This document shows positions 1-64,000 of a stretch of DNA of 64,000 bases, piece after piece. Both the position numbers and the translations under genes were made by a program. Positions within the stretch are counted from its first letter, which is position 1. Every line of letters begins with the position of its first letter. Location of the stretch: NCBI RefSeq assembly GCF_002914585.1, contig NZ_PDDM01000025.1, positions 1-64,000 of the forward strand. The letters run 5' to 3'. The notes beneath the pieces are model-generated. The model searched no databases, was not told where the DNA came from, and saw only the letters and a program-made list of their open reading frames with translations. This stretch comes from Pseudanabaena sp. BC1403. GTDB taxonomy: Bacteria; Cyanobacteriota; Cyanobacteriia; Pseudanabaenales; Pseudanabaenaceae.

Positions 1-93
1 TCTGATATTGCTGTTTCATTTGTTACGGTTTCATCTCCTGATTAATATCTAATTTACCTTCCCCTACCCTTTTTATGCAACAACGCCATGTAA

Positions 94-562
94 ATGCATA
101 ACAGAGACAATTATGATCGCATCTTGTGCGATCGCATAAACAATTCCATATTATCTAGTCTTGTATCTATTCCAGAAAGAACGAAAGTATTAATCATTCC
201 CATTCCTTTAAATAGAGAGACAGAAAATAATCTAGAAGTGAATTGGGAATATTTTACCCTGCAAAATCTAAATCAATGCTCAGTCAAATCCTCAAGACAT
301 CCTTCTAGAATTTGCTGCCTTCTCACCTCAGTATTACGTTTTCAGAGAATATCAATCAATATTTTACGCACAGTCTTTTCTAACATTGAAGTTACACAGA
401 ACGTAGATGATGAGACTGTTGCTGCTAGCATAGCAGGGCGACCACTGGAGGATTACCTCTTGGATCAACCTGAATGGTTCATGTTTTGTAGAGACTGCAC
501 TTAGTGCCAGTCCTAAACCTCAGCTATCGCAGGAATTCTATCTGCGTATTGAAAGTTATTAA
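94..562 (+). pseudogene. decayed hypothetical gene (frameshifted)
   Basis: An open frame starts at ATG 94 and ends at 504, but its second half looks unnatural (runs of C, S and R). Around position 290 the protein-like reading moves to the next frame, which reads AQSNPQDILLEFAAFSP and continues as YYVFREYQSIFYAQSF before a stop at about 412. After more damage that same frame reads ETALSASPKPQLSQEFY to a TAA at 560-562. The simplest reading is an old gene of about 150 codons with at least two frameshifts or stops. I do not recognise the family. Sequence upstream (1-93) holds nothing I can identify. Confidence 0.4.
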
Positions 563-618
563 TTAACTGTTAGCTTTGTCTCTGTACGTTAAAATGGACT
601 AAGAGTAGTGATTATTGT

Positions 619-3600
619 ATGAACTTTTTTTCGCTGAGCACAAAATTTTTCAACAATAAATCTAAAAATAAGTTTCAGGATAAATTCAACCTGAAATACT
701 TATTCATATTTTTACTGTTTTCAACTCTTGGGTATTTAGGAAATTATTTCCGACTACCTTTGTTTTCTGGTGTTGATTTTTTGTTCGGCAGCATTTTTGT
801 ACTGAGCGCCGCCTATTTTTATGGGATCACAATGGGGGTGATAGTCTCTACGATCGCTAGTACATGTACTTATTTTCTATGGGGACATCCCTATGCTGCA
901 TTTCTATTAGTTTTAGAAAGCCTCTGGGTGGCGATTGGGATACGTTATCAAGAAAAACAAGGGCGATCGCGCAACATAGTCGTGCTTGCGCTCTCCTACT
1001 GGCTATGTTTGGGTGCACCCTTGTGTTTTATATTTTATTTTTTTCTTCTAAAATTTGGATTTAACTCGGCTATTCTAGTTGTTCTCAAGCAAGTAATTAA
1101 TGGCGTATTTAACGCATTAATTGCGAGCCTTTGTATTAATTATCTGCCACTAAGGCAATGGTTTCAGAAAAGACAAAGCGATCGCAATCAACAAACCATC
1201 CAACAAATGTTATTTCATCTGTTGTTAGCCGCTGTATTTATTCCGATTTTCACGATCGCTATTTTGACAGGAGCGCAGTCTTTCCAAAATATTAACCTTG
1301 AAATTGATAGTCAATTACGTGCAAGTACTTCTTCCCTTAGTTCAGATCTAAAATTTTGGCATCAACACAATTCAAAGATCTTGCGAGAGCTAGCCGAAAT
1401 CAGTACTGATACGCAGAACCTAGAACGATTACAGTTTGCTACTACTACTCTAGGAAAAGCTACATCATCATTTCTCTCTATCTATATTACAGATGCTGAA
1501 GGAAGTATTTTGACAGCTTTTCCTAATACTTCGGATTCAACCAGAGCTAGTCTCAGTAAAGCTATTAGTAAGGAAGATATCTTTCAGCAGGTTAAATCTA
1601 CTTTGAGCATTGCTTTTGGAGATATCCACATTGATGACATGACATCTAATCCACATATTGATGCTGCTGTCCCAATCTTCAAAAACAATCGTTTTAATGG
1701 CATCGTTATTGCAGCCTTAGATATCTCTCATATTAAAAATTTTTTAACTGAGAAATCAAAAACATGGAGAACTGAAGCTTTTCTACTTGATCGCCAGAAT
1801 AAAATAATTTCTAGTACTTCTCCAGATTTACTAACGGGACAGCTTTTTGATTTGGCTAAGGGAGGCGAAATTCATACCATTGCAACCGATCAGCTCCAAT
1901 GGTTCCCAAACACAAAAGGAATTACAGCCATGACCCGATGGCGAAATTCTTATTATTTGCAGCAAGTTACGATCAGCAATGATATTCCTTGGAGTTTAGT
2001 TATCCGTTTGTCGCCAGTGCCATACATTGATAGTCTTGAAAAACTACATACTAAAATTCTCGTGATTTTACTTGCAATTATTTTGCCAGCCACAATAGCT
2101 GCAAATTTTCTTAGTCGCAGGTTTGCAAGACATCTCGCCAAATTGATGAGATTGACCACAGATCTTCAGCAGAATCTAGCAGCGGAGAAAGATCTTACTT
2201 GGAATGATAGCAATTTGAAGGAAATCGATGCCCTCGGCTATAACTTCCAAGTCATGGCTAATGCCCTCCGAGAGAAGTTCCAAGAAATAGAAGAAGTAAA
2301 TCAAAGCCTAGAGATCCGCATCCAAGAACGCACTGCCGAACTCCTTAAAAGCGAAGAAAGATGGCAGTTGGCGAGCCAAGCTGCCGATGATGGCATTTGG
2401 GATTGGAATATTGAAACAGGAGTAACATTTCGCTCAGACCGTTGGCGCACGATGTTGGGTCTGGATCCCATGATTGACAATGAACAGCCATTAGATTGGG
2501 TAGATTTGATTCATCCAGAGGATCGCGATCGCCTTTTGCAGATACAAGAAGATTATTTTGCTCATAAAATCCCTAACTATATCACCGAATATCGAATGCG
2601 CTGTCAAGACGGCAGTTATAAATGGATAGCAACTCAGGCTAAAGCTTTGTGGAATGAACAAGATAAGCCAATTCGCATGGTCGGTACAAACAAAGATATT
2701 ACCGATCGCAAACTTGCGATCGCCGCTCTCGAAAAACGAGAAAGCTACCTCACTATGCTCGTCGAGATCCAGCGCCATCTACTTGCCGAAAATGTCAGCA
2801 CTCAGGAATATGGCAATATTTTAGGAATACTGGGCAAAGCTTCTGATTTTTCAAGTATTAAATTATTTGTTTGTGAGCGTGATAAATTTGATGAACCCGA
2901 ACTCAAACTATATTCTGCTTGGTTTGCAGAATATATAAGTCATCCTGAAGAATCAGTACAGACTAGATTCAAGCAAATGATCGTTAGTTTGCAATGGTTG
3001 TCACGTCTTGCCAATGGAGAAATCATCAATGAGTCTTTATCAACAAGTACTGAAGCCGAGAGACCGATTCTAACATCTAAGAATCTTCACTCGATTTTAA
3101 TGATTCCTATTGTTGTTAGTGGAAAATTCTGGGGCTTTTTGAGTTTTCATGATTATGTAAGCGATCGCTTACGTGATTCTGTAGAGGTGAGTCTATTAAG
3201 AATTTCAGCAACCTCTTTGGCTATGCATCTAGAGCGCCAGCAAGCAAAAATGGAAATGCTAAAAGCAATGCAATCAGCCCAAACAGCTAATCGTGCTAAG
3301 AGCGAATTCCTTGCAACGATGAGTCATGAAATTCGCACGCCGATGAATGCGGTGATTGGCATGACAAGTTTACTGCTAGATACAGAACTGGATTCTGAAC
3401 AAAATGAATTTGCAGAAATCATTAGGTTAAGTGGAGATAATTTACTCACAATTATTAACGACATTCTCGACTTCTCAAAAATTGAGTCAGGGAAATTAAC
3501 ATTAGATATTCATCCCTTCATCTTACGCCATTGTATCGAAGAGTCCCTAGATCTTTTAGCTTCTACCGCAATTACGAAAGGGATAGAGCTAGCCTACTGC

Positions 3601-4863
3601 ATAGATATCGATGTACCTGAATGGATTGTCAGTGATATAACTCGCTTAAGACAAGTATTAGTCAATCTATTTAGCAATGCAGTCAAATTTACCTCTCAAG
3701 GAGCAGTGACATTAAGAGTATCTGTAAAAGAAATTGATCAACAGCATCAAAATTATCAATTACAATTTGCAGTTAAAGATACTGGCATTGGAATTCCCCA
3801 TGATCGCTACGATCGCCTATTTAAACCATTTAGCCAAGTAGACTCCTCCACAACTCGTGAATATGGTGGCACGGGTCTGGGTCTAGCGATCGCTAATCAA
3901 TTAACTATACTGATGGGCGGCGAGATGTCTGTAGAGAGCGAAGTCGGAGTTGGTTCCACTTTTACCTTTACGATATCTACAGTTGCTCATACAAATGAAC
4001 CAGTGCGCGAAGAATGGGATTTGAGTCTTGTCGGTAAACGCCTATTAATTCTCGAAGACAATGACATTAGTCGTGAAAATTTAACTATATTTGCGCAAAC
4101 CTTACAAATGGAAGTACTAGCAACTAACTCCAGTGAGCAAGCGATCGCATGGCTCCAGAATGAAAAACAATTTGATCTAGCAATTGTTGATGCTGGTATT
4201 CCAATTACTATTAATGCAGATAGCTCTAGTGATAAGTGTGACAATTGCGATATCAGAAAGTTAATGCGAATGAACTCAAGCTCACTGCCATTGCTTTTGC
4301 TTTCCCATTCCTTCAGTTGTGATTTCTTAAGTCCTGACCCTCTGACAACATGCCTAAGCAAGCCAATTAAGCGATCGCAGTTATATAAATCTTTACAAAA
4401 GCTTTGTAGCCATCATCCCCTAGCTAGAAGCCAAGCAAAAAACAAAGACATTTCAATATTCGATGAAAATTTTGCTAATAAATTCCCTTTAAAGATCCTT
4501 CTAGCCGAAGATAATATTGTCAATCAAAAAATTGCTACCCGTTTTCTCAATCGCTTAGGCTATCGTGTCGATGTGGTTGCCAGTGGCACAGAGGTTTTAG
4601 CATCGATATATCGCCAAAACTATGATGTAATTCTGATGGATGTATATATGCCAGAAATGGATGGATTAACCGCTACAAGAAGAATTATTGCCGAGTTTAC
4701 AAATAAGCCTTGGATTATTGCAATAACTGCCAATGCCATGCAAGGCGATCGCGAGATGTGTTTAGAAGCTGGAATGCAAGATTATGTGAGTAAACCTATT
4801 CAAGTTAAGGAATTAATACAAGCTTTAGAAAAAGCACATAGCATGTTGCATTCAAACCAATAA
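619..4863 (+). CDS. MASE1/CHASE-type hybrid sensor histidine kinase with two receiver domains
   Basis: A 1414-aa membrane-bound hybrid histidine kinase. In order: a polytopic MASE1-like N-terminus (about 1-190), an extracytoplasmic sensor of dCache type (about 215-475) between membrane helices, HAMP (about 495-550), PAS with PAC (about 580-705), GAF (about 715-885), HisKA with phospho-acceptor His903 in SHEIRTPMN, HATPase with N-box NLFSNAVKF (about 1015) and G2 box GGTGLGLAIA (about 1083), then two REC domains. REC1 keeps Asp1191 and a SKPIK lysine motif; REC2 has the phospho-acceptor in LMDVYMPEMDG (Asp1341). It probably passes phosphate from His903 to its own receivers and then to an unlinked phosphotransfer or response protein. 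No output domain and no adjacent regulator are present, so the stimulus and target are unknown. Its stop codon lies inside the palindrome at 4852-4906. Confidence 0.93.
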   Translation: MNFFSLSTKFFNNKSKNKFQDKFNLKYLFIFLLFSTLGYLGNYFRLPLFSGVDFLFGSIFVLSAAYFYGITMGVIVSTIASTCTYFLWGHPYAAFLLVLESLWVAIGIRYQEKQGRSRNIVVLALSYWLCLGAPLCFIFYFFLLKFGFNSAILVVLKQVINGVFNALIASLCINYLPLRQWFQKRQSDRNQQTIQQMLFHLLLAAVFIPIFTIAILTGAQSFQNINLEIDSQLRASTSSLSSDLKFWHQHNSKILRELAEISTDTQNLERLQFATTTLGKATSSFLSIYITDAEGSILTAFPNTSDSTRASLSKAISKEDIFQQVKSTLSIAFGDIHIDDMTSNPHIDAAVPIFKNNRFNGIVIAALDISHIKNFLTEKSKTWRTEAFLLDRQNKIISSTSPDLLTGQLFDLAKGGEIHTIATDQLQWFPNTKGITAMTRWRNSYYLQQVTISNDIPWSLVIRLSPVPYIDSLEKLHTKILVILLAIILPATIAANFLSRRFARHLAKLMRLTTDLQQNLAAEKDLTWNDSNLKEIDALGYNFQVMANALREKFQEIEEVNQSLEIRIQERTAELLKSEERWQLASQAADDGIWDWNIETGVTFRSDRWRTMLGLDPMIDNEQPLDWVDLIHPEDRDRLLQIQEDYFAHKIPNYITEYRMRCQDGSYKWIATQAKALWNEQDKPIRMVGTNKDITDRKLAIAALEKRESYLTMLVEIQRHLLAENVSTQEYGNILGILGKASDFSSIKLFVCERDKFDEPELKLYSAWFAEYISHPEESVQTRFKQMIVSLQWLSRLANGEIINESLSTSTEAERPILTSKNLHSILMIPIVVSGKFWGFLSFHDYVSDRLRDSVEVSLLRISATSLAMHLERQQAKMEMLKAMQSAQTANRAKSEFLATMSHEIRTPMNAVIGMTSLLLDTELDSEQNEFAEIIRLSGDNLLTIINDILDFSKIESGKLTLDIHPFILRHCIEESLDLLASTAITKGIELAYCIDIDVPEWIVSDITRLRQVLVNLFSNAVKFTSQGAVTLRVSVKEIDQQHQNYQLQFAVKDTGIGIPHDRYDRLFKPFSQVDSSTTREYGGTGLGLAIANQLTILMGGEMSVESEVGVGSTFTFTISTVAHTNEPVREEWDLSLVGKRLLILEDNDISRENLTIFAQTLQMEVLATNSSEQAIAWLQNEKQFDLAIVDAGIPITINADSSSDKCDNCDIRKLMRMNSSSLPLLLLSHSFSCDFLSPDPLTTCLSKPIKRSQLYKSLQKLCSHHPLARSQAKNKDISIFDENFANKFPLKILLAEDNIVNQKIATRFLNRLGYRVDVVASGTEVLASIYRQNYDVILMDVYMPEMDGLTATRRIIAEFTNKPWIIAITANAMQGDREMCLEAGMQDYVSKPIQVKELIQALEKAHSMLHSNQ

Positions 4864-4906
4864 TTTTATAGCGCGGCGGAGCCGCGCTATAAAATTATTG
4901 GTTTGA
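4852..4906. terminator. 26-bp perfect palindrome spanning both stop codons (bidirectional terminator)
   Basis: Left arm 4852-4877, loop GGA, right arm 4881-4906; the arms are perfectly complementary. It lies between the convergent histidine kinase and cutA genes and contains both stop codons. As a result both proteins end in Ser-Asn-Gln-stop. The GC core is flanked by A/T on both sides, so termination is possible in both directions. Confidence 0.85.
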
Positions 4907-5221
4907 GGTTGCCCAGAGAAGATAGTCTCGATCAACAGCGATCGCAGGTATGGCAATAATTTCTGGAGTTTCGTAGGGATGTAGCGATCGCAGTCTACTC
5001 GCCAGCATTTCATAATTGGTTTGCAAAGTTTTGATTAAGACCAAATGCTCGGACTCGTGACAGAGCTCGCCTTCCCACATATAGGTGGAAGTCATACTAG
5101 GCAACACTTGCACACAAGCAGCAAGTTTTTCTGCAACCAATAAATTGGCAATAATGCCCGCCTGATTAGCATCAGGTAGAGTCGTCATGATCACGATTAA
5201 AGTCGGTTCTGAGCTTGACAT
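4895..5221 (-). CDS. cutA: divalent-cation tolerance protein CutA
   Basis: A 108-aa protein of normal CutA1 length, a small trimeric ferredoxin-like fold implicated in copper and divalent-metal tolerance. Typical segments are visible: an N-terminal beta strand LIVIMTTLPD, the LVAEKLAACVQ helix with its conserved cysteine, TYMWEGELC, and the C-terminal block LHPYETPEIIAIPA. Metal binding is family knowledge and was not tested here. It lies downstream of psb29 on the same strand, 51 bp away, with a hairpin between them. Its 3' end shares the palindrome with the convergent kinase gene. Confidence 0.95.
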   Translation of the reverse strand: MSSSEPTLIVIMTTLPDANQAGIIANLLVAEKLAACVQVLPSMTSTYMWEGELCHESEHLVLIKTLQTNYEMLASRLRSLHPYETPEIIAIPAIAVDRDYLLWATSNQ

Positions 5222-5233
5222 TATTAATCACAG

Positions 5234-5270
5234 ATAAAAGAATGGAAGGTGCTGTCTTCCATTCTTTTAT
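5234..5270 (-). terminator. hairpin terminator after psb29
   Basis: Perfect 15-bp arms (5234-5248 and 5256-5270) with a 7-nt loop, two bases beyond the psb29 stop codon and just before the cutA start. The stem base is A/T-rich, as in an intrinsic terminator, and may reduce read-through into cutA. Confidence 0.7.
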
Positions 5271-5272
5271 TT

Positions 5273-6004
5273 TTACGCAGTAGTTTCTGGAGTTTCACTT
5301 GCGGGTTCGGGAGTTGCAGCACTAACTAACGCAGCTTCTTTCTGAGCACGTTTTTTACGTTCAGCTTCCACCATATCCGCGATCATTTGACGTGCTTGCT
5401 CAATCTTATCGAGGTTAGAACGATATAGATCTATATCTTTGAGCAAGCGATCGCTACCAAATTTAAGCGTTTCACCTACTAACTTGATCAATTCTTCACG
5501 CTTAGCGCTATCGGCGATATCGTCAGGATTACTGATCTCTAGCAATGCGTACAGTCCTACGCCAAGCAAACGACTGTATTTAAAGTTTTCTTTGTTAGCG
5601 ATCGTGTGTAATTGCCCAGACAAAGGTTCAATATTTATGCCAGAGTCTAAATTCGTCAAGAGGGTTTTAATCTCATTGGTTGATCGCGTCGCTAGGTCGC
5701 TCAGAGTTGTGGCATCTTGGCGAATGCGATCAGAGTCAAATTGCAGAGCTGAACATAATGCATGAAATACCGCAAAGCGATCAGTTTCGGGCTTGTACCC
5801 CACTGTAAAGCGATCAAAAGTTGTCACAAAACCTAATGCGAAAATTGCATCATAAACAAACGTTTGATTTACTTTCAACAGATGGATTTCCACCAAAAGC
5901 TCATCCACAACCCGTCTATAGACTTGATTGACTGGCTTGGGGAAGGCTAAATAAAAATCTTTTTTAGTATCAGAAACAGTACGAACGGTATTCACAGTCA
6001 ACAA
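5273..6004 (-). CDS. thf1: photosystem II biogenesis protein Psp29/Thf1
   Basis: A 243-aa protein of the Psb29/Thf1 family. In cyanobacteria and chloroplasts it acts at thylakoids in photosystem II assembly and repair and is linked to FtsH protease complexes. Recognisable blocks are RTVSDTKKDFYLAFPKPVN near the N-terminus, the FALGFVTTFDRF segment, and a charged coiled C-terminal helix (about 185-225) before an Ala/Pro/Glu-rich tail. Length and start agree with the family. Its promoter must lie in 6005-6090, shared with the divergent acyl-CoA synthetase gene. A hairpin follows the stop. Confidence 0.95.
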   Translation of the reverse strand: MLTVNTVRTVSDTKKDFYLAFPKPVNQVYRRVVDELLVEIHLLKVNQTFVYDAIFALGFVTTFDRFTVGYKPETDRFAVFHALCSALQFDSDRIRQDATTLSDLATRSTNEIKTLLTNLDSGINIEPLSGQLHTIANKENFKYSRLLGVGLYALLEISNPDDIADSAKREELIKLVGETLKFGSDRLLKDIDLYRSNLDKIEQARQMIADMVEAERKKRAQKEAALVSAATPEPASETPETTA

Positions 6005-6093
6005 AACCTAAAGACAAGATAGTTAGAAATTATCATCGCACAGTTAGCCCTAGCATCAGTCTATCTCTGTAGATAAATTTGATGAAAAAAAGT

Positions 6094-6168
6094 GAGTGGC
6101 GGCGCAAAGCACTAACAATTCTCATTATGAGAATTAGGTTTTTAAAAGCCTGCCGCCACTCGTTTTTT
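6094..6168. repeat. palindrome split by a family-A-like remnant, between divergent genes
   Basis: Arms 6094-6103 (GAGTGGCGGC) and 6152-6161 (GCCGCCACTC) are perfectly complementary and are flanked by an A run on the left and a T run on the right. The usual short loop of this palindrome family (GCAAAGC) is followed by about 40 extra bases. These include the 19-bp palindrome AATTCTCATTATGAGAATT (6117-6135), which reads as two family-A ends fused. The structure sits between the divergent starts of thf1 and the acyl-CoA synthetase, where no transcript needs terminating. Confidence 0.7.
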
Positions 6169-6245
6169 GGGATTTTATGTATAAAATTAGGAGCAGCGAG
6201 AATCGTTTTCCCTGCAACAATTAGAAAATTTAGGTAAATCTAGTC

Positions 6246-7772
6246 ATGAATTTAGCTCGGCTAATTTCCGAAACCGCAGCAAAATCCCCCGACAAAATAG
6301 CGATCATCTTTGCTGGCAAAACTTGGACTTACCGAGATTTTGATCGCCAAGTGCAGGATTACGCAAATACCCTCGATCGCTTAGGTATCAAAAAAGGCGA
6401 TCGCGTAGCAGTTCAACTGCCAAAATGCGTCGAGTTTTTGTTCTTTCACTTTGCAATTCTCTCCATCGGTGCAATCTCCTTACCACTAAATCCAGATTAT
6501 CGTCCTCAAGAAATTGTCTATTTTTTAACGGATTCAAGTAGTTCACTGTTTGTGACTACTAGTGAGCATCTAAGCAAAGTGCGATCGGCGATTCAACATT
6601 TATCAGAATTAAAAATCCTACTAAAAGAAGAATTATTGCCACCGATATCAGAAGCAGTTCCTCTAAAATACTCCACGGGGGATGACGATATTGCGATGAT
6701 TTGCTATACATCAGGCACAACGGGACGCTGCAAGGGCGCGGCAATTTCTCATCGTAATCTTATTACCAATATTAGAGCCTTACATAAAGCTTGGGAATGG
6801 AGCGATCGCGATATTTTGCTCCATGTCTTACCCTTATTTCATGTGCATGGATTGAATGTCGCCGCTCTGGGCTGTCTCTACGCAGGCGCAACCATGATCA
6901 TGTTCGAGAAATTTGAGCCGCGCCAAGTCTGGGAAACCTTGGCATCAAAAAACTGTACCTTGTTCATGGGCGTTCCCACCATTTATCAACGATTGATCAA
7001 TGAATGGGGGAAATTGGAGCCTCAGCCAGAACCAACAAAGATGCGCCTATTTATATCTGGCTCTGCACCTCTAAGCGATCAACAATTCTATCAATTTGAA
7101 AATATTACAGGGTTTCGCATCCTTGAACGTTATGGCATGACCGAAACAGGAATGAATGCCTCTAATCACATTACGCCAGAACATCGTAAAGCCAAGAGCG
7201 TTGGATTCCCCTTAGAAGGTGTAGAAATTCGCATTGTTGATCGTGATGGTAATGATGTAGCAATCACTGAAGTAGGCGAAATCTGGATACGTGGAGCAAA
7301 TGTCTTTCAAGGATATTGGGGAATGCCCGAAAAAACAACAGAATCATTTACTGAAGGATGGTTTCACACAGGCGATCTCGGATTTCAAGATCCTAATGAT
7401 GGCAACAGATTGTACTTAGTCGGCCGCGCTAAAGAACTTATTATCACTGGTGGATTTAATGTCTATCCCAAAGAAATCGAAAATGTAATGGAATCTCACG
7501 AGGCTGTCAAAGAATCCGCAGTAATAGGATTGCCAGACACTGATTTTGGCGAAAAAGTCGTGGCAGCGATTGCTCTTAAAGATGAGATTAGTACAACCGC
7601 CGAAGAGTTAATTGCCCATTGTAAAAGTCGTCTCGTCCCATACAAATGTCCAAAGCAAATATTTTTTGTTTCGGAACTCCCCCGCAATGCTATGGGGAAA
7701 ATCCAGAAAAATATTTTAGCCCAACAAATCAACACTAGCCTACAGGGGAACAGCCCCTACGAGAACCTTTGA
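6246..7772 (+). CDS. AMP-forming acyl-CoA synthetase, malonyl-CoA-synthetase-like
   Basis: A 508-aa adenylate-forming enzyme that should activate a carboxylic acid to an acyl-AMP and then to a CoA thioester. The P-loop-like ATP motif YTSGTTGRCKGA is at about 154-166. Other visible motifs are LPLFHVHGL, the YGMTETGM block (A5), TGDLG (A7), the GRAKELIITGGFNVYP hinge, and the C-terminal catalytic lysine in PRNAMGKIQK. The LPLFHVHGLN segment and overall layout resemble malonyl/methylmalonyl-CoA synthetases (MatB/ACSF3), but substrate cannot be fixed from sequence. It is monocistronic, with a divergent thf1 upstream and a convergent giant kinase downstream. The 3' end contains the small inverted repeat AGGGGAACAGCCCCT. 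Confidence 0.88.
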   Translation: MNLARLISETAAKSPDKIAIIFAGKTWTYRDFDRQVQDYANTLDRLGIKKGDRVAVQLPKCVEFLFFHFAILSIGAISLPLNPDYRPQEIVYFLTDSSSSLFVTTSEHLSKVRSAIQHLSELKILLKEELLPPISEAVPLKYSTGDDDIAMICYTSGTTGRCKGAAISHRNLITNIRALHKAWEWSDRDILLHVLPLFHVHGLNVAALGCLYAGATMIMFEKFEPRQVWETLASKNCTLFMGVPTIYQRLINEWGKLEPQPEPTKMRLFISGSAPLSDQQFYQFENITGFRILERYGMTETGMNASNHITPEHRKAKSVGFPLEGVEIRIVDRDGNDVAITEVGEIWIRGANVFQGYWGMPEKTTESFTEGWFHTGDLGFQDPNDGNRLYLVGRAKELIITGGFNVYPKEIENVMESHEAVKESAVIGLPDTDFGEKVVAAIALKDEISTTAEELIAHCKSRLVPYKCPKQIFFVSELPRNAMGKIQKNILAQQINTSLQGNSPYENL

Positions 7773-7860
7773 ATTTTGGGGTTGGCGCAATCCCCCCTTG
7801 GTTGCCCTGCTTAGCCACCAGAAAGAGTTCATCATCTGCGTTCCACGTAACATCAGCCAT
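7735..7860 (-). CDS. small ORF after the giant kinase, possibly a gene fragment
   Basis: An ATG directly abuts the stop codon of the 2075-aa kinase and opens a 41-codon frame beginning MADVTWNADDELFLVAKQG. It then runs through low-complexity sequence into the 3' end of the opposite-strand acyl-CoA synthetase. The first 20 residues look like a real protein start; the rest does not. It may be the surviving 5' end of a gene once co-transcribed with the kinase. I do not recognise the family. Confidence 0.2.
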   Translation of the reverse strand: MADVTWNADDELFLVAKQGNQGGIAPTPKFKGSRRGCSPVG

Positions 7861-10800
7861 TTAATCACCTATCGCAGGAATAGAAATTGAAAATGTAGTA
7901 CCCACACTAGGGATAGAATCAACCACGATATTTCCCTGATGCTTTTCTTCGATTATTTGTCTAGCGATCGCTAAACCTAATCCTGTTCCCCGTCCAACAG
8001 CTTTTGTTGTAAATAAATGCTCAAACACTTTCTGTTTAGTCTCTTCATCCATTCCTTTGCCATTATCGGCAATGATAATCTTCACAAGATGTTCATCTAG
8101 TAATGTTGTAATGGTGATGCAGTTTGGGTTGTCTCTGATTTCCTCGAAACTGCGCCCTTGATTAGATTCTTCTAAAGCATCGATCGCATTCGCCAGAATA
8201 TTCATAAATACTTGATTTAATTGTCCAGGGAAGCATTTAATTTGCGGTAAATTGCCGTAGTTAGTAACGACTTCAATTTCGGGGTGCAGCTCGCTTGCCT
8301 TTAGACGATGTTTAAGAATGAGAATGGTGCTGTCAATACCCTGATGGATATTAAACGGCACTTTATAGTCTTGATCGGCGCGGGAGAAAGTTCTTAAACT
8401 AGTACTAATATTTCTAAGGCGATCGCAAGCCATCATCATCGAATCAATCATCTTCGGTAAGTCTTCAAGACTATATTCCAAATCGATTTCGGTCTCATGT
8501 TCGAGGATTTCTTCATTCTTGTGAGGCAAACTTGTTTGATAGATCCTCAGATGCTCAACAATATCCGCGATCGACGGTTTGGCCTGCTTGAGGCTTCCTG
8601 AAATAAACCCTAGAGGATTATTCATCTCATGGGCTACGCCAGCGACTAAATTTCCCAAGGCTGACATCTTTTCACTTTGAATCATCTGTAGCTGGGTCGC
8701 CTGTAGTTCCTGTAAAGCTTGCTCAAGAGCGTCTGATTTTCGTTGCCGCTCAGCTTGAATAAGTTTTAAATCACGAATATCACGCATAATCGTCGAGAGG
8801 AACTCAACTTCCCCCTGATCATTTTTATGGGTCATCAGAACTTGAGACACAGGGATTTCCTCGCCACTACGACTACGTACACACATCTCACCTGACCATA
8901 TCCCTTCACGCATCGCCACGGGAATAATGTTTGTTTGGAATGTTTCTAGCATGGCAGGAGCGATGACTTCAGAAATATGAAATTGATTTGCCTCCCCCGC
9001 AGGAACCTCTAATATCTCTTGACCAGCCTGATTCAGATAGAGACTACGACCATGTACATCCGCAATCCCCACAATGTCGGAAGTTGCTTCTAGAATAGAG
9101 ATTAGCCTTGATCTCTCTTGTTCTAATTGTTTGCGATCGGTAATATCTTGCAAAGTTACTAAAATACCAATTATCGTTCCATGCATATCTCGCAAAGGAA
9201 TTTTATTCACCTCTGCCCATGCTTGCTTGCCATTATCCAGTATTACAGATTCAACGATCCCCAATTCGGCAACACCCGATTCTAGAATTCGGTACTCACT
9301 TTCTCGAAACAAATCGGATTTTTCTTTTTGCCAAGGCATGTCGTAATTAGTTTTGCCAATAATATCCTGTGAGGATTTAAAGCCAACAGTTTCAACAAAA
9401 AGTCGATTGCAACCCAGATAATTTGATTGCGGATCTTTCCAAAATACCGACTGGGGAATATTATCGATGATTAATTGCAAGAAATCTTTCGACTCTTGTA
9501 ATTGGATTTCGGCTTGCTTTAGTTCCGCTAAATTGGCTTGAGACTGCTGGTAAAGTCGAGCATTTTCTAGAGAGATCGCCGCTTGAGTGCAGAGAATCTC
9601 AATTACTCTTAAGCGATCGCTAGTAAATGCCCCTGTAGCGATTTGGTTCTCCAAATACAAAATAGCGATCAATTTACTCTGTTGAAAAATTGGGGTGCAA
9701 AGTAGGCTCTTGGGTTGCTGTTGCAAGATATAGGCATCCAATGCTAGGGAAGGATGAAGGGTAGCATTGTCAATAACAGCGGTTTGTAGACTACGTTTGA
9801 CATTGTTAATCAAACTATGGGGAACTTCTTGACTGCTAGATAGCTCGATAGTTTGTACCTTTGCGGGTTGATCGATTGTAGACACTGCCTCCACATACCA
9901 CTGCTCATCACGGAGCATCAACAATACTCCTTTATCCGCCCCTGCATTGACTAGAACTGTATTCAGTAATGTAGCCAAGAGTTTATCGAGTTGAATTTCG
10001 CTAGAAAGGGTTTGCGAAGCTTGCAAGACGCTTTCCAGATCAAGGGTAGAAGAAATACTAGTGCTGGAGGACTGACTACCGCGAGTTTGGGAAGCAGTTA
10101 GGGAAAATGGAGCAAAAACGGTTTCAGTCGGGGATAGCGATATCTGTTGTTGTAAAATTGGCGCGAGTAGTTGAGGATATTGACGTTCTAAATCCTGGAC
10201 CTTGGCGATCGCTCCCCATCGAACATACCCATAGTAGGCATTAGTCAGATAATCTTGGGCAATTTTTTCTTTACCCCAGTCAAGATAGAACTGCGCCGCC
10301 AGTTCGTTCGCTAAACTTTCATCATTGAGAAATTGATTTTCTTTGGCAAGGGTAATAGCGCGATCGTAATATTCAATCGCATCTGCCTTATTCCCCAAAA
10401 CTCGTTGGCGTTCTGCTTCCACTAAATACCATTTATGCAAATGATTGGTAGGACTATTTTGCGACCACTGATATAGACTATCTTGATAATTCTGTAACGA
10501 TACTAGTAGTGCCTCCTTCTCTGTTTCTTGGTGGCAGAGAGCTAAGCATGTTAAGGCGGCATAGAAAGGAAAAATTGCAGCTATCGATGTGCCTGAGGCG
10601 CTTAACAAATATAGTTCGGCATTATTTTTACATTCTAAAGCCAATGTATAATTGCCAAAGTGGTAAGCTAGTAACTGCTTATAGAAATAAAGAGTGAAAA
10701 GTACGGTGCTATCGTTATCCTGTAAATGTTTGGGAAGCATCACAGTTTCGCTATAAATATCACCATCCAAACAATCCGAACAGCCATTGCCCTCCCTCAA

Positions 10801-13800
10801 GTTCTGCACCATCTGCCGCAAAAGATCAAGATAACCCTTGGCAGAATATTGCTTGGCTTCAGTTATAACCGAACTATAGTTTGCCAACTCTACTTCTAAA
10901 TCACCTAATTCCACGCCACTAAAGAAACTGGTATAACCATAGTTGAAGATACTATAGCCCATATAATTAAAATCACCAGTTTCTCTACCTAATATATAAC
11001 CTTGTTTTAGGATGGGGATGCTTTCTCTGATTGGTTCCTTGTAATGTTGAATGAAAGTGCCAAAGAGACAAAGAATCATCGAATTAAACTCTTTGGTATT
11101 AAAGCGATCTAGGATCGCGAGGGACAGTTTGCCAAAGCTATATCCCACCTCTACTTCTTCCAACAAAGCACAGGATACAAAACCATACAGAGCATACCCT
11201 ACAGCCGATGCAGAGGTATTGCCATACTGGAGAGATAAATCCACCATTATAGAACTAAGGAAAGGGAGCAAATTCTGTGCTCCAACAAAAACTGGGGAAA
11301 ACAACGATCTTAGTATTCGCATTGCCGCCTGAGTGGAAATGTTCGTCATCTCAGGTAGGTTAACTAGTTCTTCAATCCTTCTATGCTGAAGTTTTTCGGC
11401 AAGAGTCTGGAGAATCTGTTTATTTAAAGCATCGTTAGGTTCGCTGGGAATCAAGACCCCCAATTGATGAAGAGCATCTCGTCCCACAGCGATCGCCTCT
11501 AACATCTGTTGGGTTGCAGACAAGGCAGCAATTTGAATCTCATAAATTTTGATCTTGTCTAAATTAGTCTGCACATTCTGTAACACTAATTTTGCGATCT
11601 CTTCCATTCCCTCAAAATTGCCATTGAGATAACTAGCTTCCGCATAAGCCGTATAGAGTTTTAATGTTAGATCGTATTGACTTTGCCAACAGCCTACATC
11701 TAGCAAATCAATCCCTGATTGAAGACACATTTTTGCGACATTATAGGCAGTAGAGTTTTTGGCTTTGATCGCAGCTTTAAGATTTAGTTGAGCCAAAATC
11801 TCCCGTTCCTTTGGATGCTCGATTAAGGACTTCCCAAGATTCAGTTGCCCGACAACATCAAACAGCTTTTCTTCAAGTTCTATTTCTGATAGATTTGCTT
11901 GAAGTAATTGACCGATCTTGAGATGGGTTTGCGCCTTTTGCTCGTCAGGAATTAAGGAATAAGCTGCTTGTTGCACGCGATCGTGCAGGAAGCGATAGGT
12001 CACATTCACAGAGGTTTGAGTCTGGTCTAAAGTATCATCGCTTTGAGCAAAAAATCTATAAATATCAGAAGCAGGTAGGATTAATCCTTCTCCTAAAGCC
12101 ATCCATAGGTCATTTGCAACTTCTTCTGGCGATTTTTCGGCAATAACTACCAAGTTCGCCAAATTAAACTGCGCTCCAATACAAGCTGCTAGTTTAAGAA
12201 CATTTTGAGTTGGCAGCAGTAGTTTCTGTAATCTCTTCGCCATAAACTCCACCACATCATCAGTGATAGCTAGCGCTTTAATCTCTGCAATATCGGCATC
12301 CCAACATCCTGTTTCCCTTTCAAATTTAATCTGTCCATCCTCATACAATGTTCTGAGAAACTGGCTGGCAAAAAAAGGATTACCCTTTGTCTTTTGATAC
12401 ACTAATTCTGTTAGGGGACTGGCTAAAGACAATTCGCAATGGAGGATATCCGCAACCAATTGATTCATATCGCTCAGACTCAATGGTTGCAAATTAATGG
12501 TGTTAACGATCGCACGAGATTTCAAAATTTCATTGATGGTCATCATAAAGGGATGAGTCGATGAGACTTCATTATCTCGGTATGCACCGATGATCAATAA
12601 ATACTTTGTCTCCTCCATCAGCAATGATAATAACTTCAGAGATGCTGAATCAGCCCATTGAAGGTCGTCCAAAAATATGACTAGAGGATGTTCTGCTGTG
12701 GCAAAAACCTGCACGAATTTCTGCATGAGCAGATTGAATCGATTTTGGGCAGCGATTCCTGATAGGGCGATCGCGGAGGGTTGATTCCCAATAATTTGGG
12801 TTAGTTCGGGAATCACATCGATCAAAATCTGGGCATTATCGCTCAATGCAGCTAGAATCTCGATTTCCCATATATTTAATTGTGCATCTGATTCCGACAA
12901 CAATTGCTTCATTAAGTCTCGGAATGCTTGCACAAAGGCGGAGAACGGGATATTACGCTGAAACTGATCGTATTTCCCTCTGATGAAGTATCCCCGTTCT
13001 CTTGTGATCGGCTTATGGACTTCATTCACCACCGCAGTTTTCCCAATCCCAGAAAATCCCGCCACTAGCGTCATTTCGGTACTGCCTTGAGCGGCTCTTT
13101 CAAAGGATTGCAGGAGCGTTTCTATTTCAGTGTCTCTGCCATATAACTTTTCAGGAATAATAAAGCGATCGCTCAAATCCCGCGTTCCTAGCTCAAAGCT
13201 CTCAACTTGGGCATTAGCTTGCCATTGAGCTAAACAGATCTCCAGATCGTGCTTAAGCCCTGAAGCACTCTGATAGCGATCTTCGGCATTTTTTGCCATT
13301 AACTTGCTGATAATTCCTGATAACGCCAAGGGAACATGGGTGGCGATCTGATGAACTGGAATAGGTACTCTGGCTAAATGACAATGGACTAATTCCATCG
13401 GATCGGTGGACTTAAAAGGCAAACTTCCTGATAGCAGCTCATAGAAGGTGATTCCTAACGAGTAGAAGTCGCTCCGATAGTCAATACCCCGATTCATTCT
13501 ACCAGTCTGCTCTGGAGAGAGATAGGCAAGAGTCCCCTCTAGAGAGTTAGCATTTTGCAGCTCTTTTATCTCCCTTGGCAATATTGACGCAATGCTAAAA
13601 TCAATTAGCTTAATTTGTTTAGTCGCAGGATTGATTAGAATATTACTTGGCTTGATATCTTTATGAATTATTCGCTCCTGACATAAGATATCCAAGGTAT
13701 TGCAAAGAGCGATCGCAATCTCCAAGAACTCTTGTAAAGAGAGAGCATTTTTCTGCTGTAACGTCCATTTCTGAAGGGAGATCCCCCCAAAATCCTCCAT

Positions 13801-14088
13801 CACCAATGCATAGCTATTTTGGTAAGGTTCTAAACCATAAGTTTTAATGATACCTGGGGCATTAAAATTTTTGGCAATTATAAATTGGTTGCGAAATTGT
13901 ACTAGTTCGCTGAAGGTCGGATATTCACTTTTAAGAAGCTTAATGACTACAGGTAACTGATCATAAGTACGAATAGCTAGATAGACTAAAGTACGGCTTC
14001 CTGAATAAACCGTTTCAACAATTTTATAGTCAAGAATCTGAGCTGGGGTCGCAAGATCTCTTTTTTTTTCAAAATTACTGGTATTCAT
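7861..14088 (-). CDS. trifunctional Ser/Thr kinase, AAA-type ATPase and histidine kinase
   Basis: A 2075-aa multi-sensor protein of the cyanobacterial kinase/ATPase/sensor-kinase type. The N-terminal protein kinase (about 20-285) has the VVIK lysine (Lys50), the catalytic loop HKDIKPSN (142-149) and DFS instead of DFG. An ORC/MalT-like predicted ATPase follows, with P-loop GFSGIGKT (about 345) and the LDDLQWAD Walker B (about 475). Next come a long helical TPR-like region (about 640-1330), GAF (about 1350-1500), two PAS domains (about 1520-1760), a HisKA box GVAHEMNNPLGF (about 1818) and HATPase with DNGKGMDEE and GRGTGLGLAIA (about 2033). No membrane helix is evident, so it is probably cytoplasmic. 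The substrate and partner are unknown. No regulator gene is adjacent in the same transcript. Confidence 0.92.
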   Translation of the reverse strand: MNTSNFEKKRDLATPAQILDYKIVETVYSGSRTLVYLAIRTYDQLPVVIKLLKSEYPTFSELVQFRNQFIIAKNFNAPGIIKTYGLEPYQNSYALVMEDFGGISLQKWTLQQKNALSLQEFLEIAIALCNTLDILCQERIIHKDIKPSNILINPATKQIKLIDFSIASILPREIKELQNANSLEGTLAYLSPEQTGRMNRGIDYRSDFYSLGITFYELLSGSLPFKSTDPMELVHCHLARVPIPVHQIATHVPLALSGIISKLMAKNAEDRYQSASGLKHDLEICLAQWQANAQVESFELGTRDLSDRFIIPEKLYGRDTEIETLLQSFERAAQGSTEMTLVAGFSGIGKTAVVNEVHKPITRERGYFIRGKYDQFQRNIPFSAFVQAFRDLMKQLLSESDAQLNIWEIEILAALSDNAQILIDVIPELTQIIGNQPSAIALSGIAAQNRFNLLMQKFVQVFATAEHPLVIFLDDLQWADSASLKLLSLLMEETKYLLIIGAYRDNEVSSTHPFMMTINEILKSRAIVNTINLQPLSLSDMNQLVADILHCELSLASPLTELVYQKTKGNPFFASQFLRTLYEDGQIKFERETGCWDADIAEIKALAITDDVVEFMAKRLQKLLLPTQNVLKLAACIGAQFNLANLVVIAEKSPEEVANDLWMALGEGLILPASDIYRFFAQSDDTLDQTQTSVNVTYRFLHDRVQQAAYSLIPDEQKAQTHLKIGQLLQANLSEIELEEKLFDVVGQLNLGKSLIEHPKEREILAQLNLKAAIKAKNSTAYNVAKMCLQSGIDLLDVGCWQSQYDLTLKLYTAYAEASYLNGNFEGMEEIAKLVLQNVQTNLDKIKIYEIQIAALSATQQMLEAIAVGRDALHQLGVLIPSEPNDALNKQILQTLAEKLQHRRIEELVNLPEMTNISTQAAMRILRSLFSPVFVGAQNLLPFLSSIMVDLSLQYGNTSASAVGYALYGFVSCALLEEVEVGYSFGKLSLAILDRFNTKEFNSMILCLFGTFIQHYKEPIRESIPILKQGYILGRETGDFNYMGYSIFNYGYTSFFSGVELGDLEVELANYSSVITEAKQYSAKGYLDLLRQMVQNLREGNGCSDCLDGDIYSETVMLPKHLQDNDSTVLFTLYFYKQLLAYHFGNYTLALECKNNAELYLLSASGTSIAAIFPFYAALTCLALCHQETEKEALLVSLQNYQDSLYQWSQNSPTNHLHKWYLVEAERQRVLGNKADAIEYYDRAITLAKENQFLNDESLANELAAQFYLDWGKEKIAQDYLTNAYYGYVRWGAIAKVQDLERQYPQLLAPILQQQISLSPTETVFAPFSLTASQTRGSQSSSTSISSTLDLESVLQASQTLSSEIQLDKLLATLLNTVLVNAGADKGVLLMLRDEQWYVEAVSTIDQPAKVQTIELSSSQEVPHSLINNVKRSLQTAVIDNATLHPSLALDAYILQQQPKSLLCTPIFQQSKLIAILYLENQIATGAFTSDRLRVIEILCTQAAISLENARLYQQSQANLAELKQAEIQLQESKDFLQLIIDNIPQSVFWKDPQSNYLGCNRLFVETVGFKSSQDIIGKTNYDMPWQKEKSDLFRESEYRILESGVAELGIVESVILDNGKQAWAEVNKIPLRDMHGTIIGILVTLQDITDRKQLEQERSRLISILEATSDIVGIADVHGRSLYLNQAGQEILEVPAGEANQFHISEVIAPAMLETFQTNIIPVAMREGIWSGEMCVRSRSGEEIPVSQVLMTHKNDQGEVEFLSTIMRDIRDLKLIQAERQRKSDALEQALQELQATQLQMIQSEKMSALGNLVAGVAHEMNNPLGFISGSLKQAKPSIADIVEHLRIYQTSLPHKNEEILEHETEIDLEYSLEDLPKMIDSMMMACDRLRNISTSLRTFSRADQDYKVPFNIHQGIDSTILILKHRLKASELHPEIEVVTNYGNLPQIKCFPGQLNQVFMNILANAIDALEESNQGRSFEEIRDNPNCITITTLLDEHLVKIIIADNGKGMDEETKQKVFEHLFTTKAVGRGTGLGLAIARQIIEEKHQGNIVVDSIPSVGTTFSISIPAIGD

Positions 14089-14441
14089 TTAATATTCATT
14101 TTTGATTAAAAATTTAAAGGGCGATTTTCTGGCTCAATTTTTGATGTTACTTAAAGATAAGCCCCCGCATTTCCTAGCTCAACTAATCATTATTAAGTTG
14201 AAATAACTTAGTACAAATTAGCTTTATTTTAAGTGCTCTAATCTACAGATTGAAGCAAGTTACATTAGGAAAAACAAAATTAATTATAAACTTAGACCCC
14301 AAATTACACTAATTATCCTACATCATCAGGTAGCTCCATTGTAAGGATAGATGGGGCTTTGCATCGACTATCCTTACTTTTTTTAGGTTGCTGGATAGCC
14401 TTTAAAGCACAAAGCCTCGTATGGGGCATCCGTTAACCTAT
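14089..14441. other. 353-bp gap upstream of the giant kinase
   Basis: This is AT-rich non-coding sequence. A hairpin with 10-bp arms (GTAAGGATAG at 14341, CTATCCTTAC at 14368) is followed by seven T on the plus strand. It looks like an intrinsic terminator in plus orientation although both flanking genes run on the minus strand. The kinase promoter presumably lies in 14090-14330; no clear -35/-10 pair was seen. Confidence 0.5.
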
Positions 14442-16241
14442 CTACTTTTTGGTTCGGCTATCTTGCCAAGCATTGCCAATTCCTTGCACCACACCACGAC
14501 CAATTAAGCCAATACCTCGACCGATCACATTAGTTAATACATAAACAAATCCACTACCAATAAAAGCGATCGCAGATTTTAGGCGTGGAGCGATCGCATC
14601 TTGTAGTTCCAGCGCCAAAGTCAAAGCAAGCTGCACTCCTTCTAGGTTTTGTAGCTCCTGATTACGGGGAGTATAGATACTGACTCTTTTGATACCGCGA
14701 TCGGCAAATGTCAACAGCATATGGCGACTTTCAAAGATTAATTGTGGGTCAGTAATATACTTTTCTAAGCGATATTTCCAAGACAAATCATTGCGAAATC
14801 GTTCTATTTCACGGGTAGCAAGTAGATTGTAGCGATAGAAATTTTGTTTAATTTCTTCCACATTTGCAAAATTATTTAAAAGTGGTTGAATCGCGGCATT
14901 AGCAATTTGAATAATCAAATTATCCAAAATCAATTCTAATCGTTGCATCGCTTCAGTTGTACCTATAGCAGCAGTAGAATTATCAACTATTAATTCTGTC
15001 TCGAATAATAAATGTGATAGAAAATTATCAAATTGCGGGATTTTATCTAAAAATTCTATCTGGATGATCTCTATATCATCAAGCAAAACATCAACAACGT
15101 TAACTTCGGCATCAACATTAGCCATATTCTCAAGAGCATAATACTTACCAAAGAAGTTGATCACAGTTTCCTGCCAAATACTTTTTAAAATATCAGTTGT
15201 TTTTAACTCTAACTGCGACGGACTAATTTGAGAAAACCGCAAATCAGTAATACTCTGTTCAACTTGACGCAAAGCAATATAAAGAAGTTGGCGTTTTTTT
15301 TCATCTTTTAAAACATCAATTTCCAAAGGCATTTTGCTGGAATTTAATAAGCTAGATTGCAGTTTGTTAACTGCCTTATCCCATAGACTCGCTTGAACTG
15401 CTAAAGCATTATTACTTGATTTCTGCTCAGACTGATTTTGTGATGCATCAGCTAAGCGATCGCTTATTTCCACATTAGGTTTAGAAATCCCCTCAAAAAT
15501 ATTAGAATCATTATTTGCGAAAGTATTAATTGGCAATGCTTTTTGTCCCCATAAGCGATTAACTAGCCAACGTGCGGCTTGCAATTCCCGCGCCTGTCCC
15601 GCTAAAACCATTTTGGTAATCTGATCGCTAAGCTGATCGTTATTAGTTTTAGCTAAATTTGCTTTTACCTCTGCCAATACTCGATCAATTCCTCGCATTC
15701 CCGACAAATAGAAATTGCGCCGTACAATCGCTACAACATTCTGCTCAGGTAAGTTTTTCATTAAGCGATCGGCTGCATCGAATTGATTGGTTTGATCAAT
15801 ATCGAGTCTAATGCGATCGCCCAAATATCTATTTCCTGAAGCAACTTGGCGAATAGCGGTAATTAATTCGTCAGGATTAGCTCCCTTCAAGCAGTATCCC
15901 TCAACACCAACATGCCAAGCTGTCTGCACAAATTCAGGAGATTGTGTAGAACTCAACAGCAAAATTGGCAATTTAGGATATTCAGATTTTAAGCGCTGGC
16001 ATAGTTCTAAACCCGATTGATGACTGCTTTCTCCTAACTCCAAATTTTTTGAACCTAAATTCAGATCAAGGATTACTAAATCAAGATCTAATTCTCCTTG
16101 TAAAATCGCTAAAGCTTCGGAAACCGTCTCCGCTTCTGCAACCACTTCCAAATCTAAAAATTGAGCCAACCATGATCGCATCCCCATCCGAAAAATGCGA
16201 TCGGCATCTATTAAAAGTAATTTATATAGCTCGTCACTCAT
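14442..16241 (-). CDS. response regulator with DUF3685 output region
   Basis: A 599-aa protein with an N-terminal receiver domain (about 1-135) and a long cyanobacterial DUF3685-type region. The REC domain shows the acidic pocket (LLIDADRIF), phospho-acceptor Asp in DLVILDLNLG (about 57), the SST switch and the YCLKGA lysine motif. There is no helix-turn-helix, so this is not a classical DNA-binding regulator. A C-terminal glycine-rich hydrophobic stretch (about 560-590, IGSGFVYVLTNVIGRGIG) may touch a membrane. It lies 61 bp downstream of a histidine kinase on the same strand, making them a likely two-component pair. The output function is unknown. Confidence 0.85.
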   Translation of the reverse strand: MSDELYKLLLIDADRIFRMGMRSWLAQFLDLEVVAEAETVSEALAILQGELDLDLVILDLNLGSKNLELGESSHQSGLELCQRLKSEYPKLPILLLSSTQSPEFVQTAWHVGVEGYCLKGANPDELITAIRQVASGNRYLGDRIRLDIDQTNQFDAADRLMKNLPEQNVVAIVRRNFYLSGMRGIDRVLAEVKANLAKTNNDQLSDQITKMVLAGQARELQAARWLVNRLWGQKALPINTFANNDSNIFEGISKPNVEISDRLADASQNQSEQKSSNNALAVQASLWDKAVNKLQSSLLNSSKMPLEIDVLKDEKKRQLLYIALRQVEQSITDLRFSQISPSQLELKTTDILKSIWQETVINFFGKYYALENMANVDAEVNVVDVLLDDIEIIQIEFLDKIPQFDNFLSHLLFETELIVDNSTAAIGTTEAMQRLELILDNLIIQIANAAIQPLLNNFANVEEIKQNFYRYNLLATREIERFRNDLSWKYRLEKYITDPQLIFESRHMLLTFADRGIKRVSIYTPRNQELQNLEGVQLALTLALELQDAIAPRLKSAIAFIGSGFVYVLTNVIGRGIGLIGRGVVQGIGNAWQDSRTKK

Positions 16242-16302
16242 TGGGAAATTGGACAGACGATTTTGCTCAATATATCTTAAAGTTCTACGGTTAAACTAAT
16301 AT

Positions 16303-17577
16303 TCAAATAAATGGCAAAAATATTGTCAGAATTTCGCCATCGTAGGCGGCGCTGGTGGCATGCATTCTCACGGTAAGCTTGCCGCCAAGAGCTTTTAGCA
16401 AAGTCTTCGTAGTTGGCAAACTCAAACTTAAGGTTCCTGTCTCAGGTTGGAGCATTAGCCATTGTCCTACCGCCTTAAGTAATGGTAAATCACCACCACC
16501 TTGTTGCGTTACCTGCGATTGAAACTGTAATTTTAGATATTCGCCAGCACTGGTTAGGATTAGCTGAATATGACTATCTGGCGGAAAACTACGAACTAAG
16601 CGATCGACTAGCCCATTCAGAACCTGAGAGAGAAGTAGATTATTGCTCAAAATTGCAGGAATCTCGGTCGGCAAAATCATTTCCAAGGAAATCTGTCGTC
16701 TTCCTGCATGTTCCTGCCAACGCATAAATCCATCACTCAAAATCTCTTCGATTTGTGTCGCTTCCAATATGATTGGGTAGCTATCGAGTTGTGCCGCCTC
16801 AAAAATCAAATTAAATCTTTCAATCTGTTCTGTACATTCAGCATCAACTCTATCTAATCGCGTTTTTACCTCCGCCGATATATCTTTGCGCCGTTTTAGC
16901 GATCGCACCAGCATCCGAATCGTCGTGAGAGGAGTACGCACCTCATGGGTAATAGCTTTGATGATATCGACTTCTTGAATTTCGGGAATCGGCAACTCCT
17001 GATGAATCGAAGATTGCGCCATCAAAATTGCACAAAATCTTGCCATGATTTGATAGGGTGGCAAGGTGAGTGGAAACTGTTGTAGCTTAGCTTGCAATAA
17101 AGCCTGTTGTTCTGTACGACGAATTCGCGGTAAAAGTACTGCGATCGCAGCTTGAATGGCAATGGGATGCAGCGACCAGATACAGCTATGATTTTTAGAG
17201 GAAGATAATACTAAGACACTGAAATTCTCGGTGGCTAAAATACAAAACCATTCTTGATTTAGAGCATCGGATTTGGGGATCGATACAACTTGTGTGTTGC
17301 CAATCGGTAACGAAGCAGTGGGAAACAGTGAAGATTTACTGCTAGTAAATACCCAATTTTGTAATTCAGGTTGGCGATAGGCTACATTTGGGAAAATATA
17401 CGGATGATGAGTTAGCAACAGACCTTTAAACTGACTCTGAATCGAAAATTGCTGGAGAACAGCGATCGCGCGGTACCAGAATTCTTTTGCATCAGTTTGG
17501 TGCAACTCTTCGACAAACTCATGGGTTTGTTGGTCATGATGCAGAGCCTCATATATTGTTGCCAATCCTGTTGCCAA
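16303..17577 (-). CDS. histidine kinase with a strongly divergent ATP-binding domain
   Basis: A 424-aa protein whose middle carries a clear HisKA H-box, ITHEVRTPLTTIRML (about 215). The N-terminal 200 residues form an unrecognised sensor region without membrane helices. The C-terminal domain follows the HATPase layout but lacks the G1 box (DxGxG). Its G2 region reads LSLSLPTTKTLLKALGG where GxGLGL is expected, and the N-box asparagine is not in place. It may act as a phosphatase, a phospho-acceptor for another kinase, or a kinase with unusual nucleotide binding. It precedes the DUF3685 regulator by 61 bp and is probably co-transcribed with it. Confidence 0.8.
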   Translation of the reverse strand: MATGLATIYEALHHDQQTHEFVEELHQTDAKEFWYRAIAVLQQFSIQSQFKGLLLTHHPYIFPNVAYRQPELQNWVFTSSKSSLFPTASLPIGNTQVVSIPKSDALNQEWFCILATENFSVLVLSSSKNHSCIWSLHPIAIQAAIAVLLPRIRRTEQQALLQAKLQQFPLTLPPYQIMARFCAILMAQSSIHQELPIPEIQEVDIIKAITHEVRTPLTTIRMLVRSLKRRKDISAEVKTRLDRVDAECTEQIERFNLIFEAAQLDSYPIILEATQIEEILSDGFMRWQEHAGRRQISLEMILPTEIPAILSNNLLLSQVLNGLVDRLVRSFPPDSHIQLILTSAGEYLKLQFQSQVTQQGGGDLPLLKAVGQWLMLQPETGTLSLSLPTTKTLLKALGGKLTVRMHATSAAYDGEILTIFLPFI

Positions 17578-17630
17578 TGTTTCGTCGTCCTCAAGCTATT
17601 TTATGCTTACGCTTCTAGGAAAATTCACTA

Positions 17631-17725
17631 TTGAATTTTCAAGCTGTTTATGCCAACTTGAAAATTCAAAACCCAAATTATTCTTGGTTTGTGGTTTTCA
17701 CATTGGCGGTCACAATGTGAAAACC
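17631..17725. repeat. two hairpins after psb27
   Basis: Hairpin 1: TTGAATTTTCAAG (17631-17643) pairs with CTTGAAAATTCAA (17657-17669). Hairpin 2: GGTTTTCACATTG (17693-17705) pairs with CAATGTGAAAACC (17713-17725). Both are perfect 13-bp stems in the gap between psb27 and the histidine kinase start. They may terminate the psb27 transcript, though neither is followed by a long T run. Confidence 0.6.
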
Positions 17726-17754
17726 TTGATAAGTGCCGTTTCCTAAAAATAAAA

Positions 17755-18273
17755 TTAACGACCTTGGGCAAGAGCAGCTTCTGCGCGGTCAAACTCTTGT
17801 AATAGGCGATCGCGAACTTTAGCTGGGATTGCACGCTTGATTGAGCCATTGTAATATCCTGCCAATGTATTCAACGCCGTCAACATTGTTGTATAGGAAT
17901 ACAAACCACTTTTTTCGTGATCGGCGCGATAACGCGATACATAGGCATTGATTTTATATCTTGCCGATTTTTTTACCACAGCACGGTTTTCAGCATCGTC
18001 AGCCAGATTGACTGCTTCGCGCATAGTATTGATCGTATCGGTTGTATCGGCGATGTAATTACCTGTCAGACCTGCATTGACAAGCGTTTGTATTTCTTTA
18101 GTTGATAAAGAATCACCCTTTTTTTCAAACAATGCGGCATTTGCCGTTGGGGTAAACCCACCTAATAACATTAGAGCCGCTAATGCAAAAGCGATCACGG
18201 ATCGACAGAAGCCTTGTAAAGCAACATTTAAACCTTTTAGAGACTTAGATAAAGACTCGTATTTTGCCTTCAT
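17755..18273 (-). CDS. psb27: photosystem II assembly factor Psb27, apparently not a lipoprotein
   Basis: A 172-aa Psb27-family protein. Psb27 binds the lumenal side of CP43 in immature or damaged photosystem II and keeps the oxygen-evolving cluster unassembled. Family blocks: LTGNYIADTTDTINTMREA, the four-helix-bundle core, RYRADHEKSGLYSYTTMLTA, LNTLAGYY and the C-terminal LLQEFDRAEAAL. The N-terminus is a signal peptide with an ANA-A cleavage site after about residue 46. There is no lipobox cysteine at that position, unlike the lipid-anchored Psb27 of well-studied cyanobacteria. The N-terminus is also longer than usual. It appears to be transcribed alone. Confidence 0.88.
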   Translation of the reverse strand: MKAKYESLSKSLKGLNVALQGFCRSVIAFALAALMLLGGFTPTANAALFEKKGDSLSTKEIQTLVNAGLTGNYIADTTDTINTMREAVNLADDAENRAVVKKSARYKINAYVSRYRADHEKSGLYSYTTMLTALNTLAGYYNGSIKRAIPAKVRDRLLQEFDRAEAALAQGR

Positions 18274-18611
18274 ATTTATAAAAATACATATTTGTTTTCA
18301 CTCTAATCTTATGGCTTTTCGGACAAACTCCCCCAGTATCAAAAGGAGGGGATCATAATGTTATGATTTCCTGACATTATGATCCCCCATCAAATTTGCT
18401 TCTATGATCTCCACAACAATTACAGGCATTTGGTTTTGGCTGAGTGTTTGTACTGCAACAACTAGATAAACTGGTCTAAACCAATAGAAGATAACCCTTC
18501 CAGCCATTGACCTTCTCAGAAAATTTGGCAGAATGTATTTAGCTACATGCAGAATCCTCAGTTCCAAGCAACTGAGATAGACACTATTAAAAGCAGTTGG
18601 AGGTTAATTGT
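18274..18611. other. gap between divergent psb27 and the DUF4912 gene
   Basis: It holds a 14-bp perfect hairpin (GGGGATCATAATGT at 18348, ACATTATGATCCCC at 18374) without a T run, so it is more likely regulatory or a repeat than a terminator. Both promoters must lie here. A ribosome binding site GGAGG at 18599-18603 serves the DUF4912 gene. An open frame on the minus strand (18361-18567) is not protein-like and was not annotated. Confidence 0.55.
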
Positions 18612-19883
18612 ATGGCGAGGGAACGTCCTCCCCTAGAAGAAATGACCTTGCGTCAGCTTCGCAAAGTAGCAGCAGAGCTAGAGATTTCTCGTTACAGTCG
18701 GATGCGCAAATCTCAGTTACTAGCTGATATCCAAACTATTCTTACAGCTCAAGGTGCAGCCTCAAACCAAGTAGATCGTAGTAACTCGGAGACACAAGAA
18801 ATCGTGGAAGCATCAAAGTTTAATGTCGGTAGTGAAGAAACAGAAGAAAACCTAGAATCGCTTGCTGCCATTGATCAAAGTATCGGTGATTTGCCAAGTG
18901 GTTACGGTGAAAGCCGAATCGTCCTATTACCTCGTGATCCCCAATGGGCTTATGTATATTGGGATGTTCCTAATTCTCAAAAAGAAGAGTTGAGAAAGCA
19001 AGGTGGACAGCAGTTGGCACTTCGTTTGTATGATGCCACCGATGTTAATTTGGATTACCAAACTCCTAATAACTTACAGGAATATAATAGCGATGAACTC
19101 GCTCGTGAATGGTATTTGCCGATCCCAATTAGCGATCGCGATTATGTAGCTGAACTTGGCTATCGTTGTGCTGATGGTCGTTGGTTAGTCCTAACCCGCT
19201 CTAAAGTAGTTCACGTTCCTCCTGTATTCCCTTCGGAATGGGTAGAAGATAACTTTATTACCGTTCCTTGGGATCAAACTCTTAAGGGTCAAACCTTCTT
19301 CACGCTGGTTCCTCCAGCCAAGAAAGTTGCACCTGCGCCTGAAGAATCAACGACAACTAGCGATGGTTCCTACGACGAAATCTTCAATATTGCCCGTGAA
19401 GCAGAAGTCCAAAGAATCTCTGGCTCTCTCTATGGCTCTATGCAGCATGAAGCTATGGCTCCTCAGTCTCTTAGCTCCTACGTCTTCCCCTCTGGTGCAG
19501 GTTTATTTGCGGGTGCAGCAGGTGCAGTCAGTGCAAGCGGTATTAACTACTCTGGCATTGGCATGTCTAGCTACAGCTTCTTCTCTAGCGAAGCACCTAT
19601 TCGTCCTCGCCAGTTCTGGTTGGTTGCTGACGCTGAGTTGATTGTCTATGGGGCAACTGAGCCTGATGCTTCAGTTACAATTGGCGGTCGTCCTATCAAG
19701 CTCAATGCTGATGGTACATTCCGTTTCCATACTTCTTTCCAAGATGGCATTCAAGACTATCCCATCTTTGCAGTTGCTGCGGATGGAGAACAAAATCGGG
19801 CTATTCACATGAAGTTCGAGCGTCAAACTCTTGAGCGACGCACTAACACCAAAGAAGAAGCAATTCCCGAATGGATTAGCTAA
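18612..19883 (+). CDS. DUF4912 protein with Rho-N-like N-terminus
   Basis: A 423-aa protein. The ATG at 18612, with GGAGG eight bases upstream, is preferred over an in-frame TTG at 18597. The first 45 residues (PPLEEMTLRQLRKVAAELE...SRMRKSQLLADI) resemble the Rho termination factor N-terminal SAP-like fold, which suggests nucleic-acid binding. A DUF4912 domain (about 100-235) has ESRIVLLPRDPQWAYVYWDV. The C-terminal half includes a Gly/Ala/Ser-rich linker and a small beta domain (about 325-410, IVYGATEPDASVTIGGRP). The function is unknown. A strong palindromic terminator follows. Confidence 0.85.
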   Translation: MARERPPLEEMTLRQLRKVAAELEISRYSRMRKSQLLADIQTILTAQGAASNQVDRSNSETQEIVEASKFNVGSEETEENLESLAAIDQSIGDLPSGYGESRIVLLPRDPQWAYVYWDVPNSQKEELRKQGGQQLALRLYDATDVNLDYQTPNNLQEYNSDELAREWYLPIPISDRDYVAELGYRCADGRWLVLTRSKVVHVPPVFPSEWVEDNFITVPWDQTLKGQTFFTLVPPAKKVAPAPEESTTTSDGSYDEIFNIAREAEVQRISGSLYGSMQHEAMAPQSLSSYVFPSGAGLFAGAAGAVSASGINYSGIGMSSYSFFSSEAPIRPRQFWLVADAELIVYGATEPDASVTIGGRPIKLNADGTFRFHTSFQDGIQDYPIFAVAADGEQNRAIHMKFERQTLERRTNTKEEAIPEWIS

Positions 19884-19900
19884 GTTTCTAATTTAAAAAC

Positions 19901-19953
19901 AAAACCCAAAAGAGAGTTGCAGCGATACGCGCCGCAGCTCTCTTTTGGGTTTT
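19901..19953 (+). terminator. palindromic terminator of the DUF4912 gene
   Basis: Outer arms AAAACCCAAAAGAGAG (19901-19916) and CTCTCTTTTGGGTTTT (19938-19953) are perfectly complementary. The GC-rich inner part (TGCAGCG...CGCCGCA) pairs with small bulges. It carries the AAAACCC/GGGTTTT cap shared by several other palindromes in the window. Confidence 0.8.
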
Positions 19954-20012
19954 ATATTGAATTGTGCGTAAGTTTAGCCCCTAACTAATCCGAGCCATGA
20001 TTGCCAATTAAG

Positions 20013-20262
20013 TTAATACCAAAGCACGAAATGGCTTAGCCATTTCGTGCTTTCAAAAAAACCAGCGATTCTCATTATGAAACCAATTTTGGTGTTTTTA
20101 GCGCCGAAGGCGCTAGAAACACCAAAATTGGTTGTTTGAAAGCCCGCCAACGACGGGCTTTCAAACAACCAATTTTTATAATGAGAACTGCTGCAAAAAA
20201 CCTTACTGGGTTTGATTTCCAAATCACAAAAGTGCAGTCACCCTTTGGTGAATTGGTATAAT
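20013..20262. mobile_element. family-B element interrupted by a family-A element
   Basis: The ends, TAATACC at 20014 and TTGGTATAA near 20261, match the uninterrupted family-B copies at 39442, 56952 and 60596. The left end also has the typical small hairpin (GCACGAAATGG...CCATTTCGTGC). The right part AATCACAAAAGTG...GTGAATTGGTATAA is the usual family-B right end. Between them sits the family-A element at 20064-20194. No coding capacity is present, so mobilisation would need a transposase in trans. Confidence 0.75.
20064..20194. mobile_element. family-A element (about 131 bp) nested inside family B
   Basis: The ends are AGCGATTCTCATTAT and ATAATGAGAACTGCTGC. Inside are two hairpins: one with arms around ACCAATTTTGGTG and core GCGCCGAAGGCGC, the second with GTTTGAAAGCCCG and CGGGCTTTCAAAC. 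A third copy of ACCAATTTTT precedes the right end. It is flanked by an 8-bp direct repeat AAAAAACC (20056-20063 and 20195-20202), a target-site duplication that documents insertion into the older family-B element. Confidence 0.8.
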
Positions 20263-20303
20263 ATCGTCATAGAAAATTTTGGTAGTCTGATTTAAAGGAA
20301 TCT

Positions 20304-20969
20304 ATGGAGCCTAAAGCCCTACAAACTGTAGCTAAAGATGAATATAAGGACAATTTAATTGATCGCATGTTTATCTGGCTATTTTCTCTCAAGATGTCAC
20401 AGGCTCTGGGCAAGGGGACTGAAATCAGTGGATATGATGGCTTTGTCGAGTTGTCGAAACAAATTATGCAGGGACGTAATGCTAAAGAGCAGCAAGCAAT
20501 TGTGGCAAAAGTACTGCATTCTTTAGTGCCATCACCAGCACTATGGGCAATTCGGACATTTTCCTCGCCTACAAGACTGGTATGCGTTCTTAATGCGTGG
20601 TTTGCAGCCAAACTGTTTGAGTGGTTAGTCGGGCCTTGTGAGGTCGAGGAAGCTGAGATAATTTTGGAAGATGGAACGGCGCGATCGCAACCTTCAGCAG
20701 TACAGATTAAAAAATGTCGTTATTTGGTAGATAGTGGCTGCGTGGGCATGTGTGTCAATATGTGTAAAGTTCCTACTCAAGAATTTTTTACTGAGAAATT
20801 TGGGATTCCGCTCACCATGACCCCCAACTTTGAAGATCTCAGTTGCAAAATGATTTTTGGTCAAATCCCCCTCGATCCAGCAAATGATCCAGACCATAAA
20901 CAACCATGTTTAAAGCAACAATGTCCGACTGCAAGTTTTGCTGCTGCTGCTTGCCCTAAGCTAAATTAA
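20304..20969 (+). CDS. beta-carotene isomerase D27-like protein (DUF4033)
   Basis: A 221-aa protein with the DUF4033 (D27-like C-terminal) signature. It shows the Cys-rich block CRYLVDSGCVGMCVNMCKVPTQEFF (about 133-157) and GIPLTMTPNFEDLSCKMIFG, then a C-terminal Cys-rich tail (CLKQQCPTASFAAAACP). Plant D27 is an iron-dependent 9-cis/all-trans beta-carotene isomerase in strigolactone synthesis; the role of cyanobacterial homologues is mostly unassigned. The cysteines could bind an Fe-S cluster or iron (inference). It has its own start (ATG 20304) just after the nested mobile elements, whose sequence may have replaced part of the promoter. Confidence 0.85.
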   Translation: MEPKALQTVAKDEYKDNLIDRMFIWLFSLKMSQALGKGTEISGYDGFVELSKQIMQGRNAKEQQAIVAKVLHSLVPSPALWAIRTFSSPTRLVCVLNAWFAAKLFEWLVGPCEVEEAEIILEDGTARSQPSAVQIKKCRYLVDSGCVGMCVNMCKVPTQEFFTEKFGIPLTMTPNFEDLSCKMIFGQIPLDPANDPDHKQPCLKQQCPTASFAAAACPKLN

Positions 20970-21039
20970 CGGAGTATTTTCTGCGTATTTCGATAAAATT
21001 CAATTTAAGCGAATTGTTGGAGAAGTCTAGAGCTTGTTA

Positions 21040-21117
21040 ATGGTCGATCGCGATGAGATTTTGGCAGATGCAGTAAAATTAATTGAGCAGGAATCAGTTA
21101 GCCTATATCTTTTCTAA
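21040..21117 (+). pseudogene. short ORF, possible 5' gene fragment at the left edge of the defence island
   Basis: An ATG at 21040 begins MVDRDEILADAVKLIEQES and stops after 25 codons. The N-terminus looks protein-like and contains a HIP1-like TCGATCGCGA site, in contrast with the AT-rich gene that follows. It may be the truncated start of a host gene at the insertion point of the next three genes. Evidence is weak. Confidence 0.18.
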
Positions 21118-21167
21118 GATAGCAAAGATAAATCTTATTTAATATTCTGAAGTTTATTGAGTTATTT

Positions 21168-22718
21168 ATGTCAACACAAATACTTGCTTTAGAAAAGATT
21201 GATCAACTATTTACAATTGATTCTCTTTGTGAATATTTGGAAAGTCATAAATCAATTAAATTGATAGTCAAGTGCGAGATGTTTGATTCAGCTAACTCAA
21301 ATCTAAGCATAGCAGATGATTATTTGTTTTCTCTGTTTCTTGGAGAAAGTATTTATCCATTTTGTAGCTCGATATCTTGTCTAGTTAATTTAAGAAGTAT
21401 TGATTTTGATTTATCTGTAGAAAATCCTTGTGAGTTAGGAATAATTCTTCTAAGATTTTCTGAAGTGTGTTACTCAGAAGGGAAGGATGATTGCAATGAA
21501 ACAATACTTGATAGTTTTCAAGAATTAAAAATAAATTTTCAAAATAAATTGTTTGAGTCAAACAAACCAAGATTAATTTTTCATGAGTTAGCTGATAGTT
21601 ATATGGCTAATTTAGTAGCTGGGGAATCTGATTTAGACTATGACGAAGATTCAGCCAAATCTCATTATAGTTTACATCCTGAAGAAGAATTTGGCTTTTG
21701 GCATTCATTTCTTAGTCCTTATCTTAATTATGACTTATACTCTTCTCCTTGGGCATGGATTATTCCTTATCATGCTAACAAAAGTGAAGAACCACATAAT
21801 ATAGAAACTCTACTTTTATCATATGGAGGGATGAGTGAAAATTTTATCATGGAAGAAGCAGATAACTTAGTATTTAACAGTCTTCCTTCAATAGTATTGA
21901 GCCAGTCAGTAATGATGCAATTTCCTAGAATAGGGTTTAATATTGCTCAAAAGTGTGCATATTCAATTTTTAAAAAAGATATTGATTCAGATAGTTATTC
22001 AAACTTCAATCCAAAAGTCAATCATTTCAGAGATGCTAAAACATATCAAATTTTACTTTCAGAAGATGGTAGTTTGATGACAATTAGAGATAATTTTGCT
22101 CAATATATATTTTTCGTTGATCATTACGACTACTCTGTTGATCATTACGACTACTCTTCTGACGCGGAAATTTCACTCAAAAATCTTGATGTTTCTGTAG
22201 AGCAAGACTATCAAAATGCTTTTGACATAATTGCAGATAAACTGAGTTATTTAGCAGGAAATCATATTGATATATCCTGTCCGTGGAATAAATTAGATGA
22301 TGAACTGTTTGAACAACTTTGCTATGACTTGATTGCTTATTCTTCTAATTTTGATTTAGATACTCGACAAAAAATGGGTAAATCTCGTTCGCGTGATGGG
22401 GGAAGAGATATTGAAGTTTATACTCGAAGCCGATTAAACAAACCAAAATCTAAATGGATTGTCCAATGCAAACTACTTCAAAGATCTGCAACTTTGGCAG
22501 GATCAAAGGTGCAAGTATCTGATGTCATCGATCAATATGGTGCTGAAGGATTCTGGATTATGACAAATGGCGTTATTGATGCGACCTTGCATGACAAACT
22601 TGATGCAATATCAAGAAACCGAAAAATAGGTATAGAAAAATGGGATTATCTAAAAATTGAACGTATATTAGCAAAGCCCAAATATCAAAATATTCGCAAG
22701 CGTTATTTTGGTGTCTGA
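21168..22718 (+). CDS. Mrr-type restriction endonuclease domain protein with unknown N-terminus
   Basis: A 516-aa protein. The C-terminal 150 residues are a PD-(D/E)xK nuclease of the Mrr/REase type: LDDELFEQLCYDLI (about 375-388), RDGGRDIEV (409-417, probable catalytic Asp414) and WIVQCK (Gln433, Lys435). These are followed by GAEGFWIMTNG and a C-terminal helix. The first 330 residues are acidic and rich in Ser, Asp and Tyr and match nothing I know; they may be a sensor or specificity domain. Residues about 317-330 are a 7-aa tandem duplication (VDHYDYS twice). The gene is AT-rich and lacks HIP1 sites. It is followed after 49 bp by the PtuA/PtuB-like pair, so a shared defence role is plausible. 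Confidence 0.75.
   Translation: MSTQILALEKIDQLFTIDSLCEYLESHKSIKLIVKCEMFDSANSNLSIADDYLFSLFLGESIYPFCSSISCLVNLRSIDFDLSVENPCELGIILLRFSEVCYSEGKDDCNETILDSFQELKINFQNKLFESNKPRLIFHELADSYMANLVAGESDLDYDEDSAKSHYSLHPEEEFGFWHSFLSPYLNYDLYSSPWAWIIPYHANKSEEPHNIETLLLSYGGMSENFIMEEADNLVFNSLPSIVLSQSVMMQFPRIGFNIAQKCAYSIFKKDIDSDSYSNFNPKVNHFRDAKTYQILLSEDGSLMTIRDNFAQYIFFVDHYDYSVDHYDYSSDAEISLKNLDVSVEQDYQNAFDIIADKLSYLAGNHIDISCPWNKLDDELFEQLCYDLIAYSSNFDLDTRQKMGKSRSRDGGRDIEVYTRSRLNKPKSKWIVQCKLLQRSATLAGSKVQVSDVIDQYGAEGFWIMTNGVIDATLHDKLDAISRNRKIGIEKWDYLKIERILAKPKYQNIRKRYFGV
22116..22157 (+). repeat. 21-bp perfect tandem duplication in the Mrr-type gene
   Basis: Two identical head-to-tail 21-bp copies (22116-22136 and 22137-22157), each encoding Val-Asp-His-Tyr-Asp-Tyr-Ser. 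The lack of any mismatch suggests a recent slippage or duplication that kept the frame. Confidence 0.9.
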
Positions 22719-22767
22719 AGACTTCACTTTATGTAATTTTAGTAAAAGTTATATCTATTAGAAAATA

Positions 22768-24042
22768 ATGAAAATCAAACAATTAAGAATGCAATCATTT
22801 CGAGGCATCAATGATCTAACTATAGATTTTGATCCACAGCTTAATATTGTAATTGGTAATAATGGCTCAGGTAAATCTAGCATTCTTGATTGCTTGGGCG
22901 CTTTCCTCAGACATATTTGTGATCTTGTAAATGCATTGTATGTAAATTCAAACAACATAACTGATTTTAGGAATCCAAGACCTAAAAATATTTTTTTAGA
23001 TGATGATATTAGTGCTAATAATGAAAAAGCTAATGTTCAGCTAGAAACTACTCTTAAGTCTTTAGATTTTCAATTTTTCATACAAAAAAATAGAGGAGAT
23101 CAATCTAAAGTATCAGCAAACATATTAGACAATAATCCATCTGATCTTTTACAAAGCTTCATTCATTCTACTAGCATACCTGTTCTAATTTATTACTCAG
23201 TGAAACGTGATATTTTATTTGAAGAATGTCTAGATTATGAATCAGAAAAGAGCGATACTCTTCTTGATGCTTATATTCGTGCATTTACAGGTGGGCAAGT
23301 TGTTTTTAAAGAATTTTTTGAATGGTTTAAGTTACTTGAAGAATTAGAAAATGAGCTGATTAGAGATGACCCAAATTATCGAGATAAACAATTAGAATCT
23401 GTACGCCAAGCAATTTATACTTTTCTGCCAGAATTTAAAGATCTCAGAATTCGTCGTCGTCCTGAACTACGCATGACTGTTACCAAAAATAGTGCTGAAC
23501 TTACGATCAATCAATTGTCTGATGGCGAAAAAAACTTGTTAGCGATGGTTGGTGATTTGGCGAGAAGATTGGCGATCGCTAATCCTGAGATGAAAAAACC
23601 TGAACAGGGTAGCGGTGTAGTCTTAATTGACGAGATCGAGCTACATCTGCATCCTAAATGGCAGCGTATGGTTATACCTGCATTACTACGAACTTTCCCC
23701 AACTGTCAATTTATAATTACAACCCACTCACCACAAGTGCTAGGCGAAGTCAAAGATGGAAAAATCTATCGACTTGCTAATACAGAATCTGGCGTTACAG
23801 CAGAAATAGTCCGAACCTATGGCAGAGATAGCAATCGCATTCTCGAAGATGAAATGGGAGTTCCTAAACGGAATCAAAAAATTAAAGATGATTTATTAAA
23901 TCTATTCAGACTAATTGATGATGGTAATTTAACTCAAGCAAAAGAGCTACAAATATCCCTAAAAGAGGAAATAGGCTTTGATGAGCCAGAATTTGCGAGG
24001 GCAGATGTGTTAATTCATCGGAAAGAAGTTTTAGGAAGATGA
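22768..24042 (+). CDS. AAA ATPase, PtuA-like (Septu defence)
   Basis: A 424-aa ABC/SMC-like ATPase of the AAA_15/AAA_21 type. Walker A GNNGSGKSS is at about 30-38, the signature helix LSDGEKNLLAMVGDLARRL at about 250, Walker B GVVLIDEIELHLHPKWQ at about 287-303, and the switch histidine in ITTHSPQ at about 318. A central helical insert (about 50-240) replaces the long SMC coiled coil. There is no TOPRIM domain, which argues against an OLD nuclease. The stop overlaps the next start by four bases (ATGA), so the two genes are translationally coupled. Pairing with a TIGR02646-type HNH gene is the Septu (PtuAB) layout. Only one HIP1 site is present. Confidence 0.82.
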   Translation: MKIKQLRMQSFRGINDLTIDFDPQLNIVIGNNGSGKSSILDCLGAFLRHICDLVNALYVNSNNITDFRNPRPKNIFLDDDISANNEKANVQLETTLKSLDFQFFIQKNRGDQSKVSANILDNNPSDLLQSFIHSTSIPVLIYYSVKRDILFEECLDYESEKSDTLLDAYIRAFTGGQVVFKEFFEWFKLLEELENELIRDDPNYRDKQLESVRQAIYTFLPEFKDLRIRRRPELRMTVTKNSAELTINQLSDGEKNLLAMVGDLARRLAIANPEMKKPEQGSGVVLIDEIELHLHPKWQRMVIPALLRTFPNCQFIITTHSPQVLGEVKDGKIYRLANTESGVTAEIVRTYGRDSNRILEDEMGVPKRNQKIKDDLLNLFRLIDDGNLTQAKELQISLKEEIGFDEPEFARADVLIHRKEVLGR

Positions 24043-24728
24043 GATATATCAAAAAGGGGCATGAACCACCAAGTTTTACTGACTGGAAATCTCAAGAAAA
24101 TGATGATTGGAAACCAACCTACAGTGATTTGCGCGGTCAAATTAAATCTGATGTCCATGACGCTTTACTGAAAGAACAAGGTTATACCTGCTGTTATTGC
24201 GGAATGAAAATTGACAGTGACATCAGCCATATTGAACATCTGCAACCACAAAATGAAAAAGAGTCAGAACAACCAAAAAATCTCGCTTTAGCAATAGATT
24301 TCTCAAATCTTTTAGCATCATGTGGTTTCTCAGAGAAATATAAAATATCCGATCCTGAGCAAAAATATGAAACTGTTCTGCACTGCCTACAGCATTGTGG
24401 CTGCAAAAGAGGAAATAATCCGCTTTCAGTCTCACCATTGCAAGCAGATTGCGCTGATTTTTTTCGATATACAGGTTCTGGAGAAATACGCCCTGTCGAA
24501 GATTCTGATAAACAGCAAGCCGCATTAGAAACTATCCAAACGCTAAATCTCAAGCATGAAAATTTAACGGCTATGAGAGAAGCTGCAATTATTGGTGCTT
24601 TACAAGGATTAGAAGAATTAACGACAGCAGATTTAGAAATGCTGATTAAATCCTATGAACAGCCAAATCAACAAGCTTTTAGCTTTGTGATCGCCTATAT
24701 TCTTCGGCAATTTCTAGAGCCAAACTGA
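24039..24728 (+). CDS. HNH endonuclease, PtuB-like (TIGR02646 family)
   Basis: A 229-aa protein with the retron/Septu-associated HNH pattern: CCYCGMKI (about 49), the catalytic ISHIEHLQPQ (about 67-76), NLLASCG, and GCKRGNNPL, then an IRPVEDSDKQQAALETIQTLNL segment typical of TIGR02646 proteins. In Septu the ATPase holds and regulates the HNH nuclease, which cuts nucleic acid during phage infection (family knowledge). No reverse transcriptase is present, so this is not a retron. It overlaps the ATPase gene by 4 bp and ends 36 bp before the convergent GTPase gene. Confidence 0.82.
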   Translation: MRYIKKGHEPPSFTDWKSQENDDWKPTYSDLRGQIKSDVHDALLKEQGYTCCYCGMKIDSDISHIEHLQPQNEKESEQPKNLALAIDFSNLLASCGFSEKYKISDPEQKYETVLHCLQHCGCKRGNNPLSVSPLQADCADFFRYTGSGEIRPVEDSDKQQAALETIQTLNLKHENLTAMREAAIIGALQGLEELTTADLEMLIKSYEQPNQQAFSFVIAYILRQFLEPN

Positions 24729-24763
24729 ATATATAGTCGCAGAAATTTGCCTGAATGCGATCA

Positions 24764-26305
24764 TTAAGTTGTTTTTTGCTTTACCAACACCATCACTCGA
24801 TTGACAGCATCTTGCACAAAAATCTTGAGAAACTCATCACGGCGATTTAGTTGAAACTGGCGCTGAACGACCTCGGCAATACCGCCATCGCCCCAATCGC
24901 GATCGCGACTAAAGTATTCGATAAAACTCTTACCCGCAATGCGCGTGAGATAGGCTGCTGTAACTGATTGAACTGTTGCTTTAAGAACTAGCCCGACTAC
25001 AGTTACGGAAATTAATGTGGTAATGATTTGGACTACACCTTTGACGATGCCGAGACTAACAAGCGTGCGCGTGAGTGAATTGGCCAGCTCTTTACCGCGA
25101 TCAATATTGATTTCGCAGCCATAGACTTTACCAATTTCCACAACCATTTGGGCGTTGATCGCGGCTGTAGCCAGAAGATCGACCACTGGTAAAGGCGTAG
25201 CAAAAACTACGCCAACTACTAGCCATTGGAATTTCTCAACTACTTTTTCAGCTTCAGCTTGTTGTTGTTGTGAGAGCGCTTCGCGAGTTGCTTCAGTGAG
25301 ACGTTGCGATCGCAATAACACATTATCCGCCACGAGTTCATCGCCTTCATAACTGAGAATATCAAGAGTTCTTACTAAAAGTGGCTGAATTTTGGGTTTG
25401 GGAGTAACGACTTCACCAGAGTCTAGGGTAATTGCCGCAGGACTTGCGGAGATCGCGACTACATCTTCGGGCGCGATAAAATCAAGTACGCGCGATCGCA
25501 AACTAGTTTGGATGATTTCGCGATCGCTTTTAGTTAGGCGATCAATTTTATTGAAAGCAAGAATTGTGCGCTTGCCGATATCGGTAAGGGCTTTGAGAAC
25601 TTCAAATTCCGAACTCCGTAAATCGTCATCAACGACAAACATAATCAAATCTGCTTCTGTCGCAATTTTTCGCGCCTCCTGTTCGCGATCGCTACCCAAT
25701 GCACTAGCTTCTAATATCCCTGGGCAATCAGTAAATTGAATTGGTACTTCTAGACCATGAAATCTCACAGGTGTATAGACTTTACCAAGTTGAGTAGTTC
25801 CCATAACCGCACCGACTTCACCTTTGACGGTGATATCTTGAAGCGATAGATCAAGCAATCCATTTACTAATGAAGTTTTGCCTGCGGAGCCAACCCCAAA
25901 CACAACCACTCGCAATTCTTGACGGATGAAGTTCTTTTTGAGTTGTTCGGTTTGCTCAGATAGAGATCGGCGCATTACCTCATCTTGGATTTGCTCGACC
26001 TGCCGCTCTAAGGCTTCAAGACTGTCTTGAGCCGCTTCGATCTTATCGGTAGGTACTTCAGGAATGGGACGTGGTTTAGATGGTTCAGATTGAAATAGGC
26101 GTAAATACCGCCAAATGATCAAAAACAATCCTACAAATAAGCCTATTAGCAAGAGAACTACGAAACCGCCTAAAATCGGGGAAGAGGCTGCCACAAGTTG
26201 GTAGATTTGAATAATCCGATCAAGTAAGGGAATGATAAACGAAATTACTAGACCAAAGCAGCCTAAGACAAGTAGCGATCGCAACCAAGGAAATTTTCTT
26301 TTCAT
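24764..26305 (-). CDS. membrane-anchored GTPase with DUF697
   Basis: A 513-aa protein. Two N-terminal membrane helices (about 10-30 and 43-66) are followed by a coiled segment and an Era/dynamin-like GTPase domain: P-loop GVGSAGKTS (about 136-144), DCPG (G3) and NKID (G4). The C-terminus is a hydrophobic DUF697 domain (about 350-500). Such proteins are common in cyanobacteria; the role is unknown, perhaps membrane or transport regulation. It starts four bases after the stop of the P-type ATPase gene, so the two are very likely one operon. Confidence 0.88.
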   Translation of the reverse strand: MKRKFPWLRSLLVLGCFGLVISFIIPLLDRIIQIYQLVAASSPILGGFVVLLLIGLFVGLFLIIWRYLRLFQSEPSKPRPIPEVPTDKIEAAQDSLEALERQVEQIQDEVMRRSLSEQTEQLKKNFIRQELRVVVFGVGSAGKTSLVNGLLDLSLQDITVKGEVGAVMGTTQLGKVYTPVRFHGLEVPIQFTDCPGILEASALGSDREQEARKIATEADLIMFVVDDDLRSSEFEVLKALTDIGKRTILAFNKIDRLTKSDREIIQTSLRSRVLDFIAPEDVVAISASPAAITLDSGEVVTPKPKIQPLLVRTLDILSYEGDELVADNVLLRSQRLTEATREALSQQQQAEAEKVVEKFQWLVVGVVFATPLPVVDLLATAAINAQMVVEIGKVYGCEINIDRGKELANSLTRTLVSLGIVKGVVQIITTLISVTVVGLVLKATVQSVTAAYLTRIAGKSFIEYFSRDRDWGDGGIAEVVQRQFQLNRRDEFLKIFVQDAVNRVMVLVKQKTT

Positions 26306-26309
26306 TGGC

Positions 26310-29231
26310 TTAGGGCTGAGGTTTTACAGTAGATTTTGAAGGATGAGATTTGCGCCACCATCTTGAGAAGAGTTTCTCTGATTCTACCCACAAAACTAAT
26401 AGCATACTGAATCCAAAGCATAAGCCTAGCTCTGAAGCAGAAAGAGCATCAGTGCCAAAAAACTGGCGTAAGGTTGGGACATAGAGCAAAGCAAGTTGTA
26501 AAGCCGTGGTAAAAATTACGGAAATTAATAGATAGGGATTAGAAATCGGACTTAACTCAATGATTAGTTTGGAATCAGAACGACAGGATAGAGCATGACC
26601 CATTTGAGCAATACAGAGCGTCGTAAATGTAATCGTCTTCCAATGTTCGTGCCATGAGGGATTACCAGAATTATAGACGAGCTCCATTAAGCCGATTGTT
26701 TGCAAACCGAAGATAACACCGATTCGCAGAATATACCAGCCTAAGCCCCTAGCAAAAATATTTTCTTGGGGATGAAAAGGAGGACGCTCCATGATATCGT
26801 CTTCAGCAGGCTCTACTGCAAGAGCTAAGGCTGGCACGCCATCAGTAACTAGATTCATCCACAAAATCTGTAAAGGGGTAAGCGGAACTGCGCCAAAACC
26901 TAGAAAGGGAGTCGATGCGATCGCAATTACTTCACCGACATTACTACCAAGAATATATTTAATAAATCGGCGAATATTTGCGTAAACCGTTCGTCCTTCC
27001 TCGGTTGCAGCCACAATCGTCGCGTAGTTATCATCCAGCAAAATCATATCGCTAGCTTCTTTAGCAACATCTGTTCCTGTAATGCCCATAGCTATTCCAA
27101 TATTTGCTTGTTTTAGAGCAGGCGCATCATTTACTCCATCACCCGTCATCGCCACGATTTTACCGCTTCGTTGTAATGCTTGCACGATCCGCAGTTTATG
27201 CTCAGGTGAAACTCTGGCATAGACAGCAGTTTGTTGAGCGATCGCAGTTAGTTCATCGTCATCCATTTGTTCAATTTCTTGACCAGTTAATACGCGATCG
27301 CTTTCTGGATAAAAAATATTTAAGTCGCGAGCGATCGCTTGCGCCGTCAGTTGATGATCGCCTGTAATCATCGTCGTATGAATTCCTGCCCGACGACTGA
27401 TTTGTACTGCCGCCGCCGCTTCCATTCTGAGAGCATCACGAATACCCACAAGTCCCAGCCAAACCAGATTCTTCTCTATATCTACAAGTTCATCTTCTGT
27501 CGGTAAATTTTTTAGAGGCAGATAGGCGAATCCTAATACACGCATTCCTTTAGAGGCAAGCAGGGTATTTTGAATATTAACGGCTGTTTTATAGGAGGTT
27601 GTAATTAAGCCGATTTGTTTATCTATTTGAATGCGATCACATTGACTCAAAACCAACTCAGGCGAACCTTTACAAAATAGAAAATAAGGTATGTTGGGCA
27701 ATAATGCGGCGATCATTCGTATCGTTTCAGGTGTATCTTCAGCATCCATATCTTTGATGGCGATGATCGCGCTCATCAGCTTCCGCTCAGGCGTAAAGGG
27801 GATCTCAGCAACTCTGGAGAAATATTGCGTAAAGTGCGACTGCCAAAAATTCGCTTTCCCAGCCAAGGTTAGCAGCGCTCCTTCGGTAGGATCACCGATG
27901 ATTTTCCATAGTGATTCTGGTGAACGAATAGGCAAGGGACTTAAGTCCTTCTTGCCTCGTGGTGATGGGCGATCGCTTATTTGTTCAACGGTTCTTTTTT
28001 GTAAATAGGAATCATTACAAATTACACTTGCTGCGAGTAAAATCTGTAATTCTGCACATTGATAAATATTAAGATCACTAGCCAGCATATCTCCTGCTAG
28101 TCGAGAGAGGGCAAATTCGCCAATTGGTTCATAGCCAGTTCCATTGATTTGAGCAGCATAACTGGTGGTGAAAATATTTTCCGCCACCATTTTGTTCTGG
28201 GTCAAGGTTCCTGTCTTATCAGAACAAATCATTGTCACCGAACCCAGTGTTTCCACCGCAGGCAACTTGCGAATCAGAGCATTACGGCGAACCATTCTTT
28301 GCGTGCCAAGGGCAAGTGTCACAGTAATTACTGCTGGCAGACCTTCTGGTACAGCAGCAACTGCCATACTCAAGGATGTATTTAACAACTTGACAAAGTC
28401 ACCATTGCGCCATAGTCCTAAAGCAATCACGATCGCTACTAGAACCAAAGAAGAAATAACTAAAGCCTGTGAAAGCTCAGCCATGCGTTTTTGCAATGGA
28501 GTTTCTTCTATTTCCACATCTTGTAATAAATTGGCAATCTTTCCCAATTCAGTTTGCATTCCGATTGCCGTGACTAGCATCATGCCGCGTCCTTGCAATA
28601 CTTCAGTTCCCTGAAACAGCATATTGCAGCGATCGCCTAAAGATTCATTTTCATCAAATATCTGATCAGCAAACTTATTCACTCCCTGAGATTCACCTGT
28701 AAGTGCCCCTTCTCTTACTTTCAGCTTTACTGCCTCTATTAACCGCCCATCTGCTGCAATCTGCATCCCCGCATCAACAAACACAATATCCCCCACTACC
28801 AGTTCCACCGATCGGATTTCGGCAACTTTACCCTCACGCAATACCCGCACATTCGGAGTCGCCATGCGTTTTAGGGCTGCCAAAGCCTCTTCAGCACGAC
28901 TCTCCTGTACATAGCCCAAAATGCCGTTGAGAATGACGATCGCTGCGATCGCGATCGCGTCTTTAGGAAAGCTTCCCGCCCGCAAATCTAAACCTGCTGA
29001 AACAACTGCTACCCCCATCAACATCAACAACATGATGTTAGTAAACTGATCAACAAAAATACTTAGCTTTGAACGCCCTGATTTTGTATCTAACTCATTG
29101 CGCCCATAGACAGCTTGGCGATCGCTGATCTGCCATGACTCTAAACCCAACTCTGGGTTTGTATCCAAAGCAGCGATCGCTTGCTCGATCGTAAGGGTAT
29201 GCCAAACTTGATTTGTTGGTAAATTACTCAT
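26310..29231 (-). CDS. P-type IIA cation (Ca2+) ATPase
   Basis: A 973-aa P-type ATPase from ATG 29231; an in-frame TTG six codons upstream is less likely. Order: an N-terminal cation-ATPase domain (HTLTIEQAIAALDTN), the actuator domain with TGES, transmembrane helix 4 with PEGLPAVITVTLALG, the phosphorylation site CSDKTGTLTQNKM (Asp about 339), the nucleotide-binding KGSPE, the hinge MTGDGVNDAPALKQA, and a C-terminal cation-ATPase domain with four to six helices. The PEGLP motif and domain set fit the SERCA/PacL class (Ca2+ or Mn2+ export), but specificity is inferred. A DUF697 GTPase follows in the same operon. Confidence 0.93.
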   Translation of the reverse strand: MSNLPTNQVWHTLTIEQAIAALDTNPELGLESWQISDRQAVYGRNELDTKSGRSKLSIFVDQFTNIMLLMLMGVAVVSAGLDLRAGSFPKDAIAIAAIVILNGILGYVQESRAEEALAALKRMATPNVRVLREGKVAEIRSVELVVGDIVFVDAGMQIAADGRLIEAVKLKVREGALTGESQGVNKFADQIFDENESLGDRCNMLFQGTEVLQGRGMMLVTAIGMQTELGKIANLLQDVEIEETPLQKRMAELSQALVISSLVLVAIVIALGLWRNGDFVKLLNTSLSMAVAAVPEGLPAVITVTLALGTQRMVRRNALIRKLPAVETLGSVTMICSDKTGTLTQNKMVAENIFTTSYAAQINGTGYEPIGEFALSRLAGDMLASDLNIYQCAELQILLAASVICNDSYLQKRTVEQISDRPSPRGKKDLSPLPIRSPESLWKIIGDPTEGALLTLAGKANFWQSHFTQYFSRVAEIPFTPERKLMSAIIAIKDMDAEDTPETIRMIAALLPNIPYFLFCKGSPELVLSQCDRIQIDKQIGLITTSYKTAVNIQNTLLASKGMRVLGFAYLPLKNLPTEDELVDIEKNLVWLGLVGIRDALRMEAAAAVQISRRAGIHTTMITGDHQLTAQAIARDLNIFYPESDRVLTGQEIEQMDDDELTAIAQQTAVYARVSPEHKLRIVQALQRSGKIVAMTGDGVNDAPALKQANIGIAMGITGTDVAKEASDMILLDDNYATIVAATEEGRTVYANIRRFIKYILGSNVGEVIAIASTPFLGFGAVPLTPLQILWMNLVTDGVPALALAVEPAEDDIMERPPFHPQENIFARGLGWYILRIGVIFGLQTIGLMELVYNSGNPSWHEHWKTITFTTLCIAQMGHALSCRSDSKLIIELSPISNPYLLISVIFTTALQLALLYVPTLRQFFGTDALSASELGLCFGFSMLLVLWVESEKLFSRWWRKSHPSKSTVKPQP

Positions 29232-29340
29232 TGTGGGTTTTGTCAGCAATCAGGATGATCACATCTCTGTTTTAGCCTATCAGAGTCCATGCTATTGCTA
29301 AATCCTCTTTACAACTTGTTTAAGCTTTAGAGAAATCCAA

Positions 29341-29422
29341 TGCTGAATTTCAAAAAAACAATTTTGGGTTTTCCAGCGCCTGCGGCGCTGGAAAACCCAA
29401 AATTGTTTTCATAATGAGAATT
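29341..29422. mobile_element. family-A element, left end degenerate
   Basis: A perfect 26-bp-arm hairpin (29355-29380 and 29384-29409, loop TGC, GC core CCAGCGCC/GGCGCTGG) is followed by the family-A right end ATAATGAGAATT. The left end has diverged (TGCTGAATTTCAAAA). It lies between the divergent ATPase and hisB genes. It lacks the second hairpin seen in the 20064 and 45304 copies. Confidence 0.6.
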
Positions 29423-29506
29423 TCCAAATCAAGCAACGCGATCGCAATTTAAGGTTAAAGTGTAGTAAAGCTGACACTTTACAACTTTTATCAACTCTTC
29501 TGCGCT

Positions 29507-30109
29507 ATGTCCTACGATACTCCTCGCATTGCAAAAGTCCACCGCAAAACTGGCGAAACCGAAGTCACTGTGGCGCTGAATCTTGATGGCACAGGTAAAG
29601 GAAATATCAACACTGGTATTCCCTTTCTCGATCATATGCTGCATCAAATCTGCTCTCACGGATTAATTGATCTCGATGTTCAAGCTACGGGTGACTTGCA
29701 TATTGATGATCATCATACTAATGAAGATGTGGGGATTGTATTAGGGCAAGCTCTTGGACAAGCATTAGGCGATCGCAAAGGGATTGCAAGATTTGGACAT
29801 TTTGTTGCGCCTCTAGATGAAGCGCTCGTTCAAGTTGCCCTTGATTTTTCGGGTCGTCCCTATTTGGTTTATGGATTAGTGATTCCCAATCAGCGGGTGG
29901 GAACTTATGACACAGAGTTAGTCCGCGAGTTTTATCAAGCCGTAGTCAATCATGCCCAGATGACACTGCATGTCAGGCTGTTAGAGAAGGGGAATTCTCA
30001 TCATATTATTGAGGCTTCTTTTAAAGCTTTTGCTCGTGCTTTACGGATGGCAGTAGAAGTCGATCCACGTCGCGTCAGTACGATTCCTAGCTCCAAAGGC
30101 GTTTTATAA
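29507..30109 (+). CDS. hisB: imidazoleglycerol-phosphate dehydratase
   Basis: A 200-aa enzyme of histidine synthesis that converts imidazole-glycerol phosphate to imidazole-acetol phosphate, of the usual monofunctional length. Metal-binding motifs are present: [22 protein letters not shown] and [17 protein letters not shown], with the C-terminal [16 protein letters not shown]. It is monocistronic, with a divergent P-type ATPase upstream and a shared terminator with the convergent diguanylate cyclase. Confidence 0.98.
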
Positions 30110-30113
30110 ATTC

Positions 30114-30153
30114 AAAAAAAGATGGTGGCGCGAAACACCACCATCTTTTTTTT
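30114..30153. terminator. bidirectional terminator between hisB and the diguanylate cyclase
   Basis: The stem GATGGTGG/CCACCATC (30121-30128 and 30138-30145) is flanked by an A run on the left and eight T on the right, so both convergent transcripts see a hairpin plus U tract. Confidence 0.85.
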
Positions 30154-31312
30154 AGCGTTGGTTCGCGATCGCTACTAAGTTACGACCATTGTTCTTGGCT
30201 GCATATAGGGCATGATCGGCAGCCGTAATTAAGCTTTCCAGTGAATTTCCATGCTGACGGATTACTGCGATTCCTAAACTAATCGTGATTTGGATATTTG
30301 ATGGTGTGGGATTTGTCTCTACATAAGAGCGTAATCGCTCAGCAAGCTCATGTGCTTGATCGAGCATCGTATCGGGCAACAAAATCAAAAACTCTTCACC
30401 TCCCCAACGACTTGCTAAATCAGCTTTCCGCATCTTGGTTTGGAGGATTTGCGCAAGATGAATAAGAACTGTATCACCGCCACCATGTCCATAGACATCA
30501 TTAACTCGCTTAAAGAAATCGACATCAATCAAAATAATCGCAAATAAGCGATCGCTACGATAAAACTGATTCATGGCGATCTCAAGCTGATGCATCATCG
30601 CCCGCCGATTGAGCAAATGTGTCAGTACATCAGTATTAGCGGATCTATGTAAATCGTGATAGAGCCTCTGGCAGACCATCATGATAAATCCAGAGGTCAT
30701 TAAAAACTTAGAGATAAAAATTACGAGTAAAGAAGCAGAATTGATATCAGCATGTGCAAATAGATTGTCAGGTGGATTTCCGATCAAGATTACAATTCTT
30801 GCTATTAATAGCAAGATTAAAACAAATATGACACTCGCCATAAATCTTGCTGCCCCAACAAAGCTTTTATGGGAATTGCTTAACAAATAGTAAATAGAAA
30901 GCGCAAAGACTACTATTTGAAAAGCTGATTGAGTGATGGTCTTAAATAGGAAAACGTCTTTAAAAATCACAAAACATGATTGAATCCCAATGAATAGAAG
31001 GTGAAGTATGAGAAAGTAATGGAGCTTAATCTTTTTGTCGGTAAATTGAGCGATACCGATACATGAAATTGAACTACCTAGCAATAGGAAGAGTCCAGCA
31101 GTAACTAATGTGGCTGATAGCTGAAAGGTTCTACTGAAGCTAATGATATAGCTAATTATTGTAAAAATATTACCTAGGGTGAAAGTTTTAATGCCTCGGT
31201 ATTGATTTACCAAGCAACATAAAAAAATCAGCATTGATAGTTGTAATACGGCATCAATGCTAGTCATAAAGATCATTGTCTGAACATCAAGATTTACCAA
31301 GCTTGTAAACAT
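30152..31312 (-). CDS. membrane-bound diguanylate cyclase (GGEEF)
   Basis: A 386-aa protein with seven or so predicted membrane helices in the first 210 residues and a C-terminal GGDEF domain (about 220-385). The active site is [12 protein letters not shown]. The inhibitory I-site RKAD lies exactly five residues before GGEEF, so product feedback by c-di-GMP is expected. The substrate is two GTP. The first 19 bases overlap the end of bioF; a later in-frame ATG (31276) would avoid the overlap and still keep all helices. The coupling to bioF is positional and probably not functional. Confidence 0.9.
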
Positions 31313-32469
31313 TGCATCAAATACTGGATTTGTTCTTGGGTATGACTTGCCATCAAGGTTAGACGGATGCGTGGAGTCGGTACAGTGGGCGGACGGATCG
31401 CAGGGGCAAAGATTCCATTTTCGCGTAAATTTGTTGCCATTTGCAGCGTTTGAGCAATATCAGCCATCTCGATCGCAATTATTGGTGAATCAAATGCGAT
31501 CGCCTGAATACCTAAACTTTGTAAACCTTGTTTAAAGAATCCCACATTTTGCCAAATCTGCTGACGGAGAGTATTTTCTGACTTGACAATGTTAATCGCT
31601 GCGATCGCTGCACCTGTATCCGCAGGCGAAAGCCCCGTAGTATAAATCCAAGTTGCCGCCCGATTGCGTAAAAAATCGATAAGTTTAGCCGAACCTGCCA
31701 CATATCCGCCCAAACTTCCCAAAGCCTTACTCAGAGTTCCCACTTGGATTAAATCCTGCTGAATCCCCAATGCAGTCGTCAAGCCACCACCGCGATCGCC
31801 AAATACTCCCGTTCCATGTGCTTCATCGACTAATACCATGCAGTCGTATTGGTTAGCTAAATCCATGATTGCCCGTAATGGTGCAAGATCGCCATCCATA
31901 CTAAACACGCTGTCAGTGGTAATTAGACAGCGGCGATATTTAGCACGATTTGCTTGCAATTTAGCGGTGAGATCGGCTAAATCCAAATGCTGATAATCGA
32001 TGGCAGTTGCACCACTCAGCAAACCACCCTTTTTCAAACAAGAGTGATTATATTCATCACCCAAAATCAAATCTCGCTGTCCCACAATTGCAGCGATCAC
32101 TCCCAAATTTGCCAAGTAACCAGAGCTAAATACTAACGCCGCCTCAGTATTTTTAAGATCAGCGATCGCAGTTTCTAATTCTTCATGCAAAGCCAGATGT
32201 CCTGTTACCAGACGAGATCCTGTCGAGCCAGTCCCATACATTTCTGTAGCGCTAATCGCTGCATCAATCAATCGGCGATCGCCTGCTAGCCCCAAATAGT
32301 TATTACTAGCAAACAGCAACATCTCGCGTCCATCAATAGTAGCGATCGTTCCTGCTTTGCTACTTATAGTTTGCGTAGAGCGATACCAGTTAGCTTTGTG
32401 GATGGACTCTAATGAGCGATCGAGCCAGTCGTAGGGCGTAGATAAATGAGTAATGGGTTTAGTCTTCAC
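31294..32469 (-). CDS. bioF: 8-amino-7-oxononanoate synthase
   Basis: A 391-aa PLP enzyme of the alpha-oxoamine synthase family, joining pimeloyl-CoA/ACP and alanine in biotin synthesis. Motifs: [12 protein letters not shown] near the N-terminus, [37 protein letters not shown] and the PLP lysine in [14 protein letters not shown] (about 240). Close relatives (glycine C-acetyltransferase) share the fold, but the GDEYNHSC and FSMDGD segments fit BioF. No other biotin gene is near. The next gene on the strand, a diguanylate cyclase, overlaps its 3' end. Confidence 0.9.
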
Positions 32470-32531
32470 ACTTCTTTACAAATTAAGATTAAAATCTTTA
32501 TAAGTAACTAAACATAATTAAAAAAACAGAA

Positions 32532-32574
32532 CCAAGATATGTACCACCCGCTACGTGGGCAGTGCATATCTTGG
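32532..32574. repeat. imperfect palindrome between divergent bioF and the ferritin-like gene
   Basis: Outer arms CCAAGATATG (32532-32541) and CATATCTTGG (32565-32574) are perfect, and the interior CACCCGCTACGTGGGC pairs partly. Because the flanking genes diverge, termination is not the obvious role. Confidence 0.6.
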
Positions 32575-32659
32575 GGCTTTGTATTTAATTTTGCGTAGCT
32601 ACATAGAATAAGCGGCGCATAGCGCAAATTATCCTACCGTTATTATCTAGGTTTAAAAA

Positions 32660-33550
32660 ATGACAGTTGCATATCCTCGTAAACTTCGTGGACAGCTAAG
32701 CGCCCAAGACATCCTCGATCAAGTGGTGCGCCAGCGTGAAATCCACATGGTAACGCTCAATCGCTACCGTTTTAATGAGCAGCGTAGTTGCAAAGACCTG
32801 ACCGACCTAATCGAAAGACTCGATGGCAAGCCCCGCGACTTGATTAAAGATTTATCGCATCACGTTGCTGACGAAGCGCGTCATGCTCTTTGGCTAACTG
32901 ATTTACTCTACGAACTTGGTGAGGACATCGGCACTCCCCCAGGGACTTCCTATATCGATGAGTTTGAGCGGATGATTAGCTACGACACTATCGGTAGTAA
33001 TCCTGAAGATGGCATCATCGAATCTCTCGCAGCGATCAATGTCACCGAAAAGCGCGGTTGTGAATACTTCGCCGCCCATATCCGCGCCTTGCAAAAGTCT
33101 GAGCAAACCCCCGAAAACATCAAAATCCGCGAAACCATCGAAAAGATCATGCCTGAAGAGGTTCAACATGTTCGGTGGGGCAATCGTAAGCTGGCGGAAA
33201 TTGCGAAAAAGAGTGAAGCTCTTCATGCCAAAGTGGATACTGCTAAGCGTAAATATACTGCGATCGAGCAAGCTGCCTATGAGTCGGGAATGGATGTTCT
33301 TGCTGGTGCAGAAGTTCGCCGCGTTGAGAACTTGATGAAGATTGCCGATACACTTCCGCTATGGCAACGTCCACAATACTTAATCGATCAACTTCCTCAG
33401 ACTTTGTTCTCTTCTGATTTGCAAAAGACTAGAATCGATCTAGTCAAGAAAGCATGGGATAAAGATCCTTCTTCTTTTGTCGAGAAGTTCATTCCGATGT
33501 TCTTTAATGCCAATCTCAAAGATACCGCAAATAAAGCAGGAACTTATTAA
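32660..33550 (+). CDS. ferritin-like diiron protein
   Basis: A 296-aa all-helical protein with the two-Glu/Glu-x-x-His pattern of diiron four-helix bundles: a Glu in VRQREIHMVTLNRY (about 27), DEARH (about 71-75), EKRGCEYFAAH (about 122) and PEEVQHVRWG (about 154-163). The C-terminal 100 residues are an extra helical extension. Ferritin-like proteins store iron or act as oxidases; the reaction here is unknown. It is transcribed alone and well conserved in style, with HIP1-type codon use. Confidence 0.82.
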   Translation: MTVAYPRKLRGQLSAQDILDQVVRQREIHMVTLNRYRFNEQRSCKDLTDLIERLDGKPRDLIKDLSHHVADEARHALWLTDLLYELGEDIGTPPGTSYIDEFERMISYDTIGSNPEDGIIESLAAINVTEKRGCEYFAAHIRALQKSEQTPENIKIRETIEKIMPEEVQHVRWGNRKLAEIAKKSEALHAKVDTAKRKYTAIEQAAYESGMDVLAGAEVRRVENLMKIADTLPLWQRPQYLIDQLPQTLFSSDLQKTRIDLVKKAWDKDPSSFVEKFIPMFFNANLKDTANKAGTY

Positions 33551-33554
33551 TCTC

Positions 33555-33604
33555 GATTGTGCAGTTTTCCAATTATCACAAGCTAATCAAAAAACTGCAC
33601 AATC
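33555..33604. terminator. bidirectional hairpin between the ferritin-like gene and mutM
   Basis: Perfect 14-bp arms GATTGTGCAGTTTT (33555-33568) and AAAACTGCACAATC (33591-33604) with a 22-nt loop, placed between two convergent stop codons. Confidence 0.75.
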
Positions 33605-33626
33605 AATTCAAGAGGAGTTGCGATCG

Positions 33627-34496
33627 CTATAGACTCTGACATTGAGAACAGAAATGTGTAGATCGTCCGCCGAGTTTAATCCTTGAAACTACTGTCCCAC
33701 AGACATTGCAAGGCTGTCCTGTACGTCGAAACACCCAAGCTGTATCAATATAGTTTCCCTTAAGTCCAGCAACATTCTGAAAAGAACTAAATGTCGTTCC
33801 ACCCTTAGCTATACCATCACTAAGAGAGCGAATAATCCCTTGACGTAGAGATGTGATCTGTTCCAAATCAAGAGAATTTGCCGCTTTCTGAGGATGGATT
33901 TTGCCAAGAAACAATGATTCGTCAGCATAGATATTCCCAATCCCCGCGACAGTTTCCTGATCGAGAAGCACAGTCTTAATCGGACGACCAGTACGATTAA
34001 ACTTAGCGGCTAAATACTCTGGCGTAAACTTAGGATCAAAGGGTTCCAAACCCAACTTCTGCAACCCTGTAATAATTGATTCCGTTGTTTGATTAGATGG
34101 AACCCACCAAACCTTACCAAAAGTTCGTTGATCGTCAAACCGCAACTCCTTCAATCCGCCATTTTTTCCTTTTTCCCCTTTTCCTTTTTTCTTTAGAAAT
34201 AGCCTTACCCGCGTATGCTTGCCCACAGTAGTATCGCGATCGCACCAGAGCAAACTCCCAGTCATTCGCAAATGCACACCTAATTGATTGCCTTGTGAAA
34301 GCTTAGCAATTAAATATTTCCCCCGACGCTGCCACTCAATGAACTCAGCACCAATTGCCGATGCTAAAAAATTCTCTGAATTTTCGGGATAGGCGATCGC
34401 ACGGGGGAGCAATACCTCACCGCCTTCAATCTGCCAACCTAGCGTATTTTCATTTAAACCGATACGAACCGTCTCAACTTCTGGTAATTCGGGCAT
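33627..34496 (-). CDS. mutM: formamidopyrimidine-DNA glycosylase
   Basis: A 289-aa Fpg/MutM DNA repair enzyme that removes 8-oxoguanine and formamidopyrimidines. The start must be ATG 34496, because the mature N-terminus is the catalytic Pro-Glu of MPELPEVETVR; upstream in-frame codons would bury it. Other motifs: the H2TH region (ETVAGIGNIYADESLFLGKIHP), Lys in GGTTFSSF, and the C-terminal zinc finger CNVCGTVV...THFCSQCQ. Odd feature: a Lys/Gly-rich insert KKKGKGEKGKNGG (about residue 105) encoded by a purine-rich tract at about 34163-34198, in front of LRFDDQRTFG, where most homologues have a short loop. Confidence 0.96.
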   Translation of the reverse strand: MPELPEVETVRIGLNENTLGWQIEGGEVLLPRAIAYPENSENFLASAIGAEFIEWQRRGKYLIAKLSQGNQLGVHLRMTGSLLWCDRDTTVGKHTRVRLFLKKKGKGEKGKNGGLKELRFDDQRTFGKVWWVPSNQTTESIITGLQKLGLEPFDPKFTPEYLAAKFNRTGRPIKTVLLDQETVAGIGNIYADESLFLGKIHPQKAANSLDLEQITSLRQGIIRSLSDGIAKGGTTFSSFQNVAGLKGNYIDTAWVFRRTGQPCNVCGTVVSRIKLGGRSTHFCSQCQSL

Positions 34497-34538
34497 TATA
34501 TGTAACGCTTTACGCCAATTTTCATACTTAATTATATT

Positions 34539-34591
34539 AAAACCCAAAAATGAGAGAGGGCGCTAAGCGCCCTCTCTCATTTTTGGGTTTT
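34539..34591 (-). terminator. 26-bp perfect palindrome, psaE terminator
   Basis: Arms 34539-34564 and 34566-34591 with a single-base loop; cap AAAACCCAAAA...TTTTGGGTTTT and core GAGGGCGCTAAGCGCCCTC. It is 13 bp beyond the psaE stop and upstream of the mutM start. Confidence 0.85.
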
Positions 34592-34604
34592 GAGTTAGAA
34601 GAAT

Positions 34605-34796
34605 CTAGGCGACTTCTTCTACTTCATCGATCGCAAAGTTATTGGTTGCGATGTTGGAGTAGTTTACGCTGTCGAAACGAACGATAACTGGGTAGATGAT
34701 GCCGCTCTTATCAACAGAAGCTACAGTACCGACTTCGCGATACCAGTAGGACTCTTTACGCAAAATACGAACCTTAGAACCACGTGCAACTGCCAT
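34605..34796 (-). CDS. psaE: photosystem I subunit IV
   Basis: A 63-aa PsaE, a small SH3-like stromal subunit of photosystem I that helps dock ferredoxin and supports cyclic electron flow. The whole sequence is typical: [39 protein letters not shown] and [12 protein letters not shown] ribosome site-like AAGGAT precedes the ATG. The roughly 130-bp leader contains a small hairpin (GAGGCGTTCGCCTC, about 34868). It is monocistronic with a strong palindromic terminator, as expected for an abundant mRNA. Confidence 0.98.
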
Positions 34797-34950
34797 AGTT
34801 TTATCCTTATTCCTAAAGACTGTAATGTGAAAAATAAAATGATTACAGATACCGTCTCTAGGTTACTGCGAGGCGTTCGCCTCTGTCTATTTCTAGCCCA
34901 TTAAGTTTTATTTAGCAAAAGGAGATTTACAACTTGAAAATATAAAATCC

Positions 34951-34991
34951 AAAAAACTGTACCGCCCGCGTAGCGGGCGGTACAGTTTTTT
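34951..34991 (-). terminator. 19-bp perfect palindrome, terminator of the L,D-transpeptidase gene
   Basis: Arms 34951-34969 (AAAAAACTGTACCGCCCGC) and 34973-34991 with loop GTA. The stem ends in six A/T pairs, giving a U tract on the minus strand. Confidence 0.85.
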
Positions 34992-35008
34992 AGGTTGGAC
35001 TTAGTTAC

Positions 35009-35518
35009 TTAACGCACAACTACAGATGTCCCTATAGAAGCCCATCGGTACAGCCATGCCGCATGATCGGGAGCAACATTAGTACAGCCATGACTGATGG
35101 GTATTCCGAAGCTCCGATGCCAATATGCCCCATGAATAGCATAATTGCCACTGTAGTACATCACATGAGGCACATCTGGCACGTTATAGTCCTCTCCCTG
35201 CATTCTTGCAGTGGGATATTTAGATTGAATGCTAAATATCCCTGTAGGTGTTGGCGTGTCACTTTTACCAGTAGAAACAATCACTGCATAAACCTGTCTA
35301 TTGCCTTGCCATGCTATAAGGGTCTGGCTACGCCGATTAATCTCAATCCAACGTTGGCCTGATCTCTTTAAACGCTGAATATCTTGATTTCTAACATTGC
35401 CAGATACAGTTTGTGCGATCGCCCTATCTAAATTAATTAAGTTAACTCCGCCGCTCAGTCCCGTTAAGAGCAAAGCGGTAACTAAAGCAGTAGATCTAGT
35501 TTTCCAATACTTAATCAT
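35009..35518 (-). CDS. secreted L,D-transpeptidase (YkuD)
   Basis: A 169-aa protein from ATG 35518; a codon nine residues upstream is also in frame, but this start gives a classical signal peptide (MIKYWKTRSTALVTALLLTG...AIAQ). The YkuD catalytic domain covers the rest: INRRSQTLIAWQGNRQVYAVIVSTG, TPTGIFSI, and the catalytic His/Cys motif AIHG...SHGCTNVAPDHAAWLY. Such enzymes form 3-3 cross-links in periplasmic peptidoglycan or attach proteins to it. Length fits the minimal single-domain class. It is transcribed alone. Confidence 0.92.
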   Translation of the reverse strand: MIKYWKTRSTALVTALLLTGLSGGVNLINLDRAIAQTVSGNVRNQDIQRLKRSGQRWIEINRRSQTLIAWQGNRQVYAVIVSTGKSDTPTPTGIFSIQSKYPTARMQGEDYNVPDVPHVMYYSGNYAIHGAYWHRSFGIPISHGCTNVAPDHAAWLYRWASIGTSVVVR

Positions 35519-35589
35519 GTTGATCGCAAGGTTGCATATCAACAAGTATGCCCAAAATTTACTGAAAAACTGCCAAAAGGCTCAATAAA

Positions 35590-35622
35590 TAAGAAAGGTT
35601 TCACTTAGCGAAACCTTTCTTA
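35590..35622 (-). terminator. hairpin after the small conserved gene
   Basis: Perfect 13-bp arms TAAGAAAGGTTTC (35590) and GAAACCTTTCTTA (35610) with a 7-nt loop, just 3' of the 95-aa gene on the minus strand. Confidence 0.75.
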
Positions 35623-35631
35623 AAGAACAAG

Positions 35632-35919
35632 TTATTTATTGTAAAAAAAGGCTATGTCTTTGTCCTTCAGTGGGGCAAAGCCTGCATCCAGTAATTTTTG
35701 ATTGAGTTCATCTTGAGGAATATGTTTTGCGCCAATACGGACAATGCGCGATCGCATGGTATTAGTTACGCCACTGCGCTGACGACCTGCTTCAAGTGCC
35801 ATTACGCTGCTATAGAGATCAAGTTTCTTAGGGTCAATTGGTGTGCCATCAAAGTCGATACCTTGAGAGATCGCTACATCAATAGCATCAGCACCAGTTG
35901 TTTGAGAATTTTCGGACAT
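35632..35919 (-). CDS. small conserved cyanobacterial protein (DUF4090-like)
   Basis: A 95-aa protein without membrane segments. The central and C-terminal part, LYSSVMALEAGRQRSG, NTMRSRIVRIGAKH, LNQKLLDAGFAPLKDKDIAFFYNK, has the look of a strongly conserved cyanobacterial family; from memory DUF4090 fits, with moderate certainty. The function is unknown. It is flanked by hairpins and probably transcribed alone. Confidence 0.75.
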   Translation of the reverse strand: MSENSQTTGADAIDVAISQGIDFDGTPIDPKKLDLYSSVMALEAGRQRSGVTNTMRSRIVRIGAKHIPQDELNQKLLDAGFAPLKDKDIAFFYNK

Positions 35920-35972
35920 AAATAAAAACCAAATACTTGTTGAGATTAGTGCTTTGCGCCACTCTCAACAAA

Positions 35973-36668
35973 CTACCATTGAACGCGATACATAGAAAAT
36001 AGCAACCCGTCTTTTTTGGCAGTAATTTTGCCACCCATCGACTGCACAAGCTCCGTAACTTCACTAAGGGGTGTCAGAAAAACCTCTGAACCTAAATAGG
36101 TTTCTAAAATCGCCCAATTTTCGGCAAACTCCAAATCAGGTGCGATCGCATCAAAAATTAATACCCCATTTGGTTTTAGTACTCGTTTAGCCTCACGCAC
36201 AACCAATTTCAAATACTCAAGCGGGTAATAGCAACTAAATCCAGTCGCAATCACGCGATCAAAAAATCCATTCTCGTAACTTAACTGATGGGCTGCCCCA
36301 AGTTGTACCCCTTTAAATAATTTAGAATTTAGTTGTGAACCCCTTGAATTAAGAGCTTCTTTAGCCACAAAACTAATTTCCTGCCCGTAAAAAAATACTT
36401 CCCAGTCACGCCAAGGATAAATCAAAAAACTTACCCCACAGCCAATATCTAGGCAACGCTGATTTTTTTGAAATTGTGCCAATTCCCAAAATGGCGAAGC
36501 AATTTTGCTAGATAGAGCATGACTTACCCACTCCCGAAAAAGCGGCATCGACTCCACCTCAGCGGGCAAATCAAATGCTTCATTACGATATTCGCGATCA
36601 TAGCGTTTCTGCACTGTAGCGATCGCAGGTGTCCAGTCATCAGCTTGAGATGTAAAAGCTTTATTCAT
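35973..36668 (-). CDS. class I SAM-dependent methyltransferase
   Basis: A 231-aa Rossmann-fold methyltransferase. The SAM-binding motif I is RCLDIGCGVSFLIYP (about 72-86); motif IV-like FFDRVIATGFSCYYPLEYL and the post-motif VLKPNGVLIFDAIAP follow. The substrate cannot be inferred. It follows hicA by 10 bp on the same strand and may be read from the same transcript. Confidence 0.85.
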   Translation of the reverse strand: MNKAFTSQADDWTPAIATVQKRYDREYRNEAFDLPAEVESMPLFREWVSHALSSKIASPFWELAQFQKNQRCLDIGCGVSFLIYPWRDWEVFFYGQEISFVAKEALNSRGSQLNSKLFKGVQLGAAHQLSYENGFFDRVIATGFSCYYPLEYLKLVVREAKRVLKPNGVLIFDAIAPDLEFAENWAILETYLGSEVFLTPLSEVTELVQSMGGKITAKKDGLLFSMYRVQW

Positions 36669-36678
36669 TATTTAAGGT

Positions 36679-36888
36679 CTATAAAAAATTAATACCTGCT
36701 TGTTTCTCGATCGCTTTCAAAGTGCCTATTGGAATCATTTTGCTGCTATGAACAGGAACAATAACAGTCCGCCTAGTATCAGGATTAAATAACTTGAGAT
36801 GAGAGCCATTTTGAGATACTTCTAAAAATCCTGCTGATTTAAGTTGTTTAATAACTTGACTAGCAGTTAATCGCGGTGATTTAGGCAT
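36679..36888 (-). CDS. hicA: HicA-family mRNA interferase toxin
   Basis: A 69-aa HicA/YcfA protein with a dsRBD-like fold: LTASQVIKQLKSAGF, the catalytic His in NGSHLKLFNP (His29) and RRTVIVPVHSSKMIPIGTLKAIEKQAGI. HicA cleaves mRNA independently of ribosomes until bound by HicB (family knowledge). The catalytic motif is intact. It follows hicB in the B-to-A order, separated by 82 bp that hold a degraded duplicate of the hicB end. Confidence 0.92.
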   Translation of the reverse strand: MPKSPRLTASQVIKQLKSAGFLEVSQNGSHLKLFNPDTRRTVIVPVHSSKMIPIGTLKAIEKQAGINFL

Positions 36889-36964
36889 AAAAAATTTTTA
36901 CAGAGCCAACTAAACTTCCCGCAAAATAAAGCAGCGCTTGGATTTTGGCAAGTGATTTAGACAT
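36881..36964 (-). pseudogene. degraded duplicate of the hicB-end/hicA-start junction
   Basis: The plus-strand text at 36960-36990 (end of hicB, then cataaaaac) is mirrored with about 80 percent identity at 36885-36915. A second GTTGGCTCTGTAA end (Leu-Ala-Leu-stop, as in hicB) is followed by a second ATGCCTAAATCAC start (hicA). An ATG at 36964 begins MSKSLAKIQALL, resembling the hicA start MPKSPRL, and dies after 27 codons. It looks like the scar of a tandem duplication of a hic unit. Confidence 0.5.
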
Positions 36965-36970
36965 AAAAAC

Positions 36971-37180
36971 TTAAAGAGCTAACTCAACCATTTCAGAGCT
37001 TGGCTTTTTAACTAATAAATGATCAGGTAATGGCTCTAGCATTAGAAAAATAGCATCTTTAAGATTAGATATTGCTTCTTCACGACTATCTCCATGAGAA
37101 GATACAAAATTTAACTCTGGGCAGGTTGCCGAATAAGATTGCACTTCCTCATCCCATTCTAAAATCGCACGAACTATCAT
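36971..37180 (-). CDS. hicB: HicB-family antitoxin
   Basis: A 69-aa short HicB with the partial RNase H-like fold: AILEWDEEVQSYSATCPELN, the Gly-Asp-Ser turn SHGDSREEAISNLKDAIFLML, and a tail lacking the extra C-terminal DNA-binding helix-turn-helix. It should neutralise the adjacent HicA; autoregulation would need another DNA-binding surface. It lies upstream of hicA, next to a decayed Uma2 gene. Confidence 0.9.
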   Translation of the reverse strand: MIVRAILEWDEEVQSYSATCPELNFVSSHGDSREEAISNLKDAIFLMLEPLPDHLLVKKPSSEMVELAL

Positions 37181-37189
37181 AAATTTATT

Positions 37190-37382
37190 TCAAAAATTAA
37201 TATTTTCGTATAGATCTGCCAAGCTAACTTCAACACCAATCGATGACAGCATAAACCGAGCATCTAAATGGATGGTCATACTCGATAAACAATCATTGAT
37301 GTTTCGATTGCTTAATATAACGCTCTACATGGGGTTTTACCCGATCAATTAACAAATATTCCTGAAAGCTAGAATAGGTTGA
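37190..37382 (-). pseudogene. Uma2-family nuclease remnant (3' part only)
   Basis: The minus strand reads STYSSFQEYLLIDRVKPHVE then RYIKQ and a stop. One frame over it continues MTIHLDARFMLSSIGVEVSL-ADLYENINF to a TGA at 37190-37192. These are the last third of the Uma2 (DUF820) PD-(D/E)xK family, which is abundant in cyanobacteria, with a frameshift in the middle and the 5' part missing. Confidence 0.7.
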
Positions 37383-37409
37383 CTAGATTCGCTTATCAAA
37401 AACTCTGGA

Positions 37410-38072
37410 TTAAACTGCTTGTTGTTTTTGAGCTTTGAGGTAGGCAAAGACCGACTTATCACCAATATCAGGTGGAATTTCTTGAGTCACTTTACGAATC
37501 GCAAAGATTACAAACAAAACTGCCCAAGCACCTAATAGTCCTCGCTCGATCGCTACAGGCAAAATATTAACTAAATGTCCAAGAATTAGCAAAGGCAATA
37601 TGGGTACTAAAAATTTTGTCTCAAAGCGATTAAAACAAAAAGTTTCTTTAAAAAAGATGCCAGTCAATGCTGCAAAATTAAACCCAACAGCAATTAGTGC
37701 GATTGGATGATTGTAAATAGCGATCGCTAAAGGCTCAGGAGAGTAAATTGCTACAACCACCGCAGCGATCGTCCCGATCACCCAAAAGCTCTGCAAAACC
37801 CGATGTAGTAACTCCAGATAAATATGAATCGTCCATAGCGCAACACCTAACCCGACAGAAAACCCGACATACAGCAAAGTCAACCAATTTAGGATTTCAG
37901 GATTATTGGGCTGCAACAGCACTAATATTGCACCCACGCTAAAACATAGAGCAGAGATCGCTAAAGCACTACGGTACACAATTACCCCAAAGCGATCGTC
38001 TTTTGTAATCGTAAACTCACCAAACTGGCCTTGATAAACTTCAGATTTAGTTTCCACAAATTTCTCCGCCAA
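37410..38072 (-). CDS. DUF2301 integral membrane protein
   Basis: A 220-aa protein with about six membrane helices between residues 28 and 200, preceded by a hydrophilic N-terminus (VYQGQFGEFTITKDDRFGVIVYRSALAI). Layout and length fit the cyanobacterial DUF2301 family, also seen in plants. The motif FKETFCFNRFETKFLVP is between helices. The function is unknown. It is transcribed away from the lipoprotein gene at 38411. Confidence 0.85.
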   Translation of the reverse strand: MAEKFVETKSEVYQGQFGEFTITKDDRFGVIVYRSALAISALCFSVGAILVLLQPNNPEILNWLTLLYVGFSVGLGVALWTIHIYLELLHRVLQSFWVIGTIAAVVVAIYSPEPLAIAIYNHPIALIAVGFNFAALTGIFFKETFCFNRFETKFLVPILPLLILGHLVNILPVAIERGLLGAWAVLFVIFAIRKVTQEIPPDIGDKSVFAYLKAQKQQAV

Positions 38073-38147
38073 TGACTATTACTCAAAGTATAGATGACAG
38101 CAATCTGACTATTTACCTTCAGCAGTTTTACTAAAGCGTAAACTGCC

Positions 38148-38233
38148 ATTATTTAAAGCCCTTACTGAATTTGGTATAACCAAATTCAGTAAGGGCTTTA
38201 AATAATCAAAATGTCGTTGTCATTTTGATTATT
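38148..38233. repeat. two overlapping palindromes between divergent genes
   Basis: Palindrome 1: 28-bp perfect arms, 38148-38175 and 38179-38206, loop ATA. Its centre TTGGTATAACCAA reads like a family-B right end fused to a left end. Palindrome 2: 13-bp arms 38201-38213 and 38221-38233, sharing AATAA with the first. They lie between the starts of the DUF2301 gene (minus) and the lipoprotein gene (plus). The rest of the 38073-38410 gap shows nothing else. Confidence 0.8.
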
Positions 38234-38410
38234 GGGATTACAGCACTATAAAAACTACAACCCCAGAATTGGATTCATCATAAAACTTGTTGTTATCTCT
38301 TGTTAATGATTGCCAAAATTACCATAATGCTTTACTATCTTGCAGTCAAAATCGACAAAATTCGGATGACGCTGTACCGAAAACCAAGTAGGCAGCAGAG
38401 GAACTTTATT

Positions 38411-39271
38411 ATGCGTATTTATTACCTAGCTGGCGTGATTCTTAGCGTTACTACAATCCTTAGTGCTTGCGGTGAGGGTACACCAGTCGAATGTACGATC
38501 ACCACGACAAGTGAAAGAAGACAAGGCGTTGTCAAAACAGCCAAATTTGCTCCTGGTACAGATTGCGAGCAAATGAGAGGACTTGCAGAATCTGGGCAGC
38601 CATTGCCCACTCTTGCTGGTAGTGCACCTACAAGTACTGCACCCAAGGCTGCCGCAACTCCTCCCGCGCCGACTTTTAATACCCCATTTGTCGCTGGGCA
38701 GAAAACACAGGATCTGATTACCATCACTGATAAACAGGCAAGAGTTCAGGAGCTAGAACAGAAAATTGGGGTTGACTCCAAACAATCGCGAGATCCATTC
38801 ACTAGTACTGTGATTAATCCAGTACCAAAGTTAGAAACATTGTTGGCAAAGCCCAAAGCACTTCCTAACCTGCGTGCTGCTGTAGTTGTAAGAACATCTA
38901 ACCGTCCGAGTAAAATCGTGTTGCCACCTGACACCAGAGCTGCTGATGGCACAAAAGTCACAGGGACTGTCGAAGTTGCAGGTACGATCTACGCAATTAT
39001 TAGTGCCTTTGGTGAGTCAACATCTCGTTATGTTAGGGCTGGTCAAATGATTTCCAACGGGAAGGTGTTGGTGAAGCGAATTGATACCAATGCAGAGCCA
39101 CCAATTGTTGTGCTACAGCAAAATGGAGTTGAGGTATTACGTGCTGTAGGTGCTCCAATTGTTAGTTCTAATCCTGATCAACCTGTTGACCCCGCCGCTG
39201 CTCCAGCCACCCCTAACCCTGCAAATTCCCCTACTACTGCTCCATTTACGCTATTGCCTCCTGCTCAATAA
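38411..39271 (+). CDS. lipoprotein with PilP-like C-terminal region
   Basis: A 286-aa protein from ATG 38411. Upstream in-frame codons exist, but this start gives a clean lipoprotein signal, MRIYYLAGVILSVTTILSAC, with the lipobox LSAC. After a Cys-containing and Pro/Ala/Thr-rich linker comes QSRDPF (about 120), the motif seen in PilP. A C-terminal beta domain follows (GTVEVAGTIYAIISAFGEST, RYVRAGQMISNGKVLVKRI, PPIVVLQQNG), then a Pro/Ala-rich tail. I infer an envelope protein related to the type IV pilus PilP; no pilus gene is adjacent. Confidence 0.65.
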   Translation: MRIYYLAGVILSVTTILSACGEGTPVECTITTTSERRQGVVKTAKFAPGTDCEQMRGLAESGQPLPTLAGSAPTSTAPKAAATPPAPTFNTPFVAGQKTQDLITITDKQARVQELEQKIGVDSKQSRDPFTSTVINPVPKLETLLAKPKALPNLRAAVVVRTSNRPSKIVLPPDTRAADGTKVTGTVEVAGTIYAIISAFGESTSRYVRAGQMISNGKVLVKRIDTNAEPPIVVLQQNGVEVLRAVGAPIVSSNPDQPVDPAAAPATPNPANSPTTAPFTLLPPAQ

Positions 39272-39284
39272 TAAATATCCATCT

Positions 39285-39424
39285 TCCAAATGGCGTTGCC
39301 ATTTGGAGGTATTAAAAAACTCTCTGGACTTGAGTTTTATAGCTATAGCCATTTATGTTAGGACAAACCCAAAGCCTAAAGAGAGTTGCGGCTTTGCGCC
39401 GCAACTCTCTTTTAGGCTTTGGGT
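39285..39424. repeat. two palindromes after the lipoprotein gene
   Basis: A 10-bp-arm hairpin (39285-39307, TCCAAATGGC/GCCATTTGGA) is followed by a 26-bp-arm palindrome (39367-39424) with cap ACCCAAAGCC, core TTGCGGC...GCCGCAA and one bulged base. Together with three further structures they fill the 394-bp gap to infC almost completely. Confidence 0.8.
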
Positions 39425-39441
39425 CTTAACTCAGGCGTATC

Positions 39442-39549
39442 TAATACCAAAACACAAAGTGGCTACGCCACTTTGTGTTTTTAAAACCCTTACAGAGTTT
39501 GCTTTTTAATTCACAAAAGTGTGACAACACTTCTGTGAATTGGTATAAC
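39442..39549. mobile_element. family-B element
   Basis: Ends TAATACCAAAACACAAAGTGG and ...CTGTGAATTGGTATAAC. The left hairpin is CACAAAGTGGC...GCCACTTTGTG. The middle reads AAAACCCTTACAG. The right hairpin is TCACAAAAGTG...CACTTCTGTGA. No coding capacity. Same layout as 60596-60704 and, inverted, 56952-57058. Confidence 0.75.
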
Positions 39550-39565
39550 TGCATTGTGGATAATA

Positions 39566-39622
39566 TGCAGTTAGCTCTAAACCCAAGTAGTGAATCACTA
39601 CTTGGGTTTAGAGCTAACTGCA
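39566..39622. repeat. 57-bp essentially perfect palindrome
   Basis: Two 28-bp arms (39566-39593 and 39595-39622) separated by one base. It is the longest perfect palindrome in the window and includes AAACCCAAGTAG/CTACTTGGGTTT. It sits between a family-B element and the infC terminator. Confidence 0.9.
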
Positions 39623-39632
39623 AACAGGTATA

Positions 39633-39667
39633 AATCAAAAAGCTTCGCGATGCGAAGCTTTTTGATT
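39633..39667 (-). terminator. infC terminator hairpin
   Basis: Perfect 16-bp arms AATCAAAAAGCTTCGC (39633) and GCGAAGCTTTTTGATT (39652) with loop GAT. The right arm overlaps the infC stop codon. Confidence 0.85.
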
Positions 39668-40190
39668 ATTTCTTTGGAGCCATCAACATAGTGATATTTC
39701 TTCCTTCGCGCTTAGGATATTGCTGAATCTCAGCGACAGACTCTAAATCACTAGCCATGCGATTCAACAAAACTTCAGCAAGATCAACGTGTTGAATTTC
39801 GCGACCACGAAACATTACTGTTGCTTTGACTTTATCGCCTTCTTTCAAAAAGCGTTCTGCATGATTGATTCGCACTTTATAATCATGCTCCTCAATTTTG
39901 TAGCGCATCTTGACTTCTTTGACATCGGAAGTATGTTGTTTTTTGCGAGCTTCGCGTGCCTTTTTCTCTTGCTCAAACTTGAATTTGCCATAGTCCATGA
40001 TTCGACATACAGGAGGATCAGCTTTATCGCTGACTAGCACAAGATCTAGCTCTTTTTCTTCAGCCATTTTCAAGGCTTCTTTGGGGGTTAGGATGCCGAG
40101 TTGCTCCCCCTCCATATCAATGACTCGAATTTTTGGATATCTGATACGTTCGTTGATTTGGGGAAGGTCTTTAATTGGCTTTTTAGTCAT
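39666..40190 (-). CDS. infC: translation initiation factor IF-3
   Basis: A 174-aa IF-3 that binds the 30S subunit and controls start-codon selection. The N-terminal domain begins [22 protein letters not shown]; the linker is lysine-rich ([11 protein letters not shown]). The C-terminal domain has [39 protein letters not shown] and a final LMAPKK. The start is a normal ATG rather than the AUU used in E. coli. A good sigma70 promoter overlaps the end of aroB at 40337-40365, giving a leader of about 140 nt. Confidence 0.97.
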
Positions 40191-40336
40191 GAAATCTCTG
40201 TTGTCTAGACTCTTGGGGGTATTGGTTTAAATTACTAATGGTTTACAAATATATACTTATACTAAGCGATACATGCAAACTAAATATTTGGTATGTCCTA
40301 GCTTAGCATTTTTTTGCTTGACATAAATGTTTAAGT

Positions 40337-40365
40337 ATAGTACGAACTACCATTTAATGTGTCAA
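40337..40365 (-). promoter_or_regulatory. sigma70-type promoter for infC
   Basis: On the minus strand: -35 TTGACA (40365-40360), 17-bp spacer, -10 TACTAT (40342-40337). It starts four bases beyond the aroB stop codon. A second TTGACA on the opposite strand (about 40318) forms an inverted repeat TGCTTGACA...TGTCAAGCA around the promoter, possibly an operator or a divergent start. Confidence 0.65.
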
Positions 40366-40368
40366 GCA

Positions 40369-41499
40369 TTATGCCATCATTTTTCGTAAATTTTGGTTAA
40401 CCATATCCGAGGTTACCCGATCGCTTAGGGTTACCGATCCGATCGCTGTAGGTAAAATAAAGCGAACTTTGCCAGCTTCTACTTTCTTGTCGGTAGATAG
40501 CGACTCAATAATTGATTCAAGATTAATGTCCGCAGGTACTGTCTGTGGTAAATGAGTTTTAGCAATTAATGCTACTTGTTGAACTTGATCTAACTCAGAC
40601 CATAGGCCAAGATCGACGGCGATCGCACCCGCAATTACCATTCCTAGCCCGACAGCTTCACCATGATTGTAAAGGCGATAGTTGGTAACCGATTCGATCG
40701 CATGACCAACTGTATGACCATAGTTGAGAATGGCGCGAAGATTTCCTTCTTTCTCATCCTTGGATACGACTTCAGCTTTAGCTTTGGCACAACGATACAA
40801 AATTGTTTGCAGCAATTCCGATGAAATATAACGTAACTGATCGAGGCGATCGCAATTAGCTAATAAATCAAACAATTCCCGATCCCAGATTATGCCGTAC
40901 TTAATAACCTCTGCCATCGCTGAACGAAACTCACGAGCTGGCAAAGTTTTTAAGACTTCAGGATCGACCCAAACTAGTCGGGGTTGATAAAAAGCACCGA
41001 TTAAGTTTTTACCTTGTGGATGGTTGATCCCCGTCTTGCCACCGATGGCGGAATCCACCATTGCCAAAAGTGTGGTGGGAACTTGAACAAGATCAATACC
41101 GCGTAACCAAGTTGCTGCCGCATAGCCCGACATATCGCCAATCACTCCACCACCGAGGGCAACAATCATTGATGAGCGTTCTAAACGATGGGCAAGAGCC
41201 GCGTCATAAATCTTTTGAAGTGAGTTCGCGGTTTTGAAGCGTTCACCTGCGGGCAAGATTAAATAAGCAACATCAAAACCTGCGTTACTTAGGGAAGTCT
41301 GGACAGTTTCGCCATAGTGCTTGTAAATAACGGGATTGGAGACAATAAGAACTTTTTTGCTTTTTTTGCCTAAACCAATTTCTACTAATTTATCGCCTAA
41401 GTTTTTGAGGCTATGCGATGCGATCGCAATGTCATAACTACGATTAGGCTGGTTATCGCTATTTAGAGCAACGGTAACTGTTGCGGAGTTTTCAGACAT
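40369..41499 (-). CDS. aroB: 3-dehydroquinate synthase
   Basis: A 376-aa NAD- and metal-dependent enzyme, second step of the shikimate pathway (DAHP to 3-dehydroquinate). Motifs: the NAD-binding [19 protein letters not shown] (about 98-116), [21 protein letters not shown], the metal-site Glu in MAEVIKYG, and [13 protein letters not shown] with HGEAVGLGM for metal-ligand histidines. Length is normal. It is followed by infC, which has its own promoter. Confidence 0.98.
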
Positions 41500-41558
41500 A
41501 TTTCTAGATAAATGATCTAATTCTCATGGTAGCAGCGATCATGGTTTCAAATCTCGCA

Positions 41559-41611
41559 ACCAAATAAGAATGTAAAGCAGTGCAAAGCGCTGCTTTACAT
41601 TCTTATTTGGT
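41559..41611 (-). terminator. 22-bp palindrome containing the holA stop codon
   Basis: Arms 41559-41580 and 41590-41611 are perfect, with core CAGTGCAAAGCGCTG. The holA stop (41603-41605) lies in the right arm. It probably terminates holA ahead of aroB. Confidence 0.85.
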
Positions 41612-42586
41612 CATAGCTTGGCATAGCTCAATAATTGCGGTTTGCAATGTTGCCGTTTCGTCTTTACCATGCTTGAGGTCGGCTTCTAATCGCAACAAAA
41701 TACTTAGTGATCGCATTAACTTTTGACTATTTAGACCCTGTACTTCTTGCTTCAGAAAATATATTCGCTTAGGATTACCAACTTCAGCAGCATCAGCGAT
41801 CGCCTTATCATCTCGTTCTCCCGATTCTTGCATCAGCTTAATCCAAAGCCATGTGCGAAACTGGCCCACCAAAGTTGCACAGATCCGTAAACCCACTTCA
41901 TTATTTCGCAGTAATTCCGCAATCAAAGAGAGTGATTGACTAGTATTTGCGGAGCGAATCGCACTAGCTAATTGCAAGCTATTGTGAGCCGAGACTTGCA
42001 CAAGTGGGGCAATTTCTTTAGCTGTAAGTGGCTTCGTTTTCCCATAGTGTAACAGTTGTAACTTTTGCAATTCCATTGTCAGTCGGCGCGTATCATTACC
42101 AATCGCTTCAACTAGGAGATCTATGCCATCTGATGCTATTTTTAAGTCAATTTCTGTGGCGGTTTGTTTCACTAATTGGACGATCGCATCAGTTTTCCAA
42201 GGAGGTATTAGCGAAAACTCTAAAATCTGGGAATACTTCTGCAACAACTTGGTAGATTTGGCTCTCCCATCAGGCTTATTTGATGATGTAAACAAGATGT
42301 AGGAGTCTAAAGGTAAATGGTTAAAAGTTCTTTCTAGCTCTAATAGTAGCGATTCAGAACAACGTTGGGCGATCGCCGTATCAGCTAACCAAGTTAAACG
42401 ACTACCCATCCCAAAGGGCGAAGTTACAGCTTGGTTTAGCCCATCCATCACCTCAAGATCCCCTGTAGCACTGATTTTGACGTAATTAAAGTCAAGCCAC
42501 ATCGGATCGACATGAGTGTCTATCAGTTTTTTTACTGCTTGAGAAATTTGATAGTCGTCATCGCCCCAATAAAAGTAGACAGGCAT
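41603..42586 (-). CDS. holA: DNA polymerase III subunit delta
   Basis: A 327-aa HolA, the clamp-loader wrench that opens the beta clamp. Recognised by the N-terminal YFYWGDDDYQISQAVKKL, SPFGMGSRLTWLADT, DSYILFTSSNKPDGR, IKISD-like DLKIASDGIDLLVEAIGNDTRRLTMELQKL and the C-terminal helical domain (AIRSANTSQSLSLIAELL...LKHGKDE). Length is normal. It diverges from the sugar transferase gene, with only about 40 bp between starts. Confidence 0.93.
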   Translation of the reverse strand: MPVYFYWGDDDYQISQAVKKLIDTHVDPMWLDFNYVKISATGDLEVMDGLNQAVTSPFGMGSRLTWLADTAIAQRCSESLLLELERTFNHLPLDSYILFTSSNKPDGRAKSTKLLQKYSQILEFSLIPPWKTDAIVQLVKQTATEIDLKIASDGIDLLVEAIGNDTRRLTMELQKLQLLHYGKTKPLTAKEIAPLVQVSAHNSLQLASAIRSANTSQSLSLIAELLRNNEVGLRICATLVGQFRTWLWIKLMQESGERDDKAIADAAEVGNPKRIYFLKQEVQGLNSQKLMRSLSILLRLEADLKHGKDETATLQTAIIELCQAMTK

Positions 42587-42627
42587 TGTATGATTAGTTC
42601 AACTATGTGGTGTGGTGTAGAGATTTG

Positions 42628-43320
42628 ATGATTACTAGAAGCAAAGCAAATAGTCAAGTTAGCCTCCGTCCAAAAAAATCGGTTACAAATCGTACAGATT
42701 ACTATGCAAGTTGGGGAAAAAGAGTCTTTGATATCGCATTTGCATCAATTGTTTTAACTGCGTTTTCTCCAGTTTATTTAGCAATTACGTTGCTGGTTTT
42801 CATTAGTTCTCCTGGCTCAGTTTTGTATATTCATCCTAGAGTTGGTTTAAATGGTTCTAAATTTAATTGCATCAAGTTTAGAACTATGATTAATGGCGCA
42901 GATCAAGCTCTTGAAGATTATTTAAATTCATGCCCGATTAGCCGTGCTGAATATGAATCATCTTTTAAGCTTAAACATGATCCTCGGATTACCAAAATTG
43001 GTAAGTTCTTGCGGACTACCAGTTTGGATGAGCTGCCCCAGTTTTGGAATGTACTTATTGGCGATATGAGTGTAGTTGGTCCAAGACCATTGGTTCAAGA
43101 TGAACTAAGTAAATATGGCACTGCGATCGATCGAGTACTTAGTGTTCGACCTGGTATTGCGGGACTATGGCAAGTTTCAGGAAGAAACGATATTCCTTAC
43201 GCCAAGAGGGTACAGATTGATGCAAGCTATGTTAGACGCATGAGTTTTTTGCTTGATCTGCATCTTATATTTAAAACTATTTTGGTTGTGATTTTCCCCA
43301 AAGGGAATGGAGCATATTAA
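42628..43320 (+). CDS. polyprenyl-phosphate sugar-1-phosphate transferase (WcaJ/WbaP C-terminal type)
   Basis: A 230-aa bacterial sugar transferase. ATG 42628 is preferred over an in-frame GTG at 42607. One membrane (re-entrant) helix (about 25-50) precedes the catalytic domain: KFNCIKFRTM, the GKFLRTTSLDELPQFWNVL block and MSVVGPRPL with the catalytic Asp-Glu pair, then RPGIAGLWQVSGR. It transfers a sugar phosphate to undecaprenyl phosphate, the first step of exopolysaccharide or O-antigen synthesis. The upstream polytopic domain of full WbaP is absent. The stop is in the palindrome shared with the convergent gene. Confidence 0.93.
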   Translation: MITRSKANSQVSLRPKKSVTNRTDYYASWGKRVFDIAFASIVLTAFSPVYLAITLLVFISSPGSVLYIHPRVGLNGSKFNCIKFRTMINGADQALEDYLNSCPISRAEYESSFKLKHDPRITKIGKFLRTTSLDELPQFWNVLIGDMSVVGPRPLVQDELSKYGTAIDRVLSVRPGIAGLWQVSGRNDIPYAKRVQIDASYVRRMSFLLDLHLIFKTILVVIFPKGNGAY

Positions 43321-43362
43321 AAATAATAAAGGGGCGCTAAGCGCCCCTTTATTATTTTTAAT
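43316..43362. terminator. 23-bp perfect palindrome spanning two convergent stop codons
   Basis: Arms 43316-43338 and 43340-43362, single-base centre, core GGGGCGCTAAGCGCCCC, A/T-rich ends. The stops of the sugar transferase (43318-43320) and of the membrane protein (43358-43360) are mirror images within the arms. Confidence 0.9.
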
Positions 43363-44299
43363 TTCTACGACTACGAGTTGTTGGTCGCGAAGATAAATCA
43401 AACTCTAAAGCTGCTGCCATCCCCCACAGAATAAATGCAAGAATCCAGAAGAATTCAGCAGGCTCTCCACTTTGATATTGTTTACCTTCACAAACTTTAC
43501 TGATACCAGTATTGATGCTGTAGTTAAACCATAAGTCGCCAAAGAACATAGCGATACCAGCACTACCAAGCAATCGCCAAGATTGAGCAGCTTTACCACC
43601 CCAAAAAGCGAGTAAAAGAATTGTTGCAACAATTAGTAACCAAATATCGCCAAGTGCATAAACAATATTCAGGATTTTGCCTGTATCTAGAGAAAACTCT
43701 CCACCTACGCCGAAGGTAACATACGCCGCTACAACGACTCCGACAAAGCCAACAGCACCAACGATCCCCCATTGCTTAGGATACAGATTTAGTCTTCTGC
43801 CAATCACAGACATTGCCATACCCCATGACAAAAACACGTAAGTTGCTGTGAAAAAGACATCGGCGATTGATGGAAAAGTTTCCACTAAATCCTTAGCCCC
43901 TTTTGCTCCGCCAGCAATCAATCCACTTTGATATTGAAAATCTAGATAACCAAAAATTAAATTTCCAATCCCCCAAGACAGAATACCTATCCCAAGCCCT
44001 AACCAAACATTTCGACCGCTAATAATTTTAGAACTACGCCAGTTACGTAGACAGAGTATGCCTGAACAAGAGATAGCTACAGTTTGAAAAATGTACGTTC
44101 CGTATCGATACCAATTTGGTCTTACGAATAGGTCTTTTATTGGCTTGGCGCATTCTTCGGGCTTGATGACATGTGGTCCATCGGTTGGGACATTAAAAAA
44201 CAGGTAGAACATAAGAGCTAGGGCTGCCCATCCGATCGCTGCCCAAACAATAGATTGCGTGGAAATCCCTGACGGTGAGGGAGATTTAGCTCTACTCAT
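43358..44299 (-). CDS. polytopic membrane protein of unknown function
   Basis: A 313-aa protein with about eight or nine membrane helices. A 25-residue hydrophilic N-terminus is followed by helix 1 (IVWAAIGWAALALMFYLFF), a periplasmic-looking loop with two cysteines (EECAKPIKDLFV), then regularly spaced helices with many Gly and Trp. The C-terminal tail is Arg-rich. I do not recognise the family. It is transcribed alone, convergent with the sugar transferase gene. Confidence 0.75.
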   Translation of the reverse strand: MSRAKSPSPSGISTQSIVWAAIGWAALALMFYLFFNVPTDGPHVIKPEECAKPIKDLFVRPNWYRYGTYIFQTVAISCSGILCLRNWRSSKIISGRNVWLGLGIGILSWGIGNLIFGYLDFQYQSGLIAGGAKGAKDLVETFPSIADVFFTATYVFLSWGMAMSVIGRRLNLYPKQWGIVGAVGFVGVVVAAYVTFGVGGEFSLDTGKILNIVYALGDIWLLIVATILLLAFWGGKAAQSWRLLGSAGIAMFFGDLWFNYSINTGISKVCEGKQYQSGEPAEFFWILAFILWGMAAALEFDLSSRPTTRSRRN

Positions 44300-44414
44300 G
44301 AATCTTGCACCTTAGCTACAACCATAAGAAATCAAAGTATTAAAAAAAGAAAATAACAAGTATTGAGTTACAAGTCATAACTTTAGAAGAAAACGTAGAA
44401 AGAAGCCAGTTAGA

Positions 44415-45071
44415 CTACTTCCAGAGTTTGCCTTTAGGGGTATTTATCAGCCAAGCAGTAACGGATGCTGATTCGGGTAGTTCATTTAAGGCTGTCATCG
44501 CACTATCGACAAAACTATTATTTCCAAAATAGGAAGATGCTAATCGATGTATTTCACCTAAAAGAAGTTGCAATTTGCTTTCATCCCAGTTGGGAATTTG
44601 CACACTATTAAGTGGATTGATTGACAAAACACCTTCCAGAGCCGAAATTGTTTCGCTTTGAGCAAATTTACCTTGTTGCATAAACTTCAGCAAATCTTGT
44701 TTAAAAGAACCTGCTTGCCTAACGCCAAGCAGATCTTCAACATCAATATACACAGCTTGCAATATCAGTAAACAACCTTGAACAAGATGTGTACCTACTG
44801 AAGAACTCTGGGTAGGTGCTATATGGAGTTGGTCCAGTTTGACTCTGCCCCACACGCTAAAACGCTGAGGCTCTTCTAATAATACGCAAGCTTTGCCTTT
44901 GTTATCAGTTAAGTCACGCCAAAGCGCTAAAGCCTCATTTCGATTATCGCCAAACATGTTGAGCAACCGAAATGTTTGCCCCTGATATTGCAAAATCGGT
45001 ATTTGTTGATCTTTGTTTTGTGGATTTTGGACGTTAACGATATCAACGTCTTGGCGCTTCAGGATGAACAT
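44415..45071 (-). CDS. conserved cyanobacterial protein, Npun_F0813-like
   Basis: A 218-aa soluble protein without obvious catalytic motifs. The N-terminus MFILKRQDVDIVNVQNP and the block FGDNRNEALALWRDLTDNKGKACVLLEEPQRFSVWGRVKLDQL resemble what I recall of the Npun_F0813 family (moderate certainty). The function is unknown. It is transcribed alone. Confidence 0.65.
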   Translation of the reverse strand: MFILKRQDVDIVNVQNPQNKDQQIPILQYQGQTFRLLNMFGDNRNEALALWRDLTDNKGKACVLLEEPQRFSVWGRVKLDQLHIAPTQSSSVGTHLVQGCLLILQAVYIDVEDLLGVRQAGSFKQDLLKFMQQGKFAQSETISALEGVLSINPLNSVQIPNWDESKLQLLLGEIHRLASSYFGNNSFVDSAMTALNELPESASVTAWLINTPKGKLWK

Positions 45072-45239
45072 GTATCTACTGTTGACTTAACTGATGTTAC
45101 CAGTAGCAACAAATCGTGGCTACCTAATGCCAAGGTTAATGATAATCCCAAAATCACATTAAAGTCTTGAAAATTCAAAATAAAACATTAATAAAGTAAA
45201 GGCTGAGTTTTGCACCATCCTTATTTCCCTAAAACGAAA

Positions 45240-45274
45240 CCAATCATAATGGCACTAAGCGCTATTATGATTGG
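45240..45274. repeat. small palindrome in the 45072-45548 gap
   Basis: Arms CCAATCATAAT (45240-45250) and ATTATGATTGG (45264-45274) with a 13-nt interior. The first 165 bases of this 477-bp gap show nothing recognisable. Confidence 0.65.
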
Positions 45275-45283
45275 CATAAATCC

Positions 45284-45467
45284 TCAATTTTTGGGATTTC
45301 AGCAGCAATTCTCATTATGAAACCGATTTTGGTGTTTTCAGCGCCTTCGGCGCTGAAAACACCAAAATCGGTTGTTTGAAAGCCCGCCGTTGGCGGGCTT
45401 TCAAACAACCGATTTTTATAATGAGAAATGCTAGGATTTCAGCGTCCACGGCGCATGAAGCCCAAAA
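45284..45467. mobile_element. family-A element inserted in a palindrome
   Basis: The element proper is 45304-45433: ends AGCAATTCTCATTAT and ATAATGAGAAATGCT. Hairpin 1 has arms ACCGATTTTGGTGTTTTCAG and core GCGCCTTCGGCGC; hairpin 2 is GTTTGAAAGCCCGCC/GGCGGGCTTTCAAAC; a third CCGATTTTT precedes the right end. A direct repeat GGATTTCAGC flanks it (45294-45303 and 45434-45443). Outside that, AATTTTTGGGATTTCAGCG and CGCATGAAGCCCAAAAATT are the two arms of an interrupted palindrome. Confidence 0.8.
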
Positions 45468-45548
45468 ATTTGCTTTAATGCAAGTAAACCATTGGCTAAC
45501 TTCCATTAAAATAATTTTTTATACGAGCATTACTGCTTTGTCTTCTTT

Positions 45549-47021
45549 TTATAACAAGAGAGCTTTTGGTATAGGCAGGATGATCAGTAAAGCGATCGCA
45601 ATTAAAATCATGCCAATTAGATCGCGAGTTTTACCAATTTCCATACCTTCGTTCAAAATAAGATGGCGTGGGGTGGGCAATATAAATATCAAGAGGCTAT
45701 AAATCCTCAGCCATGGCTGTGTAAGTAAAGCGATCGCTAGCAGTAGTAGTCTTGATAGCCGTGCAATTTGGAGGGATTGCCGATGTCCAAACATGGATAT
45801 CACAAGATTGCCTCCATCCAGTAAATCAAATGGCATTAGTTGCAAAGCACTTAACGCTAAGCCAGCCCAGCCAGCTAAGGCTAGCGGCGAAAAGGCAGTG
45901 ATTGGGTCTGAATCAATTGTTGTTTTACCTACGGAAAAAATTGTTTGCAATAGCGTTACAAAAATTGAGTTTTTGATATCAAAGGTATATAGATTTGTAA
46001 TTAACATGGATGGCGCGATCGCAGAATCAATCGGCGGCATAGTTACGGGAACTAATATCCAATTGCCCAATAATAATAAAACTATGGACATGGCTAAGCC
46101 TGCAATGGCTGGAGTCGCAGCAAGATCAAAAAGGATACGACGCTGATTTGTATTTTTTTTCCATGTAGGGAAATTGGTATTTAAACTGCCTAACAATCCA
46201 AAAGCACCTAAGCATGGAAGTAAAAGTGGAGGAGCAAGTTGCAACCCATAATGTTTAGCGACGAAGTACTGTGCGATTGATCTAGAGATAATGATGCTCG
46301 TGATGCCTAAGAGGTAGGGGATCCCTTGGTATAAGTTACTCAAGCTTAGGTTTTCGATTCGTTGATTTGCGCCTACAACTAATACTGTGAAGACTGTAAG
46401 CATAATACTGATAATGCTTGCAACCCAAACTTGGCAATGGACTAAAGCTGATTGGGAGTTAACGAAATTATTAGGTGTCAAATAGAAGTTATAGTTTGTC
46501 GTGTTTTCTTGATCATCATGATCGCTACCAAAACTTGTGCCTATATTTTCTAATGGACTTTCTTGTAAATAACAGATAAAGCGATCGCCAAATATTTTTT
46601 GGATATTTTGGTTAATCGTTTCGTAAGCATATTTAGGATTTTGCGATCGCAGATTGCCCCGACAGTATATTTCTTGAGGACGATATTCTAAACCTGTCAG
46701 ACGATAAACAGATGAGTAGAAGCAATCTTTGAGTTGTTTTTCTTCGTTAAGATCAAGTTTGATGACTTCAGAAGTTGAGTTGAAGGATGTGAAGAAATTG
46801 CTATATATCCCTACGCAAAGCAAAAACACAACCGCAACAAAAGTTAATGGCAAAACTGTAGGATTAAAAGTTGTCCATGCGATCGCTAAACTAGGTAAGA
46901 CAATAGCCATAACCCACAAAATAAATATTTGGATCTGATTGCTGGTGCTTAGATGCGATCGCTGATAGTAGATCGCTATGCACCCCACCACCATAAAAAT
47001 AAATATTTCCTCAAATCCCAT
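45549..47021 (-). CDS. site-2 protease homologue lacking HExxH (probable pseudoprotease)
   Basis: A 490-aa membrane protein of the M50/S2P (EGY-like) type. N-terminal helices and a soluble domain (about 75-200) precede the conserved membrane core. The expected zinc motif HELGH is replaced by SRSIA in IISRSIAQYFVAKHYG (about 243). The following PPLLLPCLGAFGLLGS and RRILFDLAATPAIAGL match the family, and the third-ligand motif LQLMPFDLLDGGN (about 402) keeps its Asp. The protein should therefore fold like an S2P but cannot hold zinc normally. Plant EGY3 shows a similar loss. The role is unknown. It diverges from dnaB. Confidence 0.82.
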   Translation of the reverse strand: MGFEEIFIFMVVGCIAIYYQRSHLSTSNQIQIFILWVMAIVLPSLAIAWTTFNPTVLPLTFVAVVFLLCVGIYSNFFTSFNSTSEVIKLDLNEEKQLKDCFYSSVYRLTGLEYRPQEIYCRGNLRSQNPKYAYETINQNIQKIFGDRFICYLQESPLENIGTSFGSDHDDQENTTNYNFYLTPNNFVNSQSALVHCQVWVASIISIMLTVFTVLVVGANQRIENLSLSNLYQGIPYLLGITSIIISRSIAQYFVAKHYGLQLAPPLLLPCLGAFGLLGSLNTNFPTWKKNTNQRRILFDLAATPAIAGLAMSIVLLLLGNWILVPVTMPPIDSAIAPSMLITNLYTFDIKNSIFVTLLQTIFSVGKTTIDSDPITAFSPLALAGWAGLALSALQLMPFDLLDGGNLVISMFGHRQSLQIARLSRLLLLAIALLTQPWLRIYSLLIFILPTPRHLILNEGMEIGKTRDLIGMILIAIALLIILPIPKALLL

Positions 47022-47075
47022 ATCAATTGCTCATCACTACAAGCACTATAGCAATGCAAGAGATAGCTTGGAATC

Positions 47076-47132
47076 AAAACCAAAAATAAAGAGAGGCGGC
47101 GCGAAGCGCCACCTCTCTTTATTTTTGGTTTT
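47076..47132. repeat. 27-bp palindrome between divergent genes
   Basis: Arms 47076-47102 and 47106-47132 with one mismatch; core GGCGGCGCGAAGCGCCACC, cap AAAACCAAAAA...TTTTTGGTTTT. It sits upstream of both the S2P-like gene and dnaB, so it is not a 3' terminator. Confidence 0.85.
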
Positions 47133-47192
47133 ATGTCCTCATTAAAACTTGCATTGTTATATGACAATCGCCATTATTGTTCTTGCGATCCA

Positions 47193-47331
47193 GCAATTCT
47201 CATGATAAAAATCGTTTTCTTGGTGTTTATAGCGCCTGTGGTGTTGGAAGCACCAAAATCGTTTTCATAAATAAGAATTGCGGGATCGCGATTAATTCTA
47301 GGTTTTAATTTTGCAATTAAAACCTAGAATT
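47193..47331. mobile_element. degenerate family-A element plus adjacent 17-bp palindrome
   Basis: 47193-47281 has ends GCAATTCTCATGAT and ATAAGAATTGC around a decayed hairpin with arms TTGGTGTTTATAGCGCC and GGTGTTGGAAGCACCAA. The terminal repeat extends outward into GCGATCC/GGATCGC. Directly next, 47294-47310 and 47315-47331 (AATTCTAGGTTTTAATT and complement) form a perfect 17-bp hairpin about 70 bp upstream of dnaB, where its promoter should be. Confidence 0.6.
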
Positions 47332-47403
47332 ATGAATGCACTCAAACCTAGCCTCCAACTTTCTAGGCTTTTTTCCCAGACAGCAAAATAGTCAGTAAGT
47401 TAT

Positions 47404-50073
47404 ATGAGCAAAGACTTTGAATCTATCAGCGATCGCCTACCGCCACAGAATATTGAGGCAGAGGAGGCTGTCTTAGGTGGTATCTTGATCGATCCAGAGG
47501 CAGTTTCGCGTGTACTAGATACCTTGCGTCCTGAAATGTTCTATGTAGCCGCACATCAGGAGATTTTTCGGGCTTGCCTGATGTTACATAATCAGTCTAA
47601 TCCCACGGACATGATGAGTTTGACCACATGGCTAAGCGATCGCGATATGCTCGAAAAAATTGGTGGCCAGACTAAAATCGCCCAACTTTGCGATCGCACT
47701 GTCAGCGCCGTCAATATCGATTTTTATGCTCAATTAGTCGCTGACAAGTATGCAAGACGCAAACTTGCCGAAGCGGCCAGAGGAGTAGTCGAGATAAGTT
47801 ACAGCAATGAAATCGAATTGCCCCAGCTACTTGACCAATCGGAACAAAAGATTTTTGCGGTTACCCAATCCCGTGCCCAACAAGGACTTACTCCTGCTGC
47901 TGATATTCTCACGAAAACCTTTTATGAATTAGAAAATCGTTTTAATTCTCTGGGTACTGGCAATTCCACAGCCACAGGTTTAATTACGGGGTTCTACGAT
48001 TTTGATGCAATGACTAACGGCTTGCAGCGATCGGATTTGATTATCCTCGCAGGTCGGCCGTCAATGGGCAAAACTGCCTTCGGGCTAGAAATAGCGAGAA
48101 AGATGGCAGAAATCCATCGCCTGCCTGTAGCCATCTTTAGTTTGGAAATGTCGAAGGAACAGTTAGTTTATCGTCTACTTGCTAGTCAGTCTAAAGTTCG
48201 TTCTAGTGATATGGGCATAGATAGTAATCGCCTCCGCACTGGACAAATTAGTGAAAATGAATGGGGAACTGTGGCGATGGCGATTAGTGGACTTTCGGAA
48301 TTACCACTATTTATCGATGACACTCCCAATCCACCAATTACGGAATTACGCTCTAAGGCTCGTCGATTGCAGTCAGAAAAGGGAGGCGTGCTGGGTCTAA
48401 TTTTGATTGATTATTTACAATTAATGGAAGGCTCAGGTTCCGATAATCGGGTGCAGGAAATCTCTAGAATTACGCGATCGCTTAAAGCTTTAGCCCGTGA
48501 ATTGAATGTGCCTGTAATTGCTCTATCTCAATTAAGTCGAGGTGTAGAAGCGAGGACTAATAAGCGTCCGATGCTATCTGACTTGAGAGAATCTGGATGT
48601 CTCAGTGGTGATTCCTTAATCACAATGGCAGACACAGGAGCCGAAATTCCCATCCGTGAACTTGTCGGCAAGTCACATTTTTCAATCTGGGCAGTTAATT
48701 CCCAAACCTTCAAAATGGAACGAGCAATAGTGAGCAATGCTTTTTGTACTGGCTCCAAACCTGTTTATCAACTCAAAACTCAATTGGGGCGATCAATCAA
48801 AGCGACTACAAACCATAAATTTCTGACAATTCAGGGATGGAAAAGGCTTGATGAATTACAAATAGGCGATCGCATTGCCATGCCTCGTCAGATTCCCTGC
48901 CAAGAACTACAAACAATGAGTGATGCTGAATTAGCCTTGCTTGGACATCTAATTGGCGATGGTTGTACTTTACCGCGCCATGCAATTCAGTACACAACTA
49001 GAGAGTTAGATTTAGCAGAATTAGTAGCTAGTCTCGCAACTGAAGTATTTCGCGATCAAATAGTGCCAAGAATCAAAAAAGAAAGAGACTGGTATCAAGT
49101 CTATTTGTCATCTGCCTATCATTTAACCCATGGAATTAAGAATCCTATTACTAAATGGCTACAAAATCTTGATATATTCGGTTTGAGATCGCATGAAAAA
49201 TTTATACCGTCACAAGTTTTTCAACAACCTCAAGAATCGATAGCGATCTTTTTGCGTCATCTATGGGCTACTGATGGCTGTATTCGAGCAAACAAAAAAT
49301 CAAGATACCCTAGTGTTTACTATGCATCTAGCAGTAAAAGACTAGCTCAAGAAGTTCAGTCTTTATTACTAAGATTGGGAATTAATGCAACATTGAGAAC
49401 TGTCTCTCAAGGAAAAAAGGGACGCGATCAACATCAAATTTGGGTAGCAGGAAAGACTGACCCAGAAAAATTTATTAACCTTGTTAGTGCAGTTGGCAAA
49501 TATAAGCAGGAAAGTTTACAAGAGATTAACTTGTATATCAGTAATTCTGGAAGTGCTAATACAAATAGAGATCTAATATCAAAAGAAGTGTGGAAAACAC
49601 ACATTAATGTTGCTAGGGAAAAACTTGGATTAACAACTAGAGAAATGCAAGCTCATCTCGGCACTAAGTATTGCGGTTCGAGTCTTTATAAAAATGCGAT
49701 TGGTCGTGATCGCATGAACAAACTAGCAATTATTTTAGAATCAAAGGAAATTCTTAATCTTGCAACCAGTGATATTTACTGGGACAAAGTAGAAGCTATT
49801 GATTTACTTGAGGAGGAAATGGTATATGACTTGACAGTGCCAAGCTTGGCTAACTTTACGGCAAATAATTTTTATGTTCATAATAGCATCGAGCAAGATG
49901 CGGATTTAGTGATTAATTTGTATCGTGATGAATATTACAATCCAGAAACTCCCGATCGCGGAGTTGCCGAAATTATTATTGCCAAGCATCGTAATGGGCC
50001 AGTTGGTACAGTTAAATTACTATTTGAACCACGCTTAACTAAGTTTGAGAATATGGCTTCTAGTCGTAGTTAA
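47404..50073 (+). CDS. dnaB: replicative DNA helicase DnaB with intein
   Basis: An 889-codon precursor. After removal of a 429-aa intein the helicase is 460 aa, normal for DnaB, the hexameric replication-fork helicase. The N-extein carries the N-terminal domain (PPQNIEAEEAVLGGILID) and RecA-like core with Walker A AGRPSMGKTAFGLEIARK (about 214), Walker B LILIDYLQLM and ALSQLSRGVE. The intein splits the conserved motif LRESG|SIEQDADLV. The C-extein ends GTVKLLFEPRLTKFENM. Monocistronic. Splicing is required for a functional helicase. Confidence 0.97.
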   Translation: MSKDFESISDRLPPQNIEAEEAVLGGILIDPEAVSRVLDTLRPEMFYVAAHQEIFRACLMLHNQSNPTDMMSLTTWLSDRDMLEKIGGQTKIAQLCDRTVSAVNIDFYAQLVADKYARRKLAEAARGVVEISYSNEIELPQLLDQSEQKIFAVTQSRAQQGLTPAADILTKTFYELENRFNSLGTGNSTATGLITGFYDFDAMTNGLQRSDLIILAGRPSMGKTAFGLEIARKMAEIHRLPVAIFSLEMSKEQLVYRLLASQSKVRSSDMGIDSNRLRTGQISENEWGTVAMAISGLSELPLFIDDTPNPPITELRSKARRLQSEKGGVLGLILIDYLQLMEGSGSDNRVQEISRITRSLKALARELNVPVIALSQLSRGVEARTNKRPMLSDLRESGCLSGDSLITMADTGAEIPIRELVGKSHFSIWAVNSQTFKMERAIVSNAFCTGSKPVYQLKTQLGRSIKATTNHKFLTIQGWKRLDELQIGDRIAMPRQIPCQELQTMSDAELALLGHLIGDGCTLPRHAIQYTTRELDLAELVASLATEVFRDQIVPRIKKERDWYQVYLSSAYHLTHGIKNPITKWLQNLDIFGLRSHEKFIPSQVFQQPQESIAIFLRHLWATDGCIRANKKSRYPSVYYASSSKRLAQEVQSLLLRLGINATLRTVSQGKKGRDQHQIWVAGKTDPEKFINLVSAVGKYKQESLQEINLYISNSGSANTNRDLISKEVWKTHINVAREKLGLTTREMQAHLGTKYCGSSLYKNAIGRDRMNKLAIILESKEILNLATSDIYWDKVEAIDLLEEEMVYDLTVPSLANFTANNFYVHNSIEQDADLVINLYRDEYYNPETPDRGVAEIIIAKHRNGPVGTVKLLFEPRLTKFENMASSRS
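48598..49884 (+). other. DnaB intein with LAGLIDADG homing endonuclease
   Basis: A 429-aa element from Cys1 (ESG|CLSGDSL) to the terminal His-Asn (YVHN|SIEQD; +1 residue Ser). Block A CLSGDSLITMADTGAEI, block B TTNHKFLTIQGW, the two LAGLIDADG-type motifs LLGHLIGDGC and FLRHLWATDGC, block F VYDLTVPSLANF and block G NFYVHN are all present. The site is the same as that of the Synechocystis and Rhodothermus DnaB inteins. All splicing residues and both acidic residues of the endonuclease seem intact, so both splicing and homing may be active. Confidence 0.95.
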
Positions 50074-50079
50074 GATCAC

Positions 50080-50132
50080 AAACCCAATATTTGGTGAGGC
50101 GGGCTTCGCCCGCCTCACCAAATATTGGGTTT
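50080..50132 (+). terminator. 25-bp perfect palindrome, dnaB terminator
   Basis: Arms 50080-50104 and 50108-50132, loop TTC, cap AAACCCAA...TTGGGTTT and core GGCGGGC/GCCCGCC. Six bases after the dnaB stop. Confidence 0.9.
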
Positions 50133-50188
50133 TATTTAGAGATATAATTTAGATAAGCTCAACTATAGCTAGACTATCTAACTACTCT

Positions 50189-50773
50189 ATGCAGAAACTT
50201 GGACAGCATTCGGATCCAATTACCTTAGTTATCTCAGAAGTTGTTGAACCACATCTCATAGAAGAATATGAAACTTGGACAAAAGGAATTAATCAATCAG
50301 CTCAGCAGTTTGAGGGCTTTATGGGGGTTGAAATCATTCGTCCTCGCGATCATCAATATCCAGAGTATGTAGTTATAGTTAAATTTGACAACTATGCTCA
50401 TTGTAAAAACTGGCTTACTTCAACTATTTATCAACAATGGATGAAAAGATCTCAAGAGTTTATCTCTAAGCGATCGCAACAACACCAACAAAATGGTTTA
50501 GAACTATGGTTTACCCTACCTAAGAGCAAATCAGGAAATCCAATTGAGCCCCCGTATTACAAACAAGTAATTATTGGTGTGATTACAGTTTATCCCCTGA
50601 TTTTGCTCGCAAACTTGCTCTTAACTCCATTTTTGCAAGGACTACCACCATTATTAAGCTTGCTAATTTCTGTGATTTTTATATCTGCTTTACTGTCCTA
50701 TCCAGTTATGCCATATACAACTAAAATACTAGCCTTTTGGCTCTATCCCTCATCCCAAAAACGAGGTAAATGA
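50189..50773 (+). CDS. antibiotic-biosynthesis-monooxygenase-fold membrane protein
   Basis: A 194-aa protein. The first 110 residues have an ABM-like dimeric alpha/beta fold (ITLVISEVVEPHLIEEYETW, FEGFMGVEIIRP, EYVVIVKFDNYAHCKNWL). Two membrane helices follow (about 127-150 and 155-172). This combination is common in cyanobacteria; the substrate is unknown, and the conserved haem-degrading residues of IsdG-type enzymes are not evident. Transcribed alone, with a hairpin downstream. Confidence 0.8.
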   Translation: MQKLGQHSDPITLVISEVVEPHLIEEYETWTKGINQSAQQFEGFMGVEIIRPRDHQYPEYVVIVKFDNYAHCKNWLTSTIYQQWMKRSQEFISKRSQQHQQNGLELWFTLPKSKSGNPIEPPYYKQVIIGVITVYPLILLANLLLTPFLQGLPPLLSLLISVIFISALLSYPVMPYTTKILAFWLYPSSQKRGK

Positions 50774-50819
50774 AAAAGAAAGTAAATAAAACATTCAATA
50801 ACTCATTTACTTTCTTTTT
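50773..50819 (+). terminator. hairpin after the ABM-fold gene
   Basis: Perfect 15-bp arms AAAAAGAAAGTAAAT (50773) and ATTTACTTTCTTTTT (50805) with a 17-nt loop and further T-rich sequence downstream. It touches the stop codon. Confidence 0.75.
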
Positions 50820-50976
50820 ATTTTATTCGCGATCGTAATATTTAGGCTTTATAATTGCTTTGTAATAATAATTACAGCAATTTACGATCAAAAAAGCATA
50901 ATAAACTTTTAAAAAAGTTATTTGTTCGGGATTGAAATCTAAGCGCTGTAAAACAAACAACTTTGATGAGGGATGA

Positions 50977-51813
50977 ATGGTAAACATTGGTTATCACACG
51001 GCAAAGATCCAAGGTAAATTTCTCAGATCCGTCTACAAATCTAGCCTTTCAAGTTTAGTGAGTTTCCCGATCGCCCAAAAGCGCCAAGTCCCTATTAAGG
51101 TTTATGCCCTATCCTGTGAAAGAGATTTACCTGAGCAAGTAGCCAGTCTTCGCTCTTTCCTTCGTCATGTGGGAATTCCTAAAGCATTTACGATCATGTC
51201 TGATGGAAGTTATACGGATGAGAGTATTAAATTGCTGCGTCGCGTGCATCCCTGTGTAGATGTTCAACTTCTGACCAACTTCCAAAGAGATAATTTGCCA
51301 CAATCTGTCTATGATTACGCATCTCAGCAGGCTATGGGCAAAAAATTAGCGGCACTAATGTCCATTCCCATTGATGAAGCAACACTTTACACAGATTCAG
51401 ATATTTTGTTCTTTCGAGGAGCGTCAGATTTAGCTGACTTAGCGGCTTCAGAGGATCCACATACCTATTATTTACCCGACTGCAAAAACTCTCTAGACAA
51501 ACGACTCATTTATGAGGATATCGAACAGCAAAATCCAATTAATGCTGGATTTATTCTATTCAAAAAAGCCCTAGATTGGGATGAATCCATACAAAGATTG
51601 GCTAGCCTGAAAGAGCCTCCAAATTATTTTTCTGAACAAACAATTGTCAATCTAACGATTAAACGTAATAACGGCATTGCTTTGGATAGCAAAAAATATA
51701 TAATGAATGTTGATGATCAGTTTATATATTCCGACAAGTTTGACACTAAGCAATTAGCAATGCGGCACTACGTTAGCGATATCAGACATAAATTCTGGTT
51801 AAATGTTATTTAG
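50977..51813 (+). CDS. GT-A-like glycosyltransferase
   Basis: A 278-aa soluble protein with a nucleotide-diphospho-sugar transferase look. VKVYALSCERDLPEQVASLRSF-type N-terminus, the DxD-like metal motif LYTDSDILFF (about 137), NPINAGFILFKKALDW and FSEQTIVNLTI. The donor and acceptor are unknown. Its 3' end overlaps the convergent GT4 gene by 15 bp. It opens a stretch rich in glycan-related genes. Confidence 0.72.
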   Translation: MVNIGYHTAKIQGKFLRSVYKSSLSSLVSFPIAQKRQVPIKVYALSCERDLPEQVASLRSFLRHVGIPKAFTIMSDGSYTDESIKLLRRVHPCVDVQLLTNFQRDNLPQSVYDYASQQAMGKKLAALMSIPIDEATLYTDSDILFFRGASDLADLAASEDPHTYYLPDCKNSLDKRLIYEDIEQQNPINAGFILFKKALDWDESIQRLASLKEPPNYFSEQTIVNLTIKRNNGIALDSKKYIMNVDDQFIYSDKFDTKQLAMRHYVSDIRHKFWLNVI

Positions 51814-53190
51814 ATCAACACTTCTATTACACAATTTATCAAAGATTTTCAAGTAATCTTTTGCTAAATATACATAGTCAAGTTCTTTTTGAAGATTAGT
51901 ACGGTCATATCGTAATGGTGCTCCAGCAAATTTAGCAGATAAAACAGCGTCAATCACTTTGCTCATTGCCTCAATATCATTTGGTTGTACTAACCAAGTG
52001 CCAGATTTTCCATTCAGATAGTTCCAATTCTCTCCTTTAGGAACTGCCGCAAGAATCGGACGATCAGTAGTGAGATATTCGTAGGTTTTACATGAAATTC
52101 GACCGCCTTCAGAGCCATCAAGACGATCAGGTAATGTTATAAATAATAAATCGGCTTGTTTAGATAACTTGACGACTTCAGTGTGAGGTAAAGGATCGAA
52201 AACCGATACTATATTTGACAGATTATGCAATTCTAAAACTTCTTTAACTATAGATTCTGCACATTTATTGCCGTATAGTTTGATCTTGATTTTATCTTTC
52301 AAATTAGGATTTTGATCAATTATTTTTTGCACAGCTTTTCCAATAAATACTGGACTAGAAGTACGATAATCTATTTCCACTAACTTATAAACACCCAACT
52401 CCATCCAAAATCTGTAAATTTTTTTGATTAAGCTGGTCTTCTGAATGGGATCATGAAACTTGTACCATCCATTCATACCCCCTGTGTAAACAATTTCAAA
52501 TGTTTCTTCATTAGTTAATTCTTCAACAGGTAGATTGAAGTCTAACATGTCCGAGCCGCATCGGATTAAGTGGAACTTTGAATGCTCGGAGAGAGGCTGA
52601 TTGTTTCTTACTAATTCTAGATTGAATTGAGAAACATAAACTATTGCGTTGGACTGGCGAACATAGAATTTTTCTAAGCATAAGTCCAAATAATGGTGTA
52701 GCCGACTAGAAGTTGCTGGATGCATGTCAGTACAACTGATTGAGTCGTCCAAGCTAAGGACTAGAGGTATACCAGTCAACCACTTCAATGCAATTCCTAC
52801 CAAAGAACATGAATATGGCATCATGAATACAAAGATTACATCTGGCTTATGTTCTTTAATTAATTGATACCCTTTTAATATTGCAGGTAAAATCCAGAAA
52901 ATAGCCATGTCAGGCCAGATAAAAAAATATGTAAACTTGTTGAGCTTCAATTTGTTTAAAAAATTAATTAGCTTGGCTGGATAGGGATCTTTAACAATTT
53001 GAACATTAGTTTTCTCATTCAAAAATCCGTTCTCTGTACTAGTTAATGCAATTACCTGCCAATTTCCCTGAAACTGTTCTAATAATTTTTTGATTCTATT
53101 AGTAAGCGGGTTAATCTTAGGAGGGAAAACATGAGAGATGCATAAAATTTTTCCAGCACTTTGAGGTGATGTATGATTTTGACTGCTCAT
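51799..53190 (-). CDS. GT-B family 4-type glycosyltransferase
   Basis: A 463-aa protein with an N-terminal donor/acceptor fold beginning KILCISHVFPPKINPLTNRI and a C-terminal GT4 domain: IVYTGGMNGWYKFHD, LPHTEVVKLSKQADLLFITLP, and the SEGGRISCKTYEYLTTDRPILAAVP segment in the EX7E position. One hydrophobic stretch (about 90-115) may be peripheral. The role is probably in surface polysaccharide or glycolipid synthesis. AT-rich relative to neighbours and HIP1-free, which hints at transfer. Confidence 0.8.
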   Translation of the reverse strand: MSSQNHTSPQSAGKILCISHVFPPKINPLTNRIKKLLEQFQGNWQVIALTSTENGFLNEKTNVQIVKDPYPAKLINFLNKLKLNKFTYFFIWPDMAIFWILPAILKGYQLIKEHKPDVIFVFMMPYSCSLVGIALKWLTGIPLVLSLDDSISCTDMHPATSSRLHHYLDLCLEKFYVRQSNAIVYVSQFNLELVRNNQPLSEHSKFHLIRCGSDMLDFNLPVEELTNEETFEIVYTGGMNGWYKFHDPIQKTSLIKKIYRFWMELGVYKLVEIDYRTSSPVFIGKAVQKIIDQNPNLKDKIKIKLYGNKCAESIVKEVLELHNLSNIVSVFDPLPHTEVVKLSKQADLLFITLPDRLDGSEGGRISCKTYEYLTTDRPILAAVPKGENWNYLNGKSGTWLVQPNDIEAMSKVIDAVLSAKFAGAPLRYDRTNLQKELDYVYLAKDYLKIFDKLCNRSVDLNNI

Positions 53191-53405
53191 AATATTGCAT
53201 TCATTATAGATTTTGATTCTTAATTTCTAGGTGCGGGACAAAATGATTCAAAAGCCTTCTCAGTAAATCTTTTGACTAAAAAATTTACTGCATAATGTTA
53301 GATCAAGAATTTCAGGCGTTTTTACCGTTCTGTTTTTCATTTTTTGTCCTGTAGTTAGACCTAAAATTAGCATAATATTTAATAAGTTGGCTTACTGAAT
53401 CTAAG

Positions 53406-53539
53406 CAATAATTCTCATTTTAACAATTAATTTTTTAAAAGCAAGCCTGAGACTGGCTTTTAAAAAATTAATTTGGGGTTGTCCAGTGCCTAGGGCGTTG
53501 GACAACCCCAAATTGGTTCTATAAAATGAGAATTGCTGA
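53406..53539. mobile_element. family-A element with 8-bp target duplication
   Basis: Ends CAATAATTCTCATTTTA and TAAAATGAGAATTGCTGA. Two hairpins: AATTAATTTTTTAAAAGC.../GCTTTTAAAAAATTAATT and GGGGTTGTCCAGTGCC/GGGCGTTGGACAACCCC. The order of the small and large hairpin is reversed relative to the other copies. Flanked by AATCTAAG (53398-53405 and 53540-53547). The remainder of the 53191-53584 gap is AT-rich with no gene. Confidence 0.8.
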
Positions 53540-53584
53540 AATCTAAGTCAAATAAACTAAACTTAAATTGTAAGATGATTGACT

Positions 53585-55588
53585 ATGAGAAGATGTAGTT
53601 TTGATATATTTGACACAATTTTAACAAGACCAGTGCTTGATCCAGCAGAAGTTTTCCGTGTTTGTGGGACTCGCGCTTTAAAACTCGGATGGCTAACAAT
53701 TTCTTCTCTTGAATTTCAACATGTGCGCGTCAAGGATAGGGATCGATCTTGCTTGTTTGTTGAAGGCGGGGAAAACACGCTTGATGAAATTTATCATGAG
53801 ATTGCAGACACTCTAGGTTTATCTGAAGAGCTAATACATAAACTCAAGGAACTTGAGCTTGAAGTTGAAAGTAAATATCTTATTCCTGTGCCAAAAGCAT
53901 ACGAAATGATTGAACAAGCAAGGCGATCACATCCCAATGTTTTGTTTCTATCAGATATGTACTTACCCGAAGCCTTTCTTGAAGAGCGCCTCAAGCAGCA
54001 TGGCTTTTGGCAAGAAGGCGATCGGCTATATGTATCTTCACAGTTGCGGAAATCCAAGGGGAATGGGGATCTGTTTTTAAAAGTACTGGAAGATTTAAGC
54101 TTAAAGCCCCAAGATCTTACGCACATTGGCAATAGTTGGCAGCCTGATGTTGCTATGCCTAGATCATTAGGGATTAATTCTATTTACTTTAATGATGCAA
54201 ATCCTAATCGCTATGAATTAATACTCCAAAAATATGCCGATGTTACGAATGGAATCACTTCTCTTTGGGCAGGTATATCTCGCTATACACGCCTAACTAG
54301 AGAGACGGGAACTCCAAAAGAATCAATCATTCGAGATATTGCGGCTTCTGTTGCTGCACCGATCTTAACAGCCTATACGATTTGGATTTTGCAACAGGCA
54401 AAGGCTAAGCAACTCGCCCGCATTTACTTTTTAGCAAGGGATGGGGAAATGTTGCTGCAAATCGCTAAGGAAATTGCTCCCAAGATTTATCCAGAAGTAG
54501 AACTCCGCTATCTATATGTCAGTCGTCAAGCATTGAGAATGCCTGGGCTAACCAAGATTAACAAAGCTTTTTGGGAATGGATGTTTGATGATACGACTTT
54601 TTTTACAATTGATAGTCTGCTTGCCCGAATGTGTCTCGATCGCCAATCTGCCAAGCCGATTTTTGAGCCGTTGGGCTATCCCGAAGCGTCTTGGCAAAAG
54701 GATTTAACGGCAAAAGAAAGAATTTCGCTACGAGCTAAGTTAGAACAGCATCAACCTTTGCAATCATTAGTTCTCCAAGTGGCTGAACAGAAACGTGAAG
54801 TTTTAAAAGCTTATTTGCATCAGGAAAAAATGCTTGATGGACAGGCATTTGGATTGGTTGATGTAGGCTGGCGTGGCAGTTTGCAAATTTCTCTAGAAAA
54901 TGCTTTTGAGATATTTGGAACTAGAAATCCTGTCGGTTTCTATTTTGCCTTGGACAAACCAACTGGCGGACTTAAACATAAAGGAGAAGCACTTGCCTTT
55001 TTCTTTAATTTAAATAACTCTGTGGGACTTCGCAATGATATAGACTATCGCTATGTGTCGGCGATGGAAGTCTTTTGTGCAGGCTGTGAAGGCACAACCC
55101 TTGAGTATACTTTGCAAGCTGATGGTTCTGTAGTTCCATTGCTCAAGCATAAAAGTAATGAACCCGCTCTGGGCTGGGGTCTAAAATCTTTTCAGCAATC
55201 CGTGACTGCTTTTGTGCGTCATCTTGTGGAGCGATCGCCTGCTGATTTCTCCTTTGATACTTCTCCAAAATTATTGCGTGAAGCCTTAGATGAAATGTTT
55301 CTTGCTTTTAATAACTCACCAACGCAACAGGAGGCAGAGGCATTCATGGATTGCCCATTTTTTGATGATCCCAATGAGCTTTATCATTTTTATTGGGCAA
55401 TGCCTTTACGCTTAGGTGATGTCATTAAATATGCGATCGCAAAACGTGATGGCTTTAATGTGCATCGCAATGCATGGAGTGAGGCAAGTCTGCAAGTTAG
55501 CTCTCCACTGGTCAAAAAATTAGTACCTTTGGCAATAATCTTACGAAAGCTGCTGAAGCGTTTAAAAAAATTGCTGTTGCCCAAATAA
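53585..55588 (+). CDS. HAD-family hydrolase with long C-terminal extension
   Basis: A 667-aa protein from ATG 53585 (an in-frame TTG two codons upstream is less likely). The N-terminal 215 residues are a HAD domain: nucleophile motif SFDIFDTILTRP (Asp7, Asp9-10), VLFLSDMYLPE (motif II) and LTHIGNSWQPDVAM (motif III/IV). The C-terminal 450 residues (including IYFLARDGEMLLQIAKEI and FGLVDVGWRGSLQISLE) form a conserved domain seen with polysaccharide gene clusters. The exact reaction is unknown, perhaps a phosphatase or phosphotransferase on sugar phosphates. Confidence 0.8.
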   Translation: MRRCSFDIFDTILTRPVLDPAEVFRVCGTRALKLGWLTISSLEFQHVRVKDRDRSCLFVEGGENTLDEIYHEIADTLGLSEELIHKLKELELEVESKYLIPVPKAYEMIEQARRSHPNVLFLSDMYLPEAFLEERLKQHGFWQEGDRLYVSSQLRKSKGNGDLFLKVLEDLSLKPQDLTHIGNSWQPDVAMPRSLGINSIYFNDANPNRYELILQKYADVTNGITSLWAGISRYTRLTRETGTPKESIIRDIAASVAAPILTAYTIWILQQAKAKQLARIYFLARDGEMLLQIAKEIAPKIYPEVELRYLYVSRQALRMPGLTKINKAFWEWMFDDTTFFTIDSLLARMCLDRQSAKPIFEPLGYPEASWQKDLTAKERISLRAKLEQHQPLQSLVLQVAEQKREVLKAYLHQEKMLDGQAFGLVDVGWRGSLQISLENAFEIFGTRNPVGFYFALDKPTGGLKHKGEALAFFFNLNNSVGLRNDIDYRYVSAMEVFCAGCEGTTLEYTLQADGSVVPLLKHKSNEPALGWGLKSFQQSVTAFVRHLVERSPADFSFDTSPKLLREALDEMFLAFNNSPTQQEAEAFMDCPFFDDPNELYHFYWAMPLRLGDVIKYAIAKRDGFNVHRNAWSEASLQVSSPLVKKLVPLAIILRKLLKRLKKLLLPK

Positions 55589-55592
55589 TTAG

Positions 55593-55631
55593 CCCAATAA
55601 GTAAGGTGCATAGCCCACCTTACTTATTGGG
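55593..55631 (+). terminator. 16-bp hairpin after the HAD gene
   Basis: Arms CCCAATAAGTAAGGTG (55593) and CACCTTACTTATTGGG (55616) with loop CATAGCC; followed by TTTT. About 30 bp before the CupA/B start. Confidence 0.85.
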
Positions 55632-55661
55632 TTTTAGGCAGAAGCATTGTAAAATTTGATT

Positions 55662-56792
55662 ATGAGTGTATCGAGTCAAAATAAAACTATTGATCCAGCC
55701 CTTGCTGCGGTGAAGCAACGCCTACAATCAGGTGGTGCATTGCTTCCAGATTCCCCTGAGAACTTGCTAGAGGTTGTTGGCATCCTCAAAAGCTATGGTG
55801 TCGTGCTGGGTGAATATTATCGGAATCTTACCTATATTTCTGAGCATCAGTTTCTCGTATTTTTTCCGTTTTTAAAGTTCTTTAATGGTGATTTCTCCTT
55901 AAGTAAACTCGGTCGCCATTGGTGGCACGATCGCATCAATTTTGAATTTGCCGAATATTGCATGAAAGCAATGTTTTGGCATGGCGGTGGCGGTCTAGAT
56001 GCCTATTTAGATTCCGAAGAATTTAAAAAACTTGCCAAGTTAGCGATCGCTGCAAAAGTTGGTCGGAATCCATTAACGGCGTTGGTAAATCAATTATTTC
56101 CAGATTTTTTGCTAGAGCAGGTGCGATTAATGACCTACTACAGTGCTCTGGGGTATTTTTGGTCATTTATGTCGCCGCTGTTTTTAGACTTAAGCGATCG
56201 CTATGATCGCGGTGAGATTAAGAGCATTCCCGATGTCGTTCAGCATGTTCAAAATGGTCTAGTTGACAACGCTAGTGTGCCTTACATCTATAAAGTATCG
56301 ATTAATGGCAAAGATTACGAAATCGTACCTGCATCAGCAAATTTGACGTTTCTAATGGATACAGCTGTGCCCTATGTGGAGGCCGTATTTTTCCGATCTT
56401 TCCCATTTCGCGGCACGGTCTCCTACAATGCCCAAGAGCATCAAATTTCTACGGAAATTTCGCAATTCAATTATGGTGTACTATACGCCGATCATCTACC
56501 TGTAGGCGGTGCAGGGATTCCACCTACATTGCTGATGCATGATATGCGACATTTTTTGCCAGACTATTTACATGAGATTTACAAAAAAGGCGATCGCGGT
56601 GAAGAGGATTTGTTGGTCAAGATTTGTCTTTCTTTCCAAAAGTCGATGTTTTGTGTAACTACAGCTGCTCTGCGCGGTTTAGCACCCCATGCGTTGGAAA
56701 CTGAAGATCCTCAAGAGAAGCAAGCCAATGACAAATTTCTTGCTCCTTTTTTAGATCGTCTATCGCGATCGCGTTTATATACAATTCAATAA
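55662..56792 (+). CDS. CO2 hydration protein of the CupA/CupB (ChpX/Y) family
   Basis: A 376-aa protein from ATG 55662. These proteins attach to specialised NDH-1 complexes (NDH-1MS/MS') at thylakoids and turn CO2 into bicarbonate. Family blocks: LLPDSPENLLEVVGILKSYGVVL, RNLTYISEHQFLVFFPFLKFFNG, the GRHWWHDRINFEFAEYCMKAMFWHGGGGLDAYL core (about 88-120) and a central SALGYFWSFMSPLF segment. No ndhF/ndhD copy is adjacent, unlike the usual cupA operon. An unlinked gene is more like cupB of some species, but the two cannot be separated here. Confidence 0.92.
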   Translation: MSVSSQNKTIDPALAAVKQRLQSGGALLPDSPENLLEVVGILKSYGVVLGEYYRNLTYISEHQFLVFFPFLKFFNGDFSLSKLGRHWWHDRINFEFAEYCMKAMFWHGGGGLDAYLDSEEFKKLAKLAIAAKVGRNPLTALVNQLFPDFLLEQVRLMTYYSALGYFWSFMSPLFLDLSDRYDRGEIKSIPDVVQHVQNGLVDNASVPYIYKVSINGKDYEIVPASANLTFLMDTAVPYVEAVFFRSFPFRGTVSYNAQEHQISTEISQFNYGVLYADHLPVGGAGIPPTLLMHDMRHFLPDYLHEIYKKGDRGEEDLLVKICLSFQKSMFCVTTAALRGLAPHALETEDPQEKQANDKFLAPFLDRLSRSRLYTIQ

Positions 56793-56879
56793 GTTTTTGC
56801 TATGCTTTGCGATCAACCCATAACCAATAATTTTTTTTAAAGTCTTGCTTTATATTAAGTAGCTAAGCATAAGAAACCT

Positions 56880-56936
56880 TAAAACCCGAAAAGATAAATC
56901 GCCCGTGCAGAGGGCGATTTATCTTTTCGGGTTTTA
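56880..56936 (+). terminator. 25-bp perfect palindrome after the CupA/B gene
   Basis: Arms 56880-56904 and 56912-56936, cap AAAACCCG/CGGGTTTT and core ATCGCCC/GGGCGAT. The 56793-57243 gap also holds a family-B element; the last 180 bases should contain the promoter of the next gene. Confidence 0.85.
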
Positions 56937-56951
56937 GTTTTGTACAAGAAC

Positions 56952-57058
56952 TTATACCAATTCACAAAAGTGTGACAACACTTCTGTGAATTAGAAACCA
57001 AACCCTGTAAGGGTTTTAAAAGCACAAAATGGCTGCGCCACTTTGTGCTTTGGTATTA
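56952..57058. mobile_element. family-B element, inverted orientation
   Basis: Reads TTATACCAATTCACAAAAGTG ... CACTTTGTGCTTTGGTATTA, the reverse complement of the copies at 39442 and 60596. Contains AACCCTGTAAGGGTTTT in the middle. It lies right behind the palindromic terminator of the CupA/B gene. Confidence 0.75.
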
Positions 57059-57243
57059 CATTTCTATAGCTACAAAAAATAAAAAAGAGATTTCTTATAG
57101 AGTGGCATCTTTTTTCTGGGCTTTTTAATTCATATACACTTGCAATAGCTAAACAAAACTAACCATTCTTTGAAATAAAGAGCTAAGAAAGAGCTAGAAT
57201 CTAAAAAGTTTTGTCTGCCTTATTCACCCAAAATACTTATCCT

Positions 57244-58371
57244 ATGTACGACTGCATTGTTGTGGGAGCAGGCCCATCTGGTGGTTCAGCATCCTATCAC
57301 TTGGCAAAACGAGGACGCTCAGTTTTGTTGATCGAGAAAGAGAGCCTACCTCGCTACAAACCTTGTGGTGGTGGTGTTTCGCCAATGGTACAAGAGTGGT
57401 TTGACTTTGACTTTTCACCAGCAGTTTCGTTGACAGTCCAACAAATTCGCTACACATGGCAAATGGGCGATCCTGAACTAGTTGCCCTAGAAACCAAAGA
57501 ACCCGTCTGGATGGTGCGCCGCGATGTTTTTGATCATTACCTTGTGCAGCAAGCCCAAAAACTAGGGGTCGAGCTTAGAGATAATACTGGCGTTACTGGC
57601 ATTGAGTGGAAAAGCGATCGCTGGTTAGTCAAAACTGAAAATGAAGTCTTTGAAGCAAAATATGTGATCGCTGCTGATGGGGCAAAAGGCTCTATGGCAA
57701 AATGGCTAGGCTTTAAAGAACGCAAACGTCGCATGGGAGCGGCCCTCGAAGTCGAAGCCCCACATCCACATCCTGATACTAGTGCCGCTCACTTTGATTT
57801 TGGCTCCATTCAAAATGGATATATTTGGAACTTCCCTAAAGCTGACGGATATTCTATCGGTGCAGGGACATTTATAGGTGGCGAAAAACAAAATCTGAAG
57901 GAGATTGCCGCTAAATATGCTCAGGAATTTGGAATTAATGTAACTTCCATGAAGCAGTTTGGACATCCGATTTGTCTATGGGATGGCAATCAACCACTGC
58001 ATACTCAAAATGCTCTTCTTACTGGTGAATCAGCTTGCATTGTCGATCCTTTCACTGCTGAAGGTATTCGTCCATCGCTCTTAACTGGTATGTATGCAGG
58101 TCAAGCGATCGATCAAGCGATCGGTGGTAATACTGATGCGCTCAAGCAATATACCCTCAAAGTCCAAGAAGAATGGGGTGAGGATATGGTTTGGGCGCAG
58201 CGAATTGCCAATATTTTCTATCGTATTCCGAGTTTTGGTTACAAGATGGGAGTAAAACGCCCCAGTGCCAGTCAGCGCATGGGCAAAATCCTCTGTGGTG
58301 AGCTGCGTTACCGCGATGTCGCTGGAGCTGCTATTAAACGACTTACCAAAGGTTTAATCGGGATGAAATAA
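57244..58371 (+). CDS. geranylgeranyl-reductase-family FAD-dependent oxidoreductase
   Basis: A 375-aa flavoprotein from ATG 57244; a TTG eleven codons upstream is less likely because the Rossmann motif starts at residue 2. FAD motifs: YDCIVVGAGPSGGSASYHLAKRG, the PCGGGVSP signature of the geranylgeranyl reductase family, VIAADGAKGSMAKWLG and LTGESACIVDPFTAEGIRPSLLTG. It may reduce isoprenoid double bonds or act on another hydrophobic substrate. It is distinct from classical ChlP, whose N-terminus differs. Followed by a hairpin and a GT4 gene. Confidence 0.85.
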   Translation: MYDCIVVGAGPSGGSASYHLAKRGRSVLLIEKESLPRYKPCGGGVSPMVQEWFDFDFSPAVSLTVQQIRYTWQMGDPELVALETKEPVWMVRRDVFDHYLVQQAQKLGVELRDNTGVTGIEWKSDRWLVKTENEVFEAKYVIAADGAKGSMAKWLGFKERKRRMGAALEVEAPHPHPDTSAAHFDFGSIQNGYIWNFPKADGYSIGAGTFIGGEKQNLKEIAAKYAQEFGINVTSMKQFGHPICLWDGNQPLHTQNALLTGESACIVDPFTAEGIRPSLLTGMYAGQAIDQAIGGNTDALKQYTLKVQEEWGEDMVWAQRIANIFYRIPSFGYKMGVKRPSASQRMGKILCGELRYRDVAGAAIKRLTKGLIGMK

Positions 58372-58442
58372 AATGAGGTAGCGCAAAGCGCTACCTCATT
58401 CTTTAAAAGCAAATCATAGAGGCAATTCATGAATTACCTCTA
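58372..58442 (+). terminator. two hairpins after the flavoprotein gene
   Basis: First: perfect 13-bp arms AATGAGGTAGCGC (58372-58384) and GCGCTACCTCATT (58388-58400), loop AAA. Second: 58417-58442, TAGAGGCAATTCA/TGAATTACCTCTA with one G-T pair, just upstream of the next start. Confidence 0.8.
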
Positions 58443-58468
58443 CATTTCATAATTGATGCGTAGGTTCT

Positions 58469-59566
58469 ATGACTAATAAAAATTATCGATTGCTATTTCT
58501 GTCTACTCCTGTGGGAGCGCTGGGATCAGGAATCGGTGGTGGTGTGGAATTGACCTTGCAAAATGCGGCTAAGGCGCTAATGGCAAAGGGTCACGAAATA
58601 GAAATCGTTGCGCCAGAAGGTTCAGTCACCAATGTCACGAAGCTAACCCAAATTGCGGGTAATATGCAAACTTCAGCGCAAACTCAAGTTGGAGCTGACA
58701 TGGTTGTAATTCCACAGAACTCGGTTCTCGAAAATATGTGGAGCTATGCTAGAGAATCTCAAAATAAGTTCGATTTATTATTTAACTTTGCCTACGATTG
58801 GCTACCTCTTTACCTCACACCATTTTTTAACCGCCCGATCGCACATTGGATCAGTATGTCGTCACTTTCCCCAGTGATGGATGCGATGGTGTCCAAAACC
58901 TCACAGCTTTGTCCTGATGCGATCGCGGTGAATACTCGCGCCTGTGCTGACACTTTTAGCCATGGCGATCGCCTGATGATTATGGGTAAGGGTATTGATG
59001 TGACGAAATATAGCTTTATTGCAAAGCCCGAAAATCCTAGTCTTGCATGGGTAGGACGTATCTCTCCAGAGAAAGGTTTAGAAGATGCTGCCTCAGCCGC
59101 ACAAAGCACTGGATTACCTTTACATGTATTTGGATTGATTCAAGATGAAGGCTATTGGCAAAAGATTCAAACTTCTTTTCCTAAAGCTGAAATTCATTAC
59201 GAAGGATTTCTATCTACGGATGAATTACAGCAAAAACTAGGGCAATGTAGCGCTTTATTAATGACTCCGCGCTGGATTGAAGCCTTCGGTAATGCTGCGA
59301 TCGAAGCTTTTGCCTGCGGAGTGCCAGTTATTTCCTATAGTAGTGGTGGACTGAAAGAGATCGTCAGACATGGCAAGACAGGGTTTCTTGTAAAAATGGG
59401 AAGCGTACCAGGGTTAGTTGAGGCGATTGATCAATTAGACCAAATTGATCGCTTTACCTGTCGGCAACAAGTAGAAGCAGAATATTCTCTAGAAGTATGG
59501 GGCGATCGCTTAGAAAAATGGTTTGACAAACTAATTTCAAACTATAGCAATGCTCGAATTAGTTAG
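58469..59566 (+). CDS. GT4 glycosyltransferase, similar to tetrahydrobiopterin glucosyltransferase
   Basis: A 365-aa GT-B enzyme. N-terminus LLFLSTPVGALGSGIGGGVELTL, the NFAYDWLPLYLTPFF block, the C-terminal LAWVGRISPEKGLEDA and the EX7E-like WIEAFGNAAIEAFACGVPVI. From memory this pattern is very close to BGluT, the UDP-glucose:tetrahydrobiopterin glucosyltransferase of Synechococcus PCC 7942, which makes a pterin glucoside linked to UV/blue-light responses. The assignment of the acceptor is inference from remembered similarity. Confidence 0.72.
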   Translation: MTNKNYRLLFLSTPVGALGSGIGGGVELTLQNAAKALMAKGHEIEIVAPEGSVTNVTKLTQIAGNMQTSAQTQVGADMVVIPQNSVLENMWSYARESQNKFDLLFNFAYDWLPLYLTPFFNRPIAHWISMSSLSPVMDAMVSKTSQLCPDAIAVNTRACADTFSHGDRLMIMGKGIDVTKYSFIAKPENPSLAWVGRISPEKGLEDAASAAQSTGLPLHVFGLIQDEGYWQKIQTSFPKAEIHYEGFLSTDELQQKLGQCSALLMTPRWIEAFGNAAIEAFACGVPVISYSSGGLKEIVRHGKTGFLVKMGSVPGLVEAIDQLDQIDRFTCRQQVEAEYSLEVWGDRLEKWFDKLISNYSNARIS

Positions 59567-59568
59567 GA

Positions 59569-59607
59569 AAAAGAGAATGGCGGCGCTTTGCGCTGCCATT
59601 CTCTTTT
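59569..59607 (+). terminator. 18-bp palindrome after the GT4 gene
   Basis: Arms 59569-59586 and 59590-59607 with one mismatch, loop TTT, core GGCGGCGCTTTGCGCTGCC, A/T ends AAAAGAGAA/TTCTCTTTT. Three bases after the stop codon. Confidence 0.85.
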
Positions 59608-59650
59608 GGGTGGTTGTTATAATTAGCAAGAAAAGTTTCACTAAAGATAT

Positions 59651-60595
59651 ATGCAAACTATCAAGCTCGGTTCCGATGGTCCAACTGTAACAGCGCTAGG
59701 TGTGGGGACATGGGCATGGGGTGACACCATGTTTTGGGCTTATGGCAAAGATTTTGGTGCAGAAGATGTAGCTGAGGCATTTAAAGCTTCTGTTGATGCA
59801 GGAGTCACATTTTTTGATACCGCCGAAGTTTATGGATTTGGCGAATCAGAACGCTTGATCGGTCAGTTTTGCAAGCAAACTTCTCAGCCAGTGCAGATTG
59901 CGACCAAATATTTCCCACTCCCTTGGCGATGGAATCGATCTGCGATCGCGGATGCTCTAACTGCAAGCCTAGAACGTTTACAAACTGAGCAAATTAGTCT
60001 TTATCAGATTCATTGGCCCCTAGAATTTATACTCAAGACTAAAGACTTTATGGAAGTTCTTGCTGAGGAAGTTAAAAAAGGCAGAATTCAATCGGTGGGA
60101 GTGAGCAATTATTCTGCGGCTCAGATGTCTCTAGCTCATCAATATCTTGCCGAAAAAGGCATTCCTCTAGCGGTGAATCAAGTTCCTTATTCGCTATTAA
60201 CTAGACAAATTGAACAGAATGGTGTTCTCGAAAAGGCTCGGCAATTGGGTGTGACTATTCTTGCCTACAGTCCGCTTGCTCAAGGTTTATTAACTGGTAA
60301 ATACACCGCAGAAACTGTGAAATCTCTTCAAGGTGCACGCCGCATTGATTCTCGATTTAGTCCTAAAGGTTTGCAAAAGCTAGAACCGCTATTCTCAACT
60401 CTAAAAGAATTATCTGAAAAATATGATAAGACTCCTGCTCAGATTTCCTTAAATTGGCTAATTTCTCAAGGCAATATAATTCCTATTCCTGGAGCGAAGA
60501 ATGCTAATCAAGCGATACAAAACGCTGGTTCTTTAGGTTGGTCATTAACGCTCGAAGAAGTAGAACTACTTCGACTCAAATCCCCAAAAGCATAA
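59651..60595 (+). CDS. aldo/keto reductase
   Basis: A 314-aa NADPH-dependent AKR of TIM-barrel type. The catalytic tetrad is visible: Asp and Tyr in FFDTAEVYGFGESE (about 53-66), Lys in IATKYFP (about 83) and His in LYQIHWP (about 121). NADPH-binding C-terminal IPIPGAKNANQAIQNAGSLG. The substrate is unknown. A family-B element begins immediately after the stop codon. Confidence 0.93.
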   Translation: MQTIKLGSDGPTVTALGVGTWAWGDTMFWAYGKDFGAEDVAEAFKASVDAGVTFFDTAEVYGFGESERLIGQFCKQTSQPVQIATKYFPLPWRWNRSAIADALTASLERLQTEQISLYQIHWPLEFILKTKDFMEVLAEEVKKGRIQSVGVSNYSAAQMSLAHQYLAEKGIPLAVNQVPYSLLTRQIEQNGVLEKARQLGVTILAYSPLAQGLLTGKYTAETVKSLQGARRIDSRFSPKGLQKLEPLFSTLKELSEKYDKTPAQISLNWLISQGNIIPIPGAKNANQAIQNAGSLGWSLTLEEVELLRLKSPKA

Positions 60596-60704
60596 TAATA
60601 CCAAAATACAAAGTGGCGCAGCCATTTTGTGTTTTTAAAACCCTTACAGGGTTTTGTTTTTAATTCCCAGAAGTGTTGTCACACTTTTGTGAATTGGTAT
60701 AACA
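60596..60704. mobile_element. family-B element directly 3' of the aldo/keto reductase
   Basis: Ends TAATACCAAAATACAAAGTGG and GTGAATTGGTATAAC, with CCCTTACAGGGTTTTG in the middle. It begins one base after the TAA stop. It is followed without gap by the hairpin 60699-60741. Confidence 0.75.
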
Positions 60705-60741
60705 ATCCTCAAAATGGCAACGACATTTTGAGGATTGTTAT
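60699..60741. terminator. bidirectional hairpin at the 3' ends of the reductase and the large membrane protein
   Basis: 18-bp perfect arms (60699-60716 and 60724-60741), loop GCAACGA. It overlaps the last bases of the family-B element. Confidence 0.8.
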
Positions 60742-60751
60742 TATGCTTTAT

Positions 60752-63700
60752 TTATTCCCATGATTCCATCTCGATCGCCACATTACGAAATAGCGCCAGA
60801 ATGCGATCGCGTCGCACTTCAAAATTAGCGGCAACCAGAATAAACCCAATCCCCGCAAATATACCAAGCGCCCACATCAAGAAAGAATATTGGGTGACTA
60901 AAGTTACGGCTTGGGAGATCACTAGCAAAATAAAAGTGAACGTTCCCATAAAGAGATAGGCTCGGACTCGGAATGCCAGCCCTGCAATGATGAAGGCAGC
61001 ACTTAATCCCCAAGTTGAAAGCGCAATGCTGGGATTAGTAAAGGAATAAACAAAGGCAATTAGTCCCATGCCACCACTTAAAAGGCTTCTAAAAGCATGG
61101 CGTAGAGCTTTAGTACGAGGCGATCGCAGGTTTGGTTCGACTTGAGCAAAATATAGTCCAGTGAAGCCAATCACACAAATATTGATCAAAAATTTGAAAC
61201 TGGAAAATTCATTGAGACTCTGTGATACATTCTGAAAAATTGCCCAATCCCATAGAAAAACAGTGATGTAAGTGGCGCGGATTTGGTCTTGGACTTTGGC
61301 ATAGATAGCATAGAAAATTCCGACGATGACTAGACATGGGATGGCGATCGCACTTTGAGTCATAAACGTAAAAATCAATGGCAACGCGAAAGCGGAATTA
61401 TGCCAAGGTCGTTCTTCCCAGCCCCAATCTTCCCAAGGTGGTTGATAGATTATCGCCGCAAGGATACAGGCGATCGCGGCGGCGTAGGGTTGAACCACGT
61501 TATTAATCAACCAAGGATTTGGGAATGCGAAGAAAATGAAATAGGCGATCGCGCCAATAGATGTAGTTAGCCCTGTATAAATCCATAGTTCTGATCCCCC
61601 TAAATCCCTCTTGCCAAGAGGAATTGAATCTGATCTCTTGCCCTGCGCGATCGCATAGGCAGCCAATGCGATCGCAACACCGCCACCGAGGACACCGCTA
61701 GTTGTGGCAGGATTTAAGAAGCTTCCTAATAGTAGAAAGATTGCGCTTGCAGTCCAATGTAAATGCGCCGAAATGCCAATCTCTCTATATGAGAGTCGTA
61801 AATATGGGGCGATCCAGTTAGCGAATAGCTGGTAGGCATAGGCGATCGCGCAACCTAATACCGCAAGAACAACTAAGCCATCGCCAAGGCTCCCACCTTG
61901 AGGACTAGAGAGCATTTGATAGAAAAGCAGTTCATATGCCGAAAAAGTAGCTACAACCATCGAGAGATAGGTAAGCGCTTTAAAAATGGGATTAGATTGA
62001 GAAGCTCTGCGTCCGATGCCGATGCCGATCAGCGATGTACTCAGTGAAAATAAACCTGTGAGACTGCTAAAATTGCCAATCCTTAACAGTGAACCCATTA
62101 CCCCATAAATTAATGGAATAATATCCCAACTGCGAGGATATTCATCTTTGCCTGAGCGTTTCATCCACCAATCGCCGCATAGCTGCGTTACGAATCCAAG
62201 CGCAATATTGGCGATCGCTAGCTCAATTGCTGAGCCATTGCTGATCACAACTGCGCCTGATGTGAGAAGTTCAACACTCCATGCGATTCCCCATTCAGTC
62301 CAAAAAGGTGATTTGCCTGTATCCTGCCAAATCCTATAAACTAGTCCTAAAGTGACTAAAACTGTACTGGGCAAAAGATTGACAAATAATTGATCGTTTT
62401 GATTAAAGCCAAAAACAAGTGCTGCTTGAGATGTTTGCAGAAGCAGTAATGCCGTGGAGAGAATCGCTGCCCAGATATCAAAAGCTTGGGAATAGGATTG
62501 ATTTAAAGGTAAATTGAGGTTAGCAACATGGCGATCGCGACGGTATTTGAGCCAATGATTGAGAACATATAACAGTAATACGCTGACAACTGCGCCATTA
62601 ATGCCAAAGGTTAACTGAGCAACATATCCATCTCCAAATTTGAATTGCCAAAGTAACGAGGCGATAAACAGTAACCCATAACCAACTGTGTTGAAGGTGG
62701 TTAGGAGCGATTTGCTACGACGAGTATTAACCAGCATCAGAGCAAAGGCAATACCCAATCCAATCACCCGTGAACCATCGCCATTCCATGTTAAAAATTG
62801 CGCGATCGCTAGTCCCGCAATGCTCAGTTTAATCGCCAAATCGCGATCGGCAAATTCGCGCCAAGTCCCTAAAAAAGTAAGAGAGATTGGAACAGATAGC
62901 CAAGCTATACCCCAGTAGCCTGAGGCAACTAATAATTCGCTGTTATTAACTAAATTGTTACCAACAAGATTTCGTCCTGCCACAGAAGAACTCCACAGCA
63001 AGATATAGCTGAGCGCTGCTAAGCTCGCGCCTATATGCCATGCGCTATCACGCCATGCCTGTAGATGAAGATTTTCTTCTTGGGGACGCAGGCTCAGCTT
63101 CCCAATCACCAAAACACCACTCCATTCAACTAACATCGTGACTAAGAGAAACCCAGCCCATGCAAAGATAGCTGTGGAGCGAGTGAAGAAATATATGCCT
63201 GAAACGATCGCACCTAGAGTAACGATATGGGTGAAATAAACCAGACTATGCAAGTCTTTGCTAGTAGGCGATCGCCTTGCTTGGACAATGAATAGTGTCA
63301 CCGCTGAAAGTGATAAGTTGACAAATATGGTGGACGGATAGCCAACGCTAATAATGGTGAGTAAAACTCCAAATCCTAAAGCTAGTAATTCACCTGTATT
63401 TGCTAAATGATACTTTTGGCGATCGCGATAAATTGCAGAGATCACTAAAGTGATAATCAAATAGGGAAACAATAAAATTCCAACCAAATTTATTTCAGCT
63501 TGAGTTTGGAATAACGTTAATAATTGCTGAGTGAAATCCCCTTTCCAAGCATCAGGAATTAGCCTTTGAACTAACCAAAGAATTTGTAATCCCCAAAAGA
63601 ATAAGTAAGTTAAATCACTTGATTCTTCGCGTTTAACTAAGCGATCGCAAAGCATCCATGCAATCAATAAACTAATCGTAAAAGTCTGCCAAGGATATTT

Positions 63701-64000
63701 GTCCCAAACTGATACCAGCCAACCTAAACCGAGGAGGATTTGACCTAAATTAGACTGAAATGTAATTGCTGATGGATTTGTTGTGGTTAAACTTGATGCT
63801 TCAGAAGGCGATCGCAACTTTTCGGCTTTGTTAGTAATTTGGACTAAAACCCATCCGCAAACTCCAAAAGCTAAGCCTAATTTAAAAACGGAAACATTCC
63901 CAAATAAAAGCGCCCGACTAATGATCAATACGGTACTGTAAGCTCCCGTAATCAGCGCTAGTGGAAATGTCGAACTGTCGGCAGTATTTAAACTTTGGCG
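60752..64000 (-). CDS. very large polytopic membrane protein (5' end beyond the window)
   Basis: At least 1083 codons, nearly all hydrophobic: about 30 membrane helices separated by short Arg/Trp-containing loops. The frame stays open from 63928 to 64000 (reading PLALITGAYSTVLIISRALL), so the true start lies outside the window and the TTG at 63928 is not a start. No transporter or enzyme motif was recognised. Several loops contain RSDSIPLGKRD-like and Trp-rich segments. It is cyanobacterial in style (HIP1-rich) but of unknown function. It is convergent with the aldo/keto reductase. Confidence 0.8.
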   Translation of the reverse strand, partial: RQSLNTADSSTFPLALITGAYSTVLIISRALLFGNVSVFKLGLAFGVCGWVLVQITNKAEKLRSPSEASSLTTTNPSAITFQSNLGQILLGLGWLVSVWDKYPWQTFTISLLIAWMLCDRLVKREESSDLTYLFFWGLQILWLVQRLIPDAWKGDFTQQLLTLFQTQAEINLVGILLFPYLIITLVISAIYRDRQKYHLANTGELLALGFGVLLTIISVGYPSTIFVNLSLSAVTLFIVQARRSPTSKDLHSLVYFTHIVTLGAIVSGIYFFTRSTAIFAWAGFLLVTMLVEWSGVLVIGKLSLRPQEENLHLQAWRDSAWHIGASLAALSYILLWSSSVAGRNLVGNNLVNNSELLVASGYWGIAWLSVPISLTFLGTWREFADRDLAIKLSIAGLAIAQFLTWNGDGSRVIGLGIAFALMLVNTRRSKSLLTTFNTVGYGLLFIASLLWQFKFGDGYVAQLTFGINGAVVSVLLLYVLNHWLKYRRDRHVANLNLPLNQSYSQAFDIWAAILSTALLLLQTSQAALVFGFNQNDQLFVNLLPSTVLVTLGLVYRIWQDTGKSPFWTEWGIAWSVELLTSGAVVISNGSAIELAIANIALGFVTQLCGDWWMKRSGKDEYPRSWDIIPLIYGVMGSLLRIGNFSSLTGLFSLSTSLIGIGIGRRASQSNPIFKALTYLSMVVATFSAYELLFYQMLSSPQGGSLGDGLVVLAVLGCAIAYAYQLFANWIAPYLRLSYREIGISAHLHWTASAIFLLLGSFLNPATTSGVLGGGVAIALAAYAIAQGKRSDSIPLGKRDLGGSELWIYTGLTTSIGAIAYFIFFAFPNPWLINNVVQPYAAAIACILAAIIYQPPWEDWGWEERPWHNSAFALPLIFTFMTQSAIAIPCLVIVGIFYAIYAKVQDQIRATYITVFLWDWAIFQNVSQSLNEFSSFKFLINICVIGFTGLYFAQVEPNLRSPRTKALRHAFRSLLSGGMGLIAFVYSFTNPSIALSTWGLSAAFIIAGLAFRVRAYLFMGTFTFILLVISQAVTLVTQYSFLMWALGIFAGIGFILVAANFEVRRDRILALFRNVAIEMESWE

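Follow-up and report, generated by a model that had tools for sequence, protein, structure and literature searches.

The locus lies in the first 64,000 nucleotides of contig NZ_PDDM01000025.1 from Pseudanabaena sp. BC1403; this whole stretch was analysed and is called the window here. Three ORFs with ATG starts follow one another on the plus strand, with a 49-bp gap between genes 1 and 2 and a 4-bp overlap between genes 2 and 3, which agrees with the strand and spacing given in the initial annotation. The features are as follows.

~20971..24775 (ends approximate), no strand: inserted segment, delimited by blastn against genomes G406 and G193, junctions and GC
21168..22718, plus strand: gene 1, encoding a 516-aa protein, a predicted Mrr-type PD-(D/E)xK nuclease with an unplaced N-terminus
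21168..22262, plus strand: N-terminal region, residues 1-365 (1-104 an alpha/beta domain, followed by a mixture of helices and strands)
22263..22715, plus strand: predicted C-terminal nuclease domain, residues 366-516 (structure match, 11-sequence alignment)
22407..22472, plus strand: putative catalytic motif D414-X18-Q433-C-K435 (residues invariant in the alignment)
22768..24042, plus strand: gene 2, ptuA, type I Septu AAA/ABC-type ATPase, 424 aa (PADLOC PtuA, 451 bits)
23572..23579, no strand: sole HIP1 octamer of the insert, inside ptuA
24039..24728, plus strand: gene 3, ptuB, HNH endonuclease, 229 aa (PADLOC PtuB, TIGR02646)

The three genes are an insertion

The three genes are the sole recognised content of a segment flanked by a D27-like gene upstream and a GTPase gene downstream. 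In two genomes of the same genus, G406 and G193, the D27-like and GTPase genes adjoin without the cassette, the gap between the matched coding stretches being 288 bp and 42 bp, respectively. The flanks of these genomes are about 90-95% identical to the window, and blastn alignments of the window with the two loci stop at 20970/20971 and resume at 24776/24786. Relative to these two sister genomes, the three-gene segment is an insertion. The empty site is the evidence of two genomes, since the remainder of the 26 same-genus genomes searched, other than the window's own, had the two flanking genes apart (15 genomes) or yielded no D27-like gene (8 genomes). In the 15, the genes are distant or on separate contigs; these are drafts, so adjacency is possible.

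Base composition bears out the AT-rich block described initially. GC is 0.335 in 20971-24776 versus 0.410 across the remaining window, and none of 526 sliding windows of segment length (step 100) elsewhere in the window is equally AT-rich. The block had also been called poor in HIP1 (GCGATCGC), an octamer with 111 copies window-wide against 0.61 expected from shuffles. Its single copy in the segment was confirmed, where the density in the remaining window predicts 6.9 (Poisson P ~0.008), but 30 of the 526 other windows of the same length and step hold one copy or none, so that HIP1 scarcity by itself is only suggestive.

Genes 2 and 3 encode a type I Septu pair

Judged by sequence, the second and third genes form a type I Septu pair of the ordinary kind, as the initial annotation had proposed from the combination of an AAA ATPase with an HNH nuclease. 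The PADLOC match to PtuA (1.6e-135, 451 bits) spans residues 1-422 and includes Walker A (GNNGSGKS, residue 30) and Walker B (LIDEIE, residue 286) motifs. PtuB is matched by its PADLOC model at 6e-58 and by TIGR02646 at 93.3 bits, above the 52.15 cut-off, and carries a HIEH motif at residue 64. Both genes, their order, the near full-length HMM matches and the catalytic motifs are thus those of type I Septu, and nothing of importance was seen that sets the window's pair apart. Type II Septu (retron I-A) is described as having a reverse transcriptase (PMC8565338), and tRNA-Tyr cleavage is reported for one E. coli Septu (PMC13096335). A retron-type Septu was considered and rejected: no reverse transcriptase was seen among the insert's three gene-sized ORFs, the only [YF]xDD-type motif in the insert falls within the ptuA frame (a motif scan being a weak test for reverse transcriptase), and the NCBIfam retron Ec78 equivalog cut-offs were missed (315 versus 500; 110 versus 150).

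Across 386 genomes of the phylum PtuA has 78 matches at E<=1e-30, spread over 58 genomes. Apart from the window's own match there are 77, of which the 29 loci with flanking sequence were examined, and all 29 carry a ptuB-like ORF adjacent or near (split or partial in L025, L027 and L041), which argues that a ptuAB pair needs no 516-aa partner.

The 516-aa protein carries a predicted Mrr-type nuclease domain

Modelling agrees with the Mrr-type PD-(D/E)xK C-terminus that had been ascribed to the 516-aa protein. The predicted structure of the nuclease domain aligns in VIA-align with AspBHI (Z 12.2, 142 residues aligned, rmsd 3.2), MspJI (Z 11.4) and the N-terminal nuclease of Avs4 (Z 11.4, 132 residues aligned). 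All 11 full-length members have D414, Q433 and K435 without exception, at X18 or X19 spacing, and mean pairwise identity over the domain is 49% among these 11 sequences. Pfam (E<=1) and NCBIfam scans of the window's protein gave no match; the Mrr assignment therefore has its basis in the predicted structure, the motif, a weak match to the PADLOC candidate PDC-M58A (1.8e-5) and Pfam Mrr_cat, which matches two of eight aligned members (best 5.8e-5). PDC-M58A covers the C-terminal 130 residues only, that is, the nuclease part, and matches seven of the eight aligned members; the literature search found no paper naming PDC-M58.

AspBHI and MspJI are modification-dependent (Type IIM) enzymes with an N-terminal recognition domain and a C-terminal Mrr-type nuclease. 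The 516-aa protein resembles them in being a single chain with a presumptive recognition region ahead of a predicted Mrr-type nuclease with a D...QxK pattern and a comparable fold (Z 11-12). It differs in that a sequence search of the PDB set found nothing convincing, and no match to MspJI or AspBHI, and in that its ~365-aa N-terminus has no SRA-like match among those found. E. coli Mrr belongs to the same nuclease clan, but its Mrr_N plus Mrr_cat layout was not found, Mrr_N having no match in the eight aligned members. In Avs4 the related fold is N-terminal, whereas here it lies at the C-terminus of a 516-aa protein in which no STAND NTPase was found; indeed, Pfam, NCBIfam and PADLOC scans of this protein detected no NTPase family.

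The N-terminal region is divergent and probably exchangeable

The N-terminus, here taken as ~365 aa, had been singled out as unplaceable, and neither sequence nor structure searches gave it a convincing match. Scans with Pfam, NCBIfam (window protein only), PADLOC and PHROGs and sequence searches of the PDB yielded nothing convincing. The full-length model was poor over residues 216-368. A model of residues 1-365 had a mean pLDDT of 69.5 and a pTM of 0.68. Foldseek at E<=0.001 found no match to this second model in PDB or BFVD, and the best VIA Z was 5.0 (68 residues, rmsd 2.4), within residues 1-104, a common alpha/beta arrangement of the ferredoxin-like/IF3-like kind. No SRA-like row was seen among the fold matches of this moderate-confidence model. 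Such weak or missing matches do not show that the fold is new. A match in G005 (L013, residues 49-153, 34%, E 1e-4) was taken as chance, the protein being a NACHT ATPase by Pfam.

Mean pairwise identity over the N-terminus is 24% among the 11 sequences, and in each of the 55 pairs it has diverged more quickly than the nuclease. Elsewhere in the phylum the same nuclease domain (48-51% identical) stands behind pentapeptide repeats in three proteins, two of which match Mrr_cat, and behind WD40 repeats in one. These fusions make it probable that the N-terminus serves as an exchangeable module for recognition.

A small family distributed independently of ptuAB

Ten full-length relatives (L002, L003, L015-L019 and L104-L106) bring the family to 11 members with the window's protein. 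More distant matches were left out, namely L008-L010 and L011 (25-29% identity, nuclease only, E 5e-8 to 5.5e-5) and L014 (E 8e-4). Members occur in the window's class, Alphaproteobacteria, Gammaproteobacteria and Bacteroidota, five of them on plasmids. Among 386 genomes of the phylum, 2 encode the full-length protein, and among 38 of the order only the window's own does; a frame-broken remnant of the gene is present in G062. Phage records searched with the window and L106 proteins gave no relatives, a search with the L104 protein returned the same five plasmid records, and scans of viral contigs (queries including A1 and the L017 protein) added no new members, some of them recovering just the query contigs. 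In the passages covered by the literature search, no paper describing this nuclease family was found.

The neighbours of the relatives are varied. L017 lies near Gabija, a type II restriction enzyme and a C5 methyltransferase; L018 near an annotated type II restriction enzyme and a C5 methyltransferase; L019 near dcm, vsr and a type II restriction enzyme, the last confirmed by PADLOC; L105 near MTase_II and Vsr; and L106 near a C5 methyltransferase and a phage integrase (Pfam). L104 neighbours a helicase matching type IV restriction enzyme models, and serine recombinases are found near both L104 and L105. MzaB-like ATPases occur near L015 and L019. The pairing of ATPase with HNH protein at these two loci was considered as a hidden Septu and rejected, the ATPases matching MzaB and not PtuA; the HNH protein of L019 weakly matches a type IV restriction enzyme model. 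In all, a C5 cytosine methyltransferase lies within 4 kb of five relatives from four lineages. L003 is flanked by a succinate dehydrogenase flavoprotein gene and a Uma2-family gene, and no recognised defence neighbour was seen in the flanking DNA of L002 (~1 kb downstream). The company of Gabija, type II restriction-modification, C5 methyltransferases, Vsr, MzaB-like proteins and integrase is what would be expected of an independent single-gene defence.

None of the 10 relatives has ptuAB homologues beside it in local flanking DNA. For some this absence is only local because the flanks are short (~1 kb downstream for L002, none upstream for L105, 1.4 kb upstream for L106). The sole ptuA-like match near a relative, at L017, proved to be GajA (E 2.2e-244). 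Conversely, the 516-aa gene was absent from the 927-1500 bp upstream of ptuAB at all 29 loci examined of the 77 matches. Two carriers of the 516-aa gene from the same class, G099 and G581 (the latter only 69% complete), gave no match to PtuA at a threshold of E<=1e-10, and the window's own is the only genome with both among 386 of the phylum (apparently the same set for both genes). The four genomes with a repeat-fused nuclease (G078, G087, G127 and G149) all carry PtuA as well, on other contigs; all four belong to one family, and so this co-occurrence is not read as linkage. The 516-aa gene and ptuAB are distributed independently. The initial annotation had offered the 516-aa protein as a third component of an undescribed Septu variant or else as an independent restriction enzyme; the observations it had named as refuting the former (the gene mostly lacking ptuAB, or ptuAB never having it upstream) were made from both sides in the flanking DNA covered, which leaves the former unsupported and the latter as the better option.

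Discussion

The insert can, in our view, probably be read as a compact defence island of two independent modules, a type I Septu and a single-gene nuclease. In the first (22768-24728), the ATPase PtuA would control the HNH nuclease PtuB during infection. In the second (21168-22718), the ~365-aa N-terminus would recognise a phage-made product or a feature of invading DNA, and the C-terminal Mrr-type PD-(D/E)xK domain (D414...Q433-x-K435) would then cut DNA. Domain layout, family and catalytic pattern of the 516-aa protein come directly from the computation, as do the independent distribution of the two modules and the insertion relative to two sister genomes; we infer a defence against phages or plasmids, with DNA as the substrate and the N-terminus as the recognition part.

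That the 516-aa protein might instead be a sensor or second effector working with PtuAB, in a three-component Septu, we hold to be very improbable. The three genes fill one insert on the same strand, and no terminator-like site was seen in the 49-bp gap, which allows the 516-aa gene to be co-transcribed with ptuAB in this genome; the PtuA found on other contigs in 4/4 genomes with repeat-fused nucleases points the same way. Against this stand the 0/10 relatives and 0/29 ptuAB loci examined (of 77 matches) with the two together in the flanking DNA covered, and the 516-aa gene of G099 and G581 without a PtuA match; on this lack of linkage the three-gene system was rejected. It also seems very improbable that the gene is a decaying passenger without function. 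Its rarity (2/386 in the phylum, its own genome alone among 38 in the order) and the broken copy in G062 would fit decay, but the frame is intact, the catalytic residues are unchanged in every member and the spread is long-range.

Within the two-module reading, what the nuclease recognises can be pictured in two ways. It may follow the logic of MspJI, with the N-terminus as reader of a modified base and cleavage nearby by the Mrr-type domain, a real possibility that we rate somewhat below an even chance. AspBHI and MspJI are the closest solved folds, and the D...QxK pattern fits the MspJI-family pattern (D/E)..(D/E/Q)XK given in PMC3874153. According to the same paper the MspJI gene adjoins a cytosine methyltransferase gene, thought inactive, much as five relatives lie near one; however, any active methyltransferase near a relative would set marks that cannot be the target of the nuclease. 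The paper also notes that preference for a modification is not dictated by the nuclease domain (PMC3874153). No SRA-like match was found for the moderate-confidence N-terminal model, and the WD40 and pentapeptide cousins are hard to see as base readers. Alternatively, the N-terminus could sense a phage protein or assembly and unleash indiscriminate DNA cutting, making the protein a single-chain abortive-infection nuclease akin to Avs but without its NTPase. The proximity of the fold to the Avs4 nuclease and a fast-evolving N-terminus replaceable by repeats speak for this; we nevertheless find it doubtful, as the protein has neither an NTPase nor a known sensor domain and a fold match is no proof of function. 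A broader and rather unlikely extension is that one mobile Mrr-type domain is fitted with interchangeable N-terminal sensors (the ~365-aa domain, WD40 propellers, pentapeptide solenoids), yielding infection sensors that consist of a single chain, lack an NTPase and cleave DNA once a phage product is bound. In that case a new class of sensor domain, reaching from cyanobacteria to proteobacteria and Bacteroidota, would have the 516-aa protein as its founder.

The novelty here lies in a family of Mrr-type nucleases, small and as yet unnamed, and not in a new kind of system. A false lead, the three-component Septu, is removed, and a cleaner one is left: an unnamed single-gene nuclease family whose members neighbour many defence systems unrelated to one another and whose recognition region, for which no relative was found, is seemingly swapped for repeat domains. 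If the 516-aa protein does defend its host, restriction would come from a single gene that is easy to test and that has no name in this genome under the current Pfam and NCBIfam models.

A probable three-gene insertion

Three + strand genes, of 516, 424 and 229 codons, occupy the space between a D27-like gene and a gene reading as a GTPase:

20304-20969, upstream flank, D27-like gene (Pfam D27-like_C, 1.5e-37)
21168-22718, + strand, gene 1, encoding the 516-aa protein
22768-24042, + strand, gene 2, ptuA
24039-24728, + strand, gene 3, ptuB
24764-26305, opposite strand to the three genes, downstream flank, gene reading as a GTPase

In AT content this segment exceeds all 526 other sliding windows of the same size. 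HIP1 octamers, abundant overall (111 observed versus 0.61 expected), occur there once versus 6.9 expected; 30 of the 526 other windows are equally poor, and the shortage is real but modest. These counts bear out the initial annotation of a same-strand, AT-rich and HIP1-poor trio. The overall HIP1 load, together with the cyanobacterial closest relative of the 516-aa protein (L002), marks the genome as probably cyanobacterial. In two genomes of the same genus, G406 and G193, the cassette is absent and the flanking genes adjoin, with 288 and 42 bp between them; judging from these alignments, insertion of the whole stretch of about 3.8 kb is therefore the best reading. Given the segment's composition, loss of the cassette from both sister genomes is less likely. 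The repeats around the segment are short and at chance level only, and it contains no apparent mobile-element gene. Short repeats of about 79-81% identity, found upstream of the D27-like gene (19896-19964 and 20195-20262) and at the G406 empty site (L081, 2165-2397), probably represent a small interspersed repeat.

Genes 2 and 3 encode a type I Septu pair

PADLOC assigned PtuA to gene 2 (1.6e-135, residues 1-422) and PtuB to gene 3 (6e-58, residues 1-226), and the TIGR02646 match of gene 3 exceeds the curated cut-off, confirming the proposed Septu layout of AAA ATPase and HNH nuclease. The motifs are intact (PtuA Walker A GNNGSGKS at residue 30 and Walker B LIDEIE at residue 286; PtuB HIEH at residue 64). 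As described for PADLOC, type II Septu has a reverse transcriptase (PMC8565338); none was seen, and the pair is therefore, by its sequence, type I Septu in the PADLOC definition, a system already known. One E. coli Septu is described as requiring both ATPase and HNH activities and cutting tRNA-Tyr (PMC13096335); by analogy, the pair studied here may need both activities and cleave tRNA-Tyr. The same genome carries a second, diverged PtuA/PtuB-like pair (G000:C2:130010-131311; L099:6232-8312, - strand), 30% and 27% identical to the window's proteins; across 15 kb examined there, nothing matched the 516-aa protein.

No linkage of the 516-aa gene to ptuAB at the other loci examined

The 516-aa protein had been proposed to be either a third Septu component or an independent restriction enzyme. 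PtuA matches are common (78 at E<=1e-30, spread over 58 of the 386 phylum genomes searched). Neighbours were checked for 30 of the 78, mostly best-scoring, one being the window's own. Each of the 29 others pairs ptuA with an adjacent or nearby ptuB-like ORF (split or partial in L025, L027 and L041), and neither half of the 516-aa protein finds a match in the DNA examined around them, which extends 927-1500 bp upstream. Of the other 48 matches, the second PtuA of the window's genome likewise lacks a 516-aa-type neighbour. The full-length protein itself occurs in only two of 386 phylum genomes, apparently the same draw: the window's own and G099, where PtuA was not found. No ptuA or ptuB homologue lies near any of 10 full-length relatives in the DNA examined (blastp E<=1e-3), a span that was short for some (L002, about 1 kb downstream; L105, nothing upstream; L106, 1.4 kb upstream). 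A lone ATPase hit, in L017, was rejected as PtuA, being GajA of a Gabija pair (GajA 2.2e-244, GajB 2.2e-212).

The neighbourhood comparison thus fails to support a three-component Septu variant, and an independent, solitary nuclease is the best supported reading. Some counter-evidence exists at the genome level: PtuA is also present, on other contigs, in all four genomes encoding a repeat-fused form of the nuclease (see below), but these all belong to one family (f7) and co-occurrence is not separable from lineage.

Family and neighbours of the 516-aa protein

The HMM searches suggested for the three proteins recognised PtuA and PtuB and yielded no Pfam or NCBIfam match for the 516-aa protein. 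Its closest relative, L002, comes from a metagenome-assembled genome of an uncultured cyanobacterium (60% in the alignment); L003, from G099, a genome of the same class, is full-length at 38%. Other full-length relatives are plasmid-borne, in Agrobacterium (L015, L019), Hymenobacter (L016) and Pantoea (L017 and L018, near-duplicates), or lie on three IMG/VR contigs (L104-L106). For L019, tblastn spans only residues 169-515, yet its 514-aa protein aligns full length. Within its own order the gene occurs in one of 38 genomes, the window's own. Among 388 class genomes, an N-terminal profile was matched along its whole length in three and by a broken fragment in one; judging from its coordinates and contig number, G581 is probably the same record as L002. 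The fragment (G062:C16:174135-174308; L012, L113) is frame-broken and apparently a remnant, aligning with residues 236-268 of the 516-aa protein at 66% identity over 33 residues; its neighbours are a BrnT toxin gene (Pfam 1.4e-28) and an overlapping small ORF. In the window, a 21-bp unit is exactly duplicated in tandem and in frame (22116-22157), encoding VDHYDYSVDHYDYS; the duplication falls in a low-confidence stretch of the protein model, where L002 has a gap.

Neighbours of the full-length relatives
L017 (Pantoea): type II REase and C5 methyltransferase; Gabija pair
L018 (Pantoea): type II REase and C5 methyltransferase (annotation)
L019 (Agrobacterium): dcm, vsr, type II REase (REase confirmed); MzaB-like ATPase
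L105: C5 methyltransferase and Vsr; serine recombinase
L106: C5 methyltransferase and phage integrase, the integrase ending about 10 bp before the 516-aa-type gene
L015 (Agrobacterium): MzaB-like ATPase
L016 (Hymenobacter): DarT-family protein (annotation; no PADLOC match)
L104: helicase with matches to type IV and type I REase models; serine recombinase
L003: flanked by genes for a succinate dehydrogenase flavoprotein and a Uma2-family protein (Pfam: putative restriction endonuclease)
L002: no recognised defence neighbour in the DNA examined

A C5 methyltransferase lies within 4 kb of five of the 10 relatives (L017, L018, L019, L105 and L106, four lineages); most of these neighbourhoods also hold Vsr and/or a type II REase. 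The proximity may reflect a real association or merely defence islands and prophages.

An Mrr-type nuclease with a probably exchangeable N-terminus

Residues D414, Q433 and K435 are invariant in an 11-sequence alignment, with D-X18/19-Q spacing. The full-length model, built from five sequences, has a mean pLDDT of 61.4; its C-terminal domain is reasonable (mostly 70-86) and matches the folds of AspBHI (Z 12.2, 142 residues, rmsd 3.2), MspJI (Z 11.4), Avs4 (Z 11.4, 132 residues) and AF1548 (Z 11.3, 108 residues), followed by FokI (Z 9.1) and lower. Foldseek E-values for the same nuclease matches are weak (best 1.5e-3). Fold and invariant residues together uphold the Mrr-type assignment of the C-terminus. 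The structure prediction proposed for the N-terminus, run on residues 1-365 alone, gave a pLDDT of 69.5, a pTM of 0.68 and no clear fold match.

The same domain ends four other proteins of the phylum, 48-51% identical to the window's (L100, L101, L102 and L103, in G149, G087, G127 and G078), behind pentapeptide repeats in three and WD40 repeats in one. In an unrooted FastTree phylogeny of 15 nuclease domains, these four fall beside L003 (support 0.87), within a larger group that also includes the window and L002 (0.80). Such placement suggests, with modest support and no root, that exchange of the N-terminus turned the 516-aa form into the repeat forms. Sequence identity is lower in the N-terminus than in the nuclease for all 55 pairs (means 24% and 49%). 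Both the swapping and the faster divergence would fit a recognition module.

From fold and motif, the N-terminus would recognise a target and the Mrr-type domain would then cleave DNA. The MspJI family is described as having the same order of parts and a nuclease of the (D/E)..(D/E/Q)XK pattern; a cytosine methyltransferase gene thought inactive adjoins the gene for MspJI itself (PMC3874153). According to the same review, similarity of the nuclease does not dictate modification preference (PMC3874153). Should the methyltransferases near the five relatives be active, the nuclease's target would have to be something other than the marks they make. The solitary nuclease family would be a new form of a kind already known, the Mrr-type restriction nucleases.
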